The notes under the pieces: generated by a model
The model's database searches: none
What the model was told of the DNA's origin: nothing
What the model saw: the letters and a program-made list of their open reading frames with translations, nothing else
Part shown: positions 1 to 64,000 of the stretch, one piece after another
Position numbering within the stretch: position 1 is the first letter of the stretch
How the letters are laid out: each line of letters opens with the position of its first letter
Assembly: GCA_002699585.1 (NCBI GenBank)
Contig: PABP01000010.1
Coordinates: forward strand, 1 to 64,000
Length of the DNA stretch: 64,000 bases
Origin: Anaerolineaceae bacterium
GTDB taxonomy: Bacteria > Chloroflexota > Anaerolineae > Aggregatilineales > Phototrophicaceae
Reading direction: 5' to 3'
Translations under genes and position numbers: made by a program

Positions 1-1
1 A

Positions 2-358
2 GCTCATGTGCGCGTTTTGTGGGGCCAAGAGGCTCAGGAACGTTGGGCCTTGGTCACCAATGATCCCCAGCTGACCGGTTGGGAGTATGCCAAACGCATG
101 TGGATTGAAGAAGCCTTTCGCGATCTCAAGTCCCATGGTTGGCAGCTAGAACAAGCCCAGTTCACCTGTCCACAACGTATGGAACGCTTTTGGATTATTC
201 TGGTGGTCGCTTATACTTGGTTGCTTTTATGGGGGTTGGCCCTGACGCGTGCAGGGCAGACGTTGGCCCCCAAACGCCGCCCACAAGGTGATCCCATTCG
301 CCGCTGGAGTCTATTTCGGGAGGGCTGGCTTGCTTTCTTACGCTCGCACAGCCCTTAG
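2..358 (+). CDS. IS4-type transposase, C-terminal part (runs in from left edge)
   Basis: The frame is open from the window edge, so the start lies outside. The visible ~118 residues carry the YREK signature of IS4-group DDE transposases: Y-x2-R-x3-E-x6-K within YAKRMWIEEAFRDLK, where the Glu is the third catalytic acid. A hydrophobic stretch (IILVVAYTWLLLWGL) and a basic tail follow, as is usual for the C-terminus of this family. The enzyme would cut and paste the insertion sequence. The left end and catalytic Asp residues are not visible, so it cannot be said whether the element is complete. I could not identify a terminal inverted repeat after the stop. It lies just downstream of, and convergent with, the permease genes. 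Confidence 0.85.
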   Translation, partial: AHVRVLWGQEAQERWALVTNDPQLTGWEYAKRMWIEEAFRDLKSHGWQLEQAQFTCPQRMERFWIILVVAYTWLLLWGLALTRAGQTLAPKRRPQGDPIRRWSLFREGWLAFLRSHSP

Positions 359-414
359 TGTCGCCCCTCAGCCCCGAAGGAGGAAGGATGCCTTCTTTGG
401 ATACTAATAAGCTT

Positions 415-444
415 ACAAAAGTCTCCTCTCCTTCGGGGAGGAGA
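415..444 (-). terminator. hairpin, probable terminator of the permease pair
   Basis: A GC-rich stem of about 9 bp with a TTCG-type loop lies at 422-444. Read on the minus strand it is followed by CTTTTG. It sits about 30 bases beyond the stop of the minus-strand permease gene. The T-tract is short, so this is a moderate call. Confidence 0.5.
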
Positions 445-476
445 TTTAGAGGAGGGCTTGATCTACCGTTTTTCGA

Positions 477-1451
477 TCACCTCTCATCGAACCGCGTACC
501 CAATGCGCGCGGCGGATCGCTGCGCAGGATAGTGCGCAGGCGATACTGCATCTGCTTGGGGAAAATACGCAATAGGCGTTCCACGCCGCCACTACTGACC
601 AATAGCAAGGTCGTAATCATCAGCACCCAGGGCAGCGTATTGAGCAGCGTCACCGGAATCGCCAGATCAGTGCTTTGAATGGCCCCGGCAACCGCTTTCA
701 GGCCTGCGAACAAATACGCGCCGAGCATCACCCGCGCCGGATGCCAACCACCGAAAATCACAATCGCCAGCGCGATCCAGCCATCACCCAACATGCTGGG
801 CGGGGTCGTCCAACCCACGCGCACGCTCAGCGAATAGGCCGCGCCAGCCATCCCGACCAATGCACCACCTGCAAGCGTATAAGCATATCGCTGCAAGTTG
901 ACGCGCGTCCCCCGCGCATAGGCCGATTCCGGGCGCTCGCCAATGGCACGGTGAGCCTGCCCTGCCCGTGTACGGAACAACCAGAACCAGGTGCCGATCA
1001 CCAGCAGGTAGCTGATATAAACCAGCGCATTATGGTCGAAGAAGATGCGGCCCACGATGGGAATATCGCTCAGGATGGGCAGCGGCCAGTAGGGAACGCC
1101 CTGTACGCGCTGACCCGCGACAGGCACGCCCACAAATTCGGCCAGGTCGGCCATAAGCAGCGTCAGCACAAAACCAATCGCCACCTGGTCCAGCCGCAGT
1201 TCGATGCTGGCCAGGGCGATAATCAGGGCCACCAGCGCACCCGCCACCATCGCCGCCAGAATGCCCAGTTCCGGGCTGCCCGTGAACACAGCCACACCAA
1301 AGCCCGTTACAGCCGACAGCGCCAGCGAGCCATCCAGCGACAAATTGATGACGCCTGCCCGTTCGGTGATGGTTTCGCCAATAGCCGCGATGGTCAGCGG
1401 CGTCGCGCTCAGGACCAGCGTGCGCAAAATATTGAGCAGTTGATCGTCCAT
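477..1451 (-). CDS. ABC transporter permease, NupQ/YufQ-type (nucleoside importer)
   Basis: A 324-residue integral membrane protein of the COG1079 permease type, which forms one half of the channel of BMP-dependent nucleoside or simple-sugar importers. The N-terminus (LSATPLTIAAIGETITERAGVINLSLDG cut short: AIGETITERAGVINLSLDG) is the family hallmark. About eight to ten hydrophobic segments follow, and the length is normal for the family. It begins one base after the stop of the partner permease, so the two are translationally coupled. The ATPase and the BMP-family binding protein that complete such importers are not upstream; they may lie beyond the transposase at the left edge or elsewhere. 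The substrate (nucleoside) is inferred from the family only. Confidence 0.85.
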   Translation of the reverse strand: MDDQLLNILRTLVLSATPLTIAAIGETITERAGVINLSLDGSLALSAVTGFGVAVFTGSPELGILAAMVAGALVALIIALASIELRLDQVAIGFVLTLLMADLAEFVGVPVAGQRVQGVPYWPLPILSDIPIVGRIFFDHNALVYISYLLVIGTWFWLFRTRAGQAHRAIGERPESAYARGTRVNLQRYAYTLAGGALVGMAGAAYSLSVRVGWTTPPSMLGDGWIALAIVIFGGWHPARVMLGAYLFAGLKAVAGAIQSTDLAIPVTLLNTLPWVLMITTLLLVSSGGVERLLRIFPKQMQYRLRTILRSDPPRALGTRFDER

Positions 1452-1452
1452 G

Positions 1453-2556
1453 CTAATCGGCTCCTTCTGGCTGCGGTGCAGTGACCTTGACCTTACGACT
1501 TTGCGACAATTGCCAGCGGTCCCGCAGGCCGCTGAAGAGCATCACCAACAGCACCAACATACCTTGCAGCACGCCCGTTAAGGAGCTATCCAGGTTGATG
1601 AATTGCAACTGCGTCCCAGCGTTGAGGATGATCGTAAACAGCAGGGCAACAAAAGGCACCCAGGCCCCGCGCATCCCGACAAGCAGCACCACCAGCAAGC
1701 CAATAAAGCCGATGCCACCTGTAAACTGTCCGGCGACCTGACCTTCGGTGAAGATGATGCGATGGGCACCTGCGACACCTGCTAGCGCGCCGCATAGCAT
1801 CAGCGCACCCAACGAGGTAGCTGTGACGGGCACGCCCAGCAGCAGCGCCGACCGCGCATTGCGCCCAGTCGCCTTAAGATTGAGGCCCCAGCGCGTACCG
1901 TTCAGGGCCAGCACCACGGCCACAATCGCCACCACAGCGATGATGATGGCCAGCAGGCTGACATCAAAATCGGTCGAAATACCGGGCAACCGAGAAGCAT
2001 CGGGGATACTGGCGCTGTATTGGGCTTTGTCGCTGCCAGCAGGCCGCCAGGGTCCGGCGATCAGTTGCAGCGTAATCTGGCTAGCGATGGCATTTAGCGC
2101 CACCCCGCCGAAAATTTCATTCACGCCAAATTTCGTTTTCAGGATGCCGACCAGTAACGCCCACAGCGCCCCGCCGAGCATCGCCGCCCCAATCACCAAC
2201 GGGATCATCACCAATGGGCTGTCGGAAAAACGGAAGAAAGCCACCCCGGTCGCGAAGATGCCGCCGAAGATCATCTGGCCCTCAATGCCGATATTCCACA
2301 GGCCCGCGCGGAAGGTCACGACCAGGCCCATGCTGACCAGCACCAGCGGAATCCAGAACTCAATGACGTTGGCAATCTTGCGCAGGCTGAGGTCGCCGCG
2401 GCTGCTGATCGACTTCCAGAAGGCTTCCAGCACTTCGACCGGGCCCGCTTCTACGGCAGTGAACTGCTGCAACAGCAGCAGCAAAACGACAATCACGATC
2501 AAAGCGCCGACAACAGGCAGCGCGGTCCATAGGCTGCGTCTCATGACATTGTTCAT
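1453..2556 (-). CDS. ABC transporter permease, NupP/YufP-type (nucleoside importer)
   Basis: A 367-residue membrane protein of the COG4603 permease type. It has an N-terminal anchor (residues ~12-32), a periplasmic/extracellular loop, then the family block VSMGLVVTFRAGLWNIGIEG near residues 75-95 and further membrane helices. It pairs with the NupQ-type permease directly downstream to form a heterodimeric channel. It is the first gene of the visible transcription unit. A second Met lies four codons in; the upstream one is taken because a purine-rich stretch precedes it only weakly either way. No ATPase gene accompanies it in the window. Confidence 0.85.
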   Translation of the reverse strand: MNNVMRRSLWTALPVVGALIVIVVLLLLLQQFTAVEAGPVEVLEAFWKSISSRGDLSLRKIANVIEFWIPLVLVSMGLVVTFRAGLWNIGIEGQMIFGGIFATGVAFFRFSDSPLVMIPLVIGAAMLGGALWALLVGILKTKFGVNEIFGGVALNAIASQITLQLIAGPWRPAGSDKAQYSASIPDASRLPGISTDFDVSLLAIIIAVVAIVAVVLALNGTRWGLNLKATGRNARSALLLGVPVTATSLGALMLCGALAGVAGAHRIIFTEGQVAGQFTGGIGFIGLLVVLLVGMRGAWVPFVALLFTIILNAGTQLQFINLDSSLTGVLQGMLVLLVMLFSGLRDRWQLSQSRKVKVTAPQPEGAD

Positions 2557-2934
2557 GAGATAGCACCCTTACGAATTTGACACGCTACCATACAAAACGC
2601 CATCATACGACACACCTGCCACACGGCGGCTGGTGACCTGCCAACCTGAATGATCGATACGTTGGACTCCATTCATACCCCCCTCGCCACTGCACCGGGC
2701 GATTATACCGTGCCCTTTGTGAACTTCACCACAATTACACTGTGCCTGAACACGCGCATCAATCCGCGTTAAAAAGCGCATCAATTCTTCAAAATCATGA
2801 AGGATTGATTAAATCTTGTATAGATCAAGGCACAAAACGGAACCTTCTGACCTGTTTTAACGTTTAATGATATAGACAAAAGTGGTCTAAGTAGCACGAT
2901 GTCAATAGCAGTATGAGTTGTTTGGGGTAGTCAC
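2557..2934. other. 378-base intergenic region
   Basis: Separates the divergent permease operon and a 42-residue ORF. It becomes AT-richer towards 2800-2930 and should hold the promoters of both units. I see no RNA gene, riboswitch fold or repeat in it. Confidence 0.4.
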
Positions 2935-3063
2935 ATGGAAATTTTCATTATTGTAATCGTCGTCGTCTTCCTGGGATTGTTCGCTCTGATGTCGCTGCCC
3001 TTGAACGCGAATATTGAGGCCAGTCTCAACGATCCGACCGAAACCAAATTACCGGAAGCATAA
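2935..3063 (+). CDS. small membrane protein, 42 residues
   Basis: ATG to TAA, encoding one strongly hydrophobic segment (MEIFIIVIVVVFLGLFALMS) followed by a short polar, acidic tail ending KLPEA. A weak ribosome-binding stretch (GGGGT) lies about 8 bases upstream. It resembles single-span small membrane proteins that associate with larger complexes, but I do not recognise a family. It points away from the permeases and towards the convergent glycosyltransferase. Being so short it could be spurious; the clean topology and isolated position argue for a real gene. Confidence 0.5.
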   Translation: MEIFIIVIVVVFLGLFALMSLPLNANIEASLNDPTETKLPEA

Positions 3064-3117
3064 CACCGTCTTTGCGCTAGGGCTTGCATAAGACCAAGCC
3101 CATAAAAAATACCGCAT

Positions 3118-4983
3118 CTACGGCGAGATTACGACTTCTCCGAGAGCGACAATGTCTTGATCGACATTGTGTTGTAGCCGGACGTCTGTCTGGGTGTTGT
3201 ACACCCCTGCCATAATCTGATAACTGCCGCCAGGGATCTCCTGCGGCAGTTTTAATTCCCAGGACTGCACAATCAGGTCTTGCGGCTGCCACTGGCTGCT
3301 AGGGAACGGCTCACACAGGCGTAAATCCTGCTGTGCCCACAATGGGCCACCCTCCAGCGGCGAAGGCGTCCCCCACAATTGAACGAACCCGTTGTAATCT
3401 TCAGCCAGGACGCTATCGGCGCGGAAAGCCAGCGCGATGATCAACGTTTCGCCTGCCTGTGCCGATGTCGGCAGGTCGAGCGCGGCAAGCTGAACCCCAT
3501 CGCCAAAGGTGAGCGTTGGCGCAGACAAAATCGCCTGATCCAGCGTCACTTGCCAGATCGCAAAATCACCGGATTCATCTACATGAACCGATTCCAGCGT
3601 GGCCCTCTTGTCGATACGCTGCTGCTTGAGATCGATGTTGGGCGGCAGGGCAACAGCAAGCATGGGTGCGGCGGCATCATATACGGTGCAGTAACCCGAC
3701 TGGTATTGCAGCCAGCGAGCATCCGTCTGGTCGTGGGTCAAAAAGTCTAAAACAGGATGCGCATTGGGGAAGCCCATGACTGCCACCGTCTGACTCGTTT
3801 GTGGCGGCTGCTCGCCAAAGTAGTCAACGACGCGCTGAATACGATACTCACCGGGCAGGAAGTCGGTCCATGTAGCGGCCACATGGCGGAAATCGGTATT
3901 GCTATGGATGCCTGCCCAGGCCAGCAGCCCTATCGCCAGCAGCGCCCCCCAGCGCGGTTGCCAGCGCACCAGCGTCAGCAATCCGGCTCCCAGCAGCACA
4001 GCCAGCGGTACGACTGCCGCATAAGCTCGTAACATATGCGGATTGTTGATGCTCAACAGCGCCGGAACCAGCGCGCCGACAAAGGCCATAATCAGCACCA
4101 CCAGATGCCAGCGCCACCGTACCCCTCGCCAGATGCCGACCAACCCCAGCAAAGCCATGATGGCTGTCGGCAGGTCGAAAATAGGCCGATTGGGCAGGTT
4201 ATGCGTCTGGTAGGCATCCCCCTCATGCAGCCATGCCCCCACCCAGGCGACCCCATTGTTCACCAGATCATCCAGCGACCCGATGGCCACCTGCACGGTA
4301 CGGTCTTCTAGCACAGTTCGATTGAGCAAATACAGGCCCAGCGGCAGCATGACAATGAGGGCGACCAGCAGCGCTGTGAGTGCTCCGCGCCGCCGCGAAG
4401 GAGACATCAGCAGCCAGAAGGCCAATAACAGCAGCCCCAACCCAACCCAGGCACGCGCGGCGATATACGTGTAAAACAGCAATCCCAGCAGCAGACCGGC
4501 TAGCCACCAACGCCGATTTGTTCGATAAGCATGGAGTAGAGCCGCAAGCGAGGCCGTCGCCAGCAGCGGATACAACGCCGCTCGGAAACCAATGTGTCCG
4601 AGGTGCACGGGCCAATAGAAAACGGCCAGCGCCGCCAGCACCCAGATGGCCCCCTGTTTGCCGAGGATTTCTCGTCCCAGGCGATAAGCCGCCGCCAGGG
4701 TCAGCATGCCAGCGAATACGGCCATAATCCGCAAGCTGAAAGGCTGTGCGCCCCAGGTCGCCAACGCGGGAGCCGCGACGTACATCCATAGGCTTTCCCG
4801 GCCATTGTTGCGCTCGAAGAAGGGCGTGAGCTGCGGATTGTCAATCAGTGAGAGGGCATCGAGGCCGTAGGCGGCTTCGTCATAGAGCGTGGCATCGTTC
4901 ATCACGCCCAGGCCGTTGATGCGCAGGCCAAAGCCTATCAGCAAAAACAATGTTATCAACAGCCAACCCAGCGAACGGGACAC
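3118..4983 (-). CDS. GT-C glycosyltransferase (GT39/PMT-like) with C-terminal soluble domain
   Basis: A 621-residue polytopic protein. A signal-anchor-like first helix is followed by the acidic DE pair at residues 35-36 (LYDEAAYG), the place where GT-C enzymes carry the metal- or acceptor-binding acid. About eleven hydrophobic helices run to residue ~370. The last ~230 residues are soluble and look beta-rich. Such enzymes transfer a sugar from a polyprenyl-phosphate donor to an acceptor outside the membrane. The exact donor and acceptor cannot be told. It lies about 90 bases downstream of the small membrane protein at 5070 on the same strand. Confidence 0.75.
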   Translation of the reverse strand: MSRSLGWLLITLFLLIGFGLRINGLGVMNDATLYDEAAYGLDALSLIDNPQLTPFFERNNGRESLWMYVAAPALATWGAQPFSLRIMAVFAGMLTLAAAYRLGREILGKQGAIWVLAALAVFYWPVHLGHIGFRAALYPLLATASLAALLHAYRTNRRWWLAGLLLGLLFYTYIAARAWVGLGLLLLAFWLLMSPSRRRGALTALLVALIVMLPLGLYLLNRTVLEDRTVQVAIGSLDDLVNNGVAWVGAWLHEGDAYQTHNLPNRPIFDLPTAIMALLGLVGIWRGVRWRWHLVVLIMAFVGALVPALLSINNPHMLRAYAAVVPLAVLLGAGLLTLVRWQPRWGALLAIGLLAWAGIHSNTDFRHVAATWTDFLPGEYRIQRVVDYFGEQPPQTSQTVAVMGFPNAHPVLDFLTHDQTDARWLQYQSGYCTVYDAAAPMLAVALPPNIDLKQQRIDKRATLESVHVDESGDFAIWQVTLDQAILSAPTLTFGDGVQLAALDLPTSAQAGETLIIALAFRADSVLAEDYNGFVQLWGTPSPLEGGPLWAQQDLRLCEPFPSSQWQPQDLIVQSWELKLPQEIPGGSYQIMAGVYNTQTDVRLQHNVDQDIVALGEVVISP

Positions 4984-5069
4984 CCTGCCTCCAATGAGAT
5001 GATCGAATCCATCGCCGCATTGTAAAGCAAGCGCGGGTGCTTGTCAGTGGAAAGCAGCGGATCCGTTGA

Positions 5070-5282
5070 CTAATCGTTTTTACGCTTTTGCTTCTTTTCT
5101 CGCAATACACGCCGCCGCCGGATGATAGCCCAGGGAACCAACACGATTAAGGAGCCGAAAATAACAATGGTCCCTACCATGTACTGCTTTTCAACAGTGT
5201 ATGACTCTGGCCACTGCGCCAGAGTTACAGACGTAACTGTCATCAGAAGCAAGAGAAGTAGGGCTAAACGTCGAAGATACAT
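5070..5282 (-). CDS. small secreted/membrane protein, 70 residues
   Basis: An N-terminal signal-like helix (RRLALLLLLLMTVTSVTLAQ) is followed by about 12 polar residues, a second membrane span (MVGTIVIFGSLIVLVPWAII) and a very basic tail (RRRRVLREKKQKRKND). The Ala-Gln at the end of the first helix would suit signal peptidase I. The cationic tail should lie in the cytoplasm and could contact nucleic acid, ribosomes or phospholipid. It has the same orientation as the glycosyltransferase downstream and may be co-transcribed. I do not recognise a family. Confidence 0.6.
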   Translation of the reverse strand: MYLRRLALLLLLLMTVTSVTLAQWPESYTVEKQYMVGTIVIFGSLIVLVPWAIIRRRRVLREKKQKRKND

Positions 5283-5343
5283 GCCATTTCCTTCATCTAA
5301 AGCTGATGCCAGTATATAACGTATATCATCCCGCCATCAGCCA

Positions 5344-5372
5344 ACAAAAAACCCCGCACGCGGCGGGGTTTT
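5344..5372 (-). terminator. Rho-independent terminator of the ferredoxin gene
   Basis: A perfect inverted repeat (AAAACCCCGC / GCGGGGTTTT, 5-base loop) is followed on the minus strand by six T residues. It lies 38 bases past the ferredoxin stop codon. Confidence 0.9.
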
Positions 5373-5409
5373 GATGTCACAAAAATGTGATTTTGGCAGT
5401 CAAGCGATC

Positions 5410-5763
5410 TTACATATTGAGGGCGTCGTAGCCGGGGCCCTTGCTGTAGAAATCATAGTTGGGCTGGATGTCCGGCGTCAGGTCAACCACGTCGCCTTCG
5501 CTGTGGGTGACGAGCGTCTTGGTATCAAACGGTACGCGCTCCTGGCCTTCCATCATTTCATACTCGTTGGAAACTTCTTCTTCGATGAAGATCGCTTCAA
5601 ACGGGCATTCCGGGATGCAAGCACCGCAGTCGATGCAGGTATCAGGATCAATAAAGTACCAGGGCCATTCTTCTTCCGGCTTACCAGGAATGATGCATTC
5701 GACCGGGCAAACTTCGACACAGGCGCCATCGCGCAAGCACAGGCTGGTAATGATGTGGGTCAT
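5410..5763 (-). CDS. 7Fe-type (3Fe-4S/4Fe-4S) ferredoxin with C-terminal extension
   Basis: A 117-residue soluble electron carrier. Cysteines fall as C9-x5-C15-x3-C19-P-x2-C23 and C43-x2-C46-x2-C49-x3-C53. This is the seven-iron pattern of Azotobacter FdI and Thermus ferredoxins, with one centre probably 3Fe-4S because the first motif has a widened gap. Residues 60-117 form an acidic extension typical of longer FdxA-like ferredoxins. A strong ribosome-binding site (GAGGAG) precedes the ATG, and a strong terminator follows, so it is a single-gene unit. The redox partner is unknown; the cytochrome P450 at 10111 is a possible client, by inference only. Confidence 0.9.
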   Translation of the reverse strand: MTHIITSLCLRDGACVEVCPVECIIPGKPEEEWPWYFIDPDTCIDCGACIPECPFEAIFIEEEVSNEYEMMEGQERVPFDTKTLVTHSEGDVVDLTPDIQPNYDFYSKGPGYDALNM

Positions 5764-6077
5764 TGTAGGTTACTCCTCGTTTACGGCCAGTGGCGCAACG
5801 CACATCGCGTTGGACGCCGTTCATGATGCTACGTTAACAAGTAAACCCGCTGGTATCTGTGACTTTTGTTGGATTTGTAACCAAATTAGCAGATTAATTT
5901 TCGGGAAGTGTCAAATTGCATTAGCATAGGATGTGGAAAATTTTCACAAAGGTTAAATTATTACATTTATCATAACAATATCAACCTCTAAAATATCTGC
6001 AAAAAACGCCCCTAATTCGCGCATCAGCGTGTTATTTTATGTCATAATGACCGCAGGCTATGTCAGGGGAGGGACTG
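5764..6077. other. 314-base divergent intergenic region
   Basis: Lies between the divergent ferredoxin and DUF3592 genes and is very AT-rich from about 5830 to 6050. It should hold both promoters. I see no RNA gene or repeat. Confidence 0.4.
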
Positions 6078-6677
6078 ATGAGCGTCGTTGATAGCAAAGC
6101 AAAGAACGATCCACTACAAGACGATGAATACGCATCACTGCCCAAGTGGGTGCGGTTGTGGGCATTCAAAGGCCAATTTGGGGATTCAAAATGGAAGTGG
6201 GTGCTGCTCATCGTGCTGCTGGTGCTGATGCCCATCTTTGCCTACTCGGCAGGCAGCCAATATGTAACGGAAATGAACAATCAACATTTACTCGATACAA
6301 TCGGCGTGACAACCGAAGGTACCGTCATTCAGAAATATACGCAATCAAGCGGCAGCTCATCCAGCGGCACGCGCTCGACGAACTATTACGTGCGCTACAA
6401 TTTTGATGGCAACCCGGAACTCGGCATGGACCTCATCTATGCTGAGCAGGAAGTCAGCCGCGATATGTTTAACACGGTGCGGGAAAACCGCGATGTTACC
6501 GTAACCTATCTGCCGGATAATCCTGAAATCAGCCGTATTGAAGCGCGCAATGATGAAGCTTTCATCCTGGTTGCAGTCGCGCTGTGCCTGGGCATTTTCG
6601 CTTTCGCCCTTGTGTCGGCAGCCGCCAATTTCCAGATGGACCGCTTTAAAGCGACTCAGAAGAAAAAGCTACTTTAA
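6078..6677 (+). CDS. DUF3592-domain membrane protein
   Basis: 199 residues. Polar N-terminus, membrane span at about 47-67, an extracytoplasmic beta-type domain holding a Ser-rich loop (SSGSSSSGTRS) and the DUF3592 ending VTVTYLPDNPEISRIE, then a second span and a basic tail. The domain is of unknown function and is widespread in bacteria. The second ATG of the frame is taken as start because GGGGAGGG lies 5 bases upstream of it; the ATG at 6060 has no such site. Its 3' end overlaps that of the convergent methyltransferase gene by 4 bases. Confidence 0.75.
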   Translation: MSVVDSKAKNDPLQDDEYASLPKWVRLWAFKGQFGDSKWKWVLLIVLLVLMPIFAYSAGSQYVTEMNNQHLLDTIGVTTEGTVIQKYTQSSGSSSSGTRSTNYYVRYNFDGNPELGMDLIYAEQEVSRDMFNTVRENRDVTVTYLPDNPEISRIEARNDEAFILVAVALCLGIFAFALVSAAANFQMDRFKATQKKKLL

Positions 6678-7426
6678 TCCGTTCGGCTCACTTTGCGATA
6701 ACGCGAGATAATCATCGAGTGGCACGCGCGGAAGCGGGCATCCGGCCCAGCATGTTTGAATACATCCAGCGCATGGGCCAGCACATCGTCATGTAGGCAC
6801 GTTGATCCCTGGCGCTCGTCTAAATACTGCTTGTAGTCGCTGGGGGTCGGCCAATAGGTATACAGATTGAAGGCCATATGCGCTTCCTGATTGAAAAGCC
6901 CCATCGTCTGGATTTTCTCCGCAGCCTGGTTAGCGCCTTCATCGCGCGCCGCACGGCCCGCTGCATCGGCATCGCCTACAGGGATCACATGCTCATCCGT
7001 GACGACTTCTAGCGCGTACTCAACTCCGACCGGGCGCAGATCGATCATGTAGCCGCCATCGACCAGAACGCGGTGCACATCTTGTAGGGCATGGACCATG
7101 CCCGCAATGGTGATGCATCACAAAGACCAGGCGAATATAGCCCGATCAAACGTCTTTTTAGCGAAGGGCAATTGCTCCGCCTGGGAACAAGTCAAAGCGA
7201 CTTTGGCTTCTAAATCCGCTGGGCGAAGTTTTTTGGCCTGGGCGACAGTTGCCGCATGGGGTTCCAGGGCCGTGACCCGGCCTGCAAAACGCGCATAACG
7301 CCACGTCAGCCGACCATCGCCGCTGCCGATTTCCAAAATGTGCTTACCCTCTAAATCCGCGAAATCGCGCAGCATACGGATCTCAGTCTGTTCCGGGTCG
7401 CGCTGTTGATGCATATCAGTTGGCAT
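6674..7426 (-). CDS. class I SAM-dependent methyltransferase with in-frame TGA (possible selenoprotein, or nonsense-broken)
   Basis: One frame of 250 codons is interrupted only by a TGA at 7118-7120 (codon 103). Before it come motif I (LEIGSGDG, residues 31-38), the acidic end of beta-2 (ALEP) and motif IV (FDRAIFAWSL). After it the frame continues with CITIAGMVHALQDVHRVL and GGYMIDLRP, the expected post-motif and beta-5 of the same fold, and runs 141 more residues from the next Met. So no frameshift is involved. The TGA falls where related enzymes have a small or polar residue (ALHHIP, SLCCIP-type). It is either selenocysteine, a nonsense mutation or a sequence error. A perfect hairpin with GU in its loop starts 14 bases after it. 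If TGA is read as stop, the 102-residue product would lack half the fold. Substrate unknown. Confidence 0.7.
7087..7103 (-). promoter_or_regulatory. SECIS-like hairpin downstream of in-frame TGA
   Basis: A perfect 7-bp stem GGGCATG / CATGCCC with loop GTC (minus strand), starting 14 bases after the TGA; the loop G is 22 bases after it. Bacterial selenocysteine elements have a short stem at about this distance with G and U in the apical loop; the E. coli fdhF loop is AGGUCU. The same bases encode GMVHA, so the palindrome could be a coding accident. Confidence 0.35.
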
Positions 7427-7558
7427 GTTGTTTGCCCTGCTAATTTATCTGGAACCATATGCACATCATAACGCGCCCCGATGCCCCTGCAAAATATCTT
7501 AATTACTGCAACATAACGTACAATGATTACGTATAGGGTGCAAAAGTGGGGACAGCCT

Positions 7559-8347
7559 ATGATCTATGATGGCAAGATTAAACGCAAAAACGATCAACGC
7601 CCGCAGCGGACTGTCGGCGATATTTTGGGGTTGGTACTTTACTGGATGATTGTCGCGCCAGTAGTCTTCGTTGCCAACGGGACCTGGGCCACCGTACGCT
7701 GGCTGACACGCAACACCTGGGCCGCCACTAAATGGCTCGCTCGGAATAGCTGGGCCGCACTGGTATGGACACTCAAAGCAGGCTGGTATAGCAGTGGCTG
7801 GATTTTAGCCAATACCTGGCGCTATGGCGTTGTGACCCCCGTGAACTGGCTGCGTATCCTCATCTTTGGCCGCGAACCCGAATTTGCCAATCCGCAGCAA
7901 GCCGAGCGCTACCGACTGACCCGTCGCAGTTTCCGCAGGCGGCAATTTTTCCTGGCACATGTTTTTCTGTTCGTCGGCTGGCTTGCCATACTCACCTACT
8001 CCATGTACGAAGCCACCACGTATTCTTATGGCTATGGTTACATCACCTGGCGTAATCCCATTCTGGCGACCATCGTCTGGATTGTCTTTCTGATATTCCA
8101 CTTTTTGCGACTGCGCATCGGCCAAGCTGAGGACGAAGCCTTATTAGAGGTCATGGGTGAGAGTGGCGAAAAGCGCAAAATGCATTATGAAGAAGAATAC
8201 GTTCAGCAGCGCCCTGACATGACCGAAGAATATCGCATGCGCCTGGGGGATGATGGCGAACTGGTTCACGGTGACTTCGACGAAAGTGACCTCAGCGACG
8301 AAGAAATCGCTTATTACGAGCAAATGCAGCGCAATCAGCGAGAATAA
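7559..8347 (+). CDS. 2TM-domain membrane protein with Trp-rich repeats
   Basis: 262 residues. The N-terminal half holds three short Trp repeats of the type TWAxxxWLxRN (residues ~40-95), which look like amphipathic or interfacial helices. Next comes a basic stretch (RLTRRSFRRRQFF) and two membrane spans as in the 2TM domain family. The C-terminus is acidic and ends with MRLGDDGELVHGDFDES and DEEIAYYEQ, a block repeated in the next gene. Start: the ATG after GGGGACAG is chosen over an ATG 36 bases upstream that has no ribosome-binding site. It forms an operon with the next two genes. Function unknown. Confidence 0.7.
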   Translation: MIYDGKIKRKNDQRPQRTVGDILGLVLYWMIVAPVVFVANGTWATVRWLTRNTWAATKWLARNSWAALVWTLKAGWYSSGWILANTWRYGVVTPVNWLRILIFGREPEFANPQQAERYRLTRRSFRRRQFFLAHVFLFVGWLAILTYSMYEATTYSYGYGYITWRNPILATIVWIVFLIFHFLRLRIGQAEDEALLEVMGESGEKRKMHYEEEYVQQRPDMTEEYRMRLGDDGELVHGDFDESDLSDEEIAYYEQMQRNQRE

Positions 8348-8353
8348 GCCATC

Positions 8354-9193
8354 ATGTTAGTGACGAAAAATAAGAAACGTAACAGCCAACATACACTCGA
8401 TGCTGAAACTGAGCGCTGGAAAATCGCTCGCCGTGACCATAGGCGAAACCGATTCTTACTTTTCCACAGATTCGTGTTTTGGGGCTGGGTGGTTATTTTC
8501 CTGGTTGCCTTGGTTGAACATCTGCTAAACCCAGGTGTGCCGACGGTTTATGTGAGATGGTATGAGCCAGAAATGGCCATGCTGATGATGATCGCCATGC
8601 TGGCTACCCACACCGTCTGGGCAAGCATTGGCCGATCAGAAGACAGCGCCCGACTCGACCTCATGCGCGCATCACAGAGCAACGACTCCAACAACAGCCA
8701 ATTCCAGCAGAAGCAAAAAGTCCTGTACCGAATCACGCGCCGGATTCATCTACGTCAGCGTTTATTGACGATACATGGTTTCTTCTTGGCCAACTTTGCC
8801 ACTGTTTCGCTGTTCACACTCGACAACCGAAGCCCTGACCAACAAGACACCATTTTGTTAACGCTCATGTGGATGGGCATTTTTGCCATGCACTTCTTTT
8901 ATAATCGGTTTCGGGCAAGACAAGACGATGAGTTGCTCAGTGTAATTCAAACCAGCGAAGAAACGCCCCAAAAACGCAAACGCCACGACAAAAAAGAATA
9001 TGGTATGCGCCTGGGCGATGATGGCGAACGGGTACACAATGACTTCAGCGAAAATGAACTGACTGACGAAGAAATCGCTCATGACCGTAGGTATAGATTG
9101 CCAGATATGACATCCGATTCGCATTTATATGACGCAGAAACGCCAATAATCCAGCGAATTGGGAGTATAATGGAGCCAACTAAAAAACCGTGA
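8354..9193 (+). CDS. membrane protein with two 2TM domains, paralogue of upstream gene
   Basis: 279 residues with two copies of a basic segment plus two membrane spans: residues ~22-95 (RRDHRRNRFLLFHRFVF) and ~125-200 (RRIHLRQRLLTIHGFFL). The acidic tail repeats the block of the upstream protein (MRLGDDGERVHNDF, TDEEIAHDRR). Six bases separate it from the upstream stop, so the two are coupled. The AT content is a little higher than upstream. The basic-helix/2TM unit is found fused to kinases and regulators in other bacteria, which suggests a membrane-sensing role, but nothing here proves it. Confidence 0.65.
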   Translation: MLVTKNKKRNSQHTLDAETERWKIARRDHRRNRFLLFHRFVFWGWVVIFLVALVEHLLNPGVPTVYVRWYEPEMAMLMMIAMLATHTVWASIGRSEDSARLDLMRASQSNDSNNSQFQQKQKVLYRITRRIHLRQRLLTIHGFFLANFATVSLFTLDNRSPDQQDTILLTLMWMGIFAMHFFYNRFRARQDDELLSVIQTSEETPQKRKRHDKKEYGMRLGDDGERVHNDFSENELTDEEIAHDRRYRLPDMTSDSHLYDAETPIIQRIGSIMEPTKKP

Positions 9194-9207
9194 CAGGGAG
9201 GTCTCGT

Positions 9208-9297
9208 ATGTTTGGATTTCTTGGTCGCTTATTTCGTCGCAAAAAGATCCACAAGGTAACCCGCCAAAAAAGACGTCGTGACCGGCGGCACGCCTAG
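9208..9297 (+). CDS. 29-residue Arg/Lys-rich peptide
   Basis: ATG to TAG with a textbook ribosome-binding site (GGGAGG, 8 bases upstream). The product has a short hydrophobic head (MFGFLGRLF) and a tail in which 13 of 29 residues overall are Arg or Lys, plus two His. It closes the 2TM operon 14 bases after the previous stop and is followed by a strong terminator. It could bind RNA, DNA or acidic phospholipid, or contact the acidic tails of the two upstream proteins. No family recognised. Confidence 0.6.
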   Translation: MFGFLGRLFRRKKIHKVTRQKRRRDRRHA

Positions 9298-9331
9298 CAA
9301 AAGTTTCGTTCTTTAAGCACGTTCTTTAGTC

Positions 9332-9364
9332 AAAATCGCCTGCATAGCGGGCGATTTTTGTTTT
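9332..9364 (+). terminator. Rho-independent terminator of the 2TM operon
   Basis: Stem AAAATCGCC / GGCGATTTT with a 9-base loop, followed by further T residues, 35 bases after the small peptide gene. Confidence 0.9.
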
Positions 9365-9530
9365 GAGCATTCTACACTCCACTAAGGATAGGTTTCAACA
9401 AATCACACCCAGCTATTTGGGGTTTTAGTCCAACCCTTCAAAGTTTCTTCAACTAGATTTAAGCTCAATCTGCAACATAGTCCGTCATTTTCATTCGAAA
9501 AATCTGAGATTCAGCAGAAAGAAGGTCTCT

Positions 9531-10013
9531 TTGAAGCAAAAACTCATTAATCGGTTTCGTTACTTATGGACTTGGGAATTACTCAATGCGTTTGTTGTCT
9601 TCCCAGCGTTTATCCTGTTCATGAGAGCGCATATCTCTATCGGATTTGCAACGATAACAGGGAGCCTGACTGTCAGTGTTTTACTCATTGTTGGTGCGGC
9701 TTTTGCATTCATCAAATATAGAGATCTGAAAAACGGAACAACCAACATCGATAACTATAAAAGCACCTTCCATGTACTTAGATGGCTCATACCGATCCCA
9801 TTATTTTGCGTGAGTGTGATCGTGTGGCTTCTATCAGGTACCCTCAAGATCAGCGACATTATTTTCGGAATTATTTTTATTCTTCTGGCTATTTTGGAAT
9901 ACATCAACTATTTCCATATCCAACTGATGTACGATAATTCTACGGATATTGCTTATCTGTTTAAGCACAAAAAACTAAAACTTGGCATTATCGCCCGTGA
10001 ATTTGACTGGTAA
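9531..10013 (+). CDS. four-span membrane protein of unknown function
   Basis: 160 residues with four hydrophobic helices (about 15-32, 38-62, 86-106, 110-132) and a basic C-terminus. The start is TTG, supported by GAAGGT 5 bases upstream. Clearly AT-richer than its neighbours, so it may be acquired. It is followed by a terminator shared with the convergent P450 gene. No family recognised. Confidence 0.6.
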   Translation: MKQKLINRFRYLWTWELLNAFVVFPAFILFMRAHISIGFATITGSLTVSVLLIVGAAFAFIKYRDLKNGTTNIDNYKSTFHVLRWLIPIPLFCVSVIVWLLSGTLKISDIIFGIIFILLAILEYINYFHIQLMYDNSTDIAYLFKHKKLKLGIIAREFDW

Positions 10014-10057
10014 TGGTATGAGAAGATACGTTTAAAGGTATGTTTTTAGATGAATAT

Positions 10058-10091
10058 GAAACGGGATGCTCCATATCGGCATCCCGTTTTG
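10058..10091. terminator. bidirectional terminator
   Basis: AACGGGATGC / GCATCCCGTT stem with a 9-base loop and flanking A and T runs. It lies between the convergent genes at 9531 and 10111 and can serve both. Confidence 0.85.
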
Positions 10092-10110
10092 TTTGTGCTG
10101 ATGTCTATCG

Positions 10111-11328
10111 TTAGTACGTTACCGGCAGCGCCTTCATCCCATGAATGAGCAGGCTACCATTCCACTCTAAATTTTCGACGACTGTATTGAGGGCCATATT
10201 CGGGTAGCGCTCGATCAGTTTCGATAGCGCGATTTTGGCTTCCAGACGAGCTAGTGGCGCACCCACGCAGTAATGCACGCCCATGCCAAAAGCGACATGC
10301 GGGTTGGGGTCGCGGGTGATGTCGAACGTATTGGGATCATCAAATACCTTGGGGTCACGATTGGCACCCAGCAGCGAGGGCAGCAGAATATCGCCCTGCT
10401 CAATGACATGCCCCTTATATTCGACCGTTTCCAGGGCGAAGCGCGTGGTGGGCGTCTCCACCGGGCCATTGAAGCGCAGCATTTCCTCCACCGCACTATT
10501 GATGAGGTCCGGCTGCTGCTTGAGCATCTCGAACTGGTCCGGGTACTGCATCAGGGCCAACATGCCATTACCCATCAGGTTGACGGTCGTTTCATGGCCA
10601 GCGACCAGCAGCAAAAACACCATCGACAGCAGTTCTTCCCGGCTGAGCGAATCGCCTTCTTCTTCCGCACGCACCAACCCACTGAGGATGTCGCCTGTGT
10701 CTTCCTGTTCGCGCTGCTCAATCAACTGGTTGACGTACATCACGAATTCCATCGCCGCCGTCTGGTTCAGGCTGGGATCGGGGCTGAACAGCAGGATGTT
10801 GGTCCACTCGCGGAATTTATCGCGCTTATCAGCTTCGACACCCAGCATCTCCGCGATGACGGTGATCGGCAGCGGGAAGGTATAGGTATTGATGAGGTCG
10901 GTTTCGTGCTGACCCGCCATCTCATCCAGCAGATCATCCGCGATTTGCTCGATACGGGGCAACAGCGCCTGGATCGCACGCGGCGTAAAGACCTTATGCA
11001 CTAATCGGCGCAGGCGCGTGTGGTCGGGGGCATCGCGCATGAGCATATGCCCGTTAATCGTATCCCACACTGGGTCGGGTTCCAGGTTGATATAGCGCTG
11101 GGCGATGTGGCGCGGTAGTTGACGGGCATCCTTGATGAAGTGCTTATCATCTTTGAGCACGGCCACGACATCTTCGTAATCGACGAAGAACCAGATCGTA
11201 TTGCTCGTCTGTGGGCCTGTCGCCCGCCAGATAGGATCTGAGGCGCGCATCTGGTTATAGACGGCCTGCGGATTGGCGCGCGTGGCCAAATCAAAAACCG
11301 GATAAGACAGCGGGGTCTGCGTTGTCAT
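10111..11328 (-). CDS. cytochrome P450
   Basis: 405 residues, the normal length of a soluble bacterial class I P450. The I-helix oxygen-activation motif AGHETT is at 243-248, the K-helix ExxR at 282-285 (EMLR), and the haem-ligand loop FGMGVHYCVG places the thiolate at C354. It catalyses NAD(P)H-dependent monooxygenation and needs a ferredoxin and reductase. No reductase gene is adjacent; the 7Fe ferredoxin at 5410 is a possible donor by inference. Resembles the CYP107-like broad group, but the substrate cannot be read from sequence. A GAGGA site precedes the ATG. Confidence 0.92.
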   Translation of the reverse strand: MTTQTPLSYPVFDLATRANPQAVYNQMRASDPIWRATGPQTSNTIWFFVDYEDVVAVLKDDKHFIKDARQLPRHIAQRYINLEPDPVWDTINGHMLMRDAPDHTRLRRLVHKVFTPRAIQALLPRIEQIADDLLDEMAGQHETDLINTYTFPLPITVIAEMLGVEADKRDKFREWTNILLFSPDPSLNQTAAMEFVMYVNQLIEQREQEDTGDILSGLVRAEEEGDSLSREELLSMVFLLLVAGHETTVNLMGNGMLALMQYPDQFEMLKQQPDLINSAVEEMLRFNGPVETPTTRFALETVEYKGHVIEQGDILLPSLLGANRDPKVFDDPNTFDITRDPNPHVAFGMGVHYCVGAPLARLEAKIALSKLIERYPNMALNTVVENLEWNGSLLIHGMKALPVTY

Positions 11329-11424
11329 CGAGTATCCTCATGGTTGCAACAGCATGATAAAGGCTATACGCAGCATACACGATTTTGTTGTATCTGGCGG
11401 CCCCCGTTTGATGCCTCCTCAGGC

Positions 11425-12111
11425 TCAGTTAATCGATGGCGACACCAGCAAAATCACCATCAAGCCAATCAACAGCGCGTAAATCGCCAGCACTAGCACA
11501 GCGAAAACCACCATCGACGCGACGGTACGGCCCCAGCCAAAGCGCGTAGTTGCTTTGATGGACATCCCGGTCAGCACCAACTGATACAGCGACAAAAATA
11601 GGGACACCAGATTAAATGACACTAAACCAACCCCGCCACCAGTACCAAACGCCACTGAGACCCCATAGTTGATGACCATCAGCGGCGCGTTAAAAGCCGC
11701 CATTGCATAGAACAGGTCCAGGAACGGCGTGCGTGCCCCCAGAATACGGGTCGCTAGCTGGAGCAAACGCACCATCAAGTAGAAGCCAATCGCCACAAAG
11801 ACGATCATAAAAGGCGCGCCGCACACGGTATAGATCACTGCCGAGCGCAAGGCATCCTGCATCGAGAAGGCAACCATTAAAAAGAGCGACGTCAAGGCCA
11901 TAGAAATGACACACGCAATCGCAATCCAGTTGGAGGCGCGCCTACGGGAGACAGTCGGGTCATTGAGGATGGTCTCAAAGCTCCTGACGCTGGGCCGTGC
12001 CAGCACCAACTGGAAAACCTGCGTCCAGGTAAGCGGTTGGCCCGTACGCTCCCGCTCATGTTTGAGCTTATTGTCGTTCTTGGGTTTGTCATCGAAGGTA
12101 TAATCTGTCAT
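11425..12111 (-). CDS. Yip1-family membrane protein
   Basis: 228 residues. A polar, charged N-terminus (DDKPKNDNKLKHERE) leads to a Yip1-type helix-turn block (QVFQLVLARPSVRSFETILNDP) and five to six membrane spans between about 60 and 225. Bacterial Yip1 proteins are of unknown function. A single-gene unit between the P450 and rhomboid genes. Confidence 0.7.
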   Translation of the reverse strand: MTDYTFDDKPKNDNKLKHERERTGQPLTWTQVFQLVLARPSVRSFETILNDPTVSRRRASNWIAIACVISMALTSLFLMVAFSMQDALRSAVIYTVCGAPFMIVFVAIGFYLMVRLLQLATRILGARTPFLDLFYAMAAFNAPLMVINYGVSVAFGTGGGVGLVSFNLVSLFLSLYQLVLTGMSIKATTRFGWGRTVASMVVFAVLVLAIYALLIGLMVILLVSPSIN

Positions 12112-12294
12112 CAGCTTGTTCCGTAATGTTTTGTCAGTATAGCCCTATCTTAACACCGATTTTGTAGCAACGTGCATTAAGCACCCCTACTGATTCACAC
12201 GTATTTCTGATGTGTTTAGTCTATACTTGGGACCATTCGCTGGCTATGCTAGCGAATAATTGAGATCGACCATTTGAAAAAGCCATCACACCTC

Positions 12295-13194
12295 ATGAGC
12301 CATCCGACTGAAAACCCATCCAGCGAAGAACACGCCAGCCATCCACTCGCGGATAGCGAACCTCGGCAACGCCATCCATCGGCGCAAGCGCCACAGCCGC
12401 GCCAGCAAGCCGCACCACGCAAGCCCTCACAGTTGATGCGATTGCCCAAACGGATCGAAAAACCGTATGCGACCTATACGCTGTTGGCGATTAATATCGT
12501 CATTTTCGTCATTGGCCTGTTGAGTAACGACGCCTGGGTCTGGCTCATCAACAATGGCGTCAATGTGCCCTATCTGACCACACACGGCGAACCCTATCGG
12601 CTGGTGACGTCGATGTTTTTGCATGGCAGCTTGGCGCATATTGGCTTCAACATGTTCGCGCTGCTGTACCTGGGACGCCTGCTGGAATCCTTATTTGGGC
12701 GCACGCGCTTTCTGCTGATTTATTTCCTGGGGGGCCTGGGCGGCAGTGTCCTGGGCACCCTGCTGAACGAAGGCGGCCTGGGGGCATCCGGCGCGGTCTT
12801 CGCCTTATGGGGCGCGGAAGTCGTTTATCTGTATCGCAATCGGGAGCTATACGGCGGGTGGGCGCGGCAGCGTATGCAGCAGTCGCTGATGCTGATGGGC
12901 CTCAACTTCGCCTTTGGCATTTTCGTAAACATGAATGCCGAAGAAGGCGGCGTCATGATCGGCAACTTCGCCCATCTGGGCGGGTTGCTGGGCGGCGTCA
13001 TCCTGACCTTCGCCATTGGGCCGCGCATCAACATTCCACAGCAAACGCCGGAACTGGTCAATGGCATCCGCGTCTATAATGCTGAGGATACCAACGATCA
13101 GCCTAAGGGCTGGTTATCATGGTTGGCGCTCTATGTCCTGGGCCTCATCATCCTGATGATTGCCGCCGGATTGGTCATCACTTACCCGGCTTAA
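12295..13194 (+). CDS. rhomboid-family intramembrane serine protease
   Basis: About 299 residues. The N-terminal ~50 are polar, Pro/Gln/His-rich and likely disordered and cytoplasmic. Six membrane helices follow. The catalytic serine lies in GASGAV (S165) and the histidine in NFAHLGG (H227). The L1-loop and helix-2 signature FLHGSLAHIGFNM is present. It cuts single-span membrane proteins within the bilayer. Start: the ATG at 12295 is listed; an in-frame TTG at 12274 would add seven residues and cannot be excluded, since neither has a clear ribosome-binding site. The gene's last 78 bases overlap the convergent DUF2304 gene. Confidence 0.88.
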   Translation: MSHPTENPSSEEHASHPLADSEPRQRHPSAQAPQPRQQAAPRKPSQLMRLPKRIEKPYATYTLLAINIVIFVIGLLSNDAWVWLINNGVNVPYLTTHGEPYRLVTSMFLHGSLAHIGFNMFALLYLGRLLESLFGRTRFLLIYFLGGLGGSVLGTLLNEGGLGASGAVFALWGAEVVYLYRNRELYGGWARQRMQQSLMLMGLNFAFGIFVNMNAEEGGVMIGNFAHLGGLLGGVILTFAIGPRINIPQQTPELVNGIRVYNAEDTNDQPKGWLSWLALYVLGLIILMIAAGLVITYPA

Positions 13195-13560
13195 ACCATT
13201 GGCCAGGCGGTTCTGCGTGATGCGTAACTGCTCAATTTCATAGCGCAATAAGGCCACGTCCTGGGCGATGGTCTTATTTTCGTGCGTCAGCCGCGTGATG
13301 ATGATCGAGTAGTACAGCAAGATGAACAGCATCAACAGGATGGCCAGCAGGAACAGCAGGTTCGGCGGGTAGGCGATGCCAACCAGCTTTGACAGACCAT
13401 GCAACAAATCGCGCCAGATGCTGACAATCAGCATCACCGCCGCTGTGAACAACCACAACAGGCTGTATTCCTCGCGCAGTTTGCGCCGCCGGACCAGTTC
13501 CAGCACCACCAGTAGCGCCACGATAGATAGGGCAACCGTCACGATGATCGAGCGTTCCAT
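13117..13560 (-). CDS. DUF2304-family membrane protein
   Basis: 147 residues. A first membrane helix is followed by the family signature RRRKLREEYSLLWL, two more helices (VMLIVSIW and NLLFLLAILLMLFILLYYS) and a cytoplasmic coiled-coil-like helix with heptad Leu/Ile spacing (ENKTIAQDVALLRYEIEQL). DUF2304 genes often sit with polyprenyl glycosyltransferases; none is adjacent here. An upstream in-frame Met was rejected because the family begins at the first helix. The 3' part overlaps the rhomboid gene. Confidence 0.8.
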   Translation of the reverse strand: MERSIIVTVALSIVALLVVLELVRRRKLREEYSLLWLFTAAVMLIVSIWRDLLHGLSKLVGIAYPPNLLFLLAILLMLFILLYYSIIITRLTHENKTIAQDVALLRYEIEQLRITQNRLANGLSRVSDDQSGGNHQDDEAQDIERQP

Positions 13561-13690
13561 AAGAGAGCGAGCCTCACAAATGATGTCTGTCGATGAATGC
13601 GGGGTATTGTAACAAGTGGAAAGGCGCTGTGGGAGGCCGCCCAAGCCTGTGCTCTGCGGCCTACAACGCCAATACTTTTATCCTGGGATG

Positions 13691-14125
13691 CTATTCACTT
13701 TCCGGCGCGTTGTCGATGTGCCATCGCTGCAAAAAGGCCAGTCCATCTTTTGTAGAATGCACAATCGCCTTGCGCGTGTTTTCCGGCACGTTCTTCATCG
13801 GGCCGCGCAGAATTTCTTCCTGATAATAGTCCTTGACGATCATCGCCACCGGGAAGCGCCCCGTATTCTGCTTGAGGTTCATGATACGGCTGTTTTTACG
13901 CGCATCTTGCAGGTTATCCGGCATGAACTGATCTACATTGCGGAAATCCCAAATCTGGCCAAAAATGGCCTCCGCGCCCACCATTTCAATCAGCCGATTG
14001 AGCCACTCATACACGGCGCTGCTCACCTCGGAGTCCAGGCTGCCGCGATACGTCACATGGACGATACGCGTCGTTTCATCATAAGTGGCATATGCGTTTT
14101 GAATTTCCAGCGGTCGAATGACCAT
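13691..14125 (-). CDS. STAS/SpoIIAA-like small protein
   Basis: 144 residues without signal or membrane span. Pattern: beta strand (TRIVHVTYRGSL), helix (SAVYEWLNRLIEMVG), strand with WDFRNVD, then MNLKQNTGRFPVAMIVKD and a C-terminal helix ending DGLAFLQRW. This is the alternating layout of SpoIIAA-like proteins and resembles the two proteins at 55651 and 56294. The start is set by GGAGA upstream of the ATG. Role unknown; such proteins may act as regulators or binding modules. Confidence 0.6.
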   Translation of the reverse strand: MVIRPLEIQNAYATYDETTRIVHVTYRGSLDSEVSSAVYEWLNRLIEMVGAEAIFGQIWDFRNVDQFMPDNLQDARKNSRIMNLKQNTGRFPVAMIVKDYYQEEILRGPMKNVPENTRKAIVHSTKDGLAFLQRWHIDNAPESE

Positions 14126-14199
14126 TGGCCTATCTCCTACAGATTTCATAAAGGGTCGCCAGCACCGCCAACAGGGCGCTACTTCCAATCATACTGCGA

Positions 14200-15249
14200 T
14201 TAATTGGCAGGTATCGCAAAGATCAAGCGTCCGGTATCGCGATTGATGAGTTTGGTCACCGTCACCTGAATATTGCGATCCAGGTACATCTTACCATTTT
14301 CAATGAGCACCATCGTACCATCGTCCAGGTAGCCAACGCCCTGGTTTTCTTCACGGCCTTCCTGGATCACACGGATAGCGAAGGTTTCGCCAGGAATATA
14401 AATTGAGCGCACAGCGTTCGACAGTTTGTTGATATTCAGCACCGGCACGCCCTGGGCATCAGCGACTTCGCCCAGGTTGTAATCGTTGGTGATGAGCGAT
14501 GCCGACATCTGCTGCGCCAGGGCCACCAACTTATCATCGACCTCGGTGATTTCTTCAAAATCATCATCAACGATGCGCACCATCACCAGTTCGCTGCGCT
14601 GTAACTTGTTGAGCAGATTCAGGCCGCGCCGCCCCCGATTGCGCCGCAGCGGGTCGGCGGAATCCGATACTTGATGCAGTTCGGTCAGGACGAAGCGTGG
14701 CACGATCAGCGTGCCCCCGACAAAGCCCGTTTCGGCCACATCGACGATGCGACCATCAATCAGGGAACTGGTATCAACGATGAGTTTGCGTGACCCGGTC
14801 CCGGATGGCCGTGCTGCCGAGCGACTAATGCGCGACCATAGTTCGTCCTGAATTTCCCGGCCACGCTTGCCAAAGATGGTCAAGCCCAGGTAGGCCCCCA
14901 ATAGCAGCACGGTCACAGGCAGCAGCCAGCTCAGCGGATTGGGCATCAAGGAAAGTGGATAAGCTGAAATCAGTGCCAAAAGCAGGCCAACAGCCAAACC
15001 CAACAAAGCCATCACCAGTTGGTCAGCGGGCATCTCATTGATGTTTTTACGCAGGGATTGCACTGGACGAACGGTAAACCAGGGGGTCGCGACCAGGCCG
15101 AACAAGACACCGGTCATGCCCATCACGGTCGCCGATGCTTCCTGGCTTAGATTGAGTGAGGTATAAACGCTGGGGTCCGCGCCGAAGCGTGCCCCCACAA
15201 TACCAAAAATCACCAATCCCACCAAGCGAGATAGGAAATTCAAGGTCAT
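14200..15249 (-). CDS. PIN-TRAM domain membrane protein (YacL-like)
   Basis: 349 residues. Four membrane helices occupy about 1-130. A PIN nuclease domain follows, with acidic residues in LIVDTSSLIDGRI, LTELHQVSD and LITNDYNLGEVA. A C-terminal TRAM domain (about 285-345, GQGVGYLDDGTMVLIENG) is a predicted RNA-binding fold. The arrangement and length match Bacillus YacL and its relatives. It is probably a membrane-attached ribonuclease. A GGAG site precedes the ATG. Confidence 0.88.
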   Translation of the reverse strand: MTLNFLSRLVGLVIFGIVGARFGADPSVYTSLNLSQEASATVMGMTGVLFGLVATPWFTVRPVQSLRKNINEMPADQLVMALLGLAVGLLLALISAYPLSLMPNPLSWLLPVTVLLLGAYLGLTIFGKRGREIQDELWSRISRSAARPSGTGSRKLIVDTSSLIDGRIVDVAETGFVGGTLIVPRFVLTELHQVSDSADPLRRNRGRRGLNLLNKLQRSELVMVRIVDDDFEEITEVDDKLVALAQQMSASLITNDYNLGEVADAQGVPVLNINKLSNAVRSIYIPGETFAIRVIQEGREENQGVGYLDDGTMVLIENGKMYLDRNIQVTVTKLINRDTGRLIFAIPAN

Positions 15250-15637
15250 TATGAAAACTCCTCGATGAGCCGCATGATCGGGGCTGAACGATGAAAGTTG
15301 CCAGCATCCGATAGCGATGTCATCTTATAATAACAGTGGTTTCATCCAGAGAGAGCATGAATGAGGTAGCCTCTTCCCCGGATGATGATGCCCATTCAAT
15401 GCAGCATATTAAGAACAGTGGGCATCTATTGTGTACACGATGATATTTCGATTATACGGGGCATCAGTAGCCAGAACAACAAACATATTCGTTTTGTAGC
15501 ATACGGCTGGCCCTTGTTTGGCCCATGCTCCCCATTATTCGGGCAAAAGTCGCTGGTAATATGCAAGACGCCAGTCTGGTGACTGGCGCTTGATTACATG
15601 CCGATAGGGTTAGCGTAATTGCGCTACATGGGCATAG
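15250..15637. other. 388-base intergenic region with one hairpin
   Basis: Upstream of the PIN-TRAM gene and downstream of the lipoprotein gene, both on the minus strand. At 15569-15588 there is a perfect 8-bp inverted repeat (CGCCAGTC / GACTGGCG, loop TGGT) followed on the minus strand by TCTTG. It may end lipoprotein transcription, but the T-tract is poor. Nothing else is evident. Confidence 0.4.
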
Positions 15638-16462
15638 CTACTGTGCCGGGGCCAATGGCGCGTTGATGGTGACGCCTGGGACTTGCAGCGCAATCTGATA
15701 GTAGTTGCGATCCTGGTTGAACAGGATATTCGGTGGGCTGGTGCGCAACACGGTCCACAAAATCAATACATTCTGTCCCTCGATCCACAAGCGAGAATCC
15801 GGGCTGAGGGCATCCGCCAGGTTGAGTCCAGCCGCTTCCGGTTCCCAATATTCGATGAGCAACTGCGGATCATACGGTACCTGTTGCGTCGTCAACCAGG
15901 CTCCTTCTGGCTCAAAGACGCGCGGCGTTGGCGCGATATTGCCACAGCGCTCGACGATGTCTTGATAATAGCCGTTTGGCCACTCAGCGAAGCCATCCGT
16001 CGCGTGTTCGGTCCCATTGACATCCAGAGTCATCTTTTCATAGACGGGTTGGGCACTGGTAGGCACTGTCCGCTCGAAGACCGCATCGTAAGTGTAGAAG
16101 CGATTGGTCACGACCAGGAAGTTAACGAAATCGATAATGACTTCATCCGGCAAGAAGTCAAAACGCACGTCTTCAAACCCGGACTGATTGGGCACGGTCC
16201 AGACGATGCGGCCATCACCATAGATCGTACAGGGCGGGACCGTGTTCAGGTCATAAAGTGCATCGGAGCCATCGCCACCGATAATTTCCGCTCGGAAGAT
16301 GATATGCTGCGGGTCACGCGGCCATTGAACGACGCTCTGGGTGTCCGTCGTCGTATCGCCACCGCCATCGTTGGCCGGGTCGGGGCTTTCCTCGCCACCG
16401 CCACAGGCCGTCAGAGCTATCATTGCTGCGATTAACAAAACCAGTAAGGTGAACCGTCTCAT
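15638..16462 (-). CDS. lipoprotein of unknown function
   Basis: 274 residues. Signal peptide with lipobox LTAC (MRRFTLLVLLIAAMIALTAC), then a Gly/Asp/Thr-rich linker and a soluble domain of about 230 residues rich in Trp and Tyr. The mature protein would be lipid-anchored on the outer face of the membrane. The start is chosen by GGAGA upstream and because the upstream Met would bury the signal peptide. I do not recognise the domain. Phrases such as VPPCTIYGDGRIVW recur in uncharacterised Chloroflexota lipoproteins as far as I recall. Confidence 0.7.
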   Translation of the reverse strand: MRRFTLLVLLIAAMIALTACGGGEESPDPANDGGGDTTTDTQSVVQWPRDPQHIIFRAEIIGGDGSDALYDLNTVPPCTIYGDGRIVWTVPNQSGFEDVRFDFLPDEVIIDFVNFLVVTNRFYTYDAVFERTVPTSAQPVYEKMTLDVNGTEHATDGFAEWPNGYYQDIVERCGNIAPTPRVFEPEGAWLTTQQVPYDPQLLIEYWEPEAAGLNLADALSPDSRLWIEGQNVLILWTVLRTSPPNILFNQDRNYYQIALQVPGVTINAPLAPAQ

Positions 16463-16878
16463 ATGCACCTGTTCTCCATCGTCATCGCCAAATTTCTTCA
16501 CAAAAAATCGAATATGCAACTATTTCTGAGAGCAAAACGCACCCATCAATCGATATACCGCCATTTGTACTGTCTGATTCAACAGCGGGATATGGGCGTT
16601 TTGTCATACGCTCAAATCACAATCACCCCCAGTATATGCCAAAGTTTCTTTAGAAATAGTAGAGACATCGAATAAATTTCGTCCGAATATCCGCGGGTGC
16701 CATAGGCCGTAGGCCATCTTTTCGTCCGCAATATCACCTCTTTTTGTGCACCTAATGGGTTTCTATTCTCGTATAGGGCGTGTGGGATTATACTGGGTCC
16801 GTAGCCCAACCGCGCAGCGCGTGTTACTTATCGCTGCGTTGAATTGCATACGCGCTTTGAACCAAAGAAGGGCATCGC
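16463..16878. other. 416-base divergent intergenic region
   Basis: Separates the lipoprotein (minus) and LprG-like (plus) genes. ATTATACT near 16788 is a reasonable -10 for the plus-strand operon, with no good -35. No RNA gene or repeat seen. Confidence 0.35.
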
Positions 16879-17697
16879 ATGGCTGAAACACAGACAAAAG
16901 ATATGCATCAGGGGGCTAATAAATCGCCCCTGCGCTGGCTCCTGCCGCTGATTGTCGTGGTGATCGTCGGCATCATAGCAGCAGTCGTCTTGACAAATAA
17001 CAACACACCGGGCGATGAAACGCCCCCACCAGAGCCAACCCCGCTGCTGGCCCAGGTTGTTGAAAATATCCGGCAAGTGGATACGTTCAGGCTGCTGATT
17101 GAGCAGACCGGTGTCGCTTACCCCTTTGGCGTCTCGCTCGATGAAGGCCAGAGCGTGGTCTATGCGACCATGCGTCGCGGCGAAGGACAGTATCAGGCTC
17201 CGAACATCATGTATGCCAGCGTCAATCTCAAAGTGGGCGCACTGCCCGTGCTGGCTGTCGAACTCTTCGCAGAGGGCCTCGACCAGTGGTTTAAGCTGGC
17301 CAACCAATGGATCAATTACCCAATTGCCGATGGCTTTAATCCTGGCGACCTGATCGCGGAAAACACGGGCTTTAGTCAGGCCATCAACCAGCTCAAAGCA
17401 GTCGAATACATCGGCACACAAACCCTTTACGATGGCACAGAGTCCTGGCTTGTTCGCGGGTCAGCCCAGGGGCAGGTCATCAACGATCTGCTGTTCAACC
17501 TGCTCTCGATTGAGCAGGAAGTCATGGTCGATGTCTATATCGACCAGGCGACGACGCTGCCCGCGCTGCTGGTCGTCACCCTGCCGGATACCGCCAGCGA
17601 CAGTGAAGACGATACCGCATGGCGCATCGAAATATACGATTACAACACCGAACTTGACTTCACCCCGCCCAATAGGAGCGCCGATGCAGGCGAATAA
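16879..17697 (+). CDS. LppX/LprAFG-like extracytoplasmic protein
   Basis: 272 residues. A membrane anchor at about 20-42 (LPLIVVVIVGIIAAVVL) replaces the lipobox of the mycobacterial relatives. A Pro-rich linker and one soluble domain of about 215 residues follow, with the LppX/LprAFG layout: ending in VDVYIDQATTLPALLVV and a final WRIEIYDYN strand. In mycobacteria this fold is a half-barrel that carries triacylated lipids. An AAGAAGGG site precedes the ATG. Its last 14 bases overlap the MFS gene, so the two are coupled, as lprG and the P55 pump are in mycobacteria. Family assignment is from memory of the pattern, not a search. Confidence 0.65.
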   Translation: MAETQTKDMHQGANKSPLRWLLPLIVVVIVGIIAAVVLTNNNTPGDETPPPEPTPLLAQVVENIRQVDTFRLLIEQTGVAYPFGVSLDEGQSVVYATMRRGEGQYQAPNIMYASVNLKVGALPVLAVELFAEGLDQWFKLANQWINYPIADGFNPGDLIAENTGFSQAINQLKAVEYIGTQTLYDGTESWLVRGSAQGQVINDLLFNLLSIEQEVMVDVYIDQATTLPALLVVTLPDTASDSEDDTAWRIEIYDYNTELDFTPPNRSADAGE

Positions 17698-19303
17698 CGC
17701 ACAGAACGAGGGCATCATCAGCGGCGTGAACCCCTGGGTGGTGATGGCTTTCATCGCCATCCCGGTCTTCATTGGCTCGCTGGACCTGACCGTTGTTTCC
17801 GCATTTTTGCCGGAACTCATCACTGAATTACAACTACCTGTCCAGACGGCGCTGGATGATGCCAGTTGGATCGTCACCGCTTATTTGCTGGCCTATACCG
17901 TCAGCCTGACCTTCATGGGCCGCCTGAGCGACTTGCTCGGTCGGCGCTGGGTGTATGTGGTGTGTCTGGTGGTCTTCATCATCGGCTCAATCTGGGTGGC
18001 GATTGCCACCACCTGGCCCGCCGACTGGCTCTACGATCTCTATCGTCGCATGGGCGAGCGACCCGACCCGGCCTATGTCAAATTGCAGGTCATCATCGTA
18101 GGCCGTGTGGTAGAGGCATTGGGCGCGGGCGCACTCGTGCCTGTCAGTCTGGCCCTGGTCGGCGATTTGTTCCCGCCATTGAAGCGCGCTCGTCCGCTGG
18201 GTCTGGTCGCCGCCACCGATACGCTCGGTTGGGTGCTTGGACCCGTTTATGGCGGACTCTTCATTCAGATCATGCCCTGGGAGGGCCTCTTCTGGATGAA
18301 CGTGCCCCTGACCCTGTTGAGTTTGTTCCTGGTGCTGTATGGCCTGCGCAACGTCAAGCAGGTGCGCGTCAAAGGCCGCTTCGACTATTTCGGCACGGTG
18401 CTGATCGTCGGCGCGTTAAGCTGCCTGAGCCTGGGCCTGGGCGCGAACGTGGACATCAGCGGGGCTTCGCTGGAAAATATATCGCCGCTGCCGGAATACG
18501 CCGCGCCGGTGTTGGGCCTGGGTGTGCTGCTGTTCCTGGGCTTCATCGTCGTCGAGCGCCGTGTCCGTGATCCATTGATTAATCTGGCCATGTTCGCCCG
18601 CCGCAACCTGAGCGCTGCCAGCGTGGTCAACTTGCTGGTGGGCTACTGTTTGTTCATCGGGCTGGTGAACGTGCCGCTGCTGGTGAATCTACGCCAGGAG
18701 AGCGTCGCCACGCTGACCGAAACCGCGCTGGAAGTCGGCCTGCTGTTGAGTACGCTCACGCTGCCGATGGCGGCGGCGGCCATCCCCGGCGGCTGGCTGA
18801 GCGAGCGAATCGGCATCCGTAACACGGTTCTTGGTGGGTTGGGACTGGCGCTGGTCGGCTTTGCCTGGGTATTCTTGACCTGGAACATCGACATCAGCAC
18901 AGCCCTGATTGGCATTCAGAATGTGCTGATCGGCATCGGCATCGGCCTAACCTTCTCGCCAGTGAGCGCGGCCATCATCAACAGCGCCCACGACGAAGAA
19001 CGTGGGGTGGCCTCGGCACTGGTCATCATCCTGCGCTTGATCGGCATGACGGTCAGCGTGGCCAGCCTCAGTTCGCTGGCGTTTTACCGCGTCAATGCGC
19101 TGGTGGATGCCGCCCAAAGCAGTTTCGGCGGCGCGTTTGATCCGAACCAGTACCAGCAAGTCTATGTGGAATCAGCAATTAAGGTGCTGGGTGAGATGGG
19201 CCTGATTGGGGCGATTTTGTGTGCGATTGCCATCGTGCCCGCGCTGATGCTCGGTCGGCAGGCATCGCCCTCGACGAAGTGGGCAAATAGCTCTCACTCA
19301 TAA
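17684..19303 (+). CDS. 14-span MFS transporter, DHA2 (EmrB/QacA) type
   Basis: 539 residues. Helix 1 leads to SLDLTVVSAFLPEL (antiporter motif D1), then the loop 2-3 signature GRLSDLLGRR, motif C-like LGWVLGPVYGG, and about 14 membrane helices in all. An unusual insertion with ATTWPADWLYDLYRRMGE lies between helices 3 and 4. Pumps of this class export drugs or lipids using the proton gradient. Start: the ATG at 17684 has AGGAG 8 bases upstream and overlaps the LprG-like gene; the frame is open further upstream but the product would lose family similarity there. Confidence 0.85.
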   Translation: MQANNAQNEGIISGVNPWVVMAFIAIPVFIGSLDLTVVSAFLPELITELQLPVQTALDDASWIVTAYLLAYTVSLTFMGRLSDLLGRRWVYVVCLVVFIIGSIWVAIATTWPADWLYDLYRRMGERPDPAYVKLQVIIVGRVVEALGAGALVPVSLALVGDLFPPLKRARPLGLVAATDTLGWVLGPVYGGLFIQIMPWEGLFWMNVPLTLLSLFLVLYGLRNVKQVRVKGRFDYFGTVLIVGALSCLSLGLGANVDISGASLENISPLPEYAAPVLGLGVLLFLGFIVVERRVRDPLINLAMFARRNLSAASVVNLLVGYCLFIGLVNVPLLVNLRQESVATLTETALEVGLLLSTLTLPMAAAAIPGGWLSERIGIRNTVLGGLGLALVGFAWVFLTWNIDISTALIGIQNVLIGIGIGLTFSPVSAAIINSAHDEERGVASALVIILRLIGMTVSVASLSSLAFYRVNALVDAAQSSFGGAFDPNQYQQVYVESAIKVLGEMGLIGAILCAIAIVPALMLGRQASPSTKWANSSHS

Positions 19304-19315
19304 CGTGGAGATTTT

Positions 19316-20305
19316 ATGCGCCGAACGCTACTAATTATTGCCAGCATCATCGTCAGCGGGATTTTCCTGTATTTTGTGCTGCGCGATGTGCCCATACAGG
19401 ACATCATCGACCGCGCACGGCAAGCCGATCCCTTCTGGCTGCTGGTGACGTTCGGCATGTTGACCATGACCATCGTCACGCGCGGGGTGCGCTGGCGCGG
19501 CCTGCTCGATAACCGCATCGGCCAAAAAGATGCCTTCTTCATCGTGGCGATTACGTTCTTGCTCAACCAACTGCCACTGCGCGCGGGGGAAGTCGCCCGT
19601 TCGCTATTGGCAACCGGACGCGGCGTGCCCATCCTGACCGCGGCCACCAGCATCGTCGTTGAGCGCATGCTGGATACACTGCTGGTCGTGCTCTCGCTGC
19701 TGCTGGCCCTCACCCAGATTTCAAGCATACCGGATACGGTCAGTCAGGCGGCAGCGCTGTTCGGTGTATTGGGCGTGGTGGCCTTCATCGTGCTGCTGAC
19801 CTTCGCCCGCTTTCCGCAGATGGCCCATTCGGTGCTGAACGCGGTCTTTAACGTCGTACCCTTCCTGCGCCGCCTGCCCCTGGAATCCATGCTCGATAAT
19901 GTGCTCGATGGACTCAAGCCGCTGACCAATCCGCGCCGTTTCGCCCACGCCATCACCTGGACGCTGATCGCCTGGGCATTCTCTTATGGGGCTATGTTCA
20001 CCATGTTGATTGCGCTCAATATCACCGATGTCGATCAATTGATGACCAGCATCCTGGGCGTGTCGATGGCGTCATTCAGTGTGGCCATTCCGGTGAGTGT
20101 GGCCGCGATTGGGCCATTCGAGGCGGCGATTGCCATCACGGGCGAAATCGTCGGCATGGAAAATACCGTCGCGGTCGCGCTGGGCCTGATTGTGCATGGC
20201 ATGACCGTGCTGGCCTATATCGTATGGGGCGTGGTCGGCCTGCTGGCGATGGGTGTCTCACTGGGCGATGTGCTGTCACAGGCCGAGAAAACGAATGAGG
20301 AGTAA
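19316..20305 (+). CDS. flippase-like membrane protein (LPG synthase TM / YbhN family)
   Basis: 329 residues with about eight membrane spans. The family signature includes TRGVRWRGLLD after helix 2, FLLNQLPLRAGEVARSLL at 78-95 and, further on, a VERMLDT block. The fold is that of the membrane half of MprF and of AglD2-type proteins, which move or modify lipids. It starts 12 bases after the MFS gene, forming a three-gene unit with the LprG-like protein. Its substrate is unknown. Confidence 0.82.
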   Translation: MRRTLLIIASIIVSGIFLYFVLRDVPIQDIIDRARQADPFWLLVTFGMLTMTIVTRGVRWRGLLDNRIGQKDAFFIVAITFLLNQLPLRAGEVARSLLATGRGVPILTAATSIVVERMLDTLLVVLSLLLALTQISSIPDTVSQAAALFGVLGVVAFIVLLTFARFPQMAHSVLNAVFNVVPFLRRLPLESMLDNVLDGLKPLTNPRRFAHAITWTLIAWAFSYGAMFTMLIALNITDVDQLMTSILGVSMASFSVAIPVSVAAIGPFEAAIAITGEIVGMENTVAVALGLIVHGMTVLAYIVWGVVGLLAMGVSLGDVLSQAEKTNEE

Positions 20306-20324
20306 GTCTTAGGCGAGCCAGGGA

Positions 20325-20651
20325 TCAGGTCGCAATGACCTCGCCTTGATAAGCTAATATGATGCGTTCGCGCGGAATGCTCACATTGACCATTAGTGCC
20401 TCATGCAGTGGCTTATCGGTCGTATCTTCATGAATGACAATCATACCATCCACGACTTCAGCCATCACCACCACCCAAGCAGGGCGTTCTTTCTTATCTC
20501 CAGGAAGCAGAATGACGCCATAGAGCTGCTGCGATGCATCAATGAATAGTCGGTACGTATCGACATCGCTATCTGCAACATATTGCTTGATCTCATCTTG
20601 GAGACGCTGAGCAAGTATTTTTTCTGATAACTGATTGGTTACGGTATCCAT
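20325..20651 (-). CDS. xisI: XisI-like protein
   Basis: 108 residues. The C-terminal half follows the XisI pattern: a strand pair WVVVMAEVVDGMIVIHEDTTD, then a helix and the ending VNVSIPRERIILAYQ. XisI was named as a factor controlling excision of the fdxN element in Anabaena, but the family is widespread without such an element. Its start overlaps the end of xisH by 13 bases, as in cyanobacteria. Slightly AT-rich. Confidence 0.82.
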   Translation of the reverse strand: MDTVTNQLSEKILAQRLQDEIKQYVADSDVDTYRLFIDASQQLYGVILLPGDKKERPAWVVVMAEVVDGMIVIHEDTTDKPLHEALMVNVSIPRERIILAYQGEVIAT

Positions 20652-21037
20652 TGTTCAACCGTCTCATTCTCTAAATCGACGATGATGAGCTTCATGTTGA
20701 TTTGTTCTGCCAACGGCAGTACTGATCTAAAAATACCATAATATGCATCGCTAGGTACAGCCAGGTAAATAGGATATGAGAGTTGCCGCTGTTCCATAAC
20801 CATTCGATAGAACTGATACTGTCCAATGGCCGTATAAATCTCTGCCAACAGATCATTTGTAAAACATTTCACTTCGACAAGGATGATCGTTTCTTGACCT
20901 CGACTTGCGCGAATATCCACATAGAGTGACGTTTTCTGATTAACCAGTCTGAGTGAGAAAGGCTTCGAATCAACGTCCCAACCGTCTTTTTCTAATGCGC
21001 GGACGACGATGTCATGGCAATGATCTAGGGCGGGCAT
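20639..21037 (-). CDS. xisH: XisH-like protein with PD-(D/E)xK nuclease fold
   Basis: 132 residues. Begins MPALDHCHDIVVRALEKDGW, the XisH opening. A nuclease-type core is visible: D41 (YVDIRA) and E55-V-K57 (VEVKCF), the PD-(D/E)xK arrangement, followed by a helix with TAIGQYQFYR. In this family the protein is thought to act with XisI. It begins 2 bases after the tsaD stop, so xisH-xisI may be read from the tsaD promoter. No XisF recombinase is in the window. Confidence 0.85.
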   Translation of the reverse strand: MPALDHCHDIVVRALEKDGWDVDSKPFSLRLVNQKTSLYVDIRASRGQETIILVEVKCFTNDLLAEIYTAIGQYQFYRMVMEQRQLSYPIYLAVPSDAYYGIFRSVLPLAEQINMKLIIVDLENETVEQWIP

Positions 21038-21039
21038 GT

Positions 21040-22107
21040 TTAACTCATTTCATACAACTGACTGCTCAACGGCCAGTTGGGCAGCACGTCGAAATCGAGG
21101 CCCGTGCGCAGACCCGCTTCATAGCGGAAGTAGCCCGCTGCCGCGATCATGGCACCATTATCGGTGCACAGGTTCAGCGGCGGATAGCGCACGGGCAGGT
21201 CAGTCTCCCGGCGCATCTTGAGCCGCAGCATGGTATTGGCACTGACGCCCCCCGCCATAAAAATCTCGCTGACACCGTGCTCTTTGGCTGCACGCGCTGT
21301 TTTTTCCACGAGAATATCGGTCACGGCTTCCTGGAAGCTAGCGGCAACATCATTCACGCTGACATCACTGCGGAGCTGCGCCCGTTTTTCCGCACCACGC
21401 CGCCGCCGACTGCGCGAACCACTGGGCGGCACGGTCACTTCGCGCCGAACCGCCGTCTTCAGGCCACTGAAGCTGAAATCGTAGCTACCATCGCGCAGGG
21501 CACGCGGGAAGTCAAAAGCGGTCCCGTTGCCATGCCGAGCAGCACGTTCGATGTGCGGCCCACCAGGGAACGGCAAATCCAGCAGGCGACCGACCTTATC
21601 GAAAGCTTCCCCGGCGGCATCGTCAATCGTGCCACCCAGGCGCTCGTACTGACCATGCCCGGTCATCAGCAAGAGTTCACTGTGCCCGCCGCTGACGATT
21701 AGCACCAATACCGGGAATTCCGGCTCTTTAAACGGCTGGCTCAGCCACAGGGAATAGATATGGCCTTCCAGGTGGTTGATGCCCAGCAGCGGCTTATCGG
21801 CCATGAGCGCCAACCCCTTAGCGTAGTTGATGCCCACCAGCAGCGACCCGACCAATCCCGGCCCCTGCGTCACAGCGATGGCATCCAACTGCGCATAGCC
21901 GATGCCGGCATCGCGCACCGCCTGCGACACCACGCTGTCGATGGCTTCCACATGGGCGCGTGAGGCCAACTCCGGGAACACGCCGCCGTGCTCCGCATGC
22001 AGGTCGATCTGGCTGGCGACGATGTTGCTGGCAATCGTCTTGCCATCGATGACAACTGCCGCCGCTGTTTCGTCACAGGATGATTCAATGCCGAGGATAT
22101 AGGTCAT
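21040..22107 (-). CDS. tsaD: tRNA N6-threonylcarbamoyladenosine synthase subunit TsaD
   Basis: 355 residues. Begins MTYILGIESSCDETAAAVV, the kinase-like ATP fold of the Kae1/TsaD family. Metal-binding H112 and H116 lie in NHLEGH, and the glycine-rich SGGHSELLLM and GGTIDDAAGEAFDK blocks are present. With TsaB and TsaE it transfers threonylcarbamoyl to A37 of ANN-decoding tRNAs. An odd, strongly basic insertion (PPSGSRSRRRRGAEKRAQLR, residues ~227-246) follows the SFSGLKTAV block. It leads the xisH-xisI pair. Confidence 0.96.
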   Translation of the reverse strand: MTYILGIESSCDETAAAVVIDGKTIASNIVASQIDLHAEHGGVFPELASRAHVEAIDSVVSQAVRDAGIGYAQLDAIAVTQGPGLVGSLLVGINYAKGLALMADKPLLGINHLEGHIYSLWLSQPFKEPEFPVLVLIVSGGHSELLLMTGHGQYERLGGTIDDAAGEAFDKVGRLLDLPFPGGPHIERAARHGNGTAFDFPRALRDGSYDFSFSGLKTAVRREVTVPPSGSRSRRRRGAEKRAQLRSDVSVNDVAASFQEAVTDILVEKTARAAKEHGVSEIFMAGGVSANTMLRLKMRRETDLPVRYPPLNLCTDNGAMIAAAGYFRYEAGLRTGLDFDVLPNWPLSSQLYEMS

Positions 22108-22192
22108 GGGTACTCGCTAGATATCTATGTATCAATGGGCTGTCTACAATGCTGTGAGTGTACCAGATTGGTCGCCTTTGCTAAATGTGTTA

Positions 22193-23185
22193 TCAGAAGT
22201 CTCGCCGCCGTAGATAGAGTGTCACCTCACGCCGATTGCTGACCAGTTGGCGTACTCGGATGATCTTGTAGGCTTTGCGCAAAATCCGCAGGGCGTGGTC
22301 CATCAGGCTGAGGCGATGATGCATCCGCAGCTTGAGCGTCATAATGGCGATGCCGTCCGCTCGTAGATGTTGAGCATAAGCGACCATCAGCCGCGCAGAA
22401 TCACGGGCATCCAGGCGCATATCGTTGACAATCAGATCATAGACCGTATCACACTGGCCGAGGTAGTCCTCGGCCAACATGTAATAGGAACTCACGTCAG
22501 GGTCAGCCTGCAACCAGGGATACATCTCTTGCGGTGCAACAGCCGTCACGCGCAGGCCGCGCCGCCGCAAGACCTCGGTCCAGGCCCCAGGAGCCGCGCC
22601 CAGGTCCAATGCATGTGAGCCAGGACGCAGCCGAATACCAAAAGCCGCCAGTGACTCGATCATCTTCAATCCGGCACGGTTGGGCACAGGTTCATCTGAG
22701 GGCATTTTGCCGCCATTGTAGGGCGATAGATTCTGTGTCGCCCACGAGATGCCCATATAGGCGCACTGACCATCAATCAGCAGCGACAGCACCCGCCCCT
22801 GCGGCAGATCGTTCGCAACCAGAACATGGTCTCGACGTATCGACTGCGCGACCGATAACATCGTATGCGGATAGTCGCCCACAATCCGTGCCTGCACGTC
22901 AAAATCGCCCTGACACAAGTCATGAGCCTGTTCACGCAGACGCGTGAGATCGTCGAGCGAACCATCTAGCGGCATGTTTTTATGCACAGGGAACGCATGG
23001 TGCAGGTAGATCGGGAGCTTATTTTTCGAGGGTTTAGTGAACTGTCCGAATGAAGCCGAATGCTTGATAAACAGATGCTGCGGGGAAATCTGCCGGATGC
23101 AGGTGAGGTGCTTATGGTGACGATGGAGTTCGTTGAGGGCTAGCTCTGTAAAATACTCCGAACAAGTGACAATCGCATGTGTCAT
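22193..23185 (-). CDS. RlmM-like / FtsJ-type rRNA 2'-O-methyltransferase
   Basis: 330 residues. An N-terminal THUMP-like region of ~170 residues is followed by a Rossmann methyltransferase with motif I ALDLGAAPGAWTEVL, an acidic VNDMRLDARD and a Lys in TLKLRMHHR. This fits the K-D-K-E scheme of FtsJ/RlmM enzymes, which methylate a ribose 2'-OH; E. coli RlmM acts on C2498 of 23S rRNA. The start is the ATG right after GGAAGGAG; an upstream in-frame Met adds a low-quality extension. The rRNA target is inferred from the family. Confidence 0.75.
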   Translation of the reverse strand: MTHAIVTCSEYFTELALNELHRHHKHLTCIRQISPQHLFIKHSASFGQFTKPSKNKLPIYLHHAFPVHKNMPLDGSLDDLTRLREQAHDLCQGDFDVQARIVGDYPHTMLSVAQSIRRDHVLVANDLPQGRVLSLLIDGQCAYMGISWATQNLSPYNGGKMPSDEPVPNRAGLKMIESLAAFGIRLRPGSHALDLGAAPGAWTEVLRRRGLRVTAVAPQEMYPWLQADPDVSSYYMLAEDYLGQCDTVYDLIVNDMRLDARDSARLMVAYAQHLRADGIAIMTLKLRMHHRLSLMDHALRILRKAYKIIRVRQLVSNRREVTLYLRRRDF

Positions 23186-23410
23186 ATCTCCTTCCGTGGG
23201 GCCACGACGCCCACCGTTAAGTGGCACTTGGTTGAATAAGTCAGCAGCAGCATAACAAAAACAGGCGCCATAACGCAAGACAGATCAATAACGAGTTGAT
23301 CCCACTGGCACCACATAGGCAAACACTTCATCCAGCGATGCCCGTACAGAAAGCAGCGGAAATCGGTTAAAATCAGGCCAATCGTCAGTGCGCTGGAAGG
23401 ACACCACCCG

Positions 23411-23965
23411 ATGAACCAAGTACGCTATGTCACCTGGGTTTTGCTGTTTGCTATCGTGATGCTCCTAACAGGCTGCGACGAAGCCACCTTCTCCACCGAG
23501 CAGCCACTGACGACCGGAACCCTGCAACCCGTGACCGGGCGTGACTTGCGAATCGTCACCGGGCAGGTGGTCTATGTACCCGCCTATTCTGAGGTTTTCG
23601 CAGGGCGTCAAGGACTAAACACGGACCTGGCCATCACCCTGGCGATACATAATACCGACCTTGAAGCACCCATTATCATTCAATCGGTTCGCTACTATGA
23701 CACCGATGGCAATCTGGTCAGGAACTACATCGACGAGCCAGTGGAAGTCTCCGCGTTGGCGACGACTGGCTTCTTAGTTGGGGAAACCGACACCAGCGGC
23801 GGTTGGGGAGCCAATTTCATCGTCGAGTGGGTGGCGGAAGAACCCGTTCACGAGCCCGTCATCGAAGCCATCATGATTAGCACACGCTCCGCACAAGGTA
23901 TCTCGATGATTAGCATCGGGCGCGTCATCTCGCAGACTGGCGACACACAAACGACCCCGGAGTGA
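23411..23965 (+). CDS. DUF3124 lipoprotein
   Basis: 184 residues. Signal peptide with lipobox LTGC (residue ~23), then a single domain with the DUF3124 features: YVPAYSEVFAG, LAITLAIHNTD, SVRYYDTDGNLVRNY, ETDTSGGWGANFIVEW and a C-terminal GISMISIGRV. Function unknown; the beta-rich domain would be displayed outside the membrane. It ends 7 bases from the convergent MFS gene. Confidence 0.85.
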   Translation: MNQVRYVTWVLLFAIVMLLTGCDEATFSTEQPLTTGTLQPVTGRDLRIVTGQVVYVPAYSEVFAGRQGLNTDLAITLAIHNTDLEAPIIIQSVRYYDTDGNLVRNYIDEPVEVSALATTGFLVGETDTSGGWGANFIVEWVAEEPVHEPVIEAIMISTRSAQGISMISIGRVISQTGDTQTTPE

Positions 23966-23972
23966 TGCGGCG

Positions 23973-25235
23973 TTATAGCTCGCTGGCCTTGCCTTTGGGC
24001 AGCAGCCAAATGATAAAAAATCCCACAATGGGCGACAGCGGGAGCAGCCAGACGACCGTGTCATAACTGCCGCTGGCAGTATACATCGCGCCGATGCCCA
24101 CCGGAGCGACCGTCACCACAAAAGTCAGGAACAGGGCCATCATGCTGCTGATGCGCCCATAATGCGACACGCCAAACATATCGGCCACCAACGAGGCCCG
24201 CGCCAGCGTATTGGCCCCAAAACTAGCCCCAAACAGCACCACAAACAGGAACACGCCGACTTCCGATGGGATAGCGATCATCACGACGAAGGCCGCAAAC
24301 ATCATGGCGAAGATGCCTGCAGTCACGACGCGCGTACTGAAATAGGCTTCTAAGGGGGCAAAGATCAGGCGACCCAGCACCTGCATCGCGCCGATTAACC
24401 CGGCCATAAAGGCCCCAAAAGCCGGATCGTAGCCGCGCTCGGATAGATAGGGCAATAAATGGACCCGCCAACCCATGCCCGCCAGAGACACCGCGCCAAA
24501 GGCCAGTGTAATCACCCAGAAAGAGCGCTTACGCAGGGCATCGCCCACCGTGACCGATGGCGGTTTGGGCTTTTCGTCAGGGTGCGCATCATGTACATCG
24601 TCGAAACCATCGACTGAAAGCCCCATGTCGGCAGGGCGGCGCCGCAGCACCAGCGCATGCAGCGGAATCACGACGACACCCAGCAGCACAGCCAGCACCA
24701 TGATGGCCATGTGCCAGCCGAGTTGCTCATTGAGGTAGTTGGTCAGCGGCAGAAAAATCGTGCTGGCGAACCCGGCCACCAGCGTGACAATCGCCAATGC
24801 GCGGCCCCGTCGCTGCGTGAACCAGTTGGCGACCACCGTGAAAGCCGGTTCATAAAACACGGTCGCCATCGTCATGCCGATGCCAATCCAGATGAGGGTA
24901 TACAGCGTCGGATCATAGACGTTGGCCCAGGCGAACAGCAGCAACACCGCCGCAATAGGTCCGAGGGTCATCAGCGCGCGGCCACCATGCCGATCCAGCC
25001 ACCAGCCGACCCCCACGCCCCCAAAGCCACTGACCAGCATCGCCAAGGAAAAACCGCCGCTAATGGTCGTTCGCGTCCAACCGAGTTCAGCTTCCATCGG
25101 TTCGATGAACACCGAGAAGGCATAGAACAGCACACCATAGGCAATCGTCGTGGTGATGGCCAGCACCGCCACGATGCGCCAACCATAATAGAGGCTCTGG
25201 CCCTCGCGGTTCAGTCGCTTGATGAGTGCGGACAT
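23973..25235 (-). CDS. MFS transporter, monocarboxylate/oxalate-formate type
   Basis: 420 residues, 12 spans with a charged central loop (FDDVHDAHPDEKPKPP). Helix 1 has YGWRIVAVLAITTTIAYGV, with FGGVGVGWWLDRHGGR in the loop 2-3 region, as in MCT/OFA-type permeases. Likely moves an organic acid with protons; the substrate is unknown. A single gene that is not part of the LprG set. Confidence 0.8.
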   Translation of the reverse strand: MSALIKRLNREGQSLYYGWRIVAVLAITTTIAYGVLFYAFSVFIEPMEAELGWTRTTISGGFSLAMLVSGFGGVGVGWWLDRHGGRALMTLGPIAAVLLLFAWANVYDPTLYTLIWIGIGMTMATVFYEPAFTVVANWFTQRRGRALAIVTLVAGFASTIFLPLTNYLNEQLGWHMAIMVLAVLLGVVVIPLHALVLRRRPADMGLSVDGFDDVHDAHPDEKPKPPSVTVGDALRKRSFWVITLAFGAVSLAGMGWRVHLLPYLSERGYDPAFGAFMAGLIGAMQVLGRLIFAPLEAYFSTRVVTAGIFAMMFAAFVVMIAIPSEVGVFLFVVLFGASFGANTLARASLVADMFGVSHYGRISSMMALFLTFVVTVAPVGIGAMYTASGSYDTVVWLLPLSPIVGFFIIWLLPKGKASEL

Positions 25236-25312
25236 AATCTGCCTTTGATGAAATAGATCATTTCAATTATATCGATACTCATCAATATGAAAAATATCCA
25301 ATTGAATACAAT

Positions 25313-26038
25313 CTAAACTCGGCGGAAGCTATAGACCGTCGCCAGATGGGTGTACCCAAGCGCGACCGCGATCTTGCCCGACCCCACGTTATCCGTTTCA
25401 TGTCGATAGAAAACCGGGCGCTCTTTTGGCAAGAAATAGGCACAGCAGGCACTGACCGCTGCCTTGCCCATCCCCTGGCCGCGATAAGCCGGGTCGGTCA
25501 GGATGCCCACATCCAGGCAGCCGATCCATTCATAACCGCTGGCGACCGCCACGATGCGCTCACCATCCAGCACGCCAAATGCCGCTTCATGGTCCAGCCC
25601 AACATCGGCCGTATCGACATCCACCTGTGGACATGCCGCCTGGAACGCTTCAAACGCCGCCTGATCGTCAGCGGTCAACTGGCGGGCGATAGCGGGCTCG
25701 GCAGGCGTAAACGGCTTAAAGCCGTCCTCTTCCAGCACATAAAATTCCTCTGTGCCAACCTCAATGGCATTATCACCCCAGGCGGCTTTGAGGTCATCGA
25801 CCGTCAGCCGATGGCCTGCCGGGAGTGCCGCCAATACGTCTTTTACGGGCTGAATCAGGTCGGGCGCGAGCACCAGCCGAACCTGCTCACCAACTGGGAA
25901 AAGCGTGTTCCAGCTATCGGCTTTCTTCTTCTCACCTTCGACCAGGGTTGTGCCCGGTTGTAAGGCTATTTCCAGGGGCATTCCAAAGCCGGATGCCATC
26001 GCCTGGGCCATTTTTTGTTGGGTTTCTGCTTTCATCAT
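25313..26038 (-). CDS. GNAT-family N-acetyltransferase
   Basis: 241 residues. The C-terminal ~110 form the GNAT fold: the acetyl-CoA loop is in YRGQGMGKAAVSACCAYFL and the ending has VGSGKIAVALGYTHL. The N-terminal half is a variable domain that probably binds the acceptor. Acceptor unknown. Convergent with nothing; 23 bases separate it from the decarboxylase upstream. Confidence 0.82.
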   Translation of the reverse strand: MMKAETQQKMAQAMASGFGMPLEIALQPGTTLVEGEKKKADSWNTLFPVGEQVRLVLAPDLIQPVKDVLAALPAGHRLTVDDLKAAWGDNAIEVGTEEFYVLEEDGFKPFTPAEPAIARQLTADDQAAFEAFQAACPQVDVDTADVGLDHEAAFGVLDGERIVAVASGYEWIGCLDVGILTDPAYRGQGMGKAAVSACCAYFLPKERPVFYRHETDNVGSGKIAVALGYTHLATVYSFRRV

Positions 26039-26061
26039 GCACCTATTTGTTGAATTGAATC

Positions 26062-27486
26062 TTATAAATTTGCAATGTCCCTGAGCGCATCCTCACGCGC
26101 TTTGACAAAAGCCGCCACTGAGCGCTGGATATCCTCCGGCCTGGTCATCCAGTTACACACACTGATGCGGATCACGGGTTCACCGAACCACCTTGAGCCA
26201 CCACACCAGCATTCCCCACTGGCCTGGATATGCTTCAAAGTCGCCTGGGTCACAGCGGGCTGATCGCAGGCGACAATCACCTGATTGAACACCATCTCAT
26301 TCAGCACACGGAACCCGGCACCTTGCAGTTCCTGACCGAACAGGGTCGCATGTTCACACAGGCGGTCAATCAACCCGGCCACGCCCTCACGCCCCAGGAA
26401 TTTGAGCGTGGCCCACAGAGACACACCCCGTGCCTGCCGCGACATATCCATCGTGTAGAGCATGTTGTCGCGCTCGTCACTATAGTGAATGTAATCGCCG
26501 GATGCTTGCATAGCCGCAGCCAGCGCCGCCCGATCCTTGCACAGCACCAGGCCACAGTCATAAGGCGTGTTGAGCGTCTTGTGGCCATCGACCGACCAGA
26601 AATCGGCCAGGTCGATGCCTGCCGTCAGGTGTTTTTTGCTGGGCGATGCCGCCGCCCACAAGCCAAAAGCCCCATCGATATGCACCCAAGCCCCGGCTTC
26701 GTTGGCCCGCTGGCACAAGGTCACAAAGTCATCGAACGCGCCGCTGTTGACATTACCCGCCTGCAAAATCAGCAGCGTATGCTCATCGAGTTCAGGCAGT
26801 TGGTCCGGGTCCATGCGCCCTTGCTCATCTACGGGCACGATCTCTGCCGTACCATGCCCCATGCCGATCAAGGCCAGCGCCCGTTTGACCGTACCATGAG
26901 CGTGCGCCCCCATCACCACCCGTATCGGCGGCGCACCGAACAAGCCCTGCGTATTAACGTCCCAGCCCTGACGCTTGAGCAGCGCATTGCGACCTGCCAC
27001 CAGCCCACACAGGGTCGCAGTCGATGTCCCGGTGACGACGCCCATCGCCGTGCCAGTAGGTAGCCCCAGCAAATCAACGACCCATTTTTCAGAAATTTGC
27101 TCCAGCTTGGCCGCAATCGGCGAGGTCAGATGCAGCCCCGCGTTCTGGTCCCAGGCATCGGATAGCCAACGCGCCGCCAACCCAATCGGCAGAATGCCAC
27201 CGTTCACAAAGCCGAAATAGCGCCCGCCAACATGGACCGACGTTGCTGGTGCGCCATAGTCGTTCAAACTGCGCAGGATGGCTTGGGCATCACCGACGCC
27301 CTGCGGCACATCCTCGTCAAAGTGATCCAGCGCACTGAGCGCTGCATCATCCGGGAAAACGCGCTGTTCATTGACCTGCTGTAAATAGGCCGTCGAATAG
27401 GCTTTGGCCTGTTCCAGCAAGGCATCATCTGGGAACGTAACGCGTAGCTGCTGCCATAGATCATGAGGTGTCGTCGATGCTGACAT
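26062..27486 (-). CDS. PLP-dependent group II (aromatic-L-amino-acid/glutamate-type) decarboxylase
   Basis: 474 residues. The PLP-binding Lys is K303 in SVDGHKTLNTP, and D271 in HIDGAFG should contact the pyridine nitrogen. TGTSTATLCGL forms the phosphate-binding region. Length and pattern fit group II decarboxylases, which remove CO2 from amino acids. The amino-acid substrate cannot be read here. Start: the ATG after GGGAGA is chosen; 24 codons of open frame upstream look non-coding. The GNAT gene follows 23 bases later on the same strand, so the two may act in one pathway (amine formation then acetylation), by inference. Confidence 0.88.
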   Translation of the reverse strand: MSASTTPHDLWQQLRVTFPDDALLEQAKAYSTAYLQQVNEQRVFPDDAALSALDHFDEDVPQGVGDAQAILRSLNDYGAPATSVHVGGRYFGFVNGGILPIGLAARWLSDAWDQNAGLHLTSPIAAKLEQISEKWVVDLLGLPTGTAMGVVTGTSTATLCGLVAGRNALLKRQGWDVNTQGLFGAPPIRVVMGAHAHGTVKRALALIGMGHGTAEIVPVDEQGRMDPDQLPELDEHTLLILQAGNVNSGAFDDFVTLCQRANEAGAWVHIDGAFGLWAAASPSKKHLTAGIDLADFWSVDGHKTLNTPYDCGLVLCKDRAALAAAMQASGDYIHYSDERDNMLYTMDMSRQARGVSLWATLKFLGREGVAGLIDRLCEHATLFGQELQGAGFRVLNEMVFNQVIVACDQPAVTQATLKHIQASGECWCGGSRWFGEPVIRISVCNWMTRPEDIQRSVAAFVKAREDALRDIANL

Positions 27487-27615
27487 CGGGTTCTCCCTGT
27501 GTGGATGGATCGCAAAAAGCCAATGGTCCCAGCGTAGCCGCTGGCTCATTGTATCCACAAGGGGCCAATATGGCCATTAGCAGTCCATATACAAGCGATA
27601 CCAACTTTGGGGAGT

Positions 27616-27960
27616 TTATTTGTTCAAAAACGAGGTTTCTATAAAGCGGATGCCTGCCCATATTTGGTCAATGCGCTGCGAAGACAACCTACCGATGGTG
27701 TCACCCAGGTCGTTTACAGCAACTGTCTGCACTTTACCGACTTCAATGATACTGCGCTTAGGCAGGCGGCCCTCGCCCTCATCAAGCAGCACATTCCCCG
27801 GCATGTTGAGCTTGCGCATGTTGGTCGTCAGCGCACAGAGCGTAACGGTTACACCTTCGCTGGATGTCTCTACCGCAATCACCACCTGCGGATGGGCAAT
27901 CGCGTTTTCTTCCTGAGGCATTAGCCAGTAAATATCACCTGGGGAGATAGCATTTTCCAT
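27616..27960 (-). CDS. MazF/PemK-like toxin, no antitoxin visible
   Basis: 114 residues. Begins NAISPGDIYWL and continues HPQVVIAV, VTLCALTTNMRKLNMPGNVLL and GRLPKRSIIEVGKVQTV, all in the MazF/PemK order. Members cut mRNA at short sites. The usual small antitoxin gene upstream is missing; instead a Uma2 nuclease gene lies 3 bases upstream. It could be inactive, neutralised from elsewhere, or not a toxin at all. Confidence 0.8.
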   Translation of the reverse strand: MENAISPGDIYWLMPQEENAIAHPQVVIAVETSSEGVTVTLCALTTNMRKLNMPGNVLLDEGEGRLPKRSIIEVGKVQTVAVNDLGDTIGRLSSQRIDQIWAGIRFIETSFLNK

Positions 27961-27963
27961 GAA

Positions 27964-28548
27964 CTAGGCTTCGTCAGCCTCTTCAATGAAGATGTCTTTG
28001 ACTGCCAGCGAAAAACCAGGGAGGATGTCAGGCAGGGTCAGGGTGGCGTCATTTTCCAGCATGTCAACCTTCTGGCCAACCCGATGCACCGCGACGGTCT
28101 TTTCCTGCGGGTAGACGACGACCACAACCACCCCAGCATACAGGTAGTTGGTCACTTTGGTGATGACAAAGCGTTCGTTGTCGGTTGGGGAAACCACTTC
28201 AAAAGCCAAATCCGGCGGCACAGGATTGTAACCCGTACGCGCCAGTTGAGCCTGTTTGTCTTTGCTGACGAAAGCCACATCCGGCGCGTAACGTTCACCT
28301 GCGATCATGTAGCCACCCGCCTCACCTGTCAAATGGCCTTCTATATCGCTAGCCTTCAAAAAGATACCAAGTTCAATCAAAATTCGTGCGGAAATCTGTG
28401 AAGAATACGGATTTGATGGCACTTCCACAATCTCCCCACCGATGTACTCCAACAGCTTATCAGCATTTTCCGGCAGGTCCGCAAAACGCTCAAATTCTTC
28501 GACCGTATAGCCCTTGTGGGTGACGATGCCCGGTTTTTCCAGCACCAT
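27964..28548 (-). CDS. Uma2-family endonuclease-like protein
   Basis: 194 residues. The Uma2 (DUF820) pattern is clear: EEFERFADLPENADKLLEYIGGEIV at the start, then YAPDVAFVSK and PDLAFEVVSPTDN, which supply the D and E of a PD-(D/E)xK-like fold. A run of valines (AGVVVVVVYPQ) replaces the usual AGVPEVWLVDP, so the C-terminal core is unusual. The family is very abundant in Chloroflexota and cyanobacteria and its role is unclear. Coupled to the MazF-like gene. Confidence 0.85.
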   Translation of the reverse strand: MVLEKPGIVTHKGYTVEEFERFADLPENADKLLEYIGGEIVEVPSNPYSSQISARILIELGIFLKASDIEGHLTGEAGGYMIAGERYAPDVAFVSKDKQAQLARTGYNPVPPDLAFEVVSPTDNERFVITKVTNYLYAGVVVVVVYPQEKTVAVHRVGQKVDMLENDATLTLPDILPGFSLAVKDIFIEEADEA

Positions 28549-28580
28549 TGCGCGTATCCTCTTCTAGCTATATGCGGATA

Positions 28581-29894
28581 TTATACACGACTTGAGCGCC
28601 GCCGGAGCCAACCCCACAGCATCGCCAGCGGGACTGAAGCCAGCATCCAGAAGGCCATTTGCGTCGGGAAGATATAGCGCGGAATAGCGATCAGCACGCT
28701 GTGGACCAGCGTCGTATACAGGATGAAGCCCGCCAGCACAGTCATGATTTGCCAGTTGCGCCGTGCCAGAATCATGCCTAGCAGCCCCAAGCCGATGCCC
28801 CCAAAGTGGAACAGGTACATCAGCGATTTCAGCCAGAAGTCATCGCCGGAGAAAACACGCCCCAGTCCTTCCAGCGAACGATCTTCACGCAGCCAATCCA
28901 ACACCAGCGCTCGCAAACTTTCGCCACCCAGCGTCGTCGTTCCCGCCGGGATCAGATACGAGCTTCCCAATTCTTTGATTCGCATGGCAACATAGCCGCC
29001 AATATCGCCCGTAATGGCCTCGACCGCTGCTTCGCCAGGGGTTGTACCTGCTAGCTGAGCGTCGTTTTCATCGGGTGCACCATCGGTCGTGACCGCGCCG
29101 CGCCACAGGGCCGGCGTAAACTGGTTGGTCACGATGACAAAGCGGTCATACAGCAGCAAATTGTGGGCCGTCCAGGTGCCGATCATCAGCCCATAAGCCA
29201 CCAGCAACCCCAGCGCAAAATGCCACCAGCGCCCCCGGCTGATCCACAGCAGGTGCAGGCCAATACCCACCGGGAACAGCAGCGGCACCGCCCGCGTCAG
29301 GGTCGCTAGCCCAAAGACAGCCCCAATCAGCGCAATCATGCGCCAACGGGGACGCTCCGCCTGAGCAACATACTCGACATACAGCCAGATACCCGCATAG
29401 ATGAAGAAAATATAGGTCGATTCCGTGAGCACGTTGGCGGCTTCGCGCACAAATTCGGGATGCACTGCCAGCGCCAACGCCGTGATCAACCCGGCGGCTT
29501 CCGAGTGCAGCTTACGGCCCACTCGATAGCCAAACCAGCAGACCGCCGTACCCATCAAAGTTTGCATCAGCCAGATAGCGACGATGCCCATCTCCGGGCC
29601 GAACAGCCGTTGCAGCCAGCCGATGATATACAGGTACAGGGGCGGCGTCGGCAGCGACCCAGTCAGGAAGGGCAAAATCATCGTTACCTGACCATGAACC
29701 ACCAGTGTGATCTGGCCCAAATCCTTATTGGAGGTCAGCCCCAGCCCTGTCAGCAGGAACCAGATACGGTCGCCGCCGTCACTGAGGTACATATCCAACG
29801 GGTCCATGCCGAGCAGAGTCAGCAGGCGCAGGGCCAGCGCCAACGCCAATATCGGCCAGACCCAGCGAGAATACGTGCGCGCGTTAGTCGGCAT
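28581..29894 (-). CDS. GT-C glycosyltransferase (GT39-like)
   Basis: 437 residues, about ten membrane helices. The first external loop holds DMYLSDGGDRIW, an acidic site typical of GT-C enzymes. The start overlaps the stop of the upstream glycosyltransferase by 11 bases (ATGCCGACTAA), so the two are coupled. An ATG 15 bases upstream is also possible. Probably uses a polyprenyl-phosphate sugar; acceptor unknown. Confidence 0.75.
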   Translation of the reverse strand: MPTNARTYSRWVWPILALALALRLLTLLGMDPLDMYLSDGGDRIWFLLTGLGLTSNKDLGQITLVVHGQVTMILPFLTGSLPTPPLYLYIIGWLQRLFGPEMGIVAIWLMQTLMGTAVCWFGYRVGRKLHSEAAGLITALALAVHPEFVREAANVLTESTYIFFIYAGIWLYVEYVAQAERPRWRMIALIGAVFGLATLTRAVPLLFPVGIGLHLLWISRGRWWHFALGLLVAYGLMIGTWTAHNLLLYDRFVIVTNQFTPALWRGAVTTDGAPDENDAQLAGTTPGEAAVEAITGDIGGYVAMRIKELGSSYLIPAGTTTLGGESLRALVLDWLREDRSLEGLGRVFSGDDFWLKSLMYLFHFGGIGLGLLGMILARRNWQIMTVLAGFILYTTLVHSVLIAIPRYIFPTQMAFWMLASVPLAMLWGWLRRRSSRV

Positions 29895-31452
29895 CAAGTT
29901 GAATCGCATACAGTTCAAGCGGCGTACGACCGGCGCGTGGGACACTCAGCGCCAGTTCAAAATGGGAATCGACCGGGCCGCGCTGCATATAAAACGCATC
30001 CAGGTCCGACCAGGCGGTCGGCAGTAGCACATAGTCGATCTGATACTGCTCAGCAGCCGCCAGCACATCCTCGGTGCTGTGATAAGGCACCACCACGCTG
30101 CGAATGCCATAGTAGCGCAGCATGAACGGGTCCTGCGCCATCAGCCGGATTTCATCGTCGCCCGTCACATCCGGCAGCGTATGAACGGCATCTGCCAGAT
30201 CAGACATAGTGGCATAGTAGGTATCGTTAAAGGCCGCATCCTGACGCACGTTGTCCCAGGCGACCAGCGCACTCCATCCGACGATAATCGCTACGGCACC
30301 CACCTGCCAGCGCGGCTCGCTGATAGCCGTTTCGATAGCATAGGCGGCTAGCGGCAGCAGCATCGGCAGCGGACTGACGAAGGCCGTTCGGAAGCTGCCA
30401 CCCTGGTTTTGATAAGGCAAAATAAACGGATAGACAATCAGCGTCACGAGCAGGAGCAGCAGCACCGGGGCCGCCGCAAAGGCCCGTTCTTTATCACGTT
30501 TTTGCCACAGCAGCCATCCACCACCGACGAACAGCAACGGTAACACAGGTGCGGAAAACGTCAGCATTTGCTTGATGGCCGCTGCCAGCTCAAACAGGCG
30601 CTTTGCGACAATGGTGCCGATGCCCTGCGCCAACCACGTATCAATCGTAATCGGATCGTCATACACATAAAGCTGGTCGTAAGTTGTGAGCAGCATCATG
30701 CGAGTAGTGGCATTGCTACCCACCTGACCGAGCACCTGCACATTGCGGATCAGCCAGGGCGCGACCACGACCGCCGCCACAATCGGCAGCAAAATAGCAT
30801 TGCGCCAGCGAATGTGAACATCGCGCCGCCACAGAGCCAAGCCAAACAACAGCACGATCATTGGCAGCAGCAGAATAGCATCGTTGCGGTTGAGGTAGGC
30901 CAATCCCAGGCAGGCCCCTGCCAGCGCGTATTGCCACCAGCGACCCTTGCGCAAGCCAGCCACCAGGAAAATCATCGTGCCGCCGTACAACCAGATTTGC
31001 GGGAGCGTCGTCAGCGGTCGAAGGGACTGCCACACAATTTCCGGTATAGCGATTGCCAGCGCCGCTGCCAACAATGCCCCCCGAATCGACAAATTCATCT
31101 GACGCGCCGCCGCATAGACTAGCAGCGGCAGCAAGGCCCCCATCAGCAGGAAGGGTCCAAGCGCCGCCCAGTGATTGATGCCGAACACGCTCATGCTCAG
31201 GCCGACAATGCCCCCGGTCAGCGGCATCCAGTGGTCGGTGGGATGTTCGATTTGCGGGTGCAGGGTGTTGTAATGCCACACGTAGTCGATGGTATAGCCC
31301 TCGCCCTGGGCCAGCCGCGCGCCGAGGTTGTAATAATGGAGGGCATCATGCAGGCCGGGATTGTGCAGCATCGGCAGCAGAAATAGCCGCAGGGCCAGCG
31401 CCAGCCCACAGATGAGCAGCAGCATGCCGTGATGTCGTTGCAATTGGGGCAA
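29884..31452 (-). CDS. GT-C glycosyltransferase (GT39/ArnT-like)
   Basis: 522 residues. Around eleven spans to residue ~400, then a soluble C-terminal region. The first loop contains HDALHYYNLGARLAQGEG followed by HPTDHWMPLTGG, the D/H-rich pattern of PMT-type enzymes. First gene of a two-gene unit with the downstream GT-C gene. Confidence 0.75.
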   Translation of the reverse strand: MPQLQRHHGMLLLICGLALALRLFLLPMLHNPGLHDALHYYNLGARLAQGEGYTIDYVWHYNTLHPQIEHPTDHWMPLTGGIVGLSMSVFGINHWAALGPFLLMGALLPLLVYAAARQMNLSIRGALLAAALAIAIPEIVWQSLRPLTTLPQIWLYGGTMIFLVAGLRKGRWWQYALAGACLGLAYLNRNDAILLLPMIVLLFGLALWRRDVHIRWRNAILLPIVAAVVVAPWLIRNVQVLGQVGSNATTRMMLLTTYDQLYVYDDPITIDTWLAQGIGTIVAKRLFELAAAIKQMLTFSAPVLPLLFVGGGWLLWQKRDKERAFAAAPVLLLLLVTLIVYPFILPYQNQGGSFRTAFVSPLPMLLPLAAYAIETAISEPRWQVGAVAIIVGWSALVAWDNVRQDAAFNDTYYATMSDLADAVHTLPDVTGDDEIRLMAQDPFMLRYYGIRSVVVPYHSTEDVLAAAEQYQIDYVLLPTAWSDLDAFYMQRGPVDSHFELALSVPRAGRTPLELYAIQLDAD

Positions 31453-31555
31453 AAGACGCGCTCCGATACGAGAAAACCGTGCGCGCGATTATAAGCCAGG
31501 GAACAGATCGTTAGAAGGGGCGTCGCGTTCCGTCAGATCAGGTGGTCATGATTTT

Positions 31556-31675
31556 CGACGCAAAGGCGCCAAGAGGCAGAGGAGAAAAGAAAGGCGCAAC
31601 ACAGAGACTTAGAGGCACAAAGACCCAGAGAAAAACTCTTTGTGTCCTTCGTGTCTTTGTGGTTTTCTTTCAAGA
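31556..31675. repeat. CGCAAAGGCGC-type repeat with inverted arms
   Basis: A run of phased short words (CGCAAAGGCGC, CACAAAGAC, CTTTGTGTCCTTCGTGTCTTTGTGG). The arms CACAAAGAC (31616-31624) and GTCTTTGTG (31653-31661) pair as a stem. This type of degenerate A/G-rich repeat is common in intergenic DNA of Chloroflexota, cyanobacteria and others, from memory. It lies just downstream of the TIR-FGE gene. Confidence 0.6.
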
Positions 31676-31687
31676 TGCACTACGCAA

Positions 31688-32875
31688 TTATAGAGGCCGC
31701 ATAATTCGGAAACCAAGCTGGTTACCTCGACCATGTGGTGCATATTTGGATCGACAATAAGTATAAGCATGATACTGATTATCAATCCATGAACCACCAC
31801 GAACCGCTCGCTCCGAACGAGAACTAAAATCTATATTAATTACGTTGGCTTCTGTATAAAAGTACTCGTTTAAACACCATTCCCAAACATTTCCCGTCAT
31901 TCCCTGCACACCATAAGGAGAGTTACCTTCTGAATAGAGAGTTACCGGAGAAGTCGTTCCAGTACCCGATTCAAATGTATTGCACTTTTTAGCATCAAAT
32001 CGATTACCCCAAGGATACTCTCTACCGTCTATGCCTCTAGAAGCTTTCTCCCATTCAGGCTCAGTTGGCAAGCGAACAAAATAATTCACTAAATCATAAA
32101 CATCATAGTTGGGGTCGATTTTCTGAGATAACCAACTACAAAATGAGATTGCCTCATACCAGTTCACATTATCACGTGGATTTGTACTGTATTTCATAGT
32201 CTGTTCACCAGGGGTCGACGGATGATACCAAAGTAAATCATTCCACCAACTGGCATCAATATCAAATCCTTCGTCTTCAATAAATTGCTGAAAATTCCTA
32301 TAGGTTATCGGATACTTCGAAATCGCAAACGTCGGCAAAGACAAGGTTTCTTTATCCTTGCCATATAGAAACTCACCCGCCGGAATTTCGCACCATTCAA
32401 ACGGCTCACCAATGATCGTTCGAATGGCTTCCGCACTTTTTTCAAGTTCACTTAGTTCGACATCTGACGCAATTTCTAGTTCACTGCACAATGCTTCAAC
32501 TAGTTTCGAGATTACACCACTGATCGTAAAGTCAATATAGTGCTCCATTGTCAGCGAGATAAGCGCATCTGTCTGGATAGCCATAACCGGAATAATGGGC
32601 TTTTTAGCTGTGTATTTGGCATAGGCGATCTCAGTCAGGACATAGCTCTCTGGCTGGCCCAACTTATGCCGATTGATGTCCGGCGAGTACAGCACAATCA
32701 TGACGTCACAATCATCAATCTGCTGCTGAATTTGCAGTTCCCAGCTACGGCCTGCCCGTAGGGAACGATCAATCCAAACTTCCAGCCCATCGACTTCTGC
32801 AAGGGCATCTGCCAGAGCGAGGGCAATCTCACGGGCATCTTTTTTGGCGTAACTAATGAAGATTTTCTTGGTCAT
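31688..32875 (-). CDS. TIR-FGE (formylglycine-generating-enzyme-like) fusion
   Basis: 395 residues, cytoplasmic. Residues 1-~130 are a TIR domain (KKIFISYAKKDAREIA, EVWIDRSL, DVMIVLYSP) that keeps the Glu expected for NAD-cleaving TIRs (E82 in SYVLTEIAYA). Residues ~158-395 are an FGE-sulfatase/C-type-lectin-like fold: EWCEIPAGEFLYG, PITYRNFQQF, LPTEPEWEKASRG, YPWGN, VQGMTGNVWEWCLN, RAVRGGSW and the ending LGFRIMRPL. This end is where diversity-generating retroelement targets vary. No reverse transcriptase or template repeat is nearby. The gene is AT-rich compared with its neighbours. Probably a signalling or defence sensor. Confidence 0.85.
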   Translation of the reverse strand: MTKKIFISYAKKDAREIALALADALAEVDGLEVWIDRSLRAGRSWELQIQQQIDDCDVMIVLYSPDINRHKLGQPESYVLTEIAYAKYTAKKPIIPVMAIQTDALISLTMEHYIDFTISGVISKLVEALCSELEIASDVELSELEKSAEAIRTIIGEPFEWCEIPAGEFLYGKDKETLSLPTFAISKYPITYRNFQQFIEDEGFDIDASWWNDLLWYHPSTPGEQTMKYSTNPRDNVNWYEAISFCSWLSQKIDPNYDVYDLVNYFVRLPTEPEWEKASRGIDGREYPWGNRFDAKKCNTFESGTGTTSPVTLYSEGNSPYGVQGMTGNVWEWCLNEYFYTEANVINIDFSSRSERAVRGGSWIDNQYHAYTYCRSKYAPHGRGNQLGFRIMRPL

Positions 32876-33045
32876 CGGACTATCTACTTAAAACGTGTGT
32901 CATACGGGTTATTATGTACGCTCCAGTGTGGGCTGGCAACCAACTTTGACAGCCTCTACCGACTAAAAACTAAAAACTGTCTACACAACACATGCCAAAC
33001 ATCACAGAAATTTCACAAGGGCATGGTCACAAGCGGAAAGACGCA

Positions 33046-33054
33046 TGTTACAAT
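33046..33054 (+). promoter_or_regulatory. extended -10 promoter candidate
   Basis: TGTTACAAT, an extended -10, 86 bases before the ATG of the ABC-locus gene at 33141. No good -35. The same TGTTAxAxT form precedes 51282 and 56832. Confidence 0.35.
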
Positions 33055-33140
33055 AGCATCTGATTCGAAAATGACCTTTTAAATGAACCTATTGATTAAC
33101 GAAGCGTCTCGCACACGTAAATCGTTGACAGGACCCGTCC

Positions 33141-35702
33141 ATGCCCTCTGAATCGACGCGCCGCCTGCTAAGGCGGCTGCCGCGTGCCCAGGCCGTACGC
33201 CGAACTTTATTCATTAGCCTGCTGCTGGTTTTACTGGCTGCCATGCCCGCCATCGGCCAGGCCCAGGTCGATGACATCATCACCATGCAAATTGATGCTG
33301 GCTACGGCGGCTACTTTAGGGAAAATTACTGGTTCCCGCTGCGTATCAGCGTCCAGAACGGCGGCGACGATCTGACGGGCAAGCTCATCGTCCGGCCAGA
33401 AACATCCGGTACCGTCGTCAGCAACGCCTACAGTACCCCCATTGATTTACCCAATGGCGCATCGCAATCGGTCTTCTTGTACTTACAGGCGCGTGCCTTC
33501 CCGCCGGAAGTCACCGTCGAGCTGCTTGACGAAGAAGGCAGTCGTGCTGCACGGCTCGTCAGCAACATTCGGGCGATGGAACCGGAAGAAGCCCTGCATA
33601 TCATCGTGGCTGGCCCCAATACAGAAACAATCGTGCTCGGTGGCCTGAACGCAGGCGGCTATACCAACCAGCAAATCCGTTGGGACATCAGCAACATTCC
33701 CGATGACGCCCTCGCCCTGGAAGCGGTCGATACCCTTTTCCTGACCAACATTGACAGCGAATCACTCACCAGCGACCAGCGCGCTGCCCTGACGAACTGG
33801 GTCGCGGGCAGCGGCCATTTGATTGTCACCGGTGGGCCGGAAGCCCTGCCTACGGCTACTGCCATTTCTGATCTTCTGCCGCTGGTTCCCGATAACACCC
33901 TTACCGTTGATGACCTCAACGGCCTTAACGCCCTCGTCACCGAAGAAAGCGCCCTGGATGGCCGCGCCGTCATCGCGTCTGGCGAAGTACGCGATGATGC
34001 CATCATCCTGGCTGCCAATGCCGATGGAACACCGCTGATTGCGCGTTGGCGTTATGGCAGCGGCACCGTCGATTACATCGTCGCCGACCCGACGCTGGTT
34101 CCGCTGCGCAGTTGGGATAGCATGCAAGACCTGTGGTTCAATCTGGTCACCAGCGTCGATAGCTTCCCGGCCTGGACCCATGGCATCCTCAATTATGACG
34201 AAGCAGCCGTTTCCGTAGCCATCATGCCCGGTATCGACCTGCTGCCACCCGTGAGTTCGATGCTGCTGTATCTGGTACTGTATATTTTGCTCATCGGCCC
34301 GGTGAACTATTTCATACTCCGTCGCATCAACCGCCTTGGTTGGGCCTGGGTTACGATCCCGCTGTTGATCGCCATATTCGCAGGCCTCTCCTGGACGGTT
34401 GGCTTCAACCTGCGCGGCAATGATGTCATCGTCAGCCGCCTGCATATCATCGAAAGCTGGCCCAATGCCGAGGATGCCCGTATTCGGGAACTGGTCGGCG
34501 TGCTGTCGCCGCGTCGTCAGGCTTACGACCTCGAAATGGCCAATGAGCGCTTCTTGCGGGTGATGTCCTCTAACCAGGAAAATTTACTCTCGCAAAACCT
34601 CACGCAATCCACTGCGGAAATCGTGCAGGACACGGATTTCAGCGCCGAGGAATTCACCGTCGATGGCGGCATTTTCGCCAATTTCATTGCGGAAGGCACC
34701 ACAGCGCGTCCCGGCATCAGCGGCAGCTTCACCCTGACGTACAATCCTGACAACACGCAAACGCTGCAAGGCGCGATCCGCAACGACAGCGACATCACGC
34801 TGACTGACGCGGTCTTGCTGGCGCGTGGCGTGGCCTATCATCTGGACGAGCCACTCATGCCCGGTGATGTCCTGACCATCAGCCCCGACCTCATCACATT
34901 GGCAGCGGACAGTGAACCGCCACAGCCGTCACCGCTGGAATACGTCCCAGAAAATTTGATGGCCAATACCAGTATCGCCCGCTTGCGCAGCATCTCGCGG
35001 ACCAACAACAACAGCACCAATGATGTGCTCGGTTTGGCCGGGTTGACCTCGCGCGAGATCAGCGCCTATATGAACGAGCTTGCCGGGAGCGAATCGGAAA
35101 TTTTCAATCGGCGGGCAGCACTGCTCAATAGCTTCATGATCGACCAGTTTGGATCGACAGGCCGCGGCCACGATGTTTATGTGGTCGGCTGGTCGGACGA
35201 TTGGGACCGTGACCTGGAACTGGGCGCACCCTGGACCACCGTCGATACGGCGCTCTACATCGTCGAGATGGACGTCACCGTTGACCAGCCATCCTCATCG
35301 CAGCGCGTCCAACTGACGCCCGATGAATTTACCTGGGTTGGCCTGGACCGCGTCGGCGTGGATGCTACCAGCGGCCCCAATGACATGCTGCTCATCCCCA
35401 ACAGCAGCATGACCCTGCGCTACACGCCCATCAGCACGGCCATGTTATCCGAGGTCGATGAAATTGGTCTGCATATTGATCGCCGCGCCAGCCGCGGCAT
35501 TCGCGTCGCCCTGGAATTGTGGAATTGGGAGACGGAAACCTGGGACTTGCAGGAAGATATTCGCACGGAAGACTACGTCATCAGCAACCCGGAACCCTAC
35601 TTAGGGCCATTGAACATGGTGGATATTCGCGTTTCCCTGGGCGATGAACTGGGTTCAGCCCGTATACAGGGGCTGTGGGTGACACAGGCTGGTAATTTTT
35701 AG
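33141..35702 (+). CDS. large exported membrane protein of an ABC locus
   Basis: 853 residues. A basic N-terminus and signal helix (RTLFISLLLVLLAAMPAIGQ) are followed by ~320 residues of extracytoplasmic domain, including a GATase-like segment (VDTLFLTNIDSESLTSDQRAALTNWVAGSGHLIVTGG cut to: LTNWVAGSGHLIVTGG) as in GldG/DUF4350 proteins. Two membrane helices lie at about 373-430, and a long C-terminal extracytoplasmic region closes the protein. The next genes are an ABC ATPase and permease, so it is likely the accessory subunit. The same class of partner is seen in the second ABC locus at 47931. Confidence 0.7.
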   Translation: MPSESTRRLLRRLPRAQAVRRTLFISLLLVLLAAMPAIGQAQVDDIITMQIDAGYGGYFRENYWFPLRISVQNGGDDLTGKLIVRPETSGTVVSNAYSTPIDLPNGASQSVFLYLQARAFPPEVTVELLDEEGSRAARLVSNIRAMEPEEALHIIVAGPNTETIVLGGLNAGGYTNQQIRWDISNIPDDALALEAVDTLFLTNIDSESLTSDQRAALTNWVAGSGHLIVTGGPEALPTATAISDLLPLVPDNTLTVDDLNGLNALVTEESALDGRAVIASGEVRDDAIILAANADGTPLIARWRYGSGTVDYIVADPTLVPLRSWDSMQDLWFNLVTSVDSFPAWTHGILNYDEAAVSVAIMPGIDLLPPVSSMLLYLVLYILLIGPVNYFILRRINRLGWAWVTIPLLIAIFAGLSWTVGFNLRGNDVIVSRLHIIESWPNAEDARIRELVGVLSPRRQAYDLEMANERFLRVMSSNQENLLSQNLTQSTAEIVQDTDFSAEEFTVDGGIFANFIAEGTTARPGISGSFTLTYNPDNTQTLQGAIRNDSDITLTDAVLLARGVAYHLDEPLMPGDVLTISPDLITLAADSEPPQPSPLEYVPENLMANTSIARLRSISRTNNNSTNDVLGLAGLTSREISAYMNELAGSESEIFNRRAALLNSFMIDQFGSTGRGHDVYVVGWSDDWDRDLELGAPWTTVDTALYIVEMDVTVDQPSSSQRVQLTPDEFTWVGLDRVGVDATSGPNDMLLIPNSSMTLRYTPISTAMLSEVDEIGLHIDRRASRGIRVALELWNWETETWDLQEDIRTEDYVISNPEPYLGPLNMVDIRVSLGDELGSARIQGLWVTQAGNF

Positions 35703-35762
35703 AACAACAAGACTATGGTGAACGGGCCAACATCGGCCTGCACAAGCAGGAGCTTATAAAGC

Positions 35763-36734
35763 ATGGACGAAGTCATACCTGAACTGATTATCCAGACCAA
35801 AGACCTGTGGAAGAACTTCGGCGATTTCCAGGCGGTGCGCGGCGTATCGTTATCGGTACCTGCCGGCTCGATCTATGGGTTTGTTGGGCCGAACGGCGCG
35901 GGCAAAACCACGACCATGCGCATCCTGACCACCCTGACGCGCCCTACCAGCGGCGAAGCCTGGGTCGCGGGCCACAGCGTACTGGAAGATCGGCGTGCGG
36001 TGCGGCGGGCCATCGGCTACATGCCGGATGAGTTCGGCGTCTACGAAGACCTGCGTGTCTGGGAATACCTGGATTTCTTCGCCGCCTGCTATGACATCCC
36101 GGAGAAGAACCGCAAGCGCTTGGTGGGTGACCTGCTGGAACTGGTGGACCTGGCCCATCGTCGGGAAGACATGGTCGATAAGCTCAGTAAGGGTATGAAG
36201 CAGCGCCTATCATTGGCACGCACCCTGGCCCATGATCCGCAGGTGCTGATTTTAGATGAACCTGCCAGCGGCCTCGACCCGCGTGCCCGTGTGGAAATCC
36301 GCGAGCTATTGGGTGAATTGGCCAATATGGGCAAGGCTATTTTCTTCTCGTCGCACATTCTGGCCGATGTTGAAGACATCTGCTCACATATCGGCATCAT
36401 CGAAGCCGGACAGATCATCATGGAAGGCAGCATCGACGAACTGAAGCAAGAACTCATGGAAACGCGCGAGATTATCATCAGCGTGCGCGACCGTGAAGTC
36501 GCCGAAGTCGTTGTCGCCACCGTGAATGGCATTCAGGATGTGGCAAATGTGGAGATCATCACCCCGAAAGCCGGACGATTCCGTGTGCGCGTGGATTTCA
36601 TGGGCGATGATGAGGGCATCGCGGCCATAAATCGCGCCCTGGTCGCCGCCGATATCGACGTACTCGGCTTTGTTGAAGAAGAAGGCGATCTGGAGCACAT
36701 GTTCATGCGCGTGACGAAAGGGCTGGTTACCTAG
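35763..36734 (+). CDS. ABC transporter ATPase (CcmA/GldA-like)
   Basis: 323 residues. Walker A GPNGAGKTT, signature LSKGMKQRL, Walker B VLILDEPASGLDP and the switch His in FFSSHIL. A C-terminal DUF4162-like tail (~90 residues) as in exporters of the CcmA class. It would energise the permease at 38223. The next gene, unlike it in composition, begins 6 bases after its stop. Confidence 0.93.
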   Translation: MDEVIPELIIQTKDLWKNFGDFQAVRGVSLSVPAGSIYGFVGPNGAGKTTTMRILTTLTRPTSGEAWVAGHSVLEDRRAVRRAIGYMPDEFGVYEDLRVWEYLDFFAACYDIPEKNRKRLVGDLLELVDLAHRREDMVDKLSKGMKQRLSLARTLAHDPQVLILDEPASGLDPRARVEIRELLGELANMGKAIFFSSHILADVEDICSHIGIIEAGQIIMEGSIDELKQELMETREIIISVRDREVAEVVVATVNGIQDVANVEIITPKAGRFRVRVDFMGDDEGIAAINRALVAADIDVLGFVEEEGDLEHMFMRVTKGLVT

Positions 36735-36739
36735 TCGCC

Positions 36740-38188
36740 ATGAGACGCTTCTGGCTTGCTTTACTCGTTTGCATGGTTGCTTCATCATCTGTGATAGCGC
36801 AATACCCAGAAGCGCTATGTGATTCGCACGAAGATGCTGTTTTGGCGTCTGAATCTATTTGCCATGAATACATGGCTTGCGTCCAAGACACGCCATATGA
36901 GGAACGAGACGTATTTTGCTATTTCCAGACATATACTGATCTACTCGAGCAGTGCCAGACGACAACTGAGCGTACCGACTGCCTCGAATTATCGACCATG
37001 TATATGACGCGATTCAACGCAATGTACGGTTATAATCCTGATTTGCACAAAAATGTACTAGCATTTTATGAAGCTGGAAAATATGCAAAAGCAATTCAAA
37101 TGCTTTCTGAAGATTTTTATAGCCCTGAGCAAGGCTTTATCTATGCTACCGATTTGGTCTACGCCATTCTCTATCAAGCACAGGACCAAAATGACAAAGC
37201 CTTAGAAACATATTCCAATGTTATCCGTCACCGATACGATCATGCAATCGCATACTATCTTAGAGGTAAATTGTATCAAGAACTCGGGTACATCGAACAA
37301 GCTTCCCGAGACTTCTACTATTACAGTATCTACGCAATACCGGCTCTTTGGGATCTCCTACAGCCCTCTGGACCGATTTTCTCAATACCTCAAGAATTGG
37401 CAGCATGGAAACTTTATCCTGTTGTGATCTTATATAGTAGCCCCGGTGGGGAAACAATAGAGGACTTAACATTAGAGCCAGCAACACCTATTCAGATCAC
37501 GTACCTTGATGATGGCGATACGGCCTTGTTTGCCAATATGCCTGATGAATATCATCCTTTTGTTTCGAGTCGGCCACTTCTGATTCCTCGAAATGAAACA
37601 AGGAGTTTTAGGCTGCAATATGACAGTCTCGTGTCAGTAGACTATGTGATCAAATTGGGTCGAGAATCATATGACTGGATTTTCGCTGGGGGATTAGGCC
37701 TCAACTATGGAGGCAAGACTATAGCCTTCTCACAGGATAATATGAGCTTGTATGAAACGACTGTTTATTCCGAGTCAAGCTCTGGTGCTTATTACATTCT
37801 TTATCCAGCGAGTGAACCGGATCCGCGCGAGGCATTAGAACGACCATGTGAAGGATTGCCCATGTCATGGTTACTGATTGGCGACAGTTTACATCATACC
37901 GATAATTATTCTGGGCATGAAATCCTCGATCAAGTAGATTCAGAAGTCGTCGTCGTTCCATATCCTTATTCCTCACGTAACAGTGACGAACCTCAGCCAC
38001 AGATTACAGTCATTGACGGACCTGTGTGTGGAAATGAACATGTATGGTGGCAAGTTTCTGTTGACGACGAAATTGTTGGATGGATATCCGACGATTATGG
38101 TCTACTCCCAGAGCGCGTAAGTGCCGTTTTGTACGACTATGAAATATTCCCAACACTCGACGACCTGATCGAAATAGCAAATGACTAA
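36740..38188 (+). CDS. secreted TPR plus SH3-like protein, AT-rich insert A
   Basis: 482 residues. Signal peptide (MRRFWLALLVCMVASSSVIAQ), a Cys-rich segment (residues ~27-90), TPR-like helices (ALETYSNVIRHRYDHAIAYYLRGKLYQELGYIEQASRDF) given in part as AIAYYLRGKLYQELGYIEQ, a middle beta domain and a C-terminal SH3-like module (IDGPVCGNEHVWWQV, GWISDDYGLLP). Its closest match in the window is 39621. It is AT-rich and breaks an otherwise GC-rich ABC locus between ATPase and permease. Exported; role unknown. Confidence 0.75.
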   Translation: MRRFWLALLVCMVASSSVIAQYPEALCDSHEDAVLASESICHEYMACVQDTPYEERDVFCYFQTYTDLLEQCQTTTERTDCLELSTMYMTRFNAMYGYNPDLHKNVLAFYEAGKYAKAIQMLSEDFYSPEQGFIYATDLVYAILYQAQDQNDKALETYSNVIRHRYDHAIAYYLRGKLYQELGYIEQASRDFYYYSIYAIPALWDLLQPSGPIFSIPQELAAWKLYPVVILYSSPGGETIEDLTLEPATPIQITYLDDGDTALFANMPDEYHPFVSSRPLLIPRNETRSFRLQYDSLVSVDYVIKLGRESYDWIFAGGLGLNYGGKTIAFSQDNMSLYETTVYSESSSGAYYILYPASEPDPREALERPCEGLPMSWLLIGDSLHHTDNYSGHEILDQVDSEVVVVPYPYSSRNSDEPQPQITVIDGPVCGNEHVWWQVSVDDEIVGWISDDYGLLPERVSAVLYDYEIFPTLDDLIEIAND

Positions 38189-38222
38189 ATGCTGACCGCT
38201 AAAAGCTGAAAGCTTCTTAACC

Positions 38223-39611
38223 ATGACCGAATTCCTAAAAACTGGCTTCTCTGGCATCCGAACAATATTTGGCGGTGGCAACGCCGAAGCTGACGCCTGG
38301 ATCGATACCGCCAGCGACAACCTCACCCCGCGTGAGGCACTGATTCAGCAGGTATCCAAGTGGCAGTTATGGGCCGCCATCCTGCATGGACTGGCTGCGC
38401 TCATGCTGGGCATCTTGATGTTCGCCACGCCCAACACCAGCGCAAACCTGGGCAACACGCTGTTCAGCGCGGCGGCGGGCCTCCCCGGACAAGCCCTCTT
38501 GCTAACGATCATCGGCCTGCTGGCCAACATGACCGCGCTGCTGCTGCTGGCAGTCGCCACCATGGCCCAGGAAGTCTGGACATGGCCCTTTTTGGTGTTG
38601 ATTATCATGCTCAATGGGCTGGCCCTGGTCGCCTGGGGATTTTTGCCCGCGATTTTGTTGTTCGTCAGTCTGATCTATCCGGTCATCCTTATGGTGCGCG
38701 ATGTACGCGCATGGCACGCCAACCCGGTCAGTACCAAGGAACTGCGTGGTCGCATGCGCGGCGTGCGTGCCTTCGCCATCATCACCATCTTCCTGGTGCT
38801 GATGAGCGCCTTCACCGTGCTGCTCTATCTGGTCCAACTGCCCGCTGTGACAGGTGGCCGCACCATCATCACCGGTGAACTGGGGCGTTTGCTGTTCATT
38901 GGCGTAGTCGGCATCGAACTGGTTCTGGTGATCTTCATCGTTCCGGCGCTGACAGCTGGGGCCATCAGTGGCGAACGCGAACGCAAGACCTATGATCTGC
39001 TGCAAACGACGCTGCTTAGTGCCCCCATGTTCATGGTCGGCAAGATGGAATCCGCATTGGGTTATATCGTGCTGCTGCTCGCTTCGGCCATTCCGCTGCA
39101 AAGCATCGCCTTCTTATTCGGCGGCGTTGGCGAAACGGAAGTCATTATTGCTTTTGTGGTGCTGATGGTCACCGGGCTGGTATTAGGCGCACTCGGTCTG
39201 TTCTACTCCGCCCAGACCGAACGTACCCTGACCTCGACTGTGCGCGTCTATACTGTCGCGCTGGCGCTGTGCTTCGGCCTGCCGATTGTCGGCTCGCTGC
39301 TATTCAACAATGCCTATAGCAATGCCATCAGCGGCTTACCCGCCCTGACAACGACCTCGCCCGTACGGGAAACGCTGGCCATCTATGGCGATATGATCAT
39401 CACCAGCCTGAACCCGATTACAGCAGCGTTCAGTACCCAGCAAATGCTCATCGACCATCAGCAGATTGGTGTGCTGCAAGTACAACTCGCCAGCAACGGC
39501 GCGACCATTCCGGTGCTCTCCCCCTGGCTGCTGCTGACGCTCATCTATCTGGCCCTGACCGCCGTGCTGATCCTGCTCTCCATCCGACGAATGCGCCGCA
39601 GCGCTTTGTAG
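38223..39611 (+). CDS. ABC-2-type transporter permease
   Basis: 462 residues with about 12 hydrophobic segments. The block SGERERKTYDLLQTTLL is the classic cytoplasmic ABC-2 helix that contacts the ATPase. Both ends have hydrophilic stretches. Likely the channel for the ATPase at 35763; the pair lies either side of insert A. Cargo unknown. Confidence 0.85.
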   Translation: MTEFLKTGFSGIRTIFGGGNAEADAWIDTASDNLTPREALIQQVSKWQLWAAILHGLAALMLGILMFATPNTSANLGNTLFSAAAGLPGQALLLTIIGLLANMTALLLLAVATMAQEVWTWPFLVLIIMLNGLALVAWGFLPAILLFVSLIYPVILMVRDVRAWHANPVSTKELRGRMRGVRAFAIITIFLVLMSAFTVLLYLVQLPAVTGGRTIITGELGRLLFIGVVGIELVLVIFIVPALTAGAISGERERKTYDLLQTTLLSAPMFMVGKMESALGYIVLLLASAIPLQSIAFLFGGVGETEVIIAFVVLMVTGLVLGALGLFYSAQTERTLTSTVRVYTVALALCFGLPIVGSLLFNNAYSNAISGLPALTTTSPVRETLAIYGDMIITSLNPITAAFSTQQMLIDHQQIGVLQVQLASNGATIPVLSPWLLLTLIYLALTAVLILLSIRRMRRSAL

Positions 39612-39620
39612 GAGAACGAT

Positions 39621-41111
39621 TTGAATCAACCAACTTGGCACATTCTTGTAGTCGTAGCACTTTTAGCCCTTGTTACCTCTGGGCTTGTTGCTCAAGATGA
39701 TCCGGTTGAAGCCGAACTCAATCGTCTTAGGAGATGGTGCATCCCACCGGACATTGCGCCAACACCAGAGACACCACAATTGGAATGTGAAGCCTACATC
39801 AGCTGCGTTTTGTCATCCCATAGCAATAACTGTTATTTTGATTCTTTCATAGAATTGCTCAATTGGTGTGAAGCTGAATCGCAGAACAATTGCTTTGATT
39901 TTGCTGTCATGAACAGTACATATTTCGCTGCAATTGGAAGTCATGCTGCAACTTATGATCTATTCTTTATGGCATTCGATCCAGAAAATGATTATTCAGA
40001 TTCCCTTGAACAGTACACCTTGGCTGTTGATGTTCCCAATTTTGTAACCGAATTAGCACACGCCGTTATCTTGAAAAACCAGGGTAATTTGCAGGCAGCC
40101 ATTGAAGCTATAAATGAATCAATACGGTTACAAACATTAAATCCGATTGCGTACTACATGCGTGGCAATATTTACCTTAATTTGTCTATGGAAGACCGTG
40201 CGGCACGCGATTTCTACACATATAGCATTCTCGCACCAGAGAATCTACTCGATATTTTACCGACACCAGAATCCATTTTTTCTATGCCTGATAATTCGGA
40301 AGAATGGTTGCTATATCCTGTTTTTTCCAGAGGCATCTCACCTGGGCCAATAACGCTCAATGATCTTACACACCTAGCGCCTACGTCTGTAACAATTAGC
40401 CTTATCGACGAGAATACCTTCGCAACTATAAACCTCGTTGATTACAGCAGAAGCGTTGACGGTGGAATCACGTTTCTGCATTATATTGACCCCAATTCAG
40501 ATATCGTTTATCCGTACTACGTATATGAAGATGACCAACGTGCTTACAGATATTTCGCAGAAGCGAGCAGTTACGTAGAGCCGTTTTCCGACTGGGGATC
40601 CGATGGATACAGTGTCACCATCGTCGGAAATGATGACATGTACTCCGCTTATTCTGAAATAGAGCGTTTTGAATCAGGCTATTATTCTCATATGATTTTA
40701 TTACACACGGATGATCAGGATCCTCGTCAGGAATTAGAACGTCTATGCGAGGGTTTGCCCATGTCATACCTGAGACTTGGTGACAAATTGACGGATAGCG
40801 ACGGCTTCAACATGATATATCTTGACCTTTACCATGAACCTGACGGCGAGAAAATAATGATTAACGACTATTTTTCATTCGGCAATTGGTGGCGGGAGAA
40901 TGATCACCCGAATGTAGTCGTCACCGATGGGCCAGTGTGTGGGGAAGAATATGTATGGTGGCAAATCAATTCCGATGAACAAGTGGGATGGATTCCCGAC
41001 CAGCTTAGAGTGTTACCTGATGAGCTATTCACCCAATTTGCATATGGTCCCCTACCCACCCTTGAAGAACTCATAGAATTATCGCATCGAGTAGAACAAA
41101 GCAACGAGTAA
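39621..41111 (+). CDS. secreted TPR plus SH3-like protein, AT-rich insert B
   Basis: 496 residues, paralogue of the gene at 36740: the same Cys-rich N-terminus (CEAYISCVLSS), TPR block (NPIAYYMRGNIYLNLSMEDRA), the shared PIFSIP / SIFSMP segment and C-terminal SH3-like module (DGPVCGEEYVWWQIN, VGWIPDQLRVLP). Start is TTG with GGAGA 5 bases upstream, 9 bases after the permease stop. Distinctly AT-rich. Probably arose by duplication of insert A or by the same route of entry. Confidence 0.75.
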   Translation: MNQPTWHILVVVALLALVTSGLVAQDDPVEAELNRLRRWCIPPDIAPTPETPQLECEAYISCVLSSHSNNCYFDSFIELLNWCEAESQNNCFDFAVMNSTYFAAIGSHAATYDLFFMAFDPENDYSDSLEQYTLAVDVPNFVTELAHAVILKNQGNLQAAIEAINESIRLQTLNPIAYYMRGNIYLNLSMEDRAARDFYTYSILAPENLLDILPTPESIFSMPDNSEEWLLYPVFSRGISPGPITLNDLTHLAPTSVTISLIDENTFATINLVDYSRSVDGGITFLHYIDPNSDIVYPYYVYEDDQRAYRYFAEASSYVEPFSDWGSDGYSVTIVGNDDMYSAYSEIERFESGYYSHMILLHTDDQDPRQELERLCEGLPMSYLRLGDKLTDSDGFNMIYLDLYHEPDGEKIMINDYFSFGNWWRENDHPNVVVTDGPVCGEEYVWWQINSDEQVGWIPDQLRVLPDELFTQFAYGPLPTLEELIELSHRVEQSNE

Positions 41112-41266
41112 GTGCGCAGAACCTTGTTCACCATATCGCGGACATGGTTGTGGCTGTGTTTGGAAATCGCATCCTGAGCGTGTACCTGGGCGGCAGCTTT
41201 AGCCGCGGCCAACTCTCGGAAACCAGTGACCGAGATAGGAACACGGGCATCACAAAAAGCGTCTGA
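41112..41266 (+). pseudogene. nucleotidyltransferase fragment
   Basis: The frame reads LVHHIADMVVAVFGNRI, LSVYLGGSFSRGQLSETSDRD and stops at 41264. GSFSRG followed 6 residues later by SDRD is the GS-x(10-11)-DxD motif of minimal nucleotidyltransferases. The rest of the domain is missing. It lies right after insert B, so it is likely a relic of an insertion. If read from the ATG at 41144 it would give only 40 residues. Confidence 0.55.
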
Positions 41267-41477
41267 TATGCAACAAGCCATACCTGCCTGGAACCGGATA
41301 ACATCTTCACAGACTCAGATGATAATATGTCAATCATGGCCCACCCGGCCCTGAAACTGAGTGAATGCCCTGGTAGTCTCTGAGGTACAATGGAGCCGTC
41401 GGCAAATTAACTTGCCAAAAATGGGCTGATCCACACAGGGTGAGCCACGACCTAAAGATAGCCTATCGAGTACAAAA
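41267..41477. other. intergenic region upstream of the Q-rich gene
   Basis: With the fragment before it, this forms a 366-base gap between full-length genes. TACAAT at 41387-41392 is a possible -10, without a good -35. No other feature is seen. Confidence 0.3.
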
Positions 41478-43277
41478 ATGGCCCAGATCGCCAAGCAACA
41501 ACACATCACCGACATCGAAAGCACGCTCAATAGCTGGGAAGCCCGCTGGCGGATGAATCGCCTGCTGCTGACCCTGCCGCTGGCGCTGGCTGTGCTGCTG
41601 GCGATCACGATTTTGGCCGTGCTGCTGATTCGCGCGGGTGGTCTGCTGCCGATGCGCCAACTGCTGCCGATTGTCGGCCTGTTCCTGGGTGTCAGTATCG
41701 GCGCGATTGTGGCCTGGTTTGGTTTGCGCCGCCGACCACTGTTGCAGTCCGCACAGCAATTTGACCGTCAGTTTGGGCTGCAAGAACGCCTTTCCACGGC
41801 CCTGGAACTGACCGATGGCCATATTCAGACCCTGCCGGAAATCGCCCGCAGGCAGTTGGAAGATGCCGCCCTAATCGCGGAACAGGTCGATGTTCGCCAG
41901 TATATTCGCTTTGAAATGCGCTGGCTGCACTGGCTGGCAGTGGTCGTGCTGGCGATTGTACTGGCCATTCTGCTGCTGATCCCCGATACGGGCAGCGGCG
42001 CGTTCAGCAACCCGGCAGCCGATGCCGCCATTGCGGAAGCGGTCGAGGATGTGCGTGACATGACCGAGGCCGTCGCCAACGAAACCGAACTGACATCCGA
42101 GGAACGCGAGGACTTGCTGCAATCACTGGAACAGGCCCTTGATGACTTGGAGGAACCCAATACCAGCCCGGAAGAGGCTTTTGCAGCGGTCAGCAATTTG
42201 GAAGAAGAACTGCGCCAGCAGGCCAACGACCTGCGTGAGTCCAACCAGGTTCAGCAGGGGGAGTACGATACCGCTGCGGAAACGCTCGATCAGGCACTAA
42301 ACGAAATCGGTGGCAGCGAAACGCCTGACGACATTCAGAGCCTGGAAGAAAATCTGCAAGCGATGCAAGAGGCCCTCGACAGCCTGACGCCAGAACAGCA
42401 GCAACAGCTCAGTGAGGCTATGCAACAGGCTGCTCAACAGCTCGCCAACAGTCCCGAACTGCAACAAGCGCTGGAGCAAGCCGCCCAGGCTATGCAGCAG
42501 GGTGATAACCAGATGACACAGGAGCAGCTCGAACAAGCCCTTGAGCAGCTTCAGCAGCAGCAGGAACAACAACAGCAGCGCGAACAAGCCGCCGAAAATA
42601 TGGAGCAGCAGGCGGATACAGCCAACGAAGCCGCCGACCAGATCGCTGAGGCCGAACAGCAGCAGGCCAATCAGCAAGCCAACCCGCAGCAAAGTGAACC
42701 AAGCGATCAGGGCGAGCAAAACCAGCAAAGCGGCGATTCCCCGTCCAGCCAGCAGTCCGAGGATGCCCAACCCGGCCAGGGCCAGGAAGGCGAACAGGCC
42801 AGTTCCGAAAGTGAAAGCGAATCCGCCCAACCCGGTGACCAACCCGGCAATCAGCAGGGGCAGCAAGGCGAAGGTGCCCAGATGCAAGAGGGCAACCAGA
42901 GCATGCAGGGCCAGGAAGGCGGCGGCGCAGGTGATGGCGAAGGCGGCCAGGACAGCGGTCCAGCGGCTCCCGGTGAAATTGATACGGGGAATAACCCCGA
43001 TGGCGAAGGCGAATCTACGTATGAAGAGGTCTATGCGCCGCAGCGACTAGATGCCCAGGGCAGCAACGACATCCAGCTAGAGTCCGACCCTGGCGACCAA
43101 CCTGCGATGGAAGGCGAATTCCAGGAAAACCCGGAGGGTGAATCGACCGTGCCCTATAATCAAGTGTTCCAGGACTACGCCGACGCGGTCAATCGCACCA
43201 TCGAAAGCGACTATGTACCGCTGGGCCTGCGCGGCGTCATCCGCGAGTACTTTAGCTCACTCGACCCGCAGAATTAG
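41478..43277 (+). CDS. membrane-anchored coiled-coil, Q/E-rich protein (DUF4175-like)
   Basis: 599 residues. Two membrane helices at about 28-50 and 58-80, a short ordered segment (QQFDRQFGLQERLSTALEL), a third helix near 155, then ~150 residues of long coiled coil and a Gln/Glu/Ser/Gly-rich low-complexity stretch (~300-520). The final ~60 residues are ordered again and end with GLRGVIREYFSSLDPQN. The layout is like DUF4175-type proteins found with MoxR/VWA genes. The last 57 bases are repeated at 43701 and in part at 45487. Confidence 0.75.
   Translation: MAQIAKQQHITDIESTLNSWEARWRMNRLLLTLPLALAVLLAITILAVLLIRAGGLLPMRQLLPIVGLFLGVSIGAIVAWFGLRRRPLLQSAQQFDRQFGLQERLSTALELTDGHIQTLPEIARRQLEDAALIAEQVDVRQYIRFEMRWLHWLAVVVLAIVLAILLLIPDTGSGAFSNPAADAAIAEAVEDVRDMTEAVANETELTSEEREDLLQSLEQALDDLEEPNTSPEEAFAAVSNLEEELRQQANDLRESNQVQQGEYDTAAETLDQALNEIGGSETPDDIQSLEENLQAMQEALDSLTPEQQQQLSEAMQQAAQQLANSPELQQALEQAAQAMQQGDNQMTQEQLEQALEQLQQQQEQQQQREQAAENMEQQADTANEAADQIAEAEQQQANQQANPQQSEPSDQGEQNQQSGDSPSSQQSEDAQPGQGQEGEQASSESESESAQPGDQPGNQQGQQGEGAQMQEGNQSMQGQEGGGAGDGEGGQDSGPAAPGEIDTGNNPDGEGESTYEEVYAPQRLDAQGSNDIQLESDPGDQPAMEGEFQENPEGESTVPYNQVFQDYADAVNRTIESDYVPLGLRGVIREYFSSLDPQN
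43218..43274 (+). repeat. 3'-end repeat, copy 1 (inside the Q-rich gene)
   Basis: 57 bases coding PLGLRGVIREYFSSLDPQN. Copy 2 (43701-43757) matches at 55 of 57 positions. Copy 3 (45487-45539) matches 48 of 53 of the corresponding 43227-43279 stretch. All three have the same orientation. Confidence 0.9.
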
Positions 43278-43291
43278 GGTGATCATGATAC

Positions 43292-43666
43292 TTAATCTTC
43301 CCAGAATACTTCTATAACACCGTACAAGCGATCAAAAGTTTGCGAGATTACTTTTCGCCTCTCGATAACATATTCGGCCGTTGGCTCGTAAACGTGAATA
43401 GTACGATCAAACGTATCAAGATAGTCTTTCTTCCATCTAGATACTTCTTCCAGTTCAACTTGTGGATAGGTCTCATACTTTTCAAGCAATGTCGACAGTA
43501 TGTCTATATTGCCGACAATGTGCGAATTTCCAAAATCGTCGTATAGCGATGTGTCAGCCTCACGTAAAAACGTCTCCCGAATATTCTTGACTATTCCAAT
43601 GATGAGTTCGTCAAGAACATTCAAGGCATCATCACTATCAAAATTTCCAAAACCCCAGATACTCAT
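43292..43666 (-). CDS. DUF4259-domain protein
   Basis: 124 residues. Begins MSIWGFGNFDSDDALNVLDEL, the DUF4259 opening (WGxGxFDNDDAxDFLDEL). AT-rich. The family occurs among immunity-like genes and orphans; function not known. It sits antisense between copies 1 and 2 of the repeated gene end, so it may have arrived as a cassette. Confidence 0.82.
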   Translation of the reverse strand: MSIWGFGNFDSDDALNVLDELIIGIVKNIRETFLREADTSLYDDFGNSHIVGNIDILSTLLEKYETYPQVELEEVSRWKKDYLDTFDRTIHVYEPTAEYVIERRKVISQTFDRLYGVIEVFWED

Positions 43667-43700
43667 TTGTTTACCTGCCTATCATCGTAGTTTATATTTG

Positions 43701-43757
43701 CCGCTGGGCCTGCGCGGTGTCATCCGCGAGTACTTTAGCTCCCTCGACCCGCAGAAT
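43701..43757 (+). repeat. 3'-end repeat, copy 2
   Basis: Near-perfect copy of the end of the Q-rich gene, but the frame's TAG stop is replaced by GAATGAATATG. It follows the start of the DUF4259 gene by 34 bases and ends 11 bases before the GH3 stop. Confidence 0.9.
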
Positions 43758-43768
43758 GAATATGTCCG

Positions 43769-45400
43769 TTAGTCAATTGGCCAGCGTTTGATCTCGACTT
43801 TGGGCATACGTACAGGCAGCGTCCCCACAGGTTCGATTTCCCCAAGCAGCACCTTGACCGCTGCCCGTTGTGAGCAGCCGCTGTTGCCATAGGCGCCCAG
43901 GAGCCGCGGTACGGGCGGCAGTTCATGGAGGACATACGGGCTACCAAAAGCGGTATAGGCCACTTTGGGATGCGTACGATAAATCGACCGCCAGCCCCAG
44001 GTACGGAACGTATCCGTTACACGGATGTTAGCAAGCGTCGCAAACGGTATGTTGTCGAGGTTGACGAATATCAGATCGACGTCTTCTGCTTTCTGACGCA
44101 GCTCGTCGCTGGTCGGGTTGAGAAGATGCTCGACTTGCAAGCCGCGCTCACGCAATTCCTGATCGAACACGTCCAGGTCGCCGTGGCCCATATGCGGCGC
44201 TAGATTCCCGATAGTGACCGTCAGCGCCTTCTCGCCGCCCTGTATGTCAAAGGCCAAATCATCGCCTGCACGCAGCACGGTGATGCTCTTATCAGCCATC
44301 GCCTGGGCAGCATCCTGGAACCTGACTTGCTGTTCCTGCGATGGCGCCGATACTGTCACATCCTCAAAGAGGTTCAGGCGGGCTTTCATTTCCAGCACAC
44401 GCTTGGCCGCTTCATAAATGCGGTCTTCGGAGACACGGCCATCGTGCACCCCCTGCAACAAACGATCAAAATCATGTTCAGGCACGGCATTCAAATAAAT
44501 ATCAATCCCGGCTGCGATGCTCTCCACCACGAGATCTTCCGCCTTAGCCCGAGTAGTGAACCCGATCATGCTGGCATTATCAGAGACAATGAGTCCGTCA
44601 TAGCCCAATTCCTGGCGCAGCAGATCAACCAGTATTTTGCGGCTGATGGTCGCTGGCGGCGCGTCTTCTGGGTGCGCTTGATAGCCCTGATAATCCGGCA
44701 GCGCAATATGCCCCGGCATGATGCACATCACGCCAGCGTCGATAACCGCTTTCCAGACGACGCCGTAAGTTTCCAGCCATTGGTCAAAAGGCAGGCTGTT
44801 GATCGTTGTAATAAGATGCTGATCACGGTCGTCGATGCCATCACCGGGGAAGTGTTTGGCCGTCGCCGCAACACCGCGCTGCTGCATGGCCTGTAGCCAG
44901 ATGGTCGCCAATCGGCTCACCCTGGCCGGGTCATCACCCATCGAGCGAATATTGGTGATCGGATTGTTGAAGTTGTAGTTGAGGTCGATCACCGGGTTGA
45001 ACAGCCAGTTGACACCCACATAGCGCGCTTCGGTTGCGATAGCTTCGCCCATCGTGGCGACCAGAACTTCATCATTGGCTGCGCCGATGCCCATCGACCA
45101 GGGGAATTCAGTCCCGTAGCCGCGTAATTCTGCCGCGCCGTGTTCCATATTGGCTGGCACCAACAGCGGAATCGCTGCGTGCTGCTGTAGCTCACTGAGG
45201 AAGCTGCGGTAGCCCTCGGCTGTTTCCGAGCGTGCCCTGGCCGCGCCGAAAGGCACTTTTTCCATCAAGGGCAGCCAATAATCCATCGAATCGTTGAACT
45301 GAGAGATACACAGGAGTTGGCCAACAGCTTCTTCTAAAGACAGGCCGCTGAGTGTTTTGTCGACCCACTGCGATTGCTGGGTCGTGAGCGCTTGCAACAT
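43769..45400 (-). CDS. glycoside hydrolase family 3 (NagZ-like beta-N-acetylhexosaminidase)
   Basis: 543 residues, soluble, no signal peptide. The N-terminal GH3 barrel has KHFPGDG (182-188), the histidine-rich loop GIDDRDQH used as acid/base in NagZ, and the nucleophile Asp in VSDNASM (D274). A second domain of about 190 residues follows, as in longer clostridial and Chloroflexota NagZ-like enzymes. Likely releases N-acetylglucosamine from cell-wall fragments; substrate by family only. GC-rich like the host background. It lies between repeat copies 2 and 3. Confidence 0.88.
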   Translation of the reverse strand: MLQALTTQQSQWVDKTLSGLSLEEAVGQLLCISQFNDSMDYWLPLMEKVPFGAARARSETAEGYRSFLSELQQHAAIPLLVPANMEHGAAELRGYGTEFPWSMGIGAANDEVLVATMGEAIATEARYVGVNWLFNPVIDLNYNFNNPITNIRSMGDDPARVSRLATIWLQAMQQRGVAATAKHFPGDGIDDRDQHLITTINSLPFDQWLETYGVVWKAVIDAGVMCIMPGHIALPDYQGYQAHPEDAPPATISRKILVDLLRQELGYDGLIVSDNASMIGFTTRAKAEDLVVESIAAGIDIYLNAVPEHDFDRLLQGVHDGRVSEDRIYEAAKRVLEMKARLNLFEDVTVSAPSQEQQVRFQDAAQAMADKSITVLRAGDDLAFDIQGGEKALTVTIGNLAPHMGHGDLDVFDQELRERGLQVEHLLNPTSDELRQKAEDVDLIFVNLDNIPFATLANIRVTDTFRTWGWRSIYRTHPKVAYTAFGSPYVLHELPPVPRLLGAYGNSGCSQRAAVKVLLGEIEPVGTLPVRMPKVEIKRWPID

Positions 45401-45486
45401 AAAAAGTCTCCTCGTAAAAATCTAGTTAGCACACAAGACTAATTGAATGATTTAACTATAGCGCAAAACAGTGCCCAAGCCCTTCA

Positions 45487-45539
45487 CTGCGCGGCCTCAT
45501 CCACGAGTACTTTAGCTCCCTCAACCCACAGAATTAGGG
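45487..45539 (+). repeat. 3'-end repeat, copy 3
   Basis: Partial, more diverged copy of the Q-rich gene end, keeping the TAG stop and the three following G residues. TTA inside it (45534-45536) is the antisense TAA stop of the next small gene. Confidence 0.85.
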
Positions 45540-45923
45540 AACATTGGAAACAAAACTATCAATGTCGCTTGCTGTAGTCTCGAAAGTGATAATAAGACTG
45601 TCCATAGAACTTGAATTAAACAAGTGAAGATAATAACTCTCTGGAATTTGTCTTCGATACCACATCACGAACTCTTTGTAAGTTATCCAGTCGCCAGGTC
45701 CAAAAGTAACAATTTGCCGATTTGATTGAAGTTCTCCACGAAAATCGAAACTAGTGTCAGGAATAGACCATAGCAATCCGCCTTTAGACGTATGCTCAAT
45801 GGCGGCCTCTGGCCAATTATCTATTAGGGCCTTCTCAAATAGTTCAACATCAACTTCTAAATCACTCGCTGCTGTTTCCCAAGTCTTGGGATCATACGGG
45901 GTAATAATGAAACGAATGGACAC
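45534..45923 (-). CDS. orphan protein, 129 residues
   Basis: A GTG start is preferred because GGGAG lies 7 bases upstream; an ATG eight codons earlier is in frame. Soluble, rich in Trp/Tyr/Asp, with the pattern PKTWETAASDLEVDVELFEKAL and a C-terminal strand SLIITFETTASDIDSFV. AT-rich. Its stop codon is taken from copy 3 of the repeated gene end. No family recognised; it resembles small immunity-like orphans in size and setting. Confidence 0.6.
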   Translation of the reverse strand: MSIRFIITPYDPKTWETAASDLEVDVELFEKALIDNWPEAAIEHTSKGGLLWSIPDTSFDFRGELQSNRQIVTFGPGDWITYKEFVMWYRRQIPESYYLHLFNSSSMDSLIITFETTASDIDSFVSNVP

Positions 45924-46049
45924 TATATACTCCCAGTCCAAGGTCATCCATTGAATTCAACTCAACAGCCAAACTCATTATACGCCTACCAATTGTAAAA
46001 ACTCTGTGAACGCTCGCTGACCACCCTACGGTCACTGCGAACCCTAAGT

Positions 46050-46055
46050 TATAAT
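46050..46055 (+). promoter_or_regulatory. -10 element candidate of the second ABC locus
   Basis: A perfect TATAAT 81 bases before the TTG start of the ATPase gene. The best -35 match (CGGTCA, 15 bases upstream) is weak. Confidence 0.4.
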
Positions 46056-46135
46056 CTGGCGGCCTGCCATAACGAATCGTTGGCTGTTGTGGCAGCATCC
46101 TTGTGACGGGATCAGCCGACTAGGAGTGTGTCAAG

Positions 46136-47134
46136 TTGATCGAAGTCGAGAACCTCACCAAACAATATGGCGACGTCACGGTCGTCAAAGGCATCACCTT
46201 CACCGCCGAACCGGGCCAGGTCACGGGTTTCCTGGGGCCAAACGGGGCTGGCAAAACCACCACCATGCGCATGTTAACCGGCTTTTCGCCGCCGACCGCC
46301 GGCAAGGCGACTGTCGCTGGCTTTGACGTGTTCGAGCAAAGCTTGGAAGTGCGCAAGCGCGTCGGCTATCTGCCGGAAACGGTCCCGCTCTACCGCGACA
46401 TGACCGCCCGTGGCTATTTGATGTACCTAGCGGAAATCCGGGGCGTCAGGCAGCGGCGGCAGCGGGCAGACGAGGTCTTAGAGCGCGTCGGCCTGGGCCA
46501 TCGGGCCAACAGCCGCATTCGCACGCTGTCGAAGGGCATGCGCCAGCGCGTCGGCTTGGCAGCGGCCCTCATTCACAATCCCGATGTACTCATATTAGAC
46601 GAGCCGACCATCGGGCTGGACCCTTTCCAGGTGCTGGAACTGCGCCAACTGGTGCAGGAATTGGGCCGCGACCATACCGTGCTGTTCAGCACCCATATTT
46701 TGAGCGAAGCCGAGCGCGTCTGCGACAAGGTGGTCATCATCAACCAGGGCGACATCATCGCCCAGGGATCGCCCGCCGAGCTGCGCAGCCGTTTAGAGCG
46801 TGGCGCACGCATTCTGGTGCGCGTGGAAGGCGACCCGGTGGCTATGCTAGATACGGTCGGCAAGGTGCCGGATGTCAGCAGCGCGACGCATCAATTGGGC
46901 GGCATCGTCATCACCCCCAGGGCCGATGCCCCCGACCCGCGCGCGGCCATCTCACGGGCTTTAGTCAACGCCGGGGCCAATCTGCTGGAAGTGCGCCCAC
47001 TGGCGGTCGATCTGGAAGACATCTTCATTGAAGTCACGCGCCGCGCCAGCCTCGGCGAGGCCCAGCAAGCCGCCGAACAGCAGGAAGCGCTCAAAGCGGC
47101 ACTCATCCACGAAAATCAGAGCGAGGAGGCATAA
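46136..47134 (+). CDS. ABC transporter ATPase (GldA-like)
   Basis: 332 residues from a TTG start with AGGAG 9 bases upstream. Walker A GPNGAGKTT, signature LSKGMRQRV, Walker B VLILDEPTIGLDP, switch His in FSTHIL. The ~110-residue tail matches the DUF4162-type end of GldA-like ATPases. It heads a four-gene locus (ATPase, permease, GldG-like, DUF4340) that resembles gliding-type or auxiliary transport systems. Confidence 0.93.
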   Translation: MIEVENLTKQYGDVTVVKGITFTAEPGQVTGFLGPNGAGKTTTMRMLTGFSPPTAGKATVAGFDVFEQSLEVRKRVGYLPETVPLYRDMTARGYLMYLAEIRGVRQRRQRADEVLERVGLGHRANSRIRTLSKGMRQRVGLAAALIHNPDVLILDEPTIGLDPFQVLELRQLVQELGRDHTVLFSTHILSEAERVCDKVVIINQGDIIAQGSPAELRSRLERGARILVRVEGDPVAMLDTVGKVPDVSSATHQLGGIVITPRADAPDPRAAISRALVNAGANLLEVRPLAVDLEDIFIEVTRRASLGEAQQAAEQQEALKAALIHENQSEEA

Positions 47135-47136
47135 GC

Positions 47137-47910
47137 ATGAGGGCACTATTCGCCGTCTTCAAGCGCGAACTCGCGCTCTTTTTCCGCTCGCCGATTATCT
47201 ACGTCATCGCCTTTGCGCTGATGTTGCTGATGGGCTTTTTCTTCACGTCCATCGTCGGCGGCATGTCCGATAGCAACCAGTCCGGGTACGCCCAGCAGCT
47301 TTATACCGGCAATCTGGCCGTCATCAACTACATGAGCCTGTTCACCTTTTTGCAGTTCATCTTCGCCCCGCTGCTGACCATGCGCCTGCTAGCAGAGGAA
47401 CAGCGCGAAGGCACGCTCGAAGTGCTGATGACCCTGCCCATGCACGACTGGGCCTTCGTGGTCGGCAAATTTTTGGCCGTGTGGGCCGTATATACCTTCC
47501 TGCTAGCCCTGACAGGCATCTACCTGTACCTGCTCACGACCGTATCCGTGCTCAGTGGCGGCATCATCTTCAGCGCCTACTTCGGCGCATGGCTCTACGG
47601 CGGTGCGGTCATGGCCCTGGCCCTGATCTGGTCGGCTGTCAGTGAAGATCAGCTTGTCGCTGCCTTTTTGGGTGCAGCCACCATTTTAGTTTTCTATCTG
47701 GCAACACCCTTTAGCAGCCAGGTCGGTGAACTGCTCGGTACAGGAGCCGCCGATTTCGTCCGCGAGTTGGGCCTGAGCGTGCATTATGACAGTCGTATGC
47801 TCAACGGCCTGTTGCAAGCCCATGATGTGGTCTACTTCCTGATCCTGATGGGCATCGCCTTATTCATCACCACGCTGATCGTCGGCTCGCGCCGTTGGCG
47901 TGCCAGTTAA
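47137..47910 (+). CDS. ABC-2 permease (GldF-like)
   Basis: 257 residues, six membrane helices. Typical signs are FKRELALFFRSPIIYVI at the start and LLAEEQREGTLEVLMTLP in the cytoplasmic coupling helix. It starts 2 bases after the ATPase stop. With that ATPase it should form the transporter core. Confidence 0.9.
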   Translation: MRALFAVFKRELALFFRSPIIYVIAFALMLLMGFFFTSIVGGMSDSNQSGYAQQLYTGNLAVINYMSLFTFLQFIFAPLLTMRLLAEEQREGTLEVLMTLPMHDWAFVVGKFLAVWAVYTFLLALTGIYLYLLTTVSVLSGGIIFSAYFGAWLYGGAVMALALIWSAVSEDQLVAAFLGAATILVFYLATPFSSQVGELLGTGAADFVRELGLSVHYDSRMLNGLLQAHDVVYFLILMGIALFITTLIVGSRRWRAS

Positions 47911-47930
47911 GGCCGGAGGAGAAAATCAAT

Positions 47931-49631
47931 ATGTCAGACAACAATCTCTCCAACACGCCAGAAACCCCCATCATCCCACCGATGATCTTTATGGGGATAG
48001 CCGTGATTGGCCTGTTTGTGGCGCTCGGTGTGGCCGTGGTCAATGGCAGCCTGAACGTGGTTGGCATCGGTGCGTTGGCCGTCAGCATCCTGTCGATTGT
48101 GATGTGGGGCGTACTCAATCCGCAGCAATTTACCAATATGCTGCGCGGACGGGCCGTGTCCTTCGGCGGCACCGCCGTCCTGGTGACAGTCATCGTCATC
48201 ATCGCTTCTGCACTGATTTACATCGTCATTCGTGAGCAAAACATCCGCGTTGATTTCAGCGATAGCAACGCCTACACCCTGACGGACTCCGTGCGCGAGG
48301 CCGTTCAAATCATCTCAGCGGACCCCAACACGCCCGATATGCGTATCGTTGGCTTCTTCAACAGCACCCAGGCCGACCAGCAAGAGCAGGTCGAAGTGCT
48401 GTTACAGGAGTTCGTCCAGGCCAGCGATGGCAAACTCAGTTACGCGCTCTATGACCCGGATCGCCAGCCCGGGCTGGCGGAGTCCTACGGCGCGACACCG
48501 GGCATGCTGTTCGTCGTCCCACTGAATGCAGATGGCACCGACAACATCGAAGAAGCCAAAGCCATCGCCACAACCGACCAGCTTTACATCGTGGACGCCA
48601 TGATTACCGCCAGTGCGCTGGGCGATTTCCGCCTCTACTGGCTGGTTGTCGATAATGGCGTGGGCATCGACGATGCCGAAGGCACAGGCGGCACCATCAT
48701 TACGACCTTACTGGCGGACCAGCTCAACTGGACCGTCGAGCCGCTGACCATCGCCCAACTGACCAACCCGGATAACGGGCCGGAATTGGGCGCAGCCGAA
48801 GATGGCGAAGTCATCGTGATTCCTGGTGGAACCACGCCCCTGCCCGATACAGCCATCGCCGCCCTACAGGACTATGTCGATCAGGGCGGGGACATTATCG
48901 TGCTGGCCGGGACCAACTTAGAAGGCGATGACTCGCTGGCGACCGCGCCCAACATGACCGATTTTCTACAACGCAATTACGGCGTCAGCGTCAACAACGA
49001 TCTGGTGATTGATCCCCAGGCGACCTATAGCCTGGTTGAGCTGGATGTCTTCAATTTCAGCGATACGCTGATTACCAACGACTTTGGGGCCAATGACACC
49101 CTTCACCTGTCCTTCCCGCACAGCTTGAACATCGCCGAACAGCCCGCAGGCGTCACGGTCACAGTCGTCGCCAACAGTTCCGATACGGCCTATACCAAGC
49201 CCAGCCCCAACTACAATCAGGAAATCGCTGAGGAGCAGGTCACGCAGGCTGAGGGCGATCCAACAGGCACAATGGCCCTGGGTGCCGTCGCGGAAAACAG
49301 CGGCACGGGTTCGACAGCCATCGTCTGGGGCGCGACCAGCTTGTTCGAGAATTACTATCGCCAACTGAGCGGCTATGGCCTGCGCAACTTCGACGCCGCC
49401 ATCAGCAGCCTGTTCTATGGCATCAACTACCAGGATTTCCTGGCCAATCTGCCGACGCTGGCCTACGATGACCAGCCGCAGAATACGCCTATCCTGGCCG
49501 ATGAAGTCCATATGGGCCTGATTCGCTTCGTCAGCCTGCTGTTGATCCCATTCGGCGTGCTGACCGCTGGCGTGTTCGTGTGGCTCTCATCGCGTGAGCG
49601 CCGTATCGAACCCGGTAAACAGGTCGGCTAA
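47931..49631 (+). CDS. GldG-like ABC auxiliary protein
   Basis: 566 residues. Three N-terminal membrane helices (about 18-36, 41-60, 78-100), then an extracytoplasmic domain of the GldG type (NAYTLTDSVREAVQII, VEVLLQEFVQASDGKLSY, DPDRQPGLAESYG, IVIPGGTTPLP) and one C-terminal helix (LLLIPFGVLTAGVFVWL). The start is fixed by GGAGGAG 7 bases upstream. Thought to work with GldA/F-type ABC parts. Confidence 0.85.
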   Translation: MSDNNLSNTPETPIIPPMIFMGIAVIGLFVALGVAVVNGSLNVVGIGALAVSILSIVMWGVLNPQQFTNMLRGRAVSFGGTAVLVTVIVIIASALIYIVIREQNIRVDFSDSNAYTLTDSVREAVQIISADPNTPDMRIVGFFNSTQADQQEQVEVLLQEFVQASDGKLSYALYDPDRQPGLAESYGATPGMLFVVPLNADGTDNIEEAKAIATTDQLYIVDAMITASALGDFRLYWLVVDNGVGIDDAEGTGGTIITTLLADQLNWTVEPLTIAQLTNPDNGPELGAAEDGEVIVIPGGTTPLPDTAIAALQDYVDQGGDIIVLAGTNLEGDDSLATAPNMTDFLQRNYGVSVNNDLVIDPQATYSLVELDVFNFSDTLITNDFGANDTLHLSFPHSLNIAEQPAGVTVTVVANSSDTAYTKPSPNYNQEIAEEQVTQAEGDPTGTMALGAVAENSGTGSTAIVWGATSLFENYYRQLSGYGLRNFDAAISSLFYGINYQDFLANLPTLAYDDQPQNTPILADEVHMGLIRFVSLLLIPFGVLTAGVFVWLSSRERRIEPGKQVG

Positions 49632-49661
49632 AATGCCGCAATTGGCTGTGCACAAGCTACT

Positions 49662-49778
49662 GTAGGGACACAGCATGCTGTGTCCGATCAAGCCAATAGA
49701 ATCAGGTAGGGGCACAATATATTGTGTCCGACCAACCAAGCACAATCACCGTAGTGGCAAGGCATGCCTTGCCACTAC
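49662..49778. repeat. cluster of three GTAG-led palindromes
   Basis: 49662-49685 (20-bp perfect core GGACACAGCATGCTGTGTCC), 49706-49729 (core around ACAATATATTGT, one mismatch) and 49751-49778 (28-bp perfect palindrome around GGCATGCC). Each begins GTAG, but the cores differ while keeping dyad symmetry. They lie inside an operon, between the GldG-like and DUF4340 genes. Confidence 0.85.
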
Positions 49779-49823
49779 ACACGAAAACTTGTTCATCAAC
49801 CCAACGTAGGAGGGCCGTCCTTC

Positions 49824-50939
49824 ATGCGTCTGAACAGAAACACACTCATCTTTTTGCTGGGGGCACTGGTGGTTATCATCGCCGCCGTTGTGCTGCTCAA
49901 CCAGCCGGACCCCGTCGATGAGGACATCGAAACCGATGCTACCGATGGCGTTTTTTATGAGGACATCACCACCGATAGCGTCACCGACATCACCATCGTC
50001 GATAGCGATGGTCTGGTCGTCAGCCTGACGCGCGCCGATGCCGACACGCCCTGGCAAATCGCCGATACGGGCGAAGATGCCAACCCGGACCGCATGGCGG
50101 AAACCGTCGTCGCCCTCATCAACCTGAACTACACCGACAGCTTCACCAGCGCCGATGTATCCGATTTTGGCTTTGGTGCCGATGCCTTCCCGGCGACCAT
50201 CACATTCACCGCCGATGGAACTGAACACAGCCTCAGCATTGGTCGCCAGAACCCCAGCGGCAATCGTTACTACGTCATGCAGCTCGATGACGACACCATT
50301 TATATGGTCAGCAATGCCAACCTGGACAGTTTGCTCGGCTTGGCCAGCAACCAGCCCGTCGTCGTTCTCCCAACCGCCACGCCAGAGCCACAGCTCAACG
50401 CGCCCGGTGTGGTCTTCGCGGGTTTCAGCGCGACTGACATCCAGCGCTTTGAAATCACCGACAACGCCAGTGGCGATTCGCTGGTGCTGGTCCGTAACGA
50501 AGAAGATAGTACCTGGTCAATTGAGGGCGATGACCGCGCCGTTGACCAGACCACCGTCGAAATCATGATGAGCGTCTACGGCTTCTTAGAAGCGGTCGAT
50601 GCCACCGACACGCCTGACCTGGCACCCCTGGGGCTAGATGAACCGGCCTACACGCTGGTCGCCACCGACAGCACAGGCAAGACCTTCACCGTTCAGGTCG
50701 GCGATAACGACCCCACCGGAACCCGTACTTACACGCTGATCGATGACTTTGAGCGCGTAGCCATCGTGGAAGCTGATTCGCTAGCGACCTTCTCCGAGTG
50801 GCTGACAAACCCGCCCGTAGCACCTGACCCCACGCCTGCCGCTGAGGAAGCCCCGGCAGAGGCGACTGACGAACCCACTGAGGAAACTTCTGACGAAGTC
50901 GAAGCAACCCCCACCGTCGAGGCGGAATCCAGCGACTGA
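49824..50939 (+). CDS. DUF4340 membrane-anchored protein
   Basis: 371 residues. N-terminal membrane helix (RNTLIFLLGALVVIIAAVVLL), then a repeated beta domain of the DUF4340 kind (WQIADTGEDANPDRMAETV, FGFGADAFPATITF, WSIEGDDRAVDQTTVE, LGLDEPAYTLVAT) and a long acidic tail with Pro/Thr/Glu. DUF4340 proteins accompany GldG-type ABC loci. The start is taken at AGGAGG; an upstream in-frame ATG would run through the palindrome at 49751. Confidence 0.82.
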   Translation: MRLNRNTLIFLLGALVVIIAAVVLLNQPDPVDEDIETDATDGVFYEDITTDSVTDITIVDSDGLVVSLTRADADTPWQIADTGEDANPDRMAETVVALINLNYTDSFTSADVSDFGFGADAFPATITFTADGTEHSLSIGRQNPSGNRYYVMQLDDDTIYMVSNANLDSLLGLASNQPVVVLPTATPEPQLNAPGVVFAGFSATDIQRFEITDNASGDSLVLVRNEEDSTWSIEGDDRAVDQTTVEIMMSVYGFLEAVDATDTPDLAPLGLDEPAYTLVATDSTGKTFTVQVGDNDPTGTRTYTLIDDFERVAIVEADSLATFSEWLTNPPVAPDPTPAAEEAPAEATDEPTEETSDEVEATPTVEAESSD

Positions 50940-50963
50940 CGCTCACCGAATATGGATATAACG

Positions 50964-50998
50964 ACAGGGCATGCCTTCCGACATGCCCTGTTTTCTTT
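50964..50998 (+). terminator. Rho-independent terminator of the second ABC locus
   Basis: Perfect 10-bp stem ACAGGGCATG / CATGCCCTGT with an 8-base loop, followed by TTTCTTT, 24 bases after the DUF4340 stop. Confidence 0.9.
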
Positions 50999-51177
50999 CC
51001 TGACGCCAAGCCGACGATGTCCCTATATCTTAACAGTCGGCTTATTTGACCGTACATCAGGACATGATATGCTGTTAATGTTACCTGCTGCCAGGATTGT
51101 TCTTAACAGCCATATGACACATGGTTGCCAATTCGATGCAATCTGGTGGCAGTTAGAACCGCACATTTTCGTTTTTT

Positions 51178-51186
51178 TGTTACAAT
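51178..51186 (+). promoter_or_regulatory. extended -10 promoter candidate
   Basis: TGTTACAAT preceded by a run of seven T residues, 95 bases before the FHA-FHA-TIR gene. No good -35. Confidence 0.35.
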
Positions 51187-51281
51187 ACTTCATAGTCGTT
51201 GATGAGAGTCATTGATTGTCGCGTCCGTTGTTTTAGCAGTTTTTGCATCAGATCTTATCAAATCGATCTTAGGCGTTTCGA

Positions 51282-53255
51282 ATGCCAAAATTACGAATGT
51301 TGCGTGGCCCGGAACCCGGCCAGGAATTTGATCTAGACGAAGAAACTATTCAAATTGGCCGTGGGCGCAAAAATGAAATTATTATCCACGATAACGAGGT
51401 GAGCCGTGAGCATTGCCGCCTGGTGCGCGTCCTGGATGACTATGAACTCCACGACCTCAACAGCACCAACGGCACCTACGTCAACGGCCAACCAATCGAA
51501 GCGCGTGGCTGGCTACTCAATCAACGCCAGATCATTGAATTGGGCGATTCCATCACGTTGGAATACGTCCCTTCGGAAGATGTCTCGATTTCCGGCAATA
51601 CCGCCCCCATCGGCGAAGAAGAAAAGCTATTCTATCTGGTCATCAAGCGGCCACCGCCCTACAAGCCGCGCATTACGCCGCTGCGGGGCAAGTCATTAAC
51701 CATTGGCCGCGCCACCGATAATGACATTAGCATCAACGTGCTGGAAATGAGCCGTCACCATATGCGGCTGTTCAGCAAAGACGGTGGCATCATCGCGGAA
51801 GACCTCAACAGCACCAACGGCACCATGCTCAATGGTGAAAAACTCACACATCAGGAAAAGCTGGAAAATGGCGATGTCCTGCAAATTGGCGACTCGCTGA
51901 CGATGGTCTTCACCAGCGATCCGGCTGATGCCAGCAAGCCACCGGATCGGCTGCTCTCGCGCATTATCACCGAAGACGCCAAAACCGAGCAGCTTTCCAC
52001 ACGTCAGCCGCAGCAGGATAAGCGCCGCACCACATCGACGATCAATGCCACATCACCGCTCGGCATGCTAGCCGCCGATGCCAACCAGTCGGTGCTCAAG
52101 CACGGCCTGGAACCCAATCAATTGGTCGATCATGTGATGATGGTCTATGCCCGTACCGAGTGGAAACCGCGCGCCAGCAAGGTCTTTACGTACCTGCAAA
52201 ATCGCAATCTGAACGTCTGGACAGATCAGTATTTGCTGCCCAGTAGCCAGGATTGGCAGGTAGCCTTCGATCAAGCCATATCGGAGTGCCCGGTTCTGTT
52301 GGTCATCCTGACGCGCCATTCGATCAAAGAAGATCACGTCAAGCGTGCCATCCGTTACTTCCAATCCAAAGAGAAGCTCGTCGTCCTGATGCAATATGGC
52401 GACATTTCGCAAAAGCCGATCATTATCTCTAACATGGATACGATCCACTTCGATGAGAAATACCCGGCCCATGCCTACGAGCAGATCATCGCCGCCATCG
52501 AGCACAAGTCATCGATCAAAGCACGCGCCAGCGAACAAGCGGCCCCGCCCGTTGCCACAACCGATACCAAGCCGCAGGTTAAATCGACTGCACCCAAATC
52601 CGACGTTGAGGAAGCAACCAAACCGGAAAGCGCCGCTGACAATGCCGCCGCGGATGTTCAACCACCATCGGACGTGTCATCTGCCAAAGCCATGCCATCA
52701 GCAGCATCTCCGCAGCCGACAGCGCAGGAAAAACCGTCACCTGCAAAAAAGAAAGACACATCCTTGGAAAATACCGTGCAGGCCTTTATGCCGCCCATCA
52801 GCACGGAAGAAGACAACAAGATTCCGACCGAGTCCAACGCCCGTGAAAAGGGCCTTGAGATGCTGAAGTCTAAAGACAAGGCCGAGCGCCCCACCGACGA
52901 AACCGAGAGCGTTGATAAGCAAGCGTCAGCCGATTCTGAGAAGCCCACGCCGCCCGTCAATCTGATGTCATCGACATCCAAACTGCCGCACCGGCCAGAA
53001 GCCGACGACCTTGATGACGATGCCGCAGCACACAATACGGCAGCCCTGGACGAGGCATCAGCCGATCAAGACGTATCCGATGACGAACTCGATATTGAGG
53101 AGTTACTGAAGGGCGTCCGTTCCGAGCCGGATTCATCACAACCAGACTCATCAAGACCCACATCACCCAAACGACCGACGCACTCCGATACATCCCGGCC
53201 CGCCAAGCCAACCTCGGATGATGACGATGGTGCCACCCAGAGCGGCGACGAATGA
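51282..53255 (+). CDS. FHA-FHA-TIR protein with disordered tail
   Basis: 657 residues, cytoplasmic. FHA 1 at ~4-95 (IGRGRKNEI, VSREHCRL, LNSTNGTYVNG) and FHA 2 at ~117-212 (IGRATDNDI, MSRHHMRL, LNSTNGTMLNG) both keep the Arg, Ser and Asn that read phosphothreonine. A TIR domain spans ~284-408 (HVMMVYARTEWKPRASKV, VWTDQYLL, LLVILTRHS). Where NAD-cleaving TIRs have Glu, this one has Ala (A356 in VKRAIRYF), so it is probably non-catalytic. The last ~250 residues are acidic, Ser/Pro-rich and disordered. Its stop overlaps the NUDIX start (ATGA). Confidence 0.85.
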   Translation: MPKLRMLRGPEPGQEFDLDEETIQIGRGRKNEIIIHDNEVSREHCRLVRVLDDYELHDLNSTNGTYVNGQPIEARGWLLNQRQIIELGDSITLEYVPSEDVSISGNTAPIGEEEKLFYLVIKRPPPYKPRITPLRGKSLTIGRATDNDISINVLEMSRHHMRLFSKDGGIIAEDLNSTNGTMLNGEKLTHQEKLENGDVLQIGDSLTMVFTSDPADASKPPDRLLSRIITEDAKTEQLSTRQPQQDKRRTTSTINATSPLGMLAADANQSVLKHGLEPNQLVDHVMMVYARTEWKPRASKVFTYLQNRNLNVWTDQYLLPSSQDWQVAFDQAISECPVLLVILTRHSIKEDHVKRAIRYFQSKEKLVVLMQYGDISQKPIIISNMDTIHFDEKYPAHAYEQIIAAIEHKSSIKARASEQAAPPVATTDTKPQVKSTAPKSDVEEATKPESAADNAAADVQPPSDVSSAKAMPSAASPQPTAQEKPSPAKKKDTSLENTVQAFMPPISTEEDNKIPTESNAREKGLEMLKSKDKAERPTDETESVDKQASADSEKPTPPVNLMSSTSKLPHRPEADDLDDDAAAHNTAALDEASADQDVSDDELDIEELLKGVRSEPDSSQPDSSRPTSPKRPTHSDTSRPAKPTSDDDDGATQSGDE

Positions 53256-53692
53256 TCCCCGGACGGGATTATATTGGCGTCGGCGTTGGCGCGATGGTCT
53301 TTAACGCACAGGGCGAAGTCTTTTTATCGCAGCGTGGCCCCAACAGCCGCAATGAACGCGGCAGCTGGGAGTTCCCCGGCGGGCGTGTGGAATTCGGTGA
53401 ATCGCTAAAAGAGGCTGTCGCCCGTGAATTTTTAGAAGAATACGGCATGGTCATCGCCGTTGATGACCTACTCGGCTTAGATGACCATATTCTGCCCGAC
53501 GAAGGCCAGCACTGGGTCTCCCCGACCTACCTCGCCCATTTTGTCAGCGGCGCGCCCCACATCCTGGAACCCGGAAAATGTACGGCCATCGGCTGGTTCG
53601 CCCTCGACGACCTGCCGCAGCCGCTCTCCGTCATCACCCAACTGGATGTCACCGCCTACAAAACCCGCTTCCCCAACGGACACACGGCATAA
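53252..53692 (+). CDS. NUDIX hydrolase (MutT/NTPase-like)
   Basis: 146 residues. The complete NUDIX box GGRVEFGESLKEAVAREF-LEEYG (G44, E50, R58, E59, E62, E63) is present. These enzymes hydrolyse nucleoside diphosphates linked to other groups. Starts 4 bases before the end of the FHA-FHA-TIR gene, so it is translationally coupled to it. Which NDP-X it acts on (for instance oxidised dNTP, ADP-ribose or NADH) is unknown. Confidence 0.92.
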   Translation: MIPGRDYIGVGVGAMVFNAQGEVFLSQRGPNSRNERGSWEFPGGRVEFGESLKEAVAREFLEEYGMVIAVDDLLGLDDHILPDEGQHWVSPTYLAHFVSGAPHILEPGKCTAIGWFALDDLPQPLSVITQLDVTAYKTRFPNGHTA

Positions 53693-53802
53693 GCCGCCCA
53701 AAACCATCTCACCCCAATTTCTTAATCTAAAAATAACCATTTTGGTGTATCGTGCGATACTACTGTTTATCCTGCTCCATTATCTAGTGATCTGGACATC
53801 CT

Positions 53803-54639
53803 ATGACACAACAAGACCGCCCCCTGATTATGTTCACCAATGACGATGGCGTGCGCTCACCCGGTTTATGGGCTGTCGTCCGCGCCTTCGTTGGCCTGGG
53901 CGACTTGCTGGTCGTCGCCCCCTATGAACAGCAATCCGGCATGGGCCGCAGCATGCCCGTCGCCAGCACAGGCAAACTCCATGAATACGAAGTCCCGTCG
54001 GATATTCCCGACTGCGTGGCTTATGGCATCGATGGCACCCCCGCCCAGACCGTGCAGCACGGCATCCTAGAACTGGCCGACCGCAAACCGGCCCTGTGCG
54101 TCTCCGGCATCAACTATGGCGATAACACCGGCAACGGCGTGACCATCAGCGGCACTGTCGGCGCAGCCTTGGAAGCCGCCAGCCTCAGCGTGCGTTCGAT
54201 TGCTGTCAGCCAACAAACGCCCTTCGATCTGCACCTGAGCTACTCCGATGAAGTCGATTTCAGCGCCGCCGCCAATATCACGCGCTACTTCGGTGAAGGC
54301 CTGATTGGCCGCAAGGCCCTGCCCGATGACGTCGATGTGCTCAAAATCGATGTGCCCTGGCAGGCCACCCTGGATACCGAATGGCGCATCACGCGCGTCT
54401 CACGCAATCGTGTTTACTGGCCGACTCGTCCAGAGCGCATCACAGGCGATGTCAACGGCGGCAAGCTCGGCTACCATTACAACGCCGACCCCAGCAAAGC
54501 CGAACCCAACAGCGATGTTTATGTGCTGATGCACGAGGGCAAAATTTCCGTCACGCCCATGAGCCTGGACATGACCGCCCGCACCGACTTCTACCGCCTG
54601 GAGCAAATCCTGCGCGGCGAGGTCACCTACGGCAAATAA
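53803..54639 (+). CDS. surE: 5'/3'-nucleotidase SurE
   Basis: 278 residues. FTNDDG (D14, D15) gives the metal-binding pair, GMGRSM the nucleotide site and SGINYGDNTGNGVTISGTVG the conserved N-rich loop. Removes phosphate from nucleoside monophosphates. The length fits SurE (250-270) with a short extension. A 110-base gap separates it from the NUDIX gene. Confidence 0.95.
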   Translation: MTQQDRPLIMFTNDDGVRSPGLWAVVRAFVGLGDLLVVAPYEQQSGMGRSMPVASTGKLHEYEVPSDIPDCVAYGIDGTPAQTVQHGILELADRKPALCVSGINYGDNTGNGVTISGTVGAALEAASLSVRSIAVSQQTPFDLHLSYSDEVDFSAAANITRYFGEGLIGRKALPDDVDVLKIDVPWQATLDTEWRITRVSRNRVYWPTRPERITGDVNGGKLGYHYNADPSKAEPNSDVYVLMHEGKISVTPMSLDMTARTDFYRLEQILRGEVTYGK

Positions 54640-54643
54640 GCCA

Positions 54644-54668
54644 GTAGGGGCAAGGCAGTGCCTTGCCC
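54644..54668. repeat. GTAG-led palindrome
   Basis: GTAGGGGCAAGGCAGTGCCTTGCCC: core GGGCAAGGCA / TGCCTTGCCC with one central base, immediately after surE. Same family as the elements at 49662 and 63193. Confidence 0.8.
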
Positions 54669-54782
54669 GGGGCTGGGTTCAACAACGCTTAGCTGCTTCA
54701 TTAAAATTCTTGATACTGCTTGCAAATAGCCTGATCGCGTGATTGACTATACGGCAGTCACATCTACCGAAAGGCCCACCTG

Positions 54783-55463
54783 ATGAGCGATCCTATCCTG
54801 CAAGAGCAAATCGACTATTATCGTGCCCGCGCCGCGGAATATGACGAATGGTTTAATCGGCAGGGTCGCTATGATCGAGGCCCACAAGCCAACCAGCAAT
54901 GGTTTTCAGAAGTAGAAACAGTCCGGGCCGCCCTGGCGGATTTCAACCCAGCGGGCAAGGTGCTGGAACTGGCATCCGGCACAGGCTTATGGACGACGGA
55001 ACTGCTCAAATACACCAGCGACATCACCTGCGTCGATGCCTCCCCGGAGATGATCGCCATCCATCATGCCAAACTGCAAAATCCGAACATCACCTACACC
55101 CAGGCTGACCTGTTCGCCTATCAACCGGACCAGCAATACGATGTGGTCTACTTCTCGTTCTGGCTTTCGCATGTCCCATCAGTAAAATTAGCGCCGTTCT
55201 TGCAGATGGTCCGTAGCGCACTCAAACCAGATGGACGCATCTTCATCCTGGACAGCCGCAAAACGCCAACCTCCACCGCCAAAGACCACGTCATCCCTGA
55301 AGATGGCAGTGTCCTGGAGCGCAAGCTCAACGATGGCAACACCTACAAAATCGTCAAAGTGTTCTACACACCCCAAATGCTGCAAACCGCTCTCGGCGAG
55401 GCCAACTTACACGCCAAGATTCAACAAACACCGGAATACTTCATCTATGCTGTGGGCAAGTAG
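54783..55463 (+). CDS. class I SAM-dependent methyltransferase
   Basis: 226 residues. Motif I LELASGTGLWTTEL, motif II ITCVDASPEM, post-I TYTQADLF and motif IV YDVVYFSFWLSHVP are all present, as is a final YFIYAVGK strand. Acceptor unknown. Compare with the interrupted enzyme at 6674, which has a stop where this one reads LSHVP. Confidence 0.88.
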   Translation: MSDPILQEQIDYYRARAAEYDEWFNRQGRYDRGPQANQQWFSEVETVRAALADFNPAGKVLELASGTGLWTTELLKYTSDITCVDASPEMIAIHHAKLQNPNITYTQADLFAYQPDQQYDVVYFSFWLSHVPSVKLAPFLQMVRSALKPDGRIFILDSRKTPTSTAKDHVIPEDGSVLERKLNDGNTYKIVKVFYTPQMLQTALGEANLHAKIQQTPEYFIYAVGK

Positions 55464-55650
55464 ATCAATCCCTCATGACGATCACTTGTTGAGAAGGGTT
55501 GACCAACCCATTGTGAAGGGTAATCTGAATAATACATATCTCAAGCAAATGATCATGAGTCTTAATTACGAAACCTGTAAATAAACACTATAATAATAAT
55601 CAATGTATTGAATGGAGCAGATATTGTCTCTGGGAAGTTGAATAATCATT

Positions 55651-56079
55651 ATGCCTATGCCGGTCGAGTGGTACGACGAAGCACAGTCCATTATCAAGGT
55701 TACGATCCAGCCGAATAGCACCTGGGATGACTATTACGAGGCCGTCCGCTGGATTGAAGCGGAAATCACCAAAGTTGACCATGTGGTGGATATGATTTTC
55801 TATGAAGAATCTAGCATGCCCAAAGGCAACCCCATGCCCCACCTCAAATGGGGAACAAACAAAATCATCAACCTACCCAATTCCGGCCATACCATCATTA
55901 CCGGAGCAACAAGCTATACCAATGCATTTACACGCCTGATCATGACCTCGCTAGGCAACCTGATGACAAAAACCATCAGCCCCTATACGGATAAGAAACT
56001 CGTCTTTTTACCAAGCATGGAAGAAGCCCTCGCTTTCATCCGTAAGGAGCGTAAGAAATCTGAGGCTAAAGAAGGATAA
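55651..56079 (+). CDS. STAS/SpoIIAA-like small protein
   Basis: 142 residues. Paralogue of 56294: MPMPVEWYDEAQSIIKVTI, strands and helices (WDDYYEAVRWIEAEITKVDHV, MIFYEESSMPKGNPMPHLKWG), a middle ITGATSYTNAFTRLIM block and a C-terminal VFLPSMEEALAFIRKER. Soluble. Role unknown; paralogues next to each other suggest a duplicated regulator or binding module. Confidence 0.7.
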   Translation: MPMPVEWYDEAQSIIKVTIQPNSTWDDYYEAVRWIEAEITKVDHVVDMIFYEESSMPKGNPMPHLKWGTNKIINLPNSGHTIITGATSYTNAFTRLIMTSLGNLMTKTISPYTDKKLVFLPSMEEALAFIRKERKKSEAKEG

Positions 56080-56084
56080 GAGCG

Positions 56085-56120
56085 TAAAAGCGTAGCGAAC
56101 GGCATAAAAGCGTAGCGAAC
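56085..56120 (+). repeat. direct repeat TAAAAGCGTAGCGAAC
   Basis: Two perfect 16-base copies, period 20, just after the first STAS-like gene. Short and low in interest. Confidence 0.7.
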
Positions 56121-56293
56121 AGGGCGACTTCGGTAACTTCCTCACACCCTCAAACAAGCCAATTCACTGCTTTCTCCAGCAACATGGTTAGCGTTACCAA
56201 TTCCCAGCATGAGGGCATCTGCGTTTCTCTTCAATCGCAAAATACGGGTTCTATTGTAAAATCAACTAAATGATTGTATTGGGGTTTATAACA

Positions 56294-56737
56294 ATGGCCA
56301 CGCCCGTAGATTGGTACGATGACGAGCACACCATCATCAAAGTGACCATCACACCCACCAGCACCTGGGAAGAATATCACCAGACAGTTGAGTGGATTGA
56401 AACCGAAGCCACCAAAGTAGACCATCTGATAAATGTTATCTTCCATGACGAAGTGGGGATGCCCAAAGGCAATCCCATACCACATCTCAAAAAAGGGTCT
56501 GAAGTTTTCTTCAACTTGCCCAATATTACCACTGTCATCATTGCTGGGTCGCAGGGAGTCAATAATGCTTTTACGCGGGTCATCCTGACAACAGCAGCCC
56601 GCATGGTTGTTGCGACCATGCCCTCCAAAACGGAAGGCAGACAGCTCTTGTTTATGGCCAGCCTGGAAGAAGCCCTGGCCTACATCAAACAGAATGGGAG
56701 TCGGCAAGATGCAACCACACGCAGTGGCCGCGACTAA
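56294..56737 (+). CDS. STAS/SpoIIAA-like small protein, paralogue of the gene before
   Basis: 147 residues: ATPVDWYDDEHTIIKVTI, EYHQTVEWIETEATKVDHL, VIFHDEVGMPKGNPIPHLK, VNNAFTRVILTTAARM and LFMASLEEALAYIK line up with the upstream gene along the whole length. The start is set by analogy with the paralogue; the ATG at 56270 is also in frame. Confidence 0.7.
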   Translation: MATPVDWYDDEHTIIKVTITPTSTWEEYHQTVEWIETEATKVDHLINVIFHDEVGMPKGNPIPHLKKGSEVFFNLPNITTVIIAGSQGVNNAFTRVILTTAARMVVATMPSKTEGRQLLFMASLEEALAYIKQNGSRQDATTRSGRD

Positions 56738-56779
56738 CGGCCCGGCTCTTTACATCCTCACCGTCACCAAACAAGCTTG

Positions 56780-56809
56780 GTGACAGCCCCACACGTCATC
56801 TGTTATACT
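56780..56809 (+). promoter_or_regulatory. promoter candidate of the histidine kinase
   Basis: -35 GTGACA (56780-56785) and -10 TATACT (56804-56809), spaced 18 bases, with TG extending the -10. Transcription would start about 15 bases before the ATG, giving a very short leader. Confidence 0.45.
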
Positions 56810-56831
56810 CTTATCACGTAACAGAAAGTAT

Positions 56832-58373
56832 ATGCACTTGATCGTACAGTCTGGGTCTACAGGAAATCGCTCCTGGGATCGTCCTGAGGCTGAGCGTTTT
56901 ATCCAATCAGCATTGGACGCGATCTCCGCGCATATCGCCATCCTCGATGAAAATGGCGTCATTCTCGCCGTTAATCGCGCCTGGAGCACATTTGGCGATA
57001 GCAACGCGCTGAAATACGAAAGTCATTGCATCGGGGAAAACTACCTCACGGTCTGTGACGCGTCCAGCCCAGGCCCTAACAGTGATGCTGCCAAGGTGGC
57101 CCAGGGCATCCGCGACATCCTCAGTGGAACCTACTCAGAATTTGAGTACGAATACCCCTGCCACAGCCCGACCGAAAAACGCTGGTTTGTACTCCGTGCC
57201 AGTGCCTTTGAATGGTATGGTCAAAAGCGGCTCATCATCTCCCATCAATCGATCAGCGAACTAAAGCAATCCCAGGTCGATCTAGAGAACAATACCCGCC
57301 GACTAGCCGCCATCGTCAATAACATCGCCGATGGTATCCTGACTATTGATTCTCGTGGCAACGTGCTCAGCAGTAACGAAGCTGCCCAGCATATCTTTGG
57401 CTATGACGAACCGCAGTTGCTAAGTTTGCAATTGACGGACCTGATTGCTGACGAAAAGAAGCCTGCATTAAAGCAGCTCAAAGGCGGCAGTAGTCACCCG
57501 TTGGTCGGCATCCGCAGCAATCGGGACACCTTCCCCATGCAGCTTTCCCTGCGGCGTATGCCCCAGGATGGCAATCACGCCTATACCTGCATCATTCAGG
57601 ATGTAACCGACCGCAAACGCGCCGAAGCAGAAGCCATCGAGCGTGAGCGCATTAGCGTCGTTCTGGACCAAGAACGCGAACTGCGCGAGCTAAAAAACCG
57701 TTTCCTGTCGATCATGTCCCATGAACTGCGCACGCCGTTGGCCTCCATCGGCCTATCCCACGACATGCTGAAAAAATACGGCAAAGTCTCCACCGAAGAA
57801 GAGCGTCAGCAAGCCCTAGACAACATCAAAACCCAGGTTGATTTGCTCTCAGAAATGGTCGCTGACGTAATGACGCTCAGTCAATCAGAAAGTCACATGC
57901 TCGACCTGGATGCCGACGATGTCGACCTGATTACCTACTGCCGCGACGTCCTGGAAGAATTCCAGTTCAATTATCACAAAACCCACCGTGTAGAGTTCGA
58001 GTGTGAGGAAACCAACCTGCGGATGACGCTCGACCGCAAGCTGCTGCGCCGTGCCCTGACAAATCTGCTCTCCAATGCCATCAAATATTCGCCTGAGGGT
58101 GGCGAAGTTCGGTTTTACCTGGGCCGCGATGGCGAGACAGCCATCATCCGCGTCAGCGATAGCGGCATTGGCATCCCACCTGCGGACCAGCCGCATATTT
58201 TTACACCCTTCCACCGCGCCAAAAATGCCGAGCGCGACTTCCAGGGCACCGGCCTGGGGCTGGCGATCACCAAACAAATTGTTGAGCTACACGGCGGCAG
58301 CATCCGTTTTGAAAGCCAAGCCGACATCGGCACCACCTTCACCATTGACCTGCCGCTTCATCAGCCGGCCTAA
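56832..58373 (+). CDS. PAS-domain sensor histidine kinase (soluble)
   Basis: 513 residues, no membrane helix. PAS-type domains at ~25-145 and ~155-260 (the second with SSNEAAQHIFGYDEPQLLSL), then HisKA with the phosphorylated His in SIMSHELRTPLAS (H297) and HATPase_c with N box LLSNAIKYSPEGG, G1 DSGIGIP and G2 GTGLGLAI. It likely phosphorylates the response regulator at 58768. A hydrophilic sensor for an intracellular cue. Confidence 0.93.
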   Translation: MHLIVQSGSTGNRSWDRPEAERFIQSALDAISAHIAILDENGVILAVNRAWSTFGDSNALKYESHCIGENYLTVCDASSPGPNSDAAKVAQGIRDILSGTYSEFEYEYPCHSPTEKRWFVLRASAFEWYGQKRLIISHQSISELKQSQVDLENNTRRLAAIVNNIADGILTIDSRGNVLSSNEAAQHIFGYDEPQLLSLQLTDLIADEKKPALKQLKGGSSHPLVGIRSNRDTFPMQLSLRRMPQDGNHAYTCIIQDVTDRKRAEAEAIERERISVVLDQERELRELKNRFLSIMSHELRTPLASIGLSHDMLKKYGKVSTEEERQQALDNIKTQVDLLSEMVADVMTLSQSESHMLDLDADDVDLITYCRDVLEEFQFNYHKTHRVEFECEETNLRMTLDRKLLRRALTNLLSNAIKYSPEGGEVRFYLGRDGETAIIRVSDSGIGIPPADQPHIFTPFHRAKNAERDFQGTGLGLAITKQIVELHGGSIRFESQADIGTTFTIDLPLHQPA

Positions 58374-58767
58374 GATCGGCCTCTCTTAACATCATCAACC
58401 AGGCACACATCACGATTCCAGCAGCGGCTTGTTCCGCCTGGGCGATGCGGCCTTTTATTGTCTGAAGTAACAATATATTCTAATGCATGGCCTTAATGAC
58501 CCCATGCCCTTCCAATCCGAGTTTATGGTCATCTTGTAAAATCAACGTAACACACGGATACATTTATGAATCTTTTTGTCAAAAAGCCTGTACAATAGAC
58601 TTAGCATTGGGCTAGCCTCAATGTGATTCTTAAAGAGCATGGTTACAGCTTTGAAATGACCATTAAGTCCGTTTCGAGAGTTATCGCTTGATTATTTCTT
58701 AAGCTACTCTGTATACTCGTCCTAAGTCGTAGTAGAGACATTCGCGCTCAAGAAAGGTATACATCGC
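58374..58767. other. 394-base intergenic region
   Basis: Between the kinase and its likely response regulator. TGTACAAT near 58589 is a possible -10 without a -35. No RNA gene, repeat or small ORF that I can support. Confidence 0.35.
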
Positions 58768-59169
58768 GTGTCGTCCTCTGATGAAAATCCGCGTATCCTG
58801 GTGGTCGATGATGACCCCGCACTCCAAAAGCTGGTTGTATTGCTGCTTAAGCGTGCGGATATGAACCCGATTTCTGCTATGAACGCAACTGAAGCCGCGC
58901 AAATTTTGAAAGAAGAACCGCTGCCGGACCTGGTTGTGCTGGATTTGATGCTGCCGGAAATCAGTGGCATTGATTTTTTGAAGCAGATGCGCACCAAATC
59001 CCAATTTGATCATTTGCCAGTCGTAATTCTGTCAGCATTGGCCGACCCGGCCCAGATCCGTGAAGGGCTGGAAGCCGGGGCAGATCGTTACCTGACCAAG
59101 CCCTACCTGGCCAACAACCTGATCCGCACTGTGCAGGAAGTGCTGGCCGCTGGGCGCGCCAAGCAATAA
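58768..59169 (+). CDS. single-domain response regulator
   Basis: 133 residues from a GTG start. The receiver has DDD at 14-16, phosphorylated D59 (VVLDLMLPE) and K111 (YLTKPY). No output domain, so it acts by protein contact, as CheY or Spo0F do. The nearest kinase is the PAS protein upstream, the expected partner. Confidence 0.93.
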   Translation: MSSSDENPRILVVDDDPALQKLVVLLLKRADMNPISAMNATEAAQILKEEPLPDLVVLDLMLPEISGIDFLKQMRTKSQFDHLPVVILSALADPAQIREGLEAGADRYLTKPYLANNLIRTVQEVLAAGRAKQ

Positions 59170-59220
59170 ACACATAAAAACGCGTCAGCCAGCAGCGCGG
59201 TCAGCCTGCTGGAACTGGCG

Positions 59221-59255
59221 ACGAACGCGCATCTATGGATGCGTGTCGTTTTTTT
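59221..59255 (+). terminator. Rho-independent terminator of the response regulator
   Basis: Long stem (ACG-AACGCGCATC / GATGCGTGTCGT, one bulge) with a 4-base loop and a run of seven T residues, 52 bases past the stop. Confidence 0.85.
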
Positions 59256-59286
59256 GTAATAGCTGGCCACAATCAACGGAACCTGT

Positions 59287-59985
59287 ATGACGGATGCAGA
59301 ACTCACGATCCTGAGCATATTGGCAGAAGGCGCACGTCACGGCCACGAAATCCAGCAGATCATTCATGATCGTGGCCTACGTGCCTGGATCGCTGTGGGG
59401 TTCTCGTCAGTCTATTACATCCTCAACAAGCTCGAACGCATCCAGATGGTGTCGTCGGAACTGCGCAATGATGGGCGCGGCCCAGCGCGCAAGCTATACC
59501 GTCTGACCGACGCTGGGCGCGGCATCCTGCAAACCGCCATCGTCGAACTCATTCGCCAGCCAACGGGCCTGGGCACCGGCTTTGAGCTGGGCCTGGCCAA
59601 TCTGCATGTGCTGGAGCCACCCCAAGTTTATGCCGCCCTGGTCAACCATCGTGATGCCCTCAAATATCAGTTGATGGCCGTGCAACGCACCTGGGATAAC
59701 AACTATAATGGCATCAACGACGACTCTCAGAGCCATATATACGCCCTGTATACGCACAGCATCAGCCGTATGGAAGCCGAAATCGCCTGGATTGAGGACT
59801 TTTTAGCACAGTGGTTGCAGCGCCACCCGGACGCCAATCGCAAGCTGTCGCCCAATGACGCCAGCATGCCATCGCACCAGGCCCCGACGGTCATCAGCCG
59901 CCGCCCAACACCTGACCCGGCCAAAATGCTGCAAAAGCTCAAGCGCCCGCGTCCACCCCAGGAGCCGGACGACCCGGAGGCGTAA
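59287..59985 (+). CDS. PadR-family transcriptional regulator
   Basis: 232 residues. N-terminal winged helix (TDAELTILSILAEGARHGHEIQQII, VGFSSVYYILNKLERIQMV) as in PadR proteins, then a helical C-terminal domain and a Pro/Arg-rich tail. PadR proteins are usually repressors of detoxification genes. Its target is unknown. The last 47 bases overlap the convergent glycosyltransferase gene. Confidence 0.9.
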   Translation: MTDAELTILSILAEGARHGHEIQQIIHDRGLRAWIAVGFSSVYYILNKLERIQMVSSELRNDGRGPARKLYRLTDAGRGILQTAIVELIRQPTGLGTGFELGLANLHVLEPPQVYAALVNHRDALKYQLMAVQRTWDNNYNGINDDSQSHIYALYTHSISRMEAEIAWIEDFLAQWLQRHPDANRKLSPNDASMPSHQAPTVISRRPTPDPAKMLQKLKRPRPPQEPDDPEA

Positions 59986-61384
59986 GCGCCACCACCACGA
60001 AGCGCCCGATCTGCGCTTCCAGTATCACCTCAAAATCAACATCGCTCAGGGCATCCAGCCACGGTCGAATGTCTTTTTCCAACGGCGCGACAAAATATCG
60101 CGTTCCTATTTCCGGCAGCGCCATCGCATCAGCAACCAACGCCTCCGGTGATGGATAATGCACCCGCCGCTTGTTGGTCCAGGGACCGAGGTAATAATCC
60201 AGTTCCCAGCCCAGCCAGGGATCGTAAATCACGGTCGCAACGGGCTTCTCATTCAGGTAATCCGCCAGTCGGTCGATGCCCGCATGCCGCCCCAGGTCGC
60301 CCCCGATAGGCAAGCGTTGTTGTGCCGCGAGCAGCCCATAGCCCAAAACCACCAGACCACAAGCCGCCATCAGCAACCCAAAACTCCGTCGCCAACGGAC
60401 CAGTCGCCCCATCTGCACGATGCCCCCGGCGGCCAGCAACGCCAGCATCGGGGCCAATGGCAGCAAATAGCGATCATACAGCGGCACGCTGGTCACAATA
60501 TGGACCGCGCTATAGGCCGCGATCCAACCCGCCAGCAGCCAGGGACGCCAGCCCGCCACGCGCAAACTGAATGCCGCCAGCAGCAGCACAACCCCCGTCA
60601 GGCCATCACCGAACAACCAACGCGCATAGCTCAGCCAATCCAGCAGCCGACCGCGCCACGCAGTCAGCGCAGCAAATCCCGGTTCGGCATAATGCGCCCG
60701 TCCCAGAGTCCACACATCGACCGCGCCCTGCGCCACCCGCGCCCCATCCCAGGCCAGCAGAGCGAGGCTACCAATCAGCCAGGGCAGCAAGCAGCGCGCA
60801 GACCGTCGCCAGCCACTTTGCATACTGCCGATTACCAGCACCAGCGGCAAAAAAGCGATTCCCTGCGGTTTGCTGGCAAACGCTAAAAAACTGAGTGTGC
60901 CCGCCCAGCCATAATCTCCGCGCAGGGCTAGCAGCAGCGCCCCCATACCGAACATCGTCATCGGCATATCGGTGAAGGCCGTCGCACTGAACGCCACCTG
61001 ATAGCCTGATAGGGCCAGCAAGCCCCCCGCCAACCACGCCGCCCGCTCATCGCGCCACAATCGCCGCGCAATAGCCATCACCAGCGCCACCAGCATCAAT
61101 GCCGAGGCCATGCTGAAGAAGCGACCCGCGAATTCACCGCGTTGGCTATTCAGGTACAGCACGCCGTCAGCATCCGTATGGACGCCAAAAAAGGTCAACG
61201 ATAGCGCATTAGCATACATGGTCAGGGGAGGTTTGTCCTGAGGAACGCGCAGCAGCAGCCAGTCACCCTGGACCGCCGCCGAGCGTGCCGCTGTCATATA
61301 CAGGGCTTCATCAGGATGGAAACGGGCATCGGCAGCCGCCGCCAGCGTGATAAACCCCCACGCCAGCAGCAAAACCAGCGTCAC
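59939..61384 (-). CDS. GT-C glycosyltransferase (GT39/ArnT-like)
   Basis: 481 residues with about 12 spans. The first loop carries FHPDEALYMTAARSA and the next DKPPLTMYANAL, the DE and PPL pattern of ArnT/PMT enzymes. Soluble tail of about 100 residues. Sugar and acceptor unknown. Confidence 0.82.
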   Translation of the reverse strand: MTLVLLLAWGFITLAAAADARFHPDEALYMTAARSAAVQGDWLLLRVPQDKPPLTMYANALSLTFFGVHTDADGVLYLNSQRGEFAGRFFSMASALMLVALVMAIARRLWRDERAAWLAGGLLALSGYQVAFSATAFTDMPMTMFGMGALLLALRGDYGWAGTLSFLAFASKPQGIAFLPLVLVIGSMQSGWRRSARCLLPWLIGSLALLAWDGARVAQGAVDVWTLGRAHYAEPGFAALTAWRGRLLDWLSYARWLFGDGLTGVVLLLAAFSLRVAGWRPWLLAGWIAAYSAVHIVTSVPLYDRYLLPLAPMLALLAAGGIVQMGRLVRWRRSFGLLMAACGLVVLGYGLLAAQQRLPIGGDLGRHAGIDRLADYLNEKPVATVIYDPWLGWELDYYLGPWTNKRRVHYPSPEALVADAMALPEIGTRYFVAPLEKDIRPWLDALSDVDFEVILEAQIGRFVVVALTPPGRPAPGVDAGA

Positions 61385-61428
61385 TGCCCAAAGAGGCCGT
61401 TTCAGAGGAGCATTCCGGTTCGTGTGAT

Positions 61429-61803
61429 CTACTCAGGTTCGTTGTTGTGGCTGATGTCCTGCAAATAGCGATGGATTGTACGGCCATGTCGCAGTGCATC
61501 CGCAAAATCTGACAGATTGACCCAGTCTTTGGTGGCCAGTTTTTCCAGCCAGAACGCATCGCCGACGCGGCCATCCGTGATGCTATCCCACTGGATTTCA
61601 TAAGGATACACCAGGCACTCCAAGCCGAAGGGCGTCACAGCCCATTCGCCAAATTGGGCGATAATGGCCGGCACGCGCGGCTCGGTCGGTGAGGGATGAT
61701 CGCCACCATAGCGCTCCTTAGCAATGCGCAGTGCCTCCTGTTGGCGCGCTTTTTCGTAAGCGAGGCGTGCTTTCTCGCGGTCCATCCGCGTTTTTGCATC
61801 CAT
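61429..61803 (-). CDS. orphan soluble protein, 124 residues
   Basis: A basic coiled-coil-like start (DREKARLAYEKARQQEALRIAKERYG) is followed by a compact Trp-rich part (FGEWAVTPFGLECLVYPYEI, DAFWLEKLATKDWVNLSDF). No family recognised. It lies 44 bases upstream of the glycosyltransferase on the same strand. Confidence 0.65.
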   Translation of the reverse strand: MDAKTRMDREKARLAYEKARQQEALRIAKERYGGDHPSPTEPRVPAIIAQFGEWAVTPFGLECLVYPYEIQWDSITDGRVGDAFWLEKLATKDWVNLSDFADALRHGRTIHRYLQDISHNNEPE

Positions 61804-62116
61804 AGATGACCTCAGTCAATCCACTTAACTCATTTGGAAAATCAGTCGGATACGACCTTACAGACTATTGTATCCGATTTAGCCAGTCACACCACTCGCC
61901 ATGACATGATAATAAAATTGAAATATTTTTAGATAATATGTCTTAACAAAGTTGTAATTTAGGCACTATTTGCTTGTCTTTTATTTATGCTTCAGTTATA
62001 TTACGCACTGTTGAGTACAGAAAATTTAAGTTCATGTATCACACTCATGGCATAGCTTCGATAATAGTCTGAGCCAGCGACCATGAGACTTCACCTCCTA
62101 AGGAAAAACGCGCCTC
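61804..62116. other. 313-base divergent intergenic region
   Basis: Upstream of the orphan gene and of the DUF1028 gene, AT-rich from 61900 to 62040. It should hold both promoters. No RNA gene or repeat seen. Confidence 0.4.
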
Positions 62117-63070
62117 ATGACCTCCTCCGCGACGAATTGGCACGCAACCTATAGTATTGTTGCTCGTGATGATGAAACAGGACACATAGGCGTTGCCGTA
62201 CAGACGCATCAGCTTGGCGTAGGACGGATGGTCAGTTGGATGGTTCCCGGCATCGGGGCCATTGCCACCCAATCCTTTGTGAACATCAGCTATGGACCCA
62301 TCGGCATCGCTATGCTACATGAAGGCATCCACGCTGAAGCCGTCATTCAGGGCCTTGTCGCTTCCGATAAACTTGCCAATCGCCGCCAGATCGGCGTGGT
62401 AGATACCCAAGGGAATGCCGCTGCCTATACCGGCAAAAACTGCATCCGAGAAGCAGGCCATTACGTCGGCCAGGGATACAGCGTCCAGGCCAATATGATG
62501 TCCCGCAGCACCGTGATCGACGCCATGCGTGCAGCCTATGAAAGCAGCACCGCCACCTTCGCCATGCGCATGGTGGCTGCACTACAGGCCGCCCAGGCAG
62601 AAGATGGTGATATACGCGGCATGCAGTCCGCTTCACTCAAAATCGTCTCCGGCGAAACCACACGCAATATCTGGGATTCCGTCTATGATTTGCGCGTTGA
62701 TGAACATGATCAGCCTGTCGCCGAATTGGCACGACTGACACGCATCCGGCAGGCTCAGTTAGTCGATCAGGAGGGCCATACCCTGCTCGGCACTGAACCC
62801 AGAGAATCCCTGGCGAAGTGGAAGGAAGCCCGCGAACTGGCCCCCGATCAGGAGGAATTGGCCTTCTGGCAGGGTGTGACGCTGGCCAACAATCGCATCA
62901 TCATTCCCCAGGCCATCAGCATCGCCGGACGCATCATCGCCCAGGCTCTTGACGACCATCCCCGCCGCAGCCACTGGCTCGACTTGATCCAACGCCTGGA
63001 AGACAGCGGCATCATCGAGAAAAAGGGCACCGCCGCGGAGTTACTGGCAGCCATCGCCACCGAGTCTTGA
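62117..63070 (+). CDS. DUF1028-family protein (Ntn-hydrolase-like)
   Basis: 317 residues. TYSIVARDDETGHIGVAVQT and PGIGAIATQSFVNISYG are the DUF1028 signatures, and the ~100-residue end (WKEARELAPDQEELAFWQGVTLAN) matches the putative ligand-binding tail of longer family members. The family has an N-terminal-nucleophile-type fold, but its activity is unproven. A single-gene unit. Confidence 0.88.
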   Translation: MTSSATNWHATYSIVARDDETGHIGVAVQTHQLGVGRMVSWMVPGIGAIATQSFVNISYGPIGIAMLHEGIHAEAVIQGLVASDKLANRRQIGVVDTQGNAAAYTGKNCIREAGHYVGQGYSVQANMMSRSTVIDAMRAAYESSTATFAMRMVAALQAAQAEDGDIRGMQSASLKIVSGETTRNIWDSVYDLRVDEHDQPVAELARLTRIRQAQLVDQEGHTLLGTEPRESLAKWKEARELAPDQEELAFWQGVTLANNRIIIPQAISIAGRIIAQALDDHPRRSHWLDLIQRLEDSGIIEKKGTAAELLAAIATES

Positions 63071-63192
63071 ACACGCGAATCGATTGTGCCCAGTTGGGGC
63101 GCGAACATCTCCAATAACGAATTTCTGGCCTGTGCCTAGCACGGCTCACTTCCCATCTGCCGGCACTCCCGACCTCACCGGCCTTCGCTGCC

Positions 63193-63296
63193 GTAAGGGC
63201 AATATATTGTGCCCGACCACACATTGACGATCTAACGTAGGGATGCAGCATGCTGCATCCGCCTGCATTAACGTAGGGGCATGACATGTCATGCCC
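63193..63296. repeat. cluster of three GTA(A/G)GG-led palindromes
   Basis: 63193-63214 (core AATATATT, imperfect), 63237-63260 (perfect 20-bp core GGATGCAGCATGCTGCATCC) and 63273-63296 (perfect 20-bp core around GACATGTC). Same style as 49662-49778. Nothing else is seen in 63071-63314. Confidence 0.85.
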
Positions 63297-63314
63297 TGAC
63301 CAACCTCGCACTCA

Positions 63315-63770
63315 CTACTGCCGTATCCAGATCAGAGCGTTGTTCTCGCCATTTTGGTATGCGCGATCAGGAAATGGCAGAGTCCAACCATAATCTCGTC
63401 CAGGTGTACCGCAAGCCCAGGTGTAGAGTTCCGTAAACAAACCAGCATCGTGTGACACTTCTGGGCAATTCTCAGCAAGAAATAAGCGACTTTCATAGAC
63501 AGATTCGTTCGTCCCCAGTTGGATTCGCTCAACCCGAAGCTGTGATTCCTGCCAACTCCAGTCTGCCACATCCAAGAATCCGTTTTCTACACGAATATAG
63601 TCAATGTGACTTATTAAATGTGGACGCCTTGCGCCGTTATAGGTGGCTACAGGTTGCAAGGGATCACTTGATAATTCAACATTCCACACGCCAGCATAAG
63701 CAGCATCACTACCTATAGAATTGAGTGCAAAATACTGAGCACTCAACCCTCCATACAAGTCAAATCGCAA
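63315..63770 (-). CDS. hypothetical protein, start unclear (possibly truncated)
   Basis: 151 residues from a TTG that has no strong ribosome-binding site. The open frame runs upstream to a TGA at 63810-63812 without a better start, so the gene may be truncated. Features include VGLRFDLYGG, ENCPEVSHDAG, LYTWACG and a Trp-rich end. AT-rich. Not recognised. Confidence 0.45.
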   Translation of the reverse strand: MRFDLYGGLSAQYFALNSIGSDAAYAGVWNVELSSDPLQPVATYNGARRPHLISHIDYIRVENGFLDVADWSWQESQLRVERIQLGTNESVYESRLFLAENCPEVSHDAGLFTELYTWACGTPGRDYGWTLPFPDRAYQNGENNALIWIRQ

Positions 63771-63836
63771 ACCAACTAAAGGACTGAATTCTACTTTCGA
63801 TCTCTCTAGTCAGTGAGTTTCAGCAGGAAGGTCCAT

Positions 63837-64000
63837 CTACATCTGCTGAGACCCATCGCGCGACCACAGCGCCAATCCATATGGCAATGTGTAATTCTCA
63901 AGTTCCGTATTGCCCGAATACACGAAAATGGTCTGGTTGTTCTCAATCCGCCGATACTCGACGAAGCCGCGTCGGTCACCAATATGGAAAAAGCCCACCT
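63837..64000 (-). CDS. C-terminal end of a gene running in from the right
   Basis: The minus-strand frame is open from the window edge to a TAG at 63837-63839, ending GFFHIGDRRGFVEYRRIEN and ALWSRDGSQQM. The start lies outside. It resembles the end of a secreted or beta-rich domain, but the part seen is too short to name. Confidence 0.45.
   Translation of the reverse strand, partial: VGFFHIGDRRGFVEYRRIENNQTIFVYSGNTELENYTLPYGLALWSRDGSQQM

Follow-up and report, generated by a model that had tools for sequence, protein, structure and literature searches.

An in-frame TGA in a methyltransferase gene

The DNA analyzed here (the window) is the whole stretch of 64,000 nucleotides at positions 1 to 64,000 of contig PABP01000010.1, from the Anaerolineaceae bacterium assembly GCA_002699585.1. 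On its minus strand, the frame from 7426 to 6674 comprises 250 codons of a methyltransferase gene, and its sole interruption is a TGA at 7120–7118, codon 103 counted from the ATG at 7426. The features discussed below, in which U stands for selenocysteine (Sec) and C for Cys at a pair of adjacent codons, are:

6674 to 7426, minus strand: gene for a class I SAM-dependent methyltransferase of 250 aa, with readthrough of one TGA; TAA stop at 6676–6674.
7118 to 7120, minus strand: predicted selenocysteine codon, an in-frame TGA at residue 103; the column is TGA in 97/105 distinct loci, Cys in 7/105 and Arg in 1/105.
7115 to 7117, minus strand: TGC, encoding Cys104; a second TGA stands at the same column in 85/105 distinct loci (79 UU plus 6 CU).
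7087 to 7103, minus strand: predicted bacterial SECIS hairpin, GGGCAUG-GUC-CAUGCCC, which also encodes GMVHA.

An earlier reading made from the letters alone (the sequence-only reading) had proposed a selenocysteine-containing methyltransferase here, on the grounds of a single TGA at codon 103 in an otherwise open frame, a Cys beside it and a perfect 7-bp hairpin with loop GUC downstream. We recovered each of these elements: the frame 7426 to 6674 is open elsewhere, the codon that follows the TGA is TGC (7117–7115), and the hairpin at 7087–7103 begins 14 nt after the TGA, and 21 nt separate the TGA from the loop G (the 22nd base). The predicted read-through product around the TGA is ...FAWSL-Sec-Cys-ITIAGMVHAL..., and homology extends on both sides, which satisfies the definition of an in-frame TGA inside a conserved protein. 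The starts chosen for the relatives align with Met5 of the window protein (position 7414), which would make the Sec codon number 99 instead of 103 if the window gene starts there too. Without readthrough, the gene becomes two ORFs of 102 and 141 codons, the 141-aa ORF starting at 7099. Selenoproteins are easily missed where TGA is called as a stop; annotation would break this 250-aa enzyme into two fragments.

The genome encodes the selenocysteine machinery

Among the checks that the sequence-only reading had proposed was a search for selA, selB, selC, and selD in the same genome, and all four are present. In the assembly to which the window belongs (6.70 Mb in 42 contigs, 96% complete), profile searches returned selA (565 bits against a cut-off of 268), selB (344 against 242), and selD (380 against 125), the last with an in-frame TGA of its own (LTSLASCAGUASKLG). 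One tRNA-Sec was detected (72.8 against an Rfam threshold of 47), and ARAGORN agrees, reporting a tRNA-SeC with anticodon TCA. An Rfam search of the selD region of this genome gave only a sub-threshold sroD match (14.4 against 50 bits), presumably by chance. Across related genomes, selA exceeded its cut-off in 30/30 genomes with the methyltransferase family described below versus 74/121 without it (Fisher P 4e-6, not corrected for kinship). In G001, the one other genome of the window's genus in the sample, selA gave no match, and the best methyltransferase match was weak and generic (E 8e-4). With neither selA nor the family methyltransferase found there, the Sec trait may have been lost or gained within the genus, as judged from selA alone among the sel genes.

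The same data bear on whether TGA could have been reassigned to a common amino acid such as Trp or Gly in this genome, an idea for which we found nothing specific and to which we attach next to no credence. Seven of the 35 long ORFs in the window stop at TGA, RF2 (prfB) is present (496 bits against a cut-off of 370), the genome carries tRNA-Sec, and the residue that TGA exchanges with in relatives is Cys.

Most relatives carry two adjacent TGAs

Using the read-through protein as query, we searched 151 related genomes and found relatives in 29 further genomes (E 4e-51 to 1e-17). All 29 have two adjacent TGAs at the column of the window's TGA-TGC; 27 contain two TGAs, L029 contains three, and L039 contains two together with a gene-end TAA. 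Thus the Cys column beside the window's TGA, which the sequence-only reading had noted only as a neighboring Cys, is a second TGA in most relatives. A single-protein query scan of genome contigs gave no match; an alignment-based scan of 84,980 species' genomes did find relatives, and it contributed 80 more loci of 112 confirmed, the other 32 remaining outside our counts. Because one of the two scan patterns was written Cys-Cys, the scan should not disfavor Cys forms. A tblastn search of plasmid records at E 1e-10 gave no match.

After removal of repeats (L053, L103, L112, L127, and L128; 110 reduced to 105), the distinct loci comprise 79 UU, 18 UC including the window gene, 6 CU, 1 CC (L089), and 1 Arg-Gln (L122). 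The first column is therefore TGA in 97, Cys in 7, and Arg in 1, and the second TGA in 85, Cys in 19, and Gln in 1. Codon 103, which the sequence-only reading had suggested checking in homologues for Cys, Sec or another residue, is TGA or Cys in 104/105 distinct loci, and at least one of the two columns is TGA in 103/105.

Two further samples, counted by presence of TGA and not by its position, gave the same picture. In a class sample of 396 genomes, 48 family-level places (E below 1e-36) were found in 46 genomes, 40 with two TGAs, 8 with one and none without. In a phylum sample of 400 genomes, 52 places were found in 47 genomes, 35 with two TGAs, 17 with one and none without; at 47/400 phylum genomes, the family is common. 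These samples overlap each other and the 105 loci and are not additive. We read the pair directly in 33 loci from these searches (L142 to L174, some of which repeat) and found 25 UU (among them L151 and L167), 7 UC, and 1 CU. Because scoring was limited to the few best candidates in each genome, remote relatives with only Cys may have escaped notice. The near-absence of all-Cys members suggests that selenium is needed for the chemistry of the family.

The sequence-only reading had left room for two alternatives, a recent nonsense mutation and a misassembly, either of which would make the window gene a pseudogene of an ordinary Cys methyltransferase. A single base separates TGA from TGC or TGT, and no reads stand behind the window base. 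Both alternatives fail, because independent assemblies share the codon and its context. TGA occurs in the pair in 103/105 distinct loci, Cys-only relatives number 1/105 and 0/52 in the phylum sample, and the hairpin covaries (see below). We consider this explanation very improbable.

Most scan loci come from Anaerolineae and other Chloroflexota; a few belong to metagenome bins labeled actinobacterial, acidobacterial, or armatimonadete. The named relatives are almost all metagenome-assembled genomes, and the non-Chloroflexota records may be binning errors. Among the actinobacterial bins (L065, L113, L117, L119, and L120), L065 nearly duplicates the Chloroflexi locus L063, and misbinning is the likely cause; the other four, together with the Acidobacteria bin L126 and the Armatimonadetes bin L108, are further removed, and either gene transfer or misbinning could account for them. 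Some genomes hold two family copies: both are one-TGA forms in G288 (contig C16), and G490 has a two-TGA and a one-TGA form on contigs C166 and C19. G583, G688, and G826 have two places each as well, some of them partial. In the Anaerolineae isolate CHL11 (L021/L103), the N- and C-terminal parts lie in different frames, which reflects a frameshift or an assembly error.

A single hairpin at a fixed distance from the codon pair

The bacterial SECIS model printed in PMC13188914, as far as that source was accessible, specifies a stem of 4–16 bp, a loop of 3–9 nt with G in loop positions 1–2, and a distance of 16–37 nt from the UGA. The window hairpin, with its 7-bp stem, GUC loop, and 21-nt spacing, obeys these stem, loop, and spacing rules (the free-energy constraint is not covered by this comparison), so the earlier suggestion that it falls within the bacterial range stands, with covariation now added to it. 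The hairpin alone is weak evidence. Comparable hairpins, meaning perfect stems of 7 bp or more with a G at loop position 1 or 2, located 16–37 nt after a TGA, follow 28 of the 2428 TGA trinucleotides of the window on both strands (~1%), and the 66-nt stretch, when folded, did not exceed its shuffles in stability (z = −0.07). An Rfam search of the window at the gathering threshold gave no match. It is the comparison with relatives that decides.

We aligned the hairpin in the 103 TGA-bearing loci, leaving out L089 (CC) and L122 (Arg-Gln). Its distance from the codon pair is identical in 103/103 loci, and the loop leads with GU in 103/103, against 0/2 loci without TGA; this GU also belongs to a Val codon. 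Over the eight stem pairs tested, 95.7% of cells were paired, compared with 91.5% when shuffled and 18–57% when slid by 1–3 columns, and 0/500 shuffles reached any of the five measures. Kinship is not controlled for by the shuffles and is only partly so by the slid versions. Standard pairing was found in 103/103 rows for five of the pairs, in 102 for one, in 98 for the apical pair, and in 74 for the outermost pair, and 6/8 pairs show change on both sides. The commonest exchange is between a Gly codon opposite GCC (65 rows) and a Ser codon opposite GCT (35 rows). Variants with Val, Ala, or Thr in the stem (L113, L120, L121, and L114) re-pair, and Arg variants (L028, L033, and L047) pair via G-U. 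RNAalifold, unprompted, recovered a six-pair core of the same stem.

The stem and loop encode the conserved peptide GMVHA, so part of this conservation could be protein-driven. In L089 (CC), which needs no recoding, both the hairpin stem and the GMVHA peptide are gone; in L122 (Arg-Gln, no Sec), all eight stem pairs still form. In the UU genes, a single hairpin lies 21 and 18 nt from the two UGAs, both inside the 16–37 nt range.

With the Sec machinery present, a column occupied by TGA or Cys, and a covarying hairpin, the proposal of a selenocysteine methyltransferase is well supported. We regard it as very probable that the TGA at 7120–7118 is a selenocysteine codon, an inference drawn from sequence comparison without protein-level evidence and without reads. 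The window gene is predicted to be a UC (one-Sec) member of a family of methyltransferases with a vicinal Sec pair and a single SECIS.

Exchange of Sec and Cys, and purifying selection

A quick maximum-likelihood tree of 99 members required 12 changes between UC and all other states, at least 8 of them forced by well-supported branches, and 4 changes for CU. All states together required 17 changes, as few as in 1/200 shuffles. (The wider alignment omits L103, because of its frame change, and L094; the tree omits L021, L094, L114, L117, L124, and L125.) These changes indicate that Sec and Cys have replaced one another repeatedly at both positions, nearly always leaving one Sec or more in place. 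The window branch is long (1.05) and its placement unresolved; its nearest relative, L020 (41% identity), is UU.

In 15/15 hand-picked close pairs, dN/dS was below 0.5 (0.06–0.24 upstream of the codon pair and 0.07–0.41 downstream), from which we infer that purifying selection acts on both sides of the pair in all 15 pairs picked. Compared with 78 relatives, the window protein has a median identity of 43% in the part preceding the pair and 28% in the part following it; we take the lower value to mark a faster-changing substrate part.

These observations also address a split gene, in which translation would stop at the TGA and a second polypeptide would begin at the ATG of GMVHA (7099). A start codon does lie just past the TGA, at the head of the 141-aa ORF. 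However, L089 (CC, 243 aa) and L122 (Arg-Gln, 251 aa) are both single open frames, which argues that the full-length protein is the functional form. The TGA is swapped solely for Cys codons, save in one locus; the methyltransferase domain would be severed after β4; and neither the paired hairpin nor the exchange among UU, UC, and CU would be explained. We think it highly unlikely that the gene is split. In L122 (Anaerolineales isolate Zod_Metabat.740, 6310–6375), the pair is CGG CAA and the loop of the persisting stem lacks the leading GU; this possibly represents a recent loss of Sec, as judged from the sequence.

The Sec/Cys pair in the predicted structure and its gene context

The window protein meets the cut-offs of two Pfam methyltransferase families, Methyltransf_25 (PF13649, 53.4 bits against 27) and Methyltransf_11 (PF08241, 52.9 against 21.2). 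An AlphaFold model built with 79 sequences and with Sec written as Cys has a mean pLDDT of 94.9 and a pTM of 0.90, and this predicted model passes the test for a Rossmann-like methyltransferase fold. On this model and the domain matches, we assign the protein to the class I SAM methyltransferases; transfer of a methyl group from SAM is inferred, with no assay. The top structural neighbors, which are tied, are YcgJ (Z 22.1, rmsd 4.6, 204 aligned) and TleD (Z 21.3, rmsd 4.4, 200 aligned), and the fold searches returned many small-molecule methyltransferases, including RebM. ArsM is absent among the fold-search matches listed, which excludes nothing.

In class I methyltransferases, the loop after β4 lines the active site. 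In the model, β4 spans residues 93–99, the pair 103–104 falls in the next loop, and a helix starts at 107. No Cys column besides the pair reaches 90% in the wider alignment, which leaves the pair as the main conserved chalcogen center; a Cys in the glycine-rich loop is common in the family and is Ser in the window protein.

We tentatively infer, at somewhat less than an even chance, that the pair is a reactive soft ligand or nucleophile that holds or methylates a thiophilic substrate, the identity of which is unknown. That this substrate is a metalloid or chalcogen (arsenic-, selenium-, or mercury-like) is a low-confidence guess. No arsenic, mercury, or selenium genes were found among the 18 annotated neighbor-cluster representatives, which leaves chemistry as the sole basis for a metalloid.

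Alternatively, the protein could be a selenoprotein in which the pair serves as a redox switch (diselenide or selenenylsulfide) on an ordinary small-molecule methyltransferase. A vicinal chalcogen pair, the free exchange among UU, UC, and CU with at least 17 changes on the tree, and a general fold like that of TleD, RebM, and YcgJ would all fit such a switch. From the model, though, we infer that the pair sits in the active-site loop and not at a distal regulatory site, and no partner reductase was seen among the annotated neighbors, so we view the switch as doubtful without dismissing it.

Recurrent neighbors within flanks of up to 6 kb at 75 named loci included uracil phosphoribosyltransferase (28), a DUF1801 protein (21), zinc alcohol dehydrogenase (18), amidase (17), and a PEMT/ICMT-type protein (11). 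Among 20 loci from the family group to which the window belongs, an SH3-domain protein lies directly upstream in 14/20 and a Bmp-type binding protein downstream in 17/20. Annotation covered 10 representatives of the 75-locus set and 8 of the 20-locus set, not every cluster. The window gene itself has no conserved neighbor, and the window shares 0/30 of the neighbor clusters listed. The neighbor clustering carries no functional clue, and we rejected it as a source of function. Two adjacent plus-strand ORFs beside the gene (7523–8347 and 8354–9193) have no Pfam matches; by eye, they share a repeat that opens with an Arg-rich stretch (RRxxRRxxF...) and contains two hydrophobic spans, in about three copies in total.

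A proposed working center and its implications

In the mechanism that we propose, a ribosome reaching the UGA at 7120–7118 would meet SelB, carrying Sec-tRNA-Sec and attached to the hairpin 21 nt downstream, and selenocysteine would be inserted. Sec and its neighbor would then sit in the post-β4 loop, beside the point where SAM and substrate meet in this fold. In the typical family form, one SECIS would decode two adjacent Sec residues; in the window gene, the second would be Cys. The pair may act as a soft ligand or nucleophile for a thiophilic substrate or, as a second possibility, as a redox switch. Overall, we consider it probable that this is a widespread, undescribed family with two adjacent Sec residues in the active-site loop and one SECIS 21 and 18 nt behind them, in which the pair (as a diselenide, a selenenylsulfide, or a two-selenolate clamp) is the working center.

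The natural occurrence of UC and CU members suggests that one SECIS can serve either position. The tandem UGA makes it testable whether one SECIS delivers Sec twice at codons three bases apart, and UU, UC, and CU homologues are natural test constructs for such tandem decoding. If confirmed, two neighboring Sec residues next to the SAM site would form an unusual center for catalysis or metal binding, and a pair that is the working center would be a catalytic arrangement absent from the prokaryotic selenoprotein catalogue of PMC13188914, insofar as that catalogue was available.

Comparison with known methyltransferases and selenoproteins

Table 1 of PMC13188914 (2026), a source available only in part, gives 119 prokaryotic selenoprotein families or subfamilies. 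Its methyltransferase entries include ArsM (UxxG), ArsM/DUF2284, ArsM/AhpD, and MduS (CxxU, two Sec), together with a methyltransferase/UXPK-star fusion and a methylated-DNA-protein-cysteine methyltransferase. Among the motifs printed in the accessible table, there is no adjacent UU; several are CU, and some entries have no motif. The word "methyltransferase" is absent from the main text of PMC12013277, and no adjacent-Sec methyltransferase appeared in titles or abstract starts among the matches listed. The family thus appears undescribed in the sources within reach, which exclude preprints and most subscription papers.

Against NCBIfam, the window protein touches 23 families, far below each cut-off; for 79 members, the best match was to CpaM (E 1.2e-20, ~74 bits by conversion against 180, among the best 25 of 67 families). 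CpaM (NF043040), a corrinoid protein-associated methyltransferase, is the best NCBIfam match of the window protein, and no other family is matched by every one of the 79 members. Membership was rejected (43.4 against 180 bits); CpaM has no selenoprotein mark in the NCBIfam results, and no corrinoid protein was found among the annotated neighbors of the window family.

The ArsM (arsenite methyltransferase) selenoproteins (NF008823; ArsM/DUF2284, NF041536; ArsM/AhpD, NF041537) resemble the window protein in combining a SAM methyltransferase domain with Sec. They differ in their Sec motifs, UxxG and CxxU (both from the partial text of PMC13188914), compared with the adjacent pair of the family, and ArsM/DUF2284 and ArsM/AhpD carry a fused second domain that the window protein lacks. 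ArsM/AhpD gave a weak domain match in 60/79 members (best E 6.7e-12); the window protein falls short of membership, at 21.1 bits against a cut-off of 510. Membership in ArsM/DUF2284 likewise failed, with no window match at E 0.001 and a best E of 9.5e-10 among the 79 members. MduS (NF045649, methyltransferase domain-containing double selenoprotein) also has a methyltransferase domain and two Sec residues, but its model spans 338 positions and its motif is CxxU and not UU, again according to the available part of PMC13188914. The window protein matched MduS over residues 16–128 with 40.2 against 380 bits and is not a member (best of the 79 members, E 1.1e-11).

TleD (PDB 5gm1), a fold neighbor as described above, is also the best PDB sequence match (E 5.4e-14). 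TleD and similar small-molecule methyltransferases have only 18–22% identity to the window protein. To our knowledge, no selenium is known in TleD-type methyltransferases. In the alignment, Ser-Leu-Sec-Sec of the family faces Ser-Leu-Cys-His of TleD, so that the first column of the pair is Cys in TleD and the second is His.
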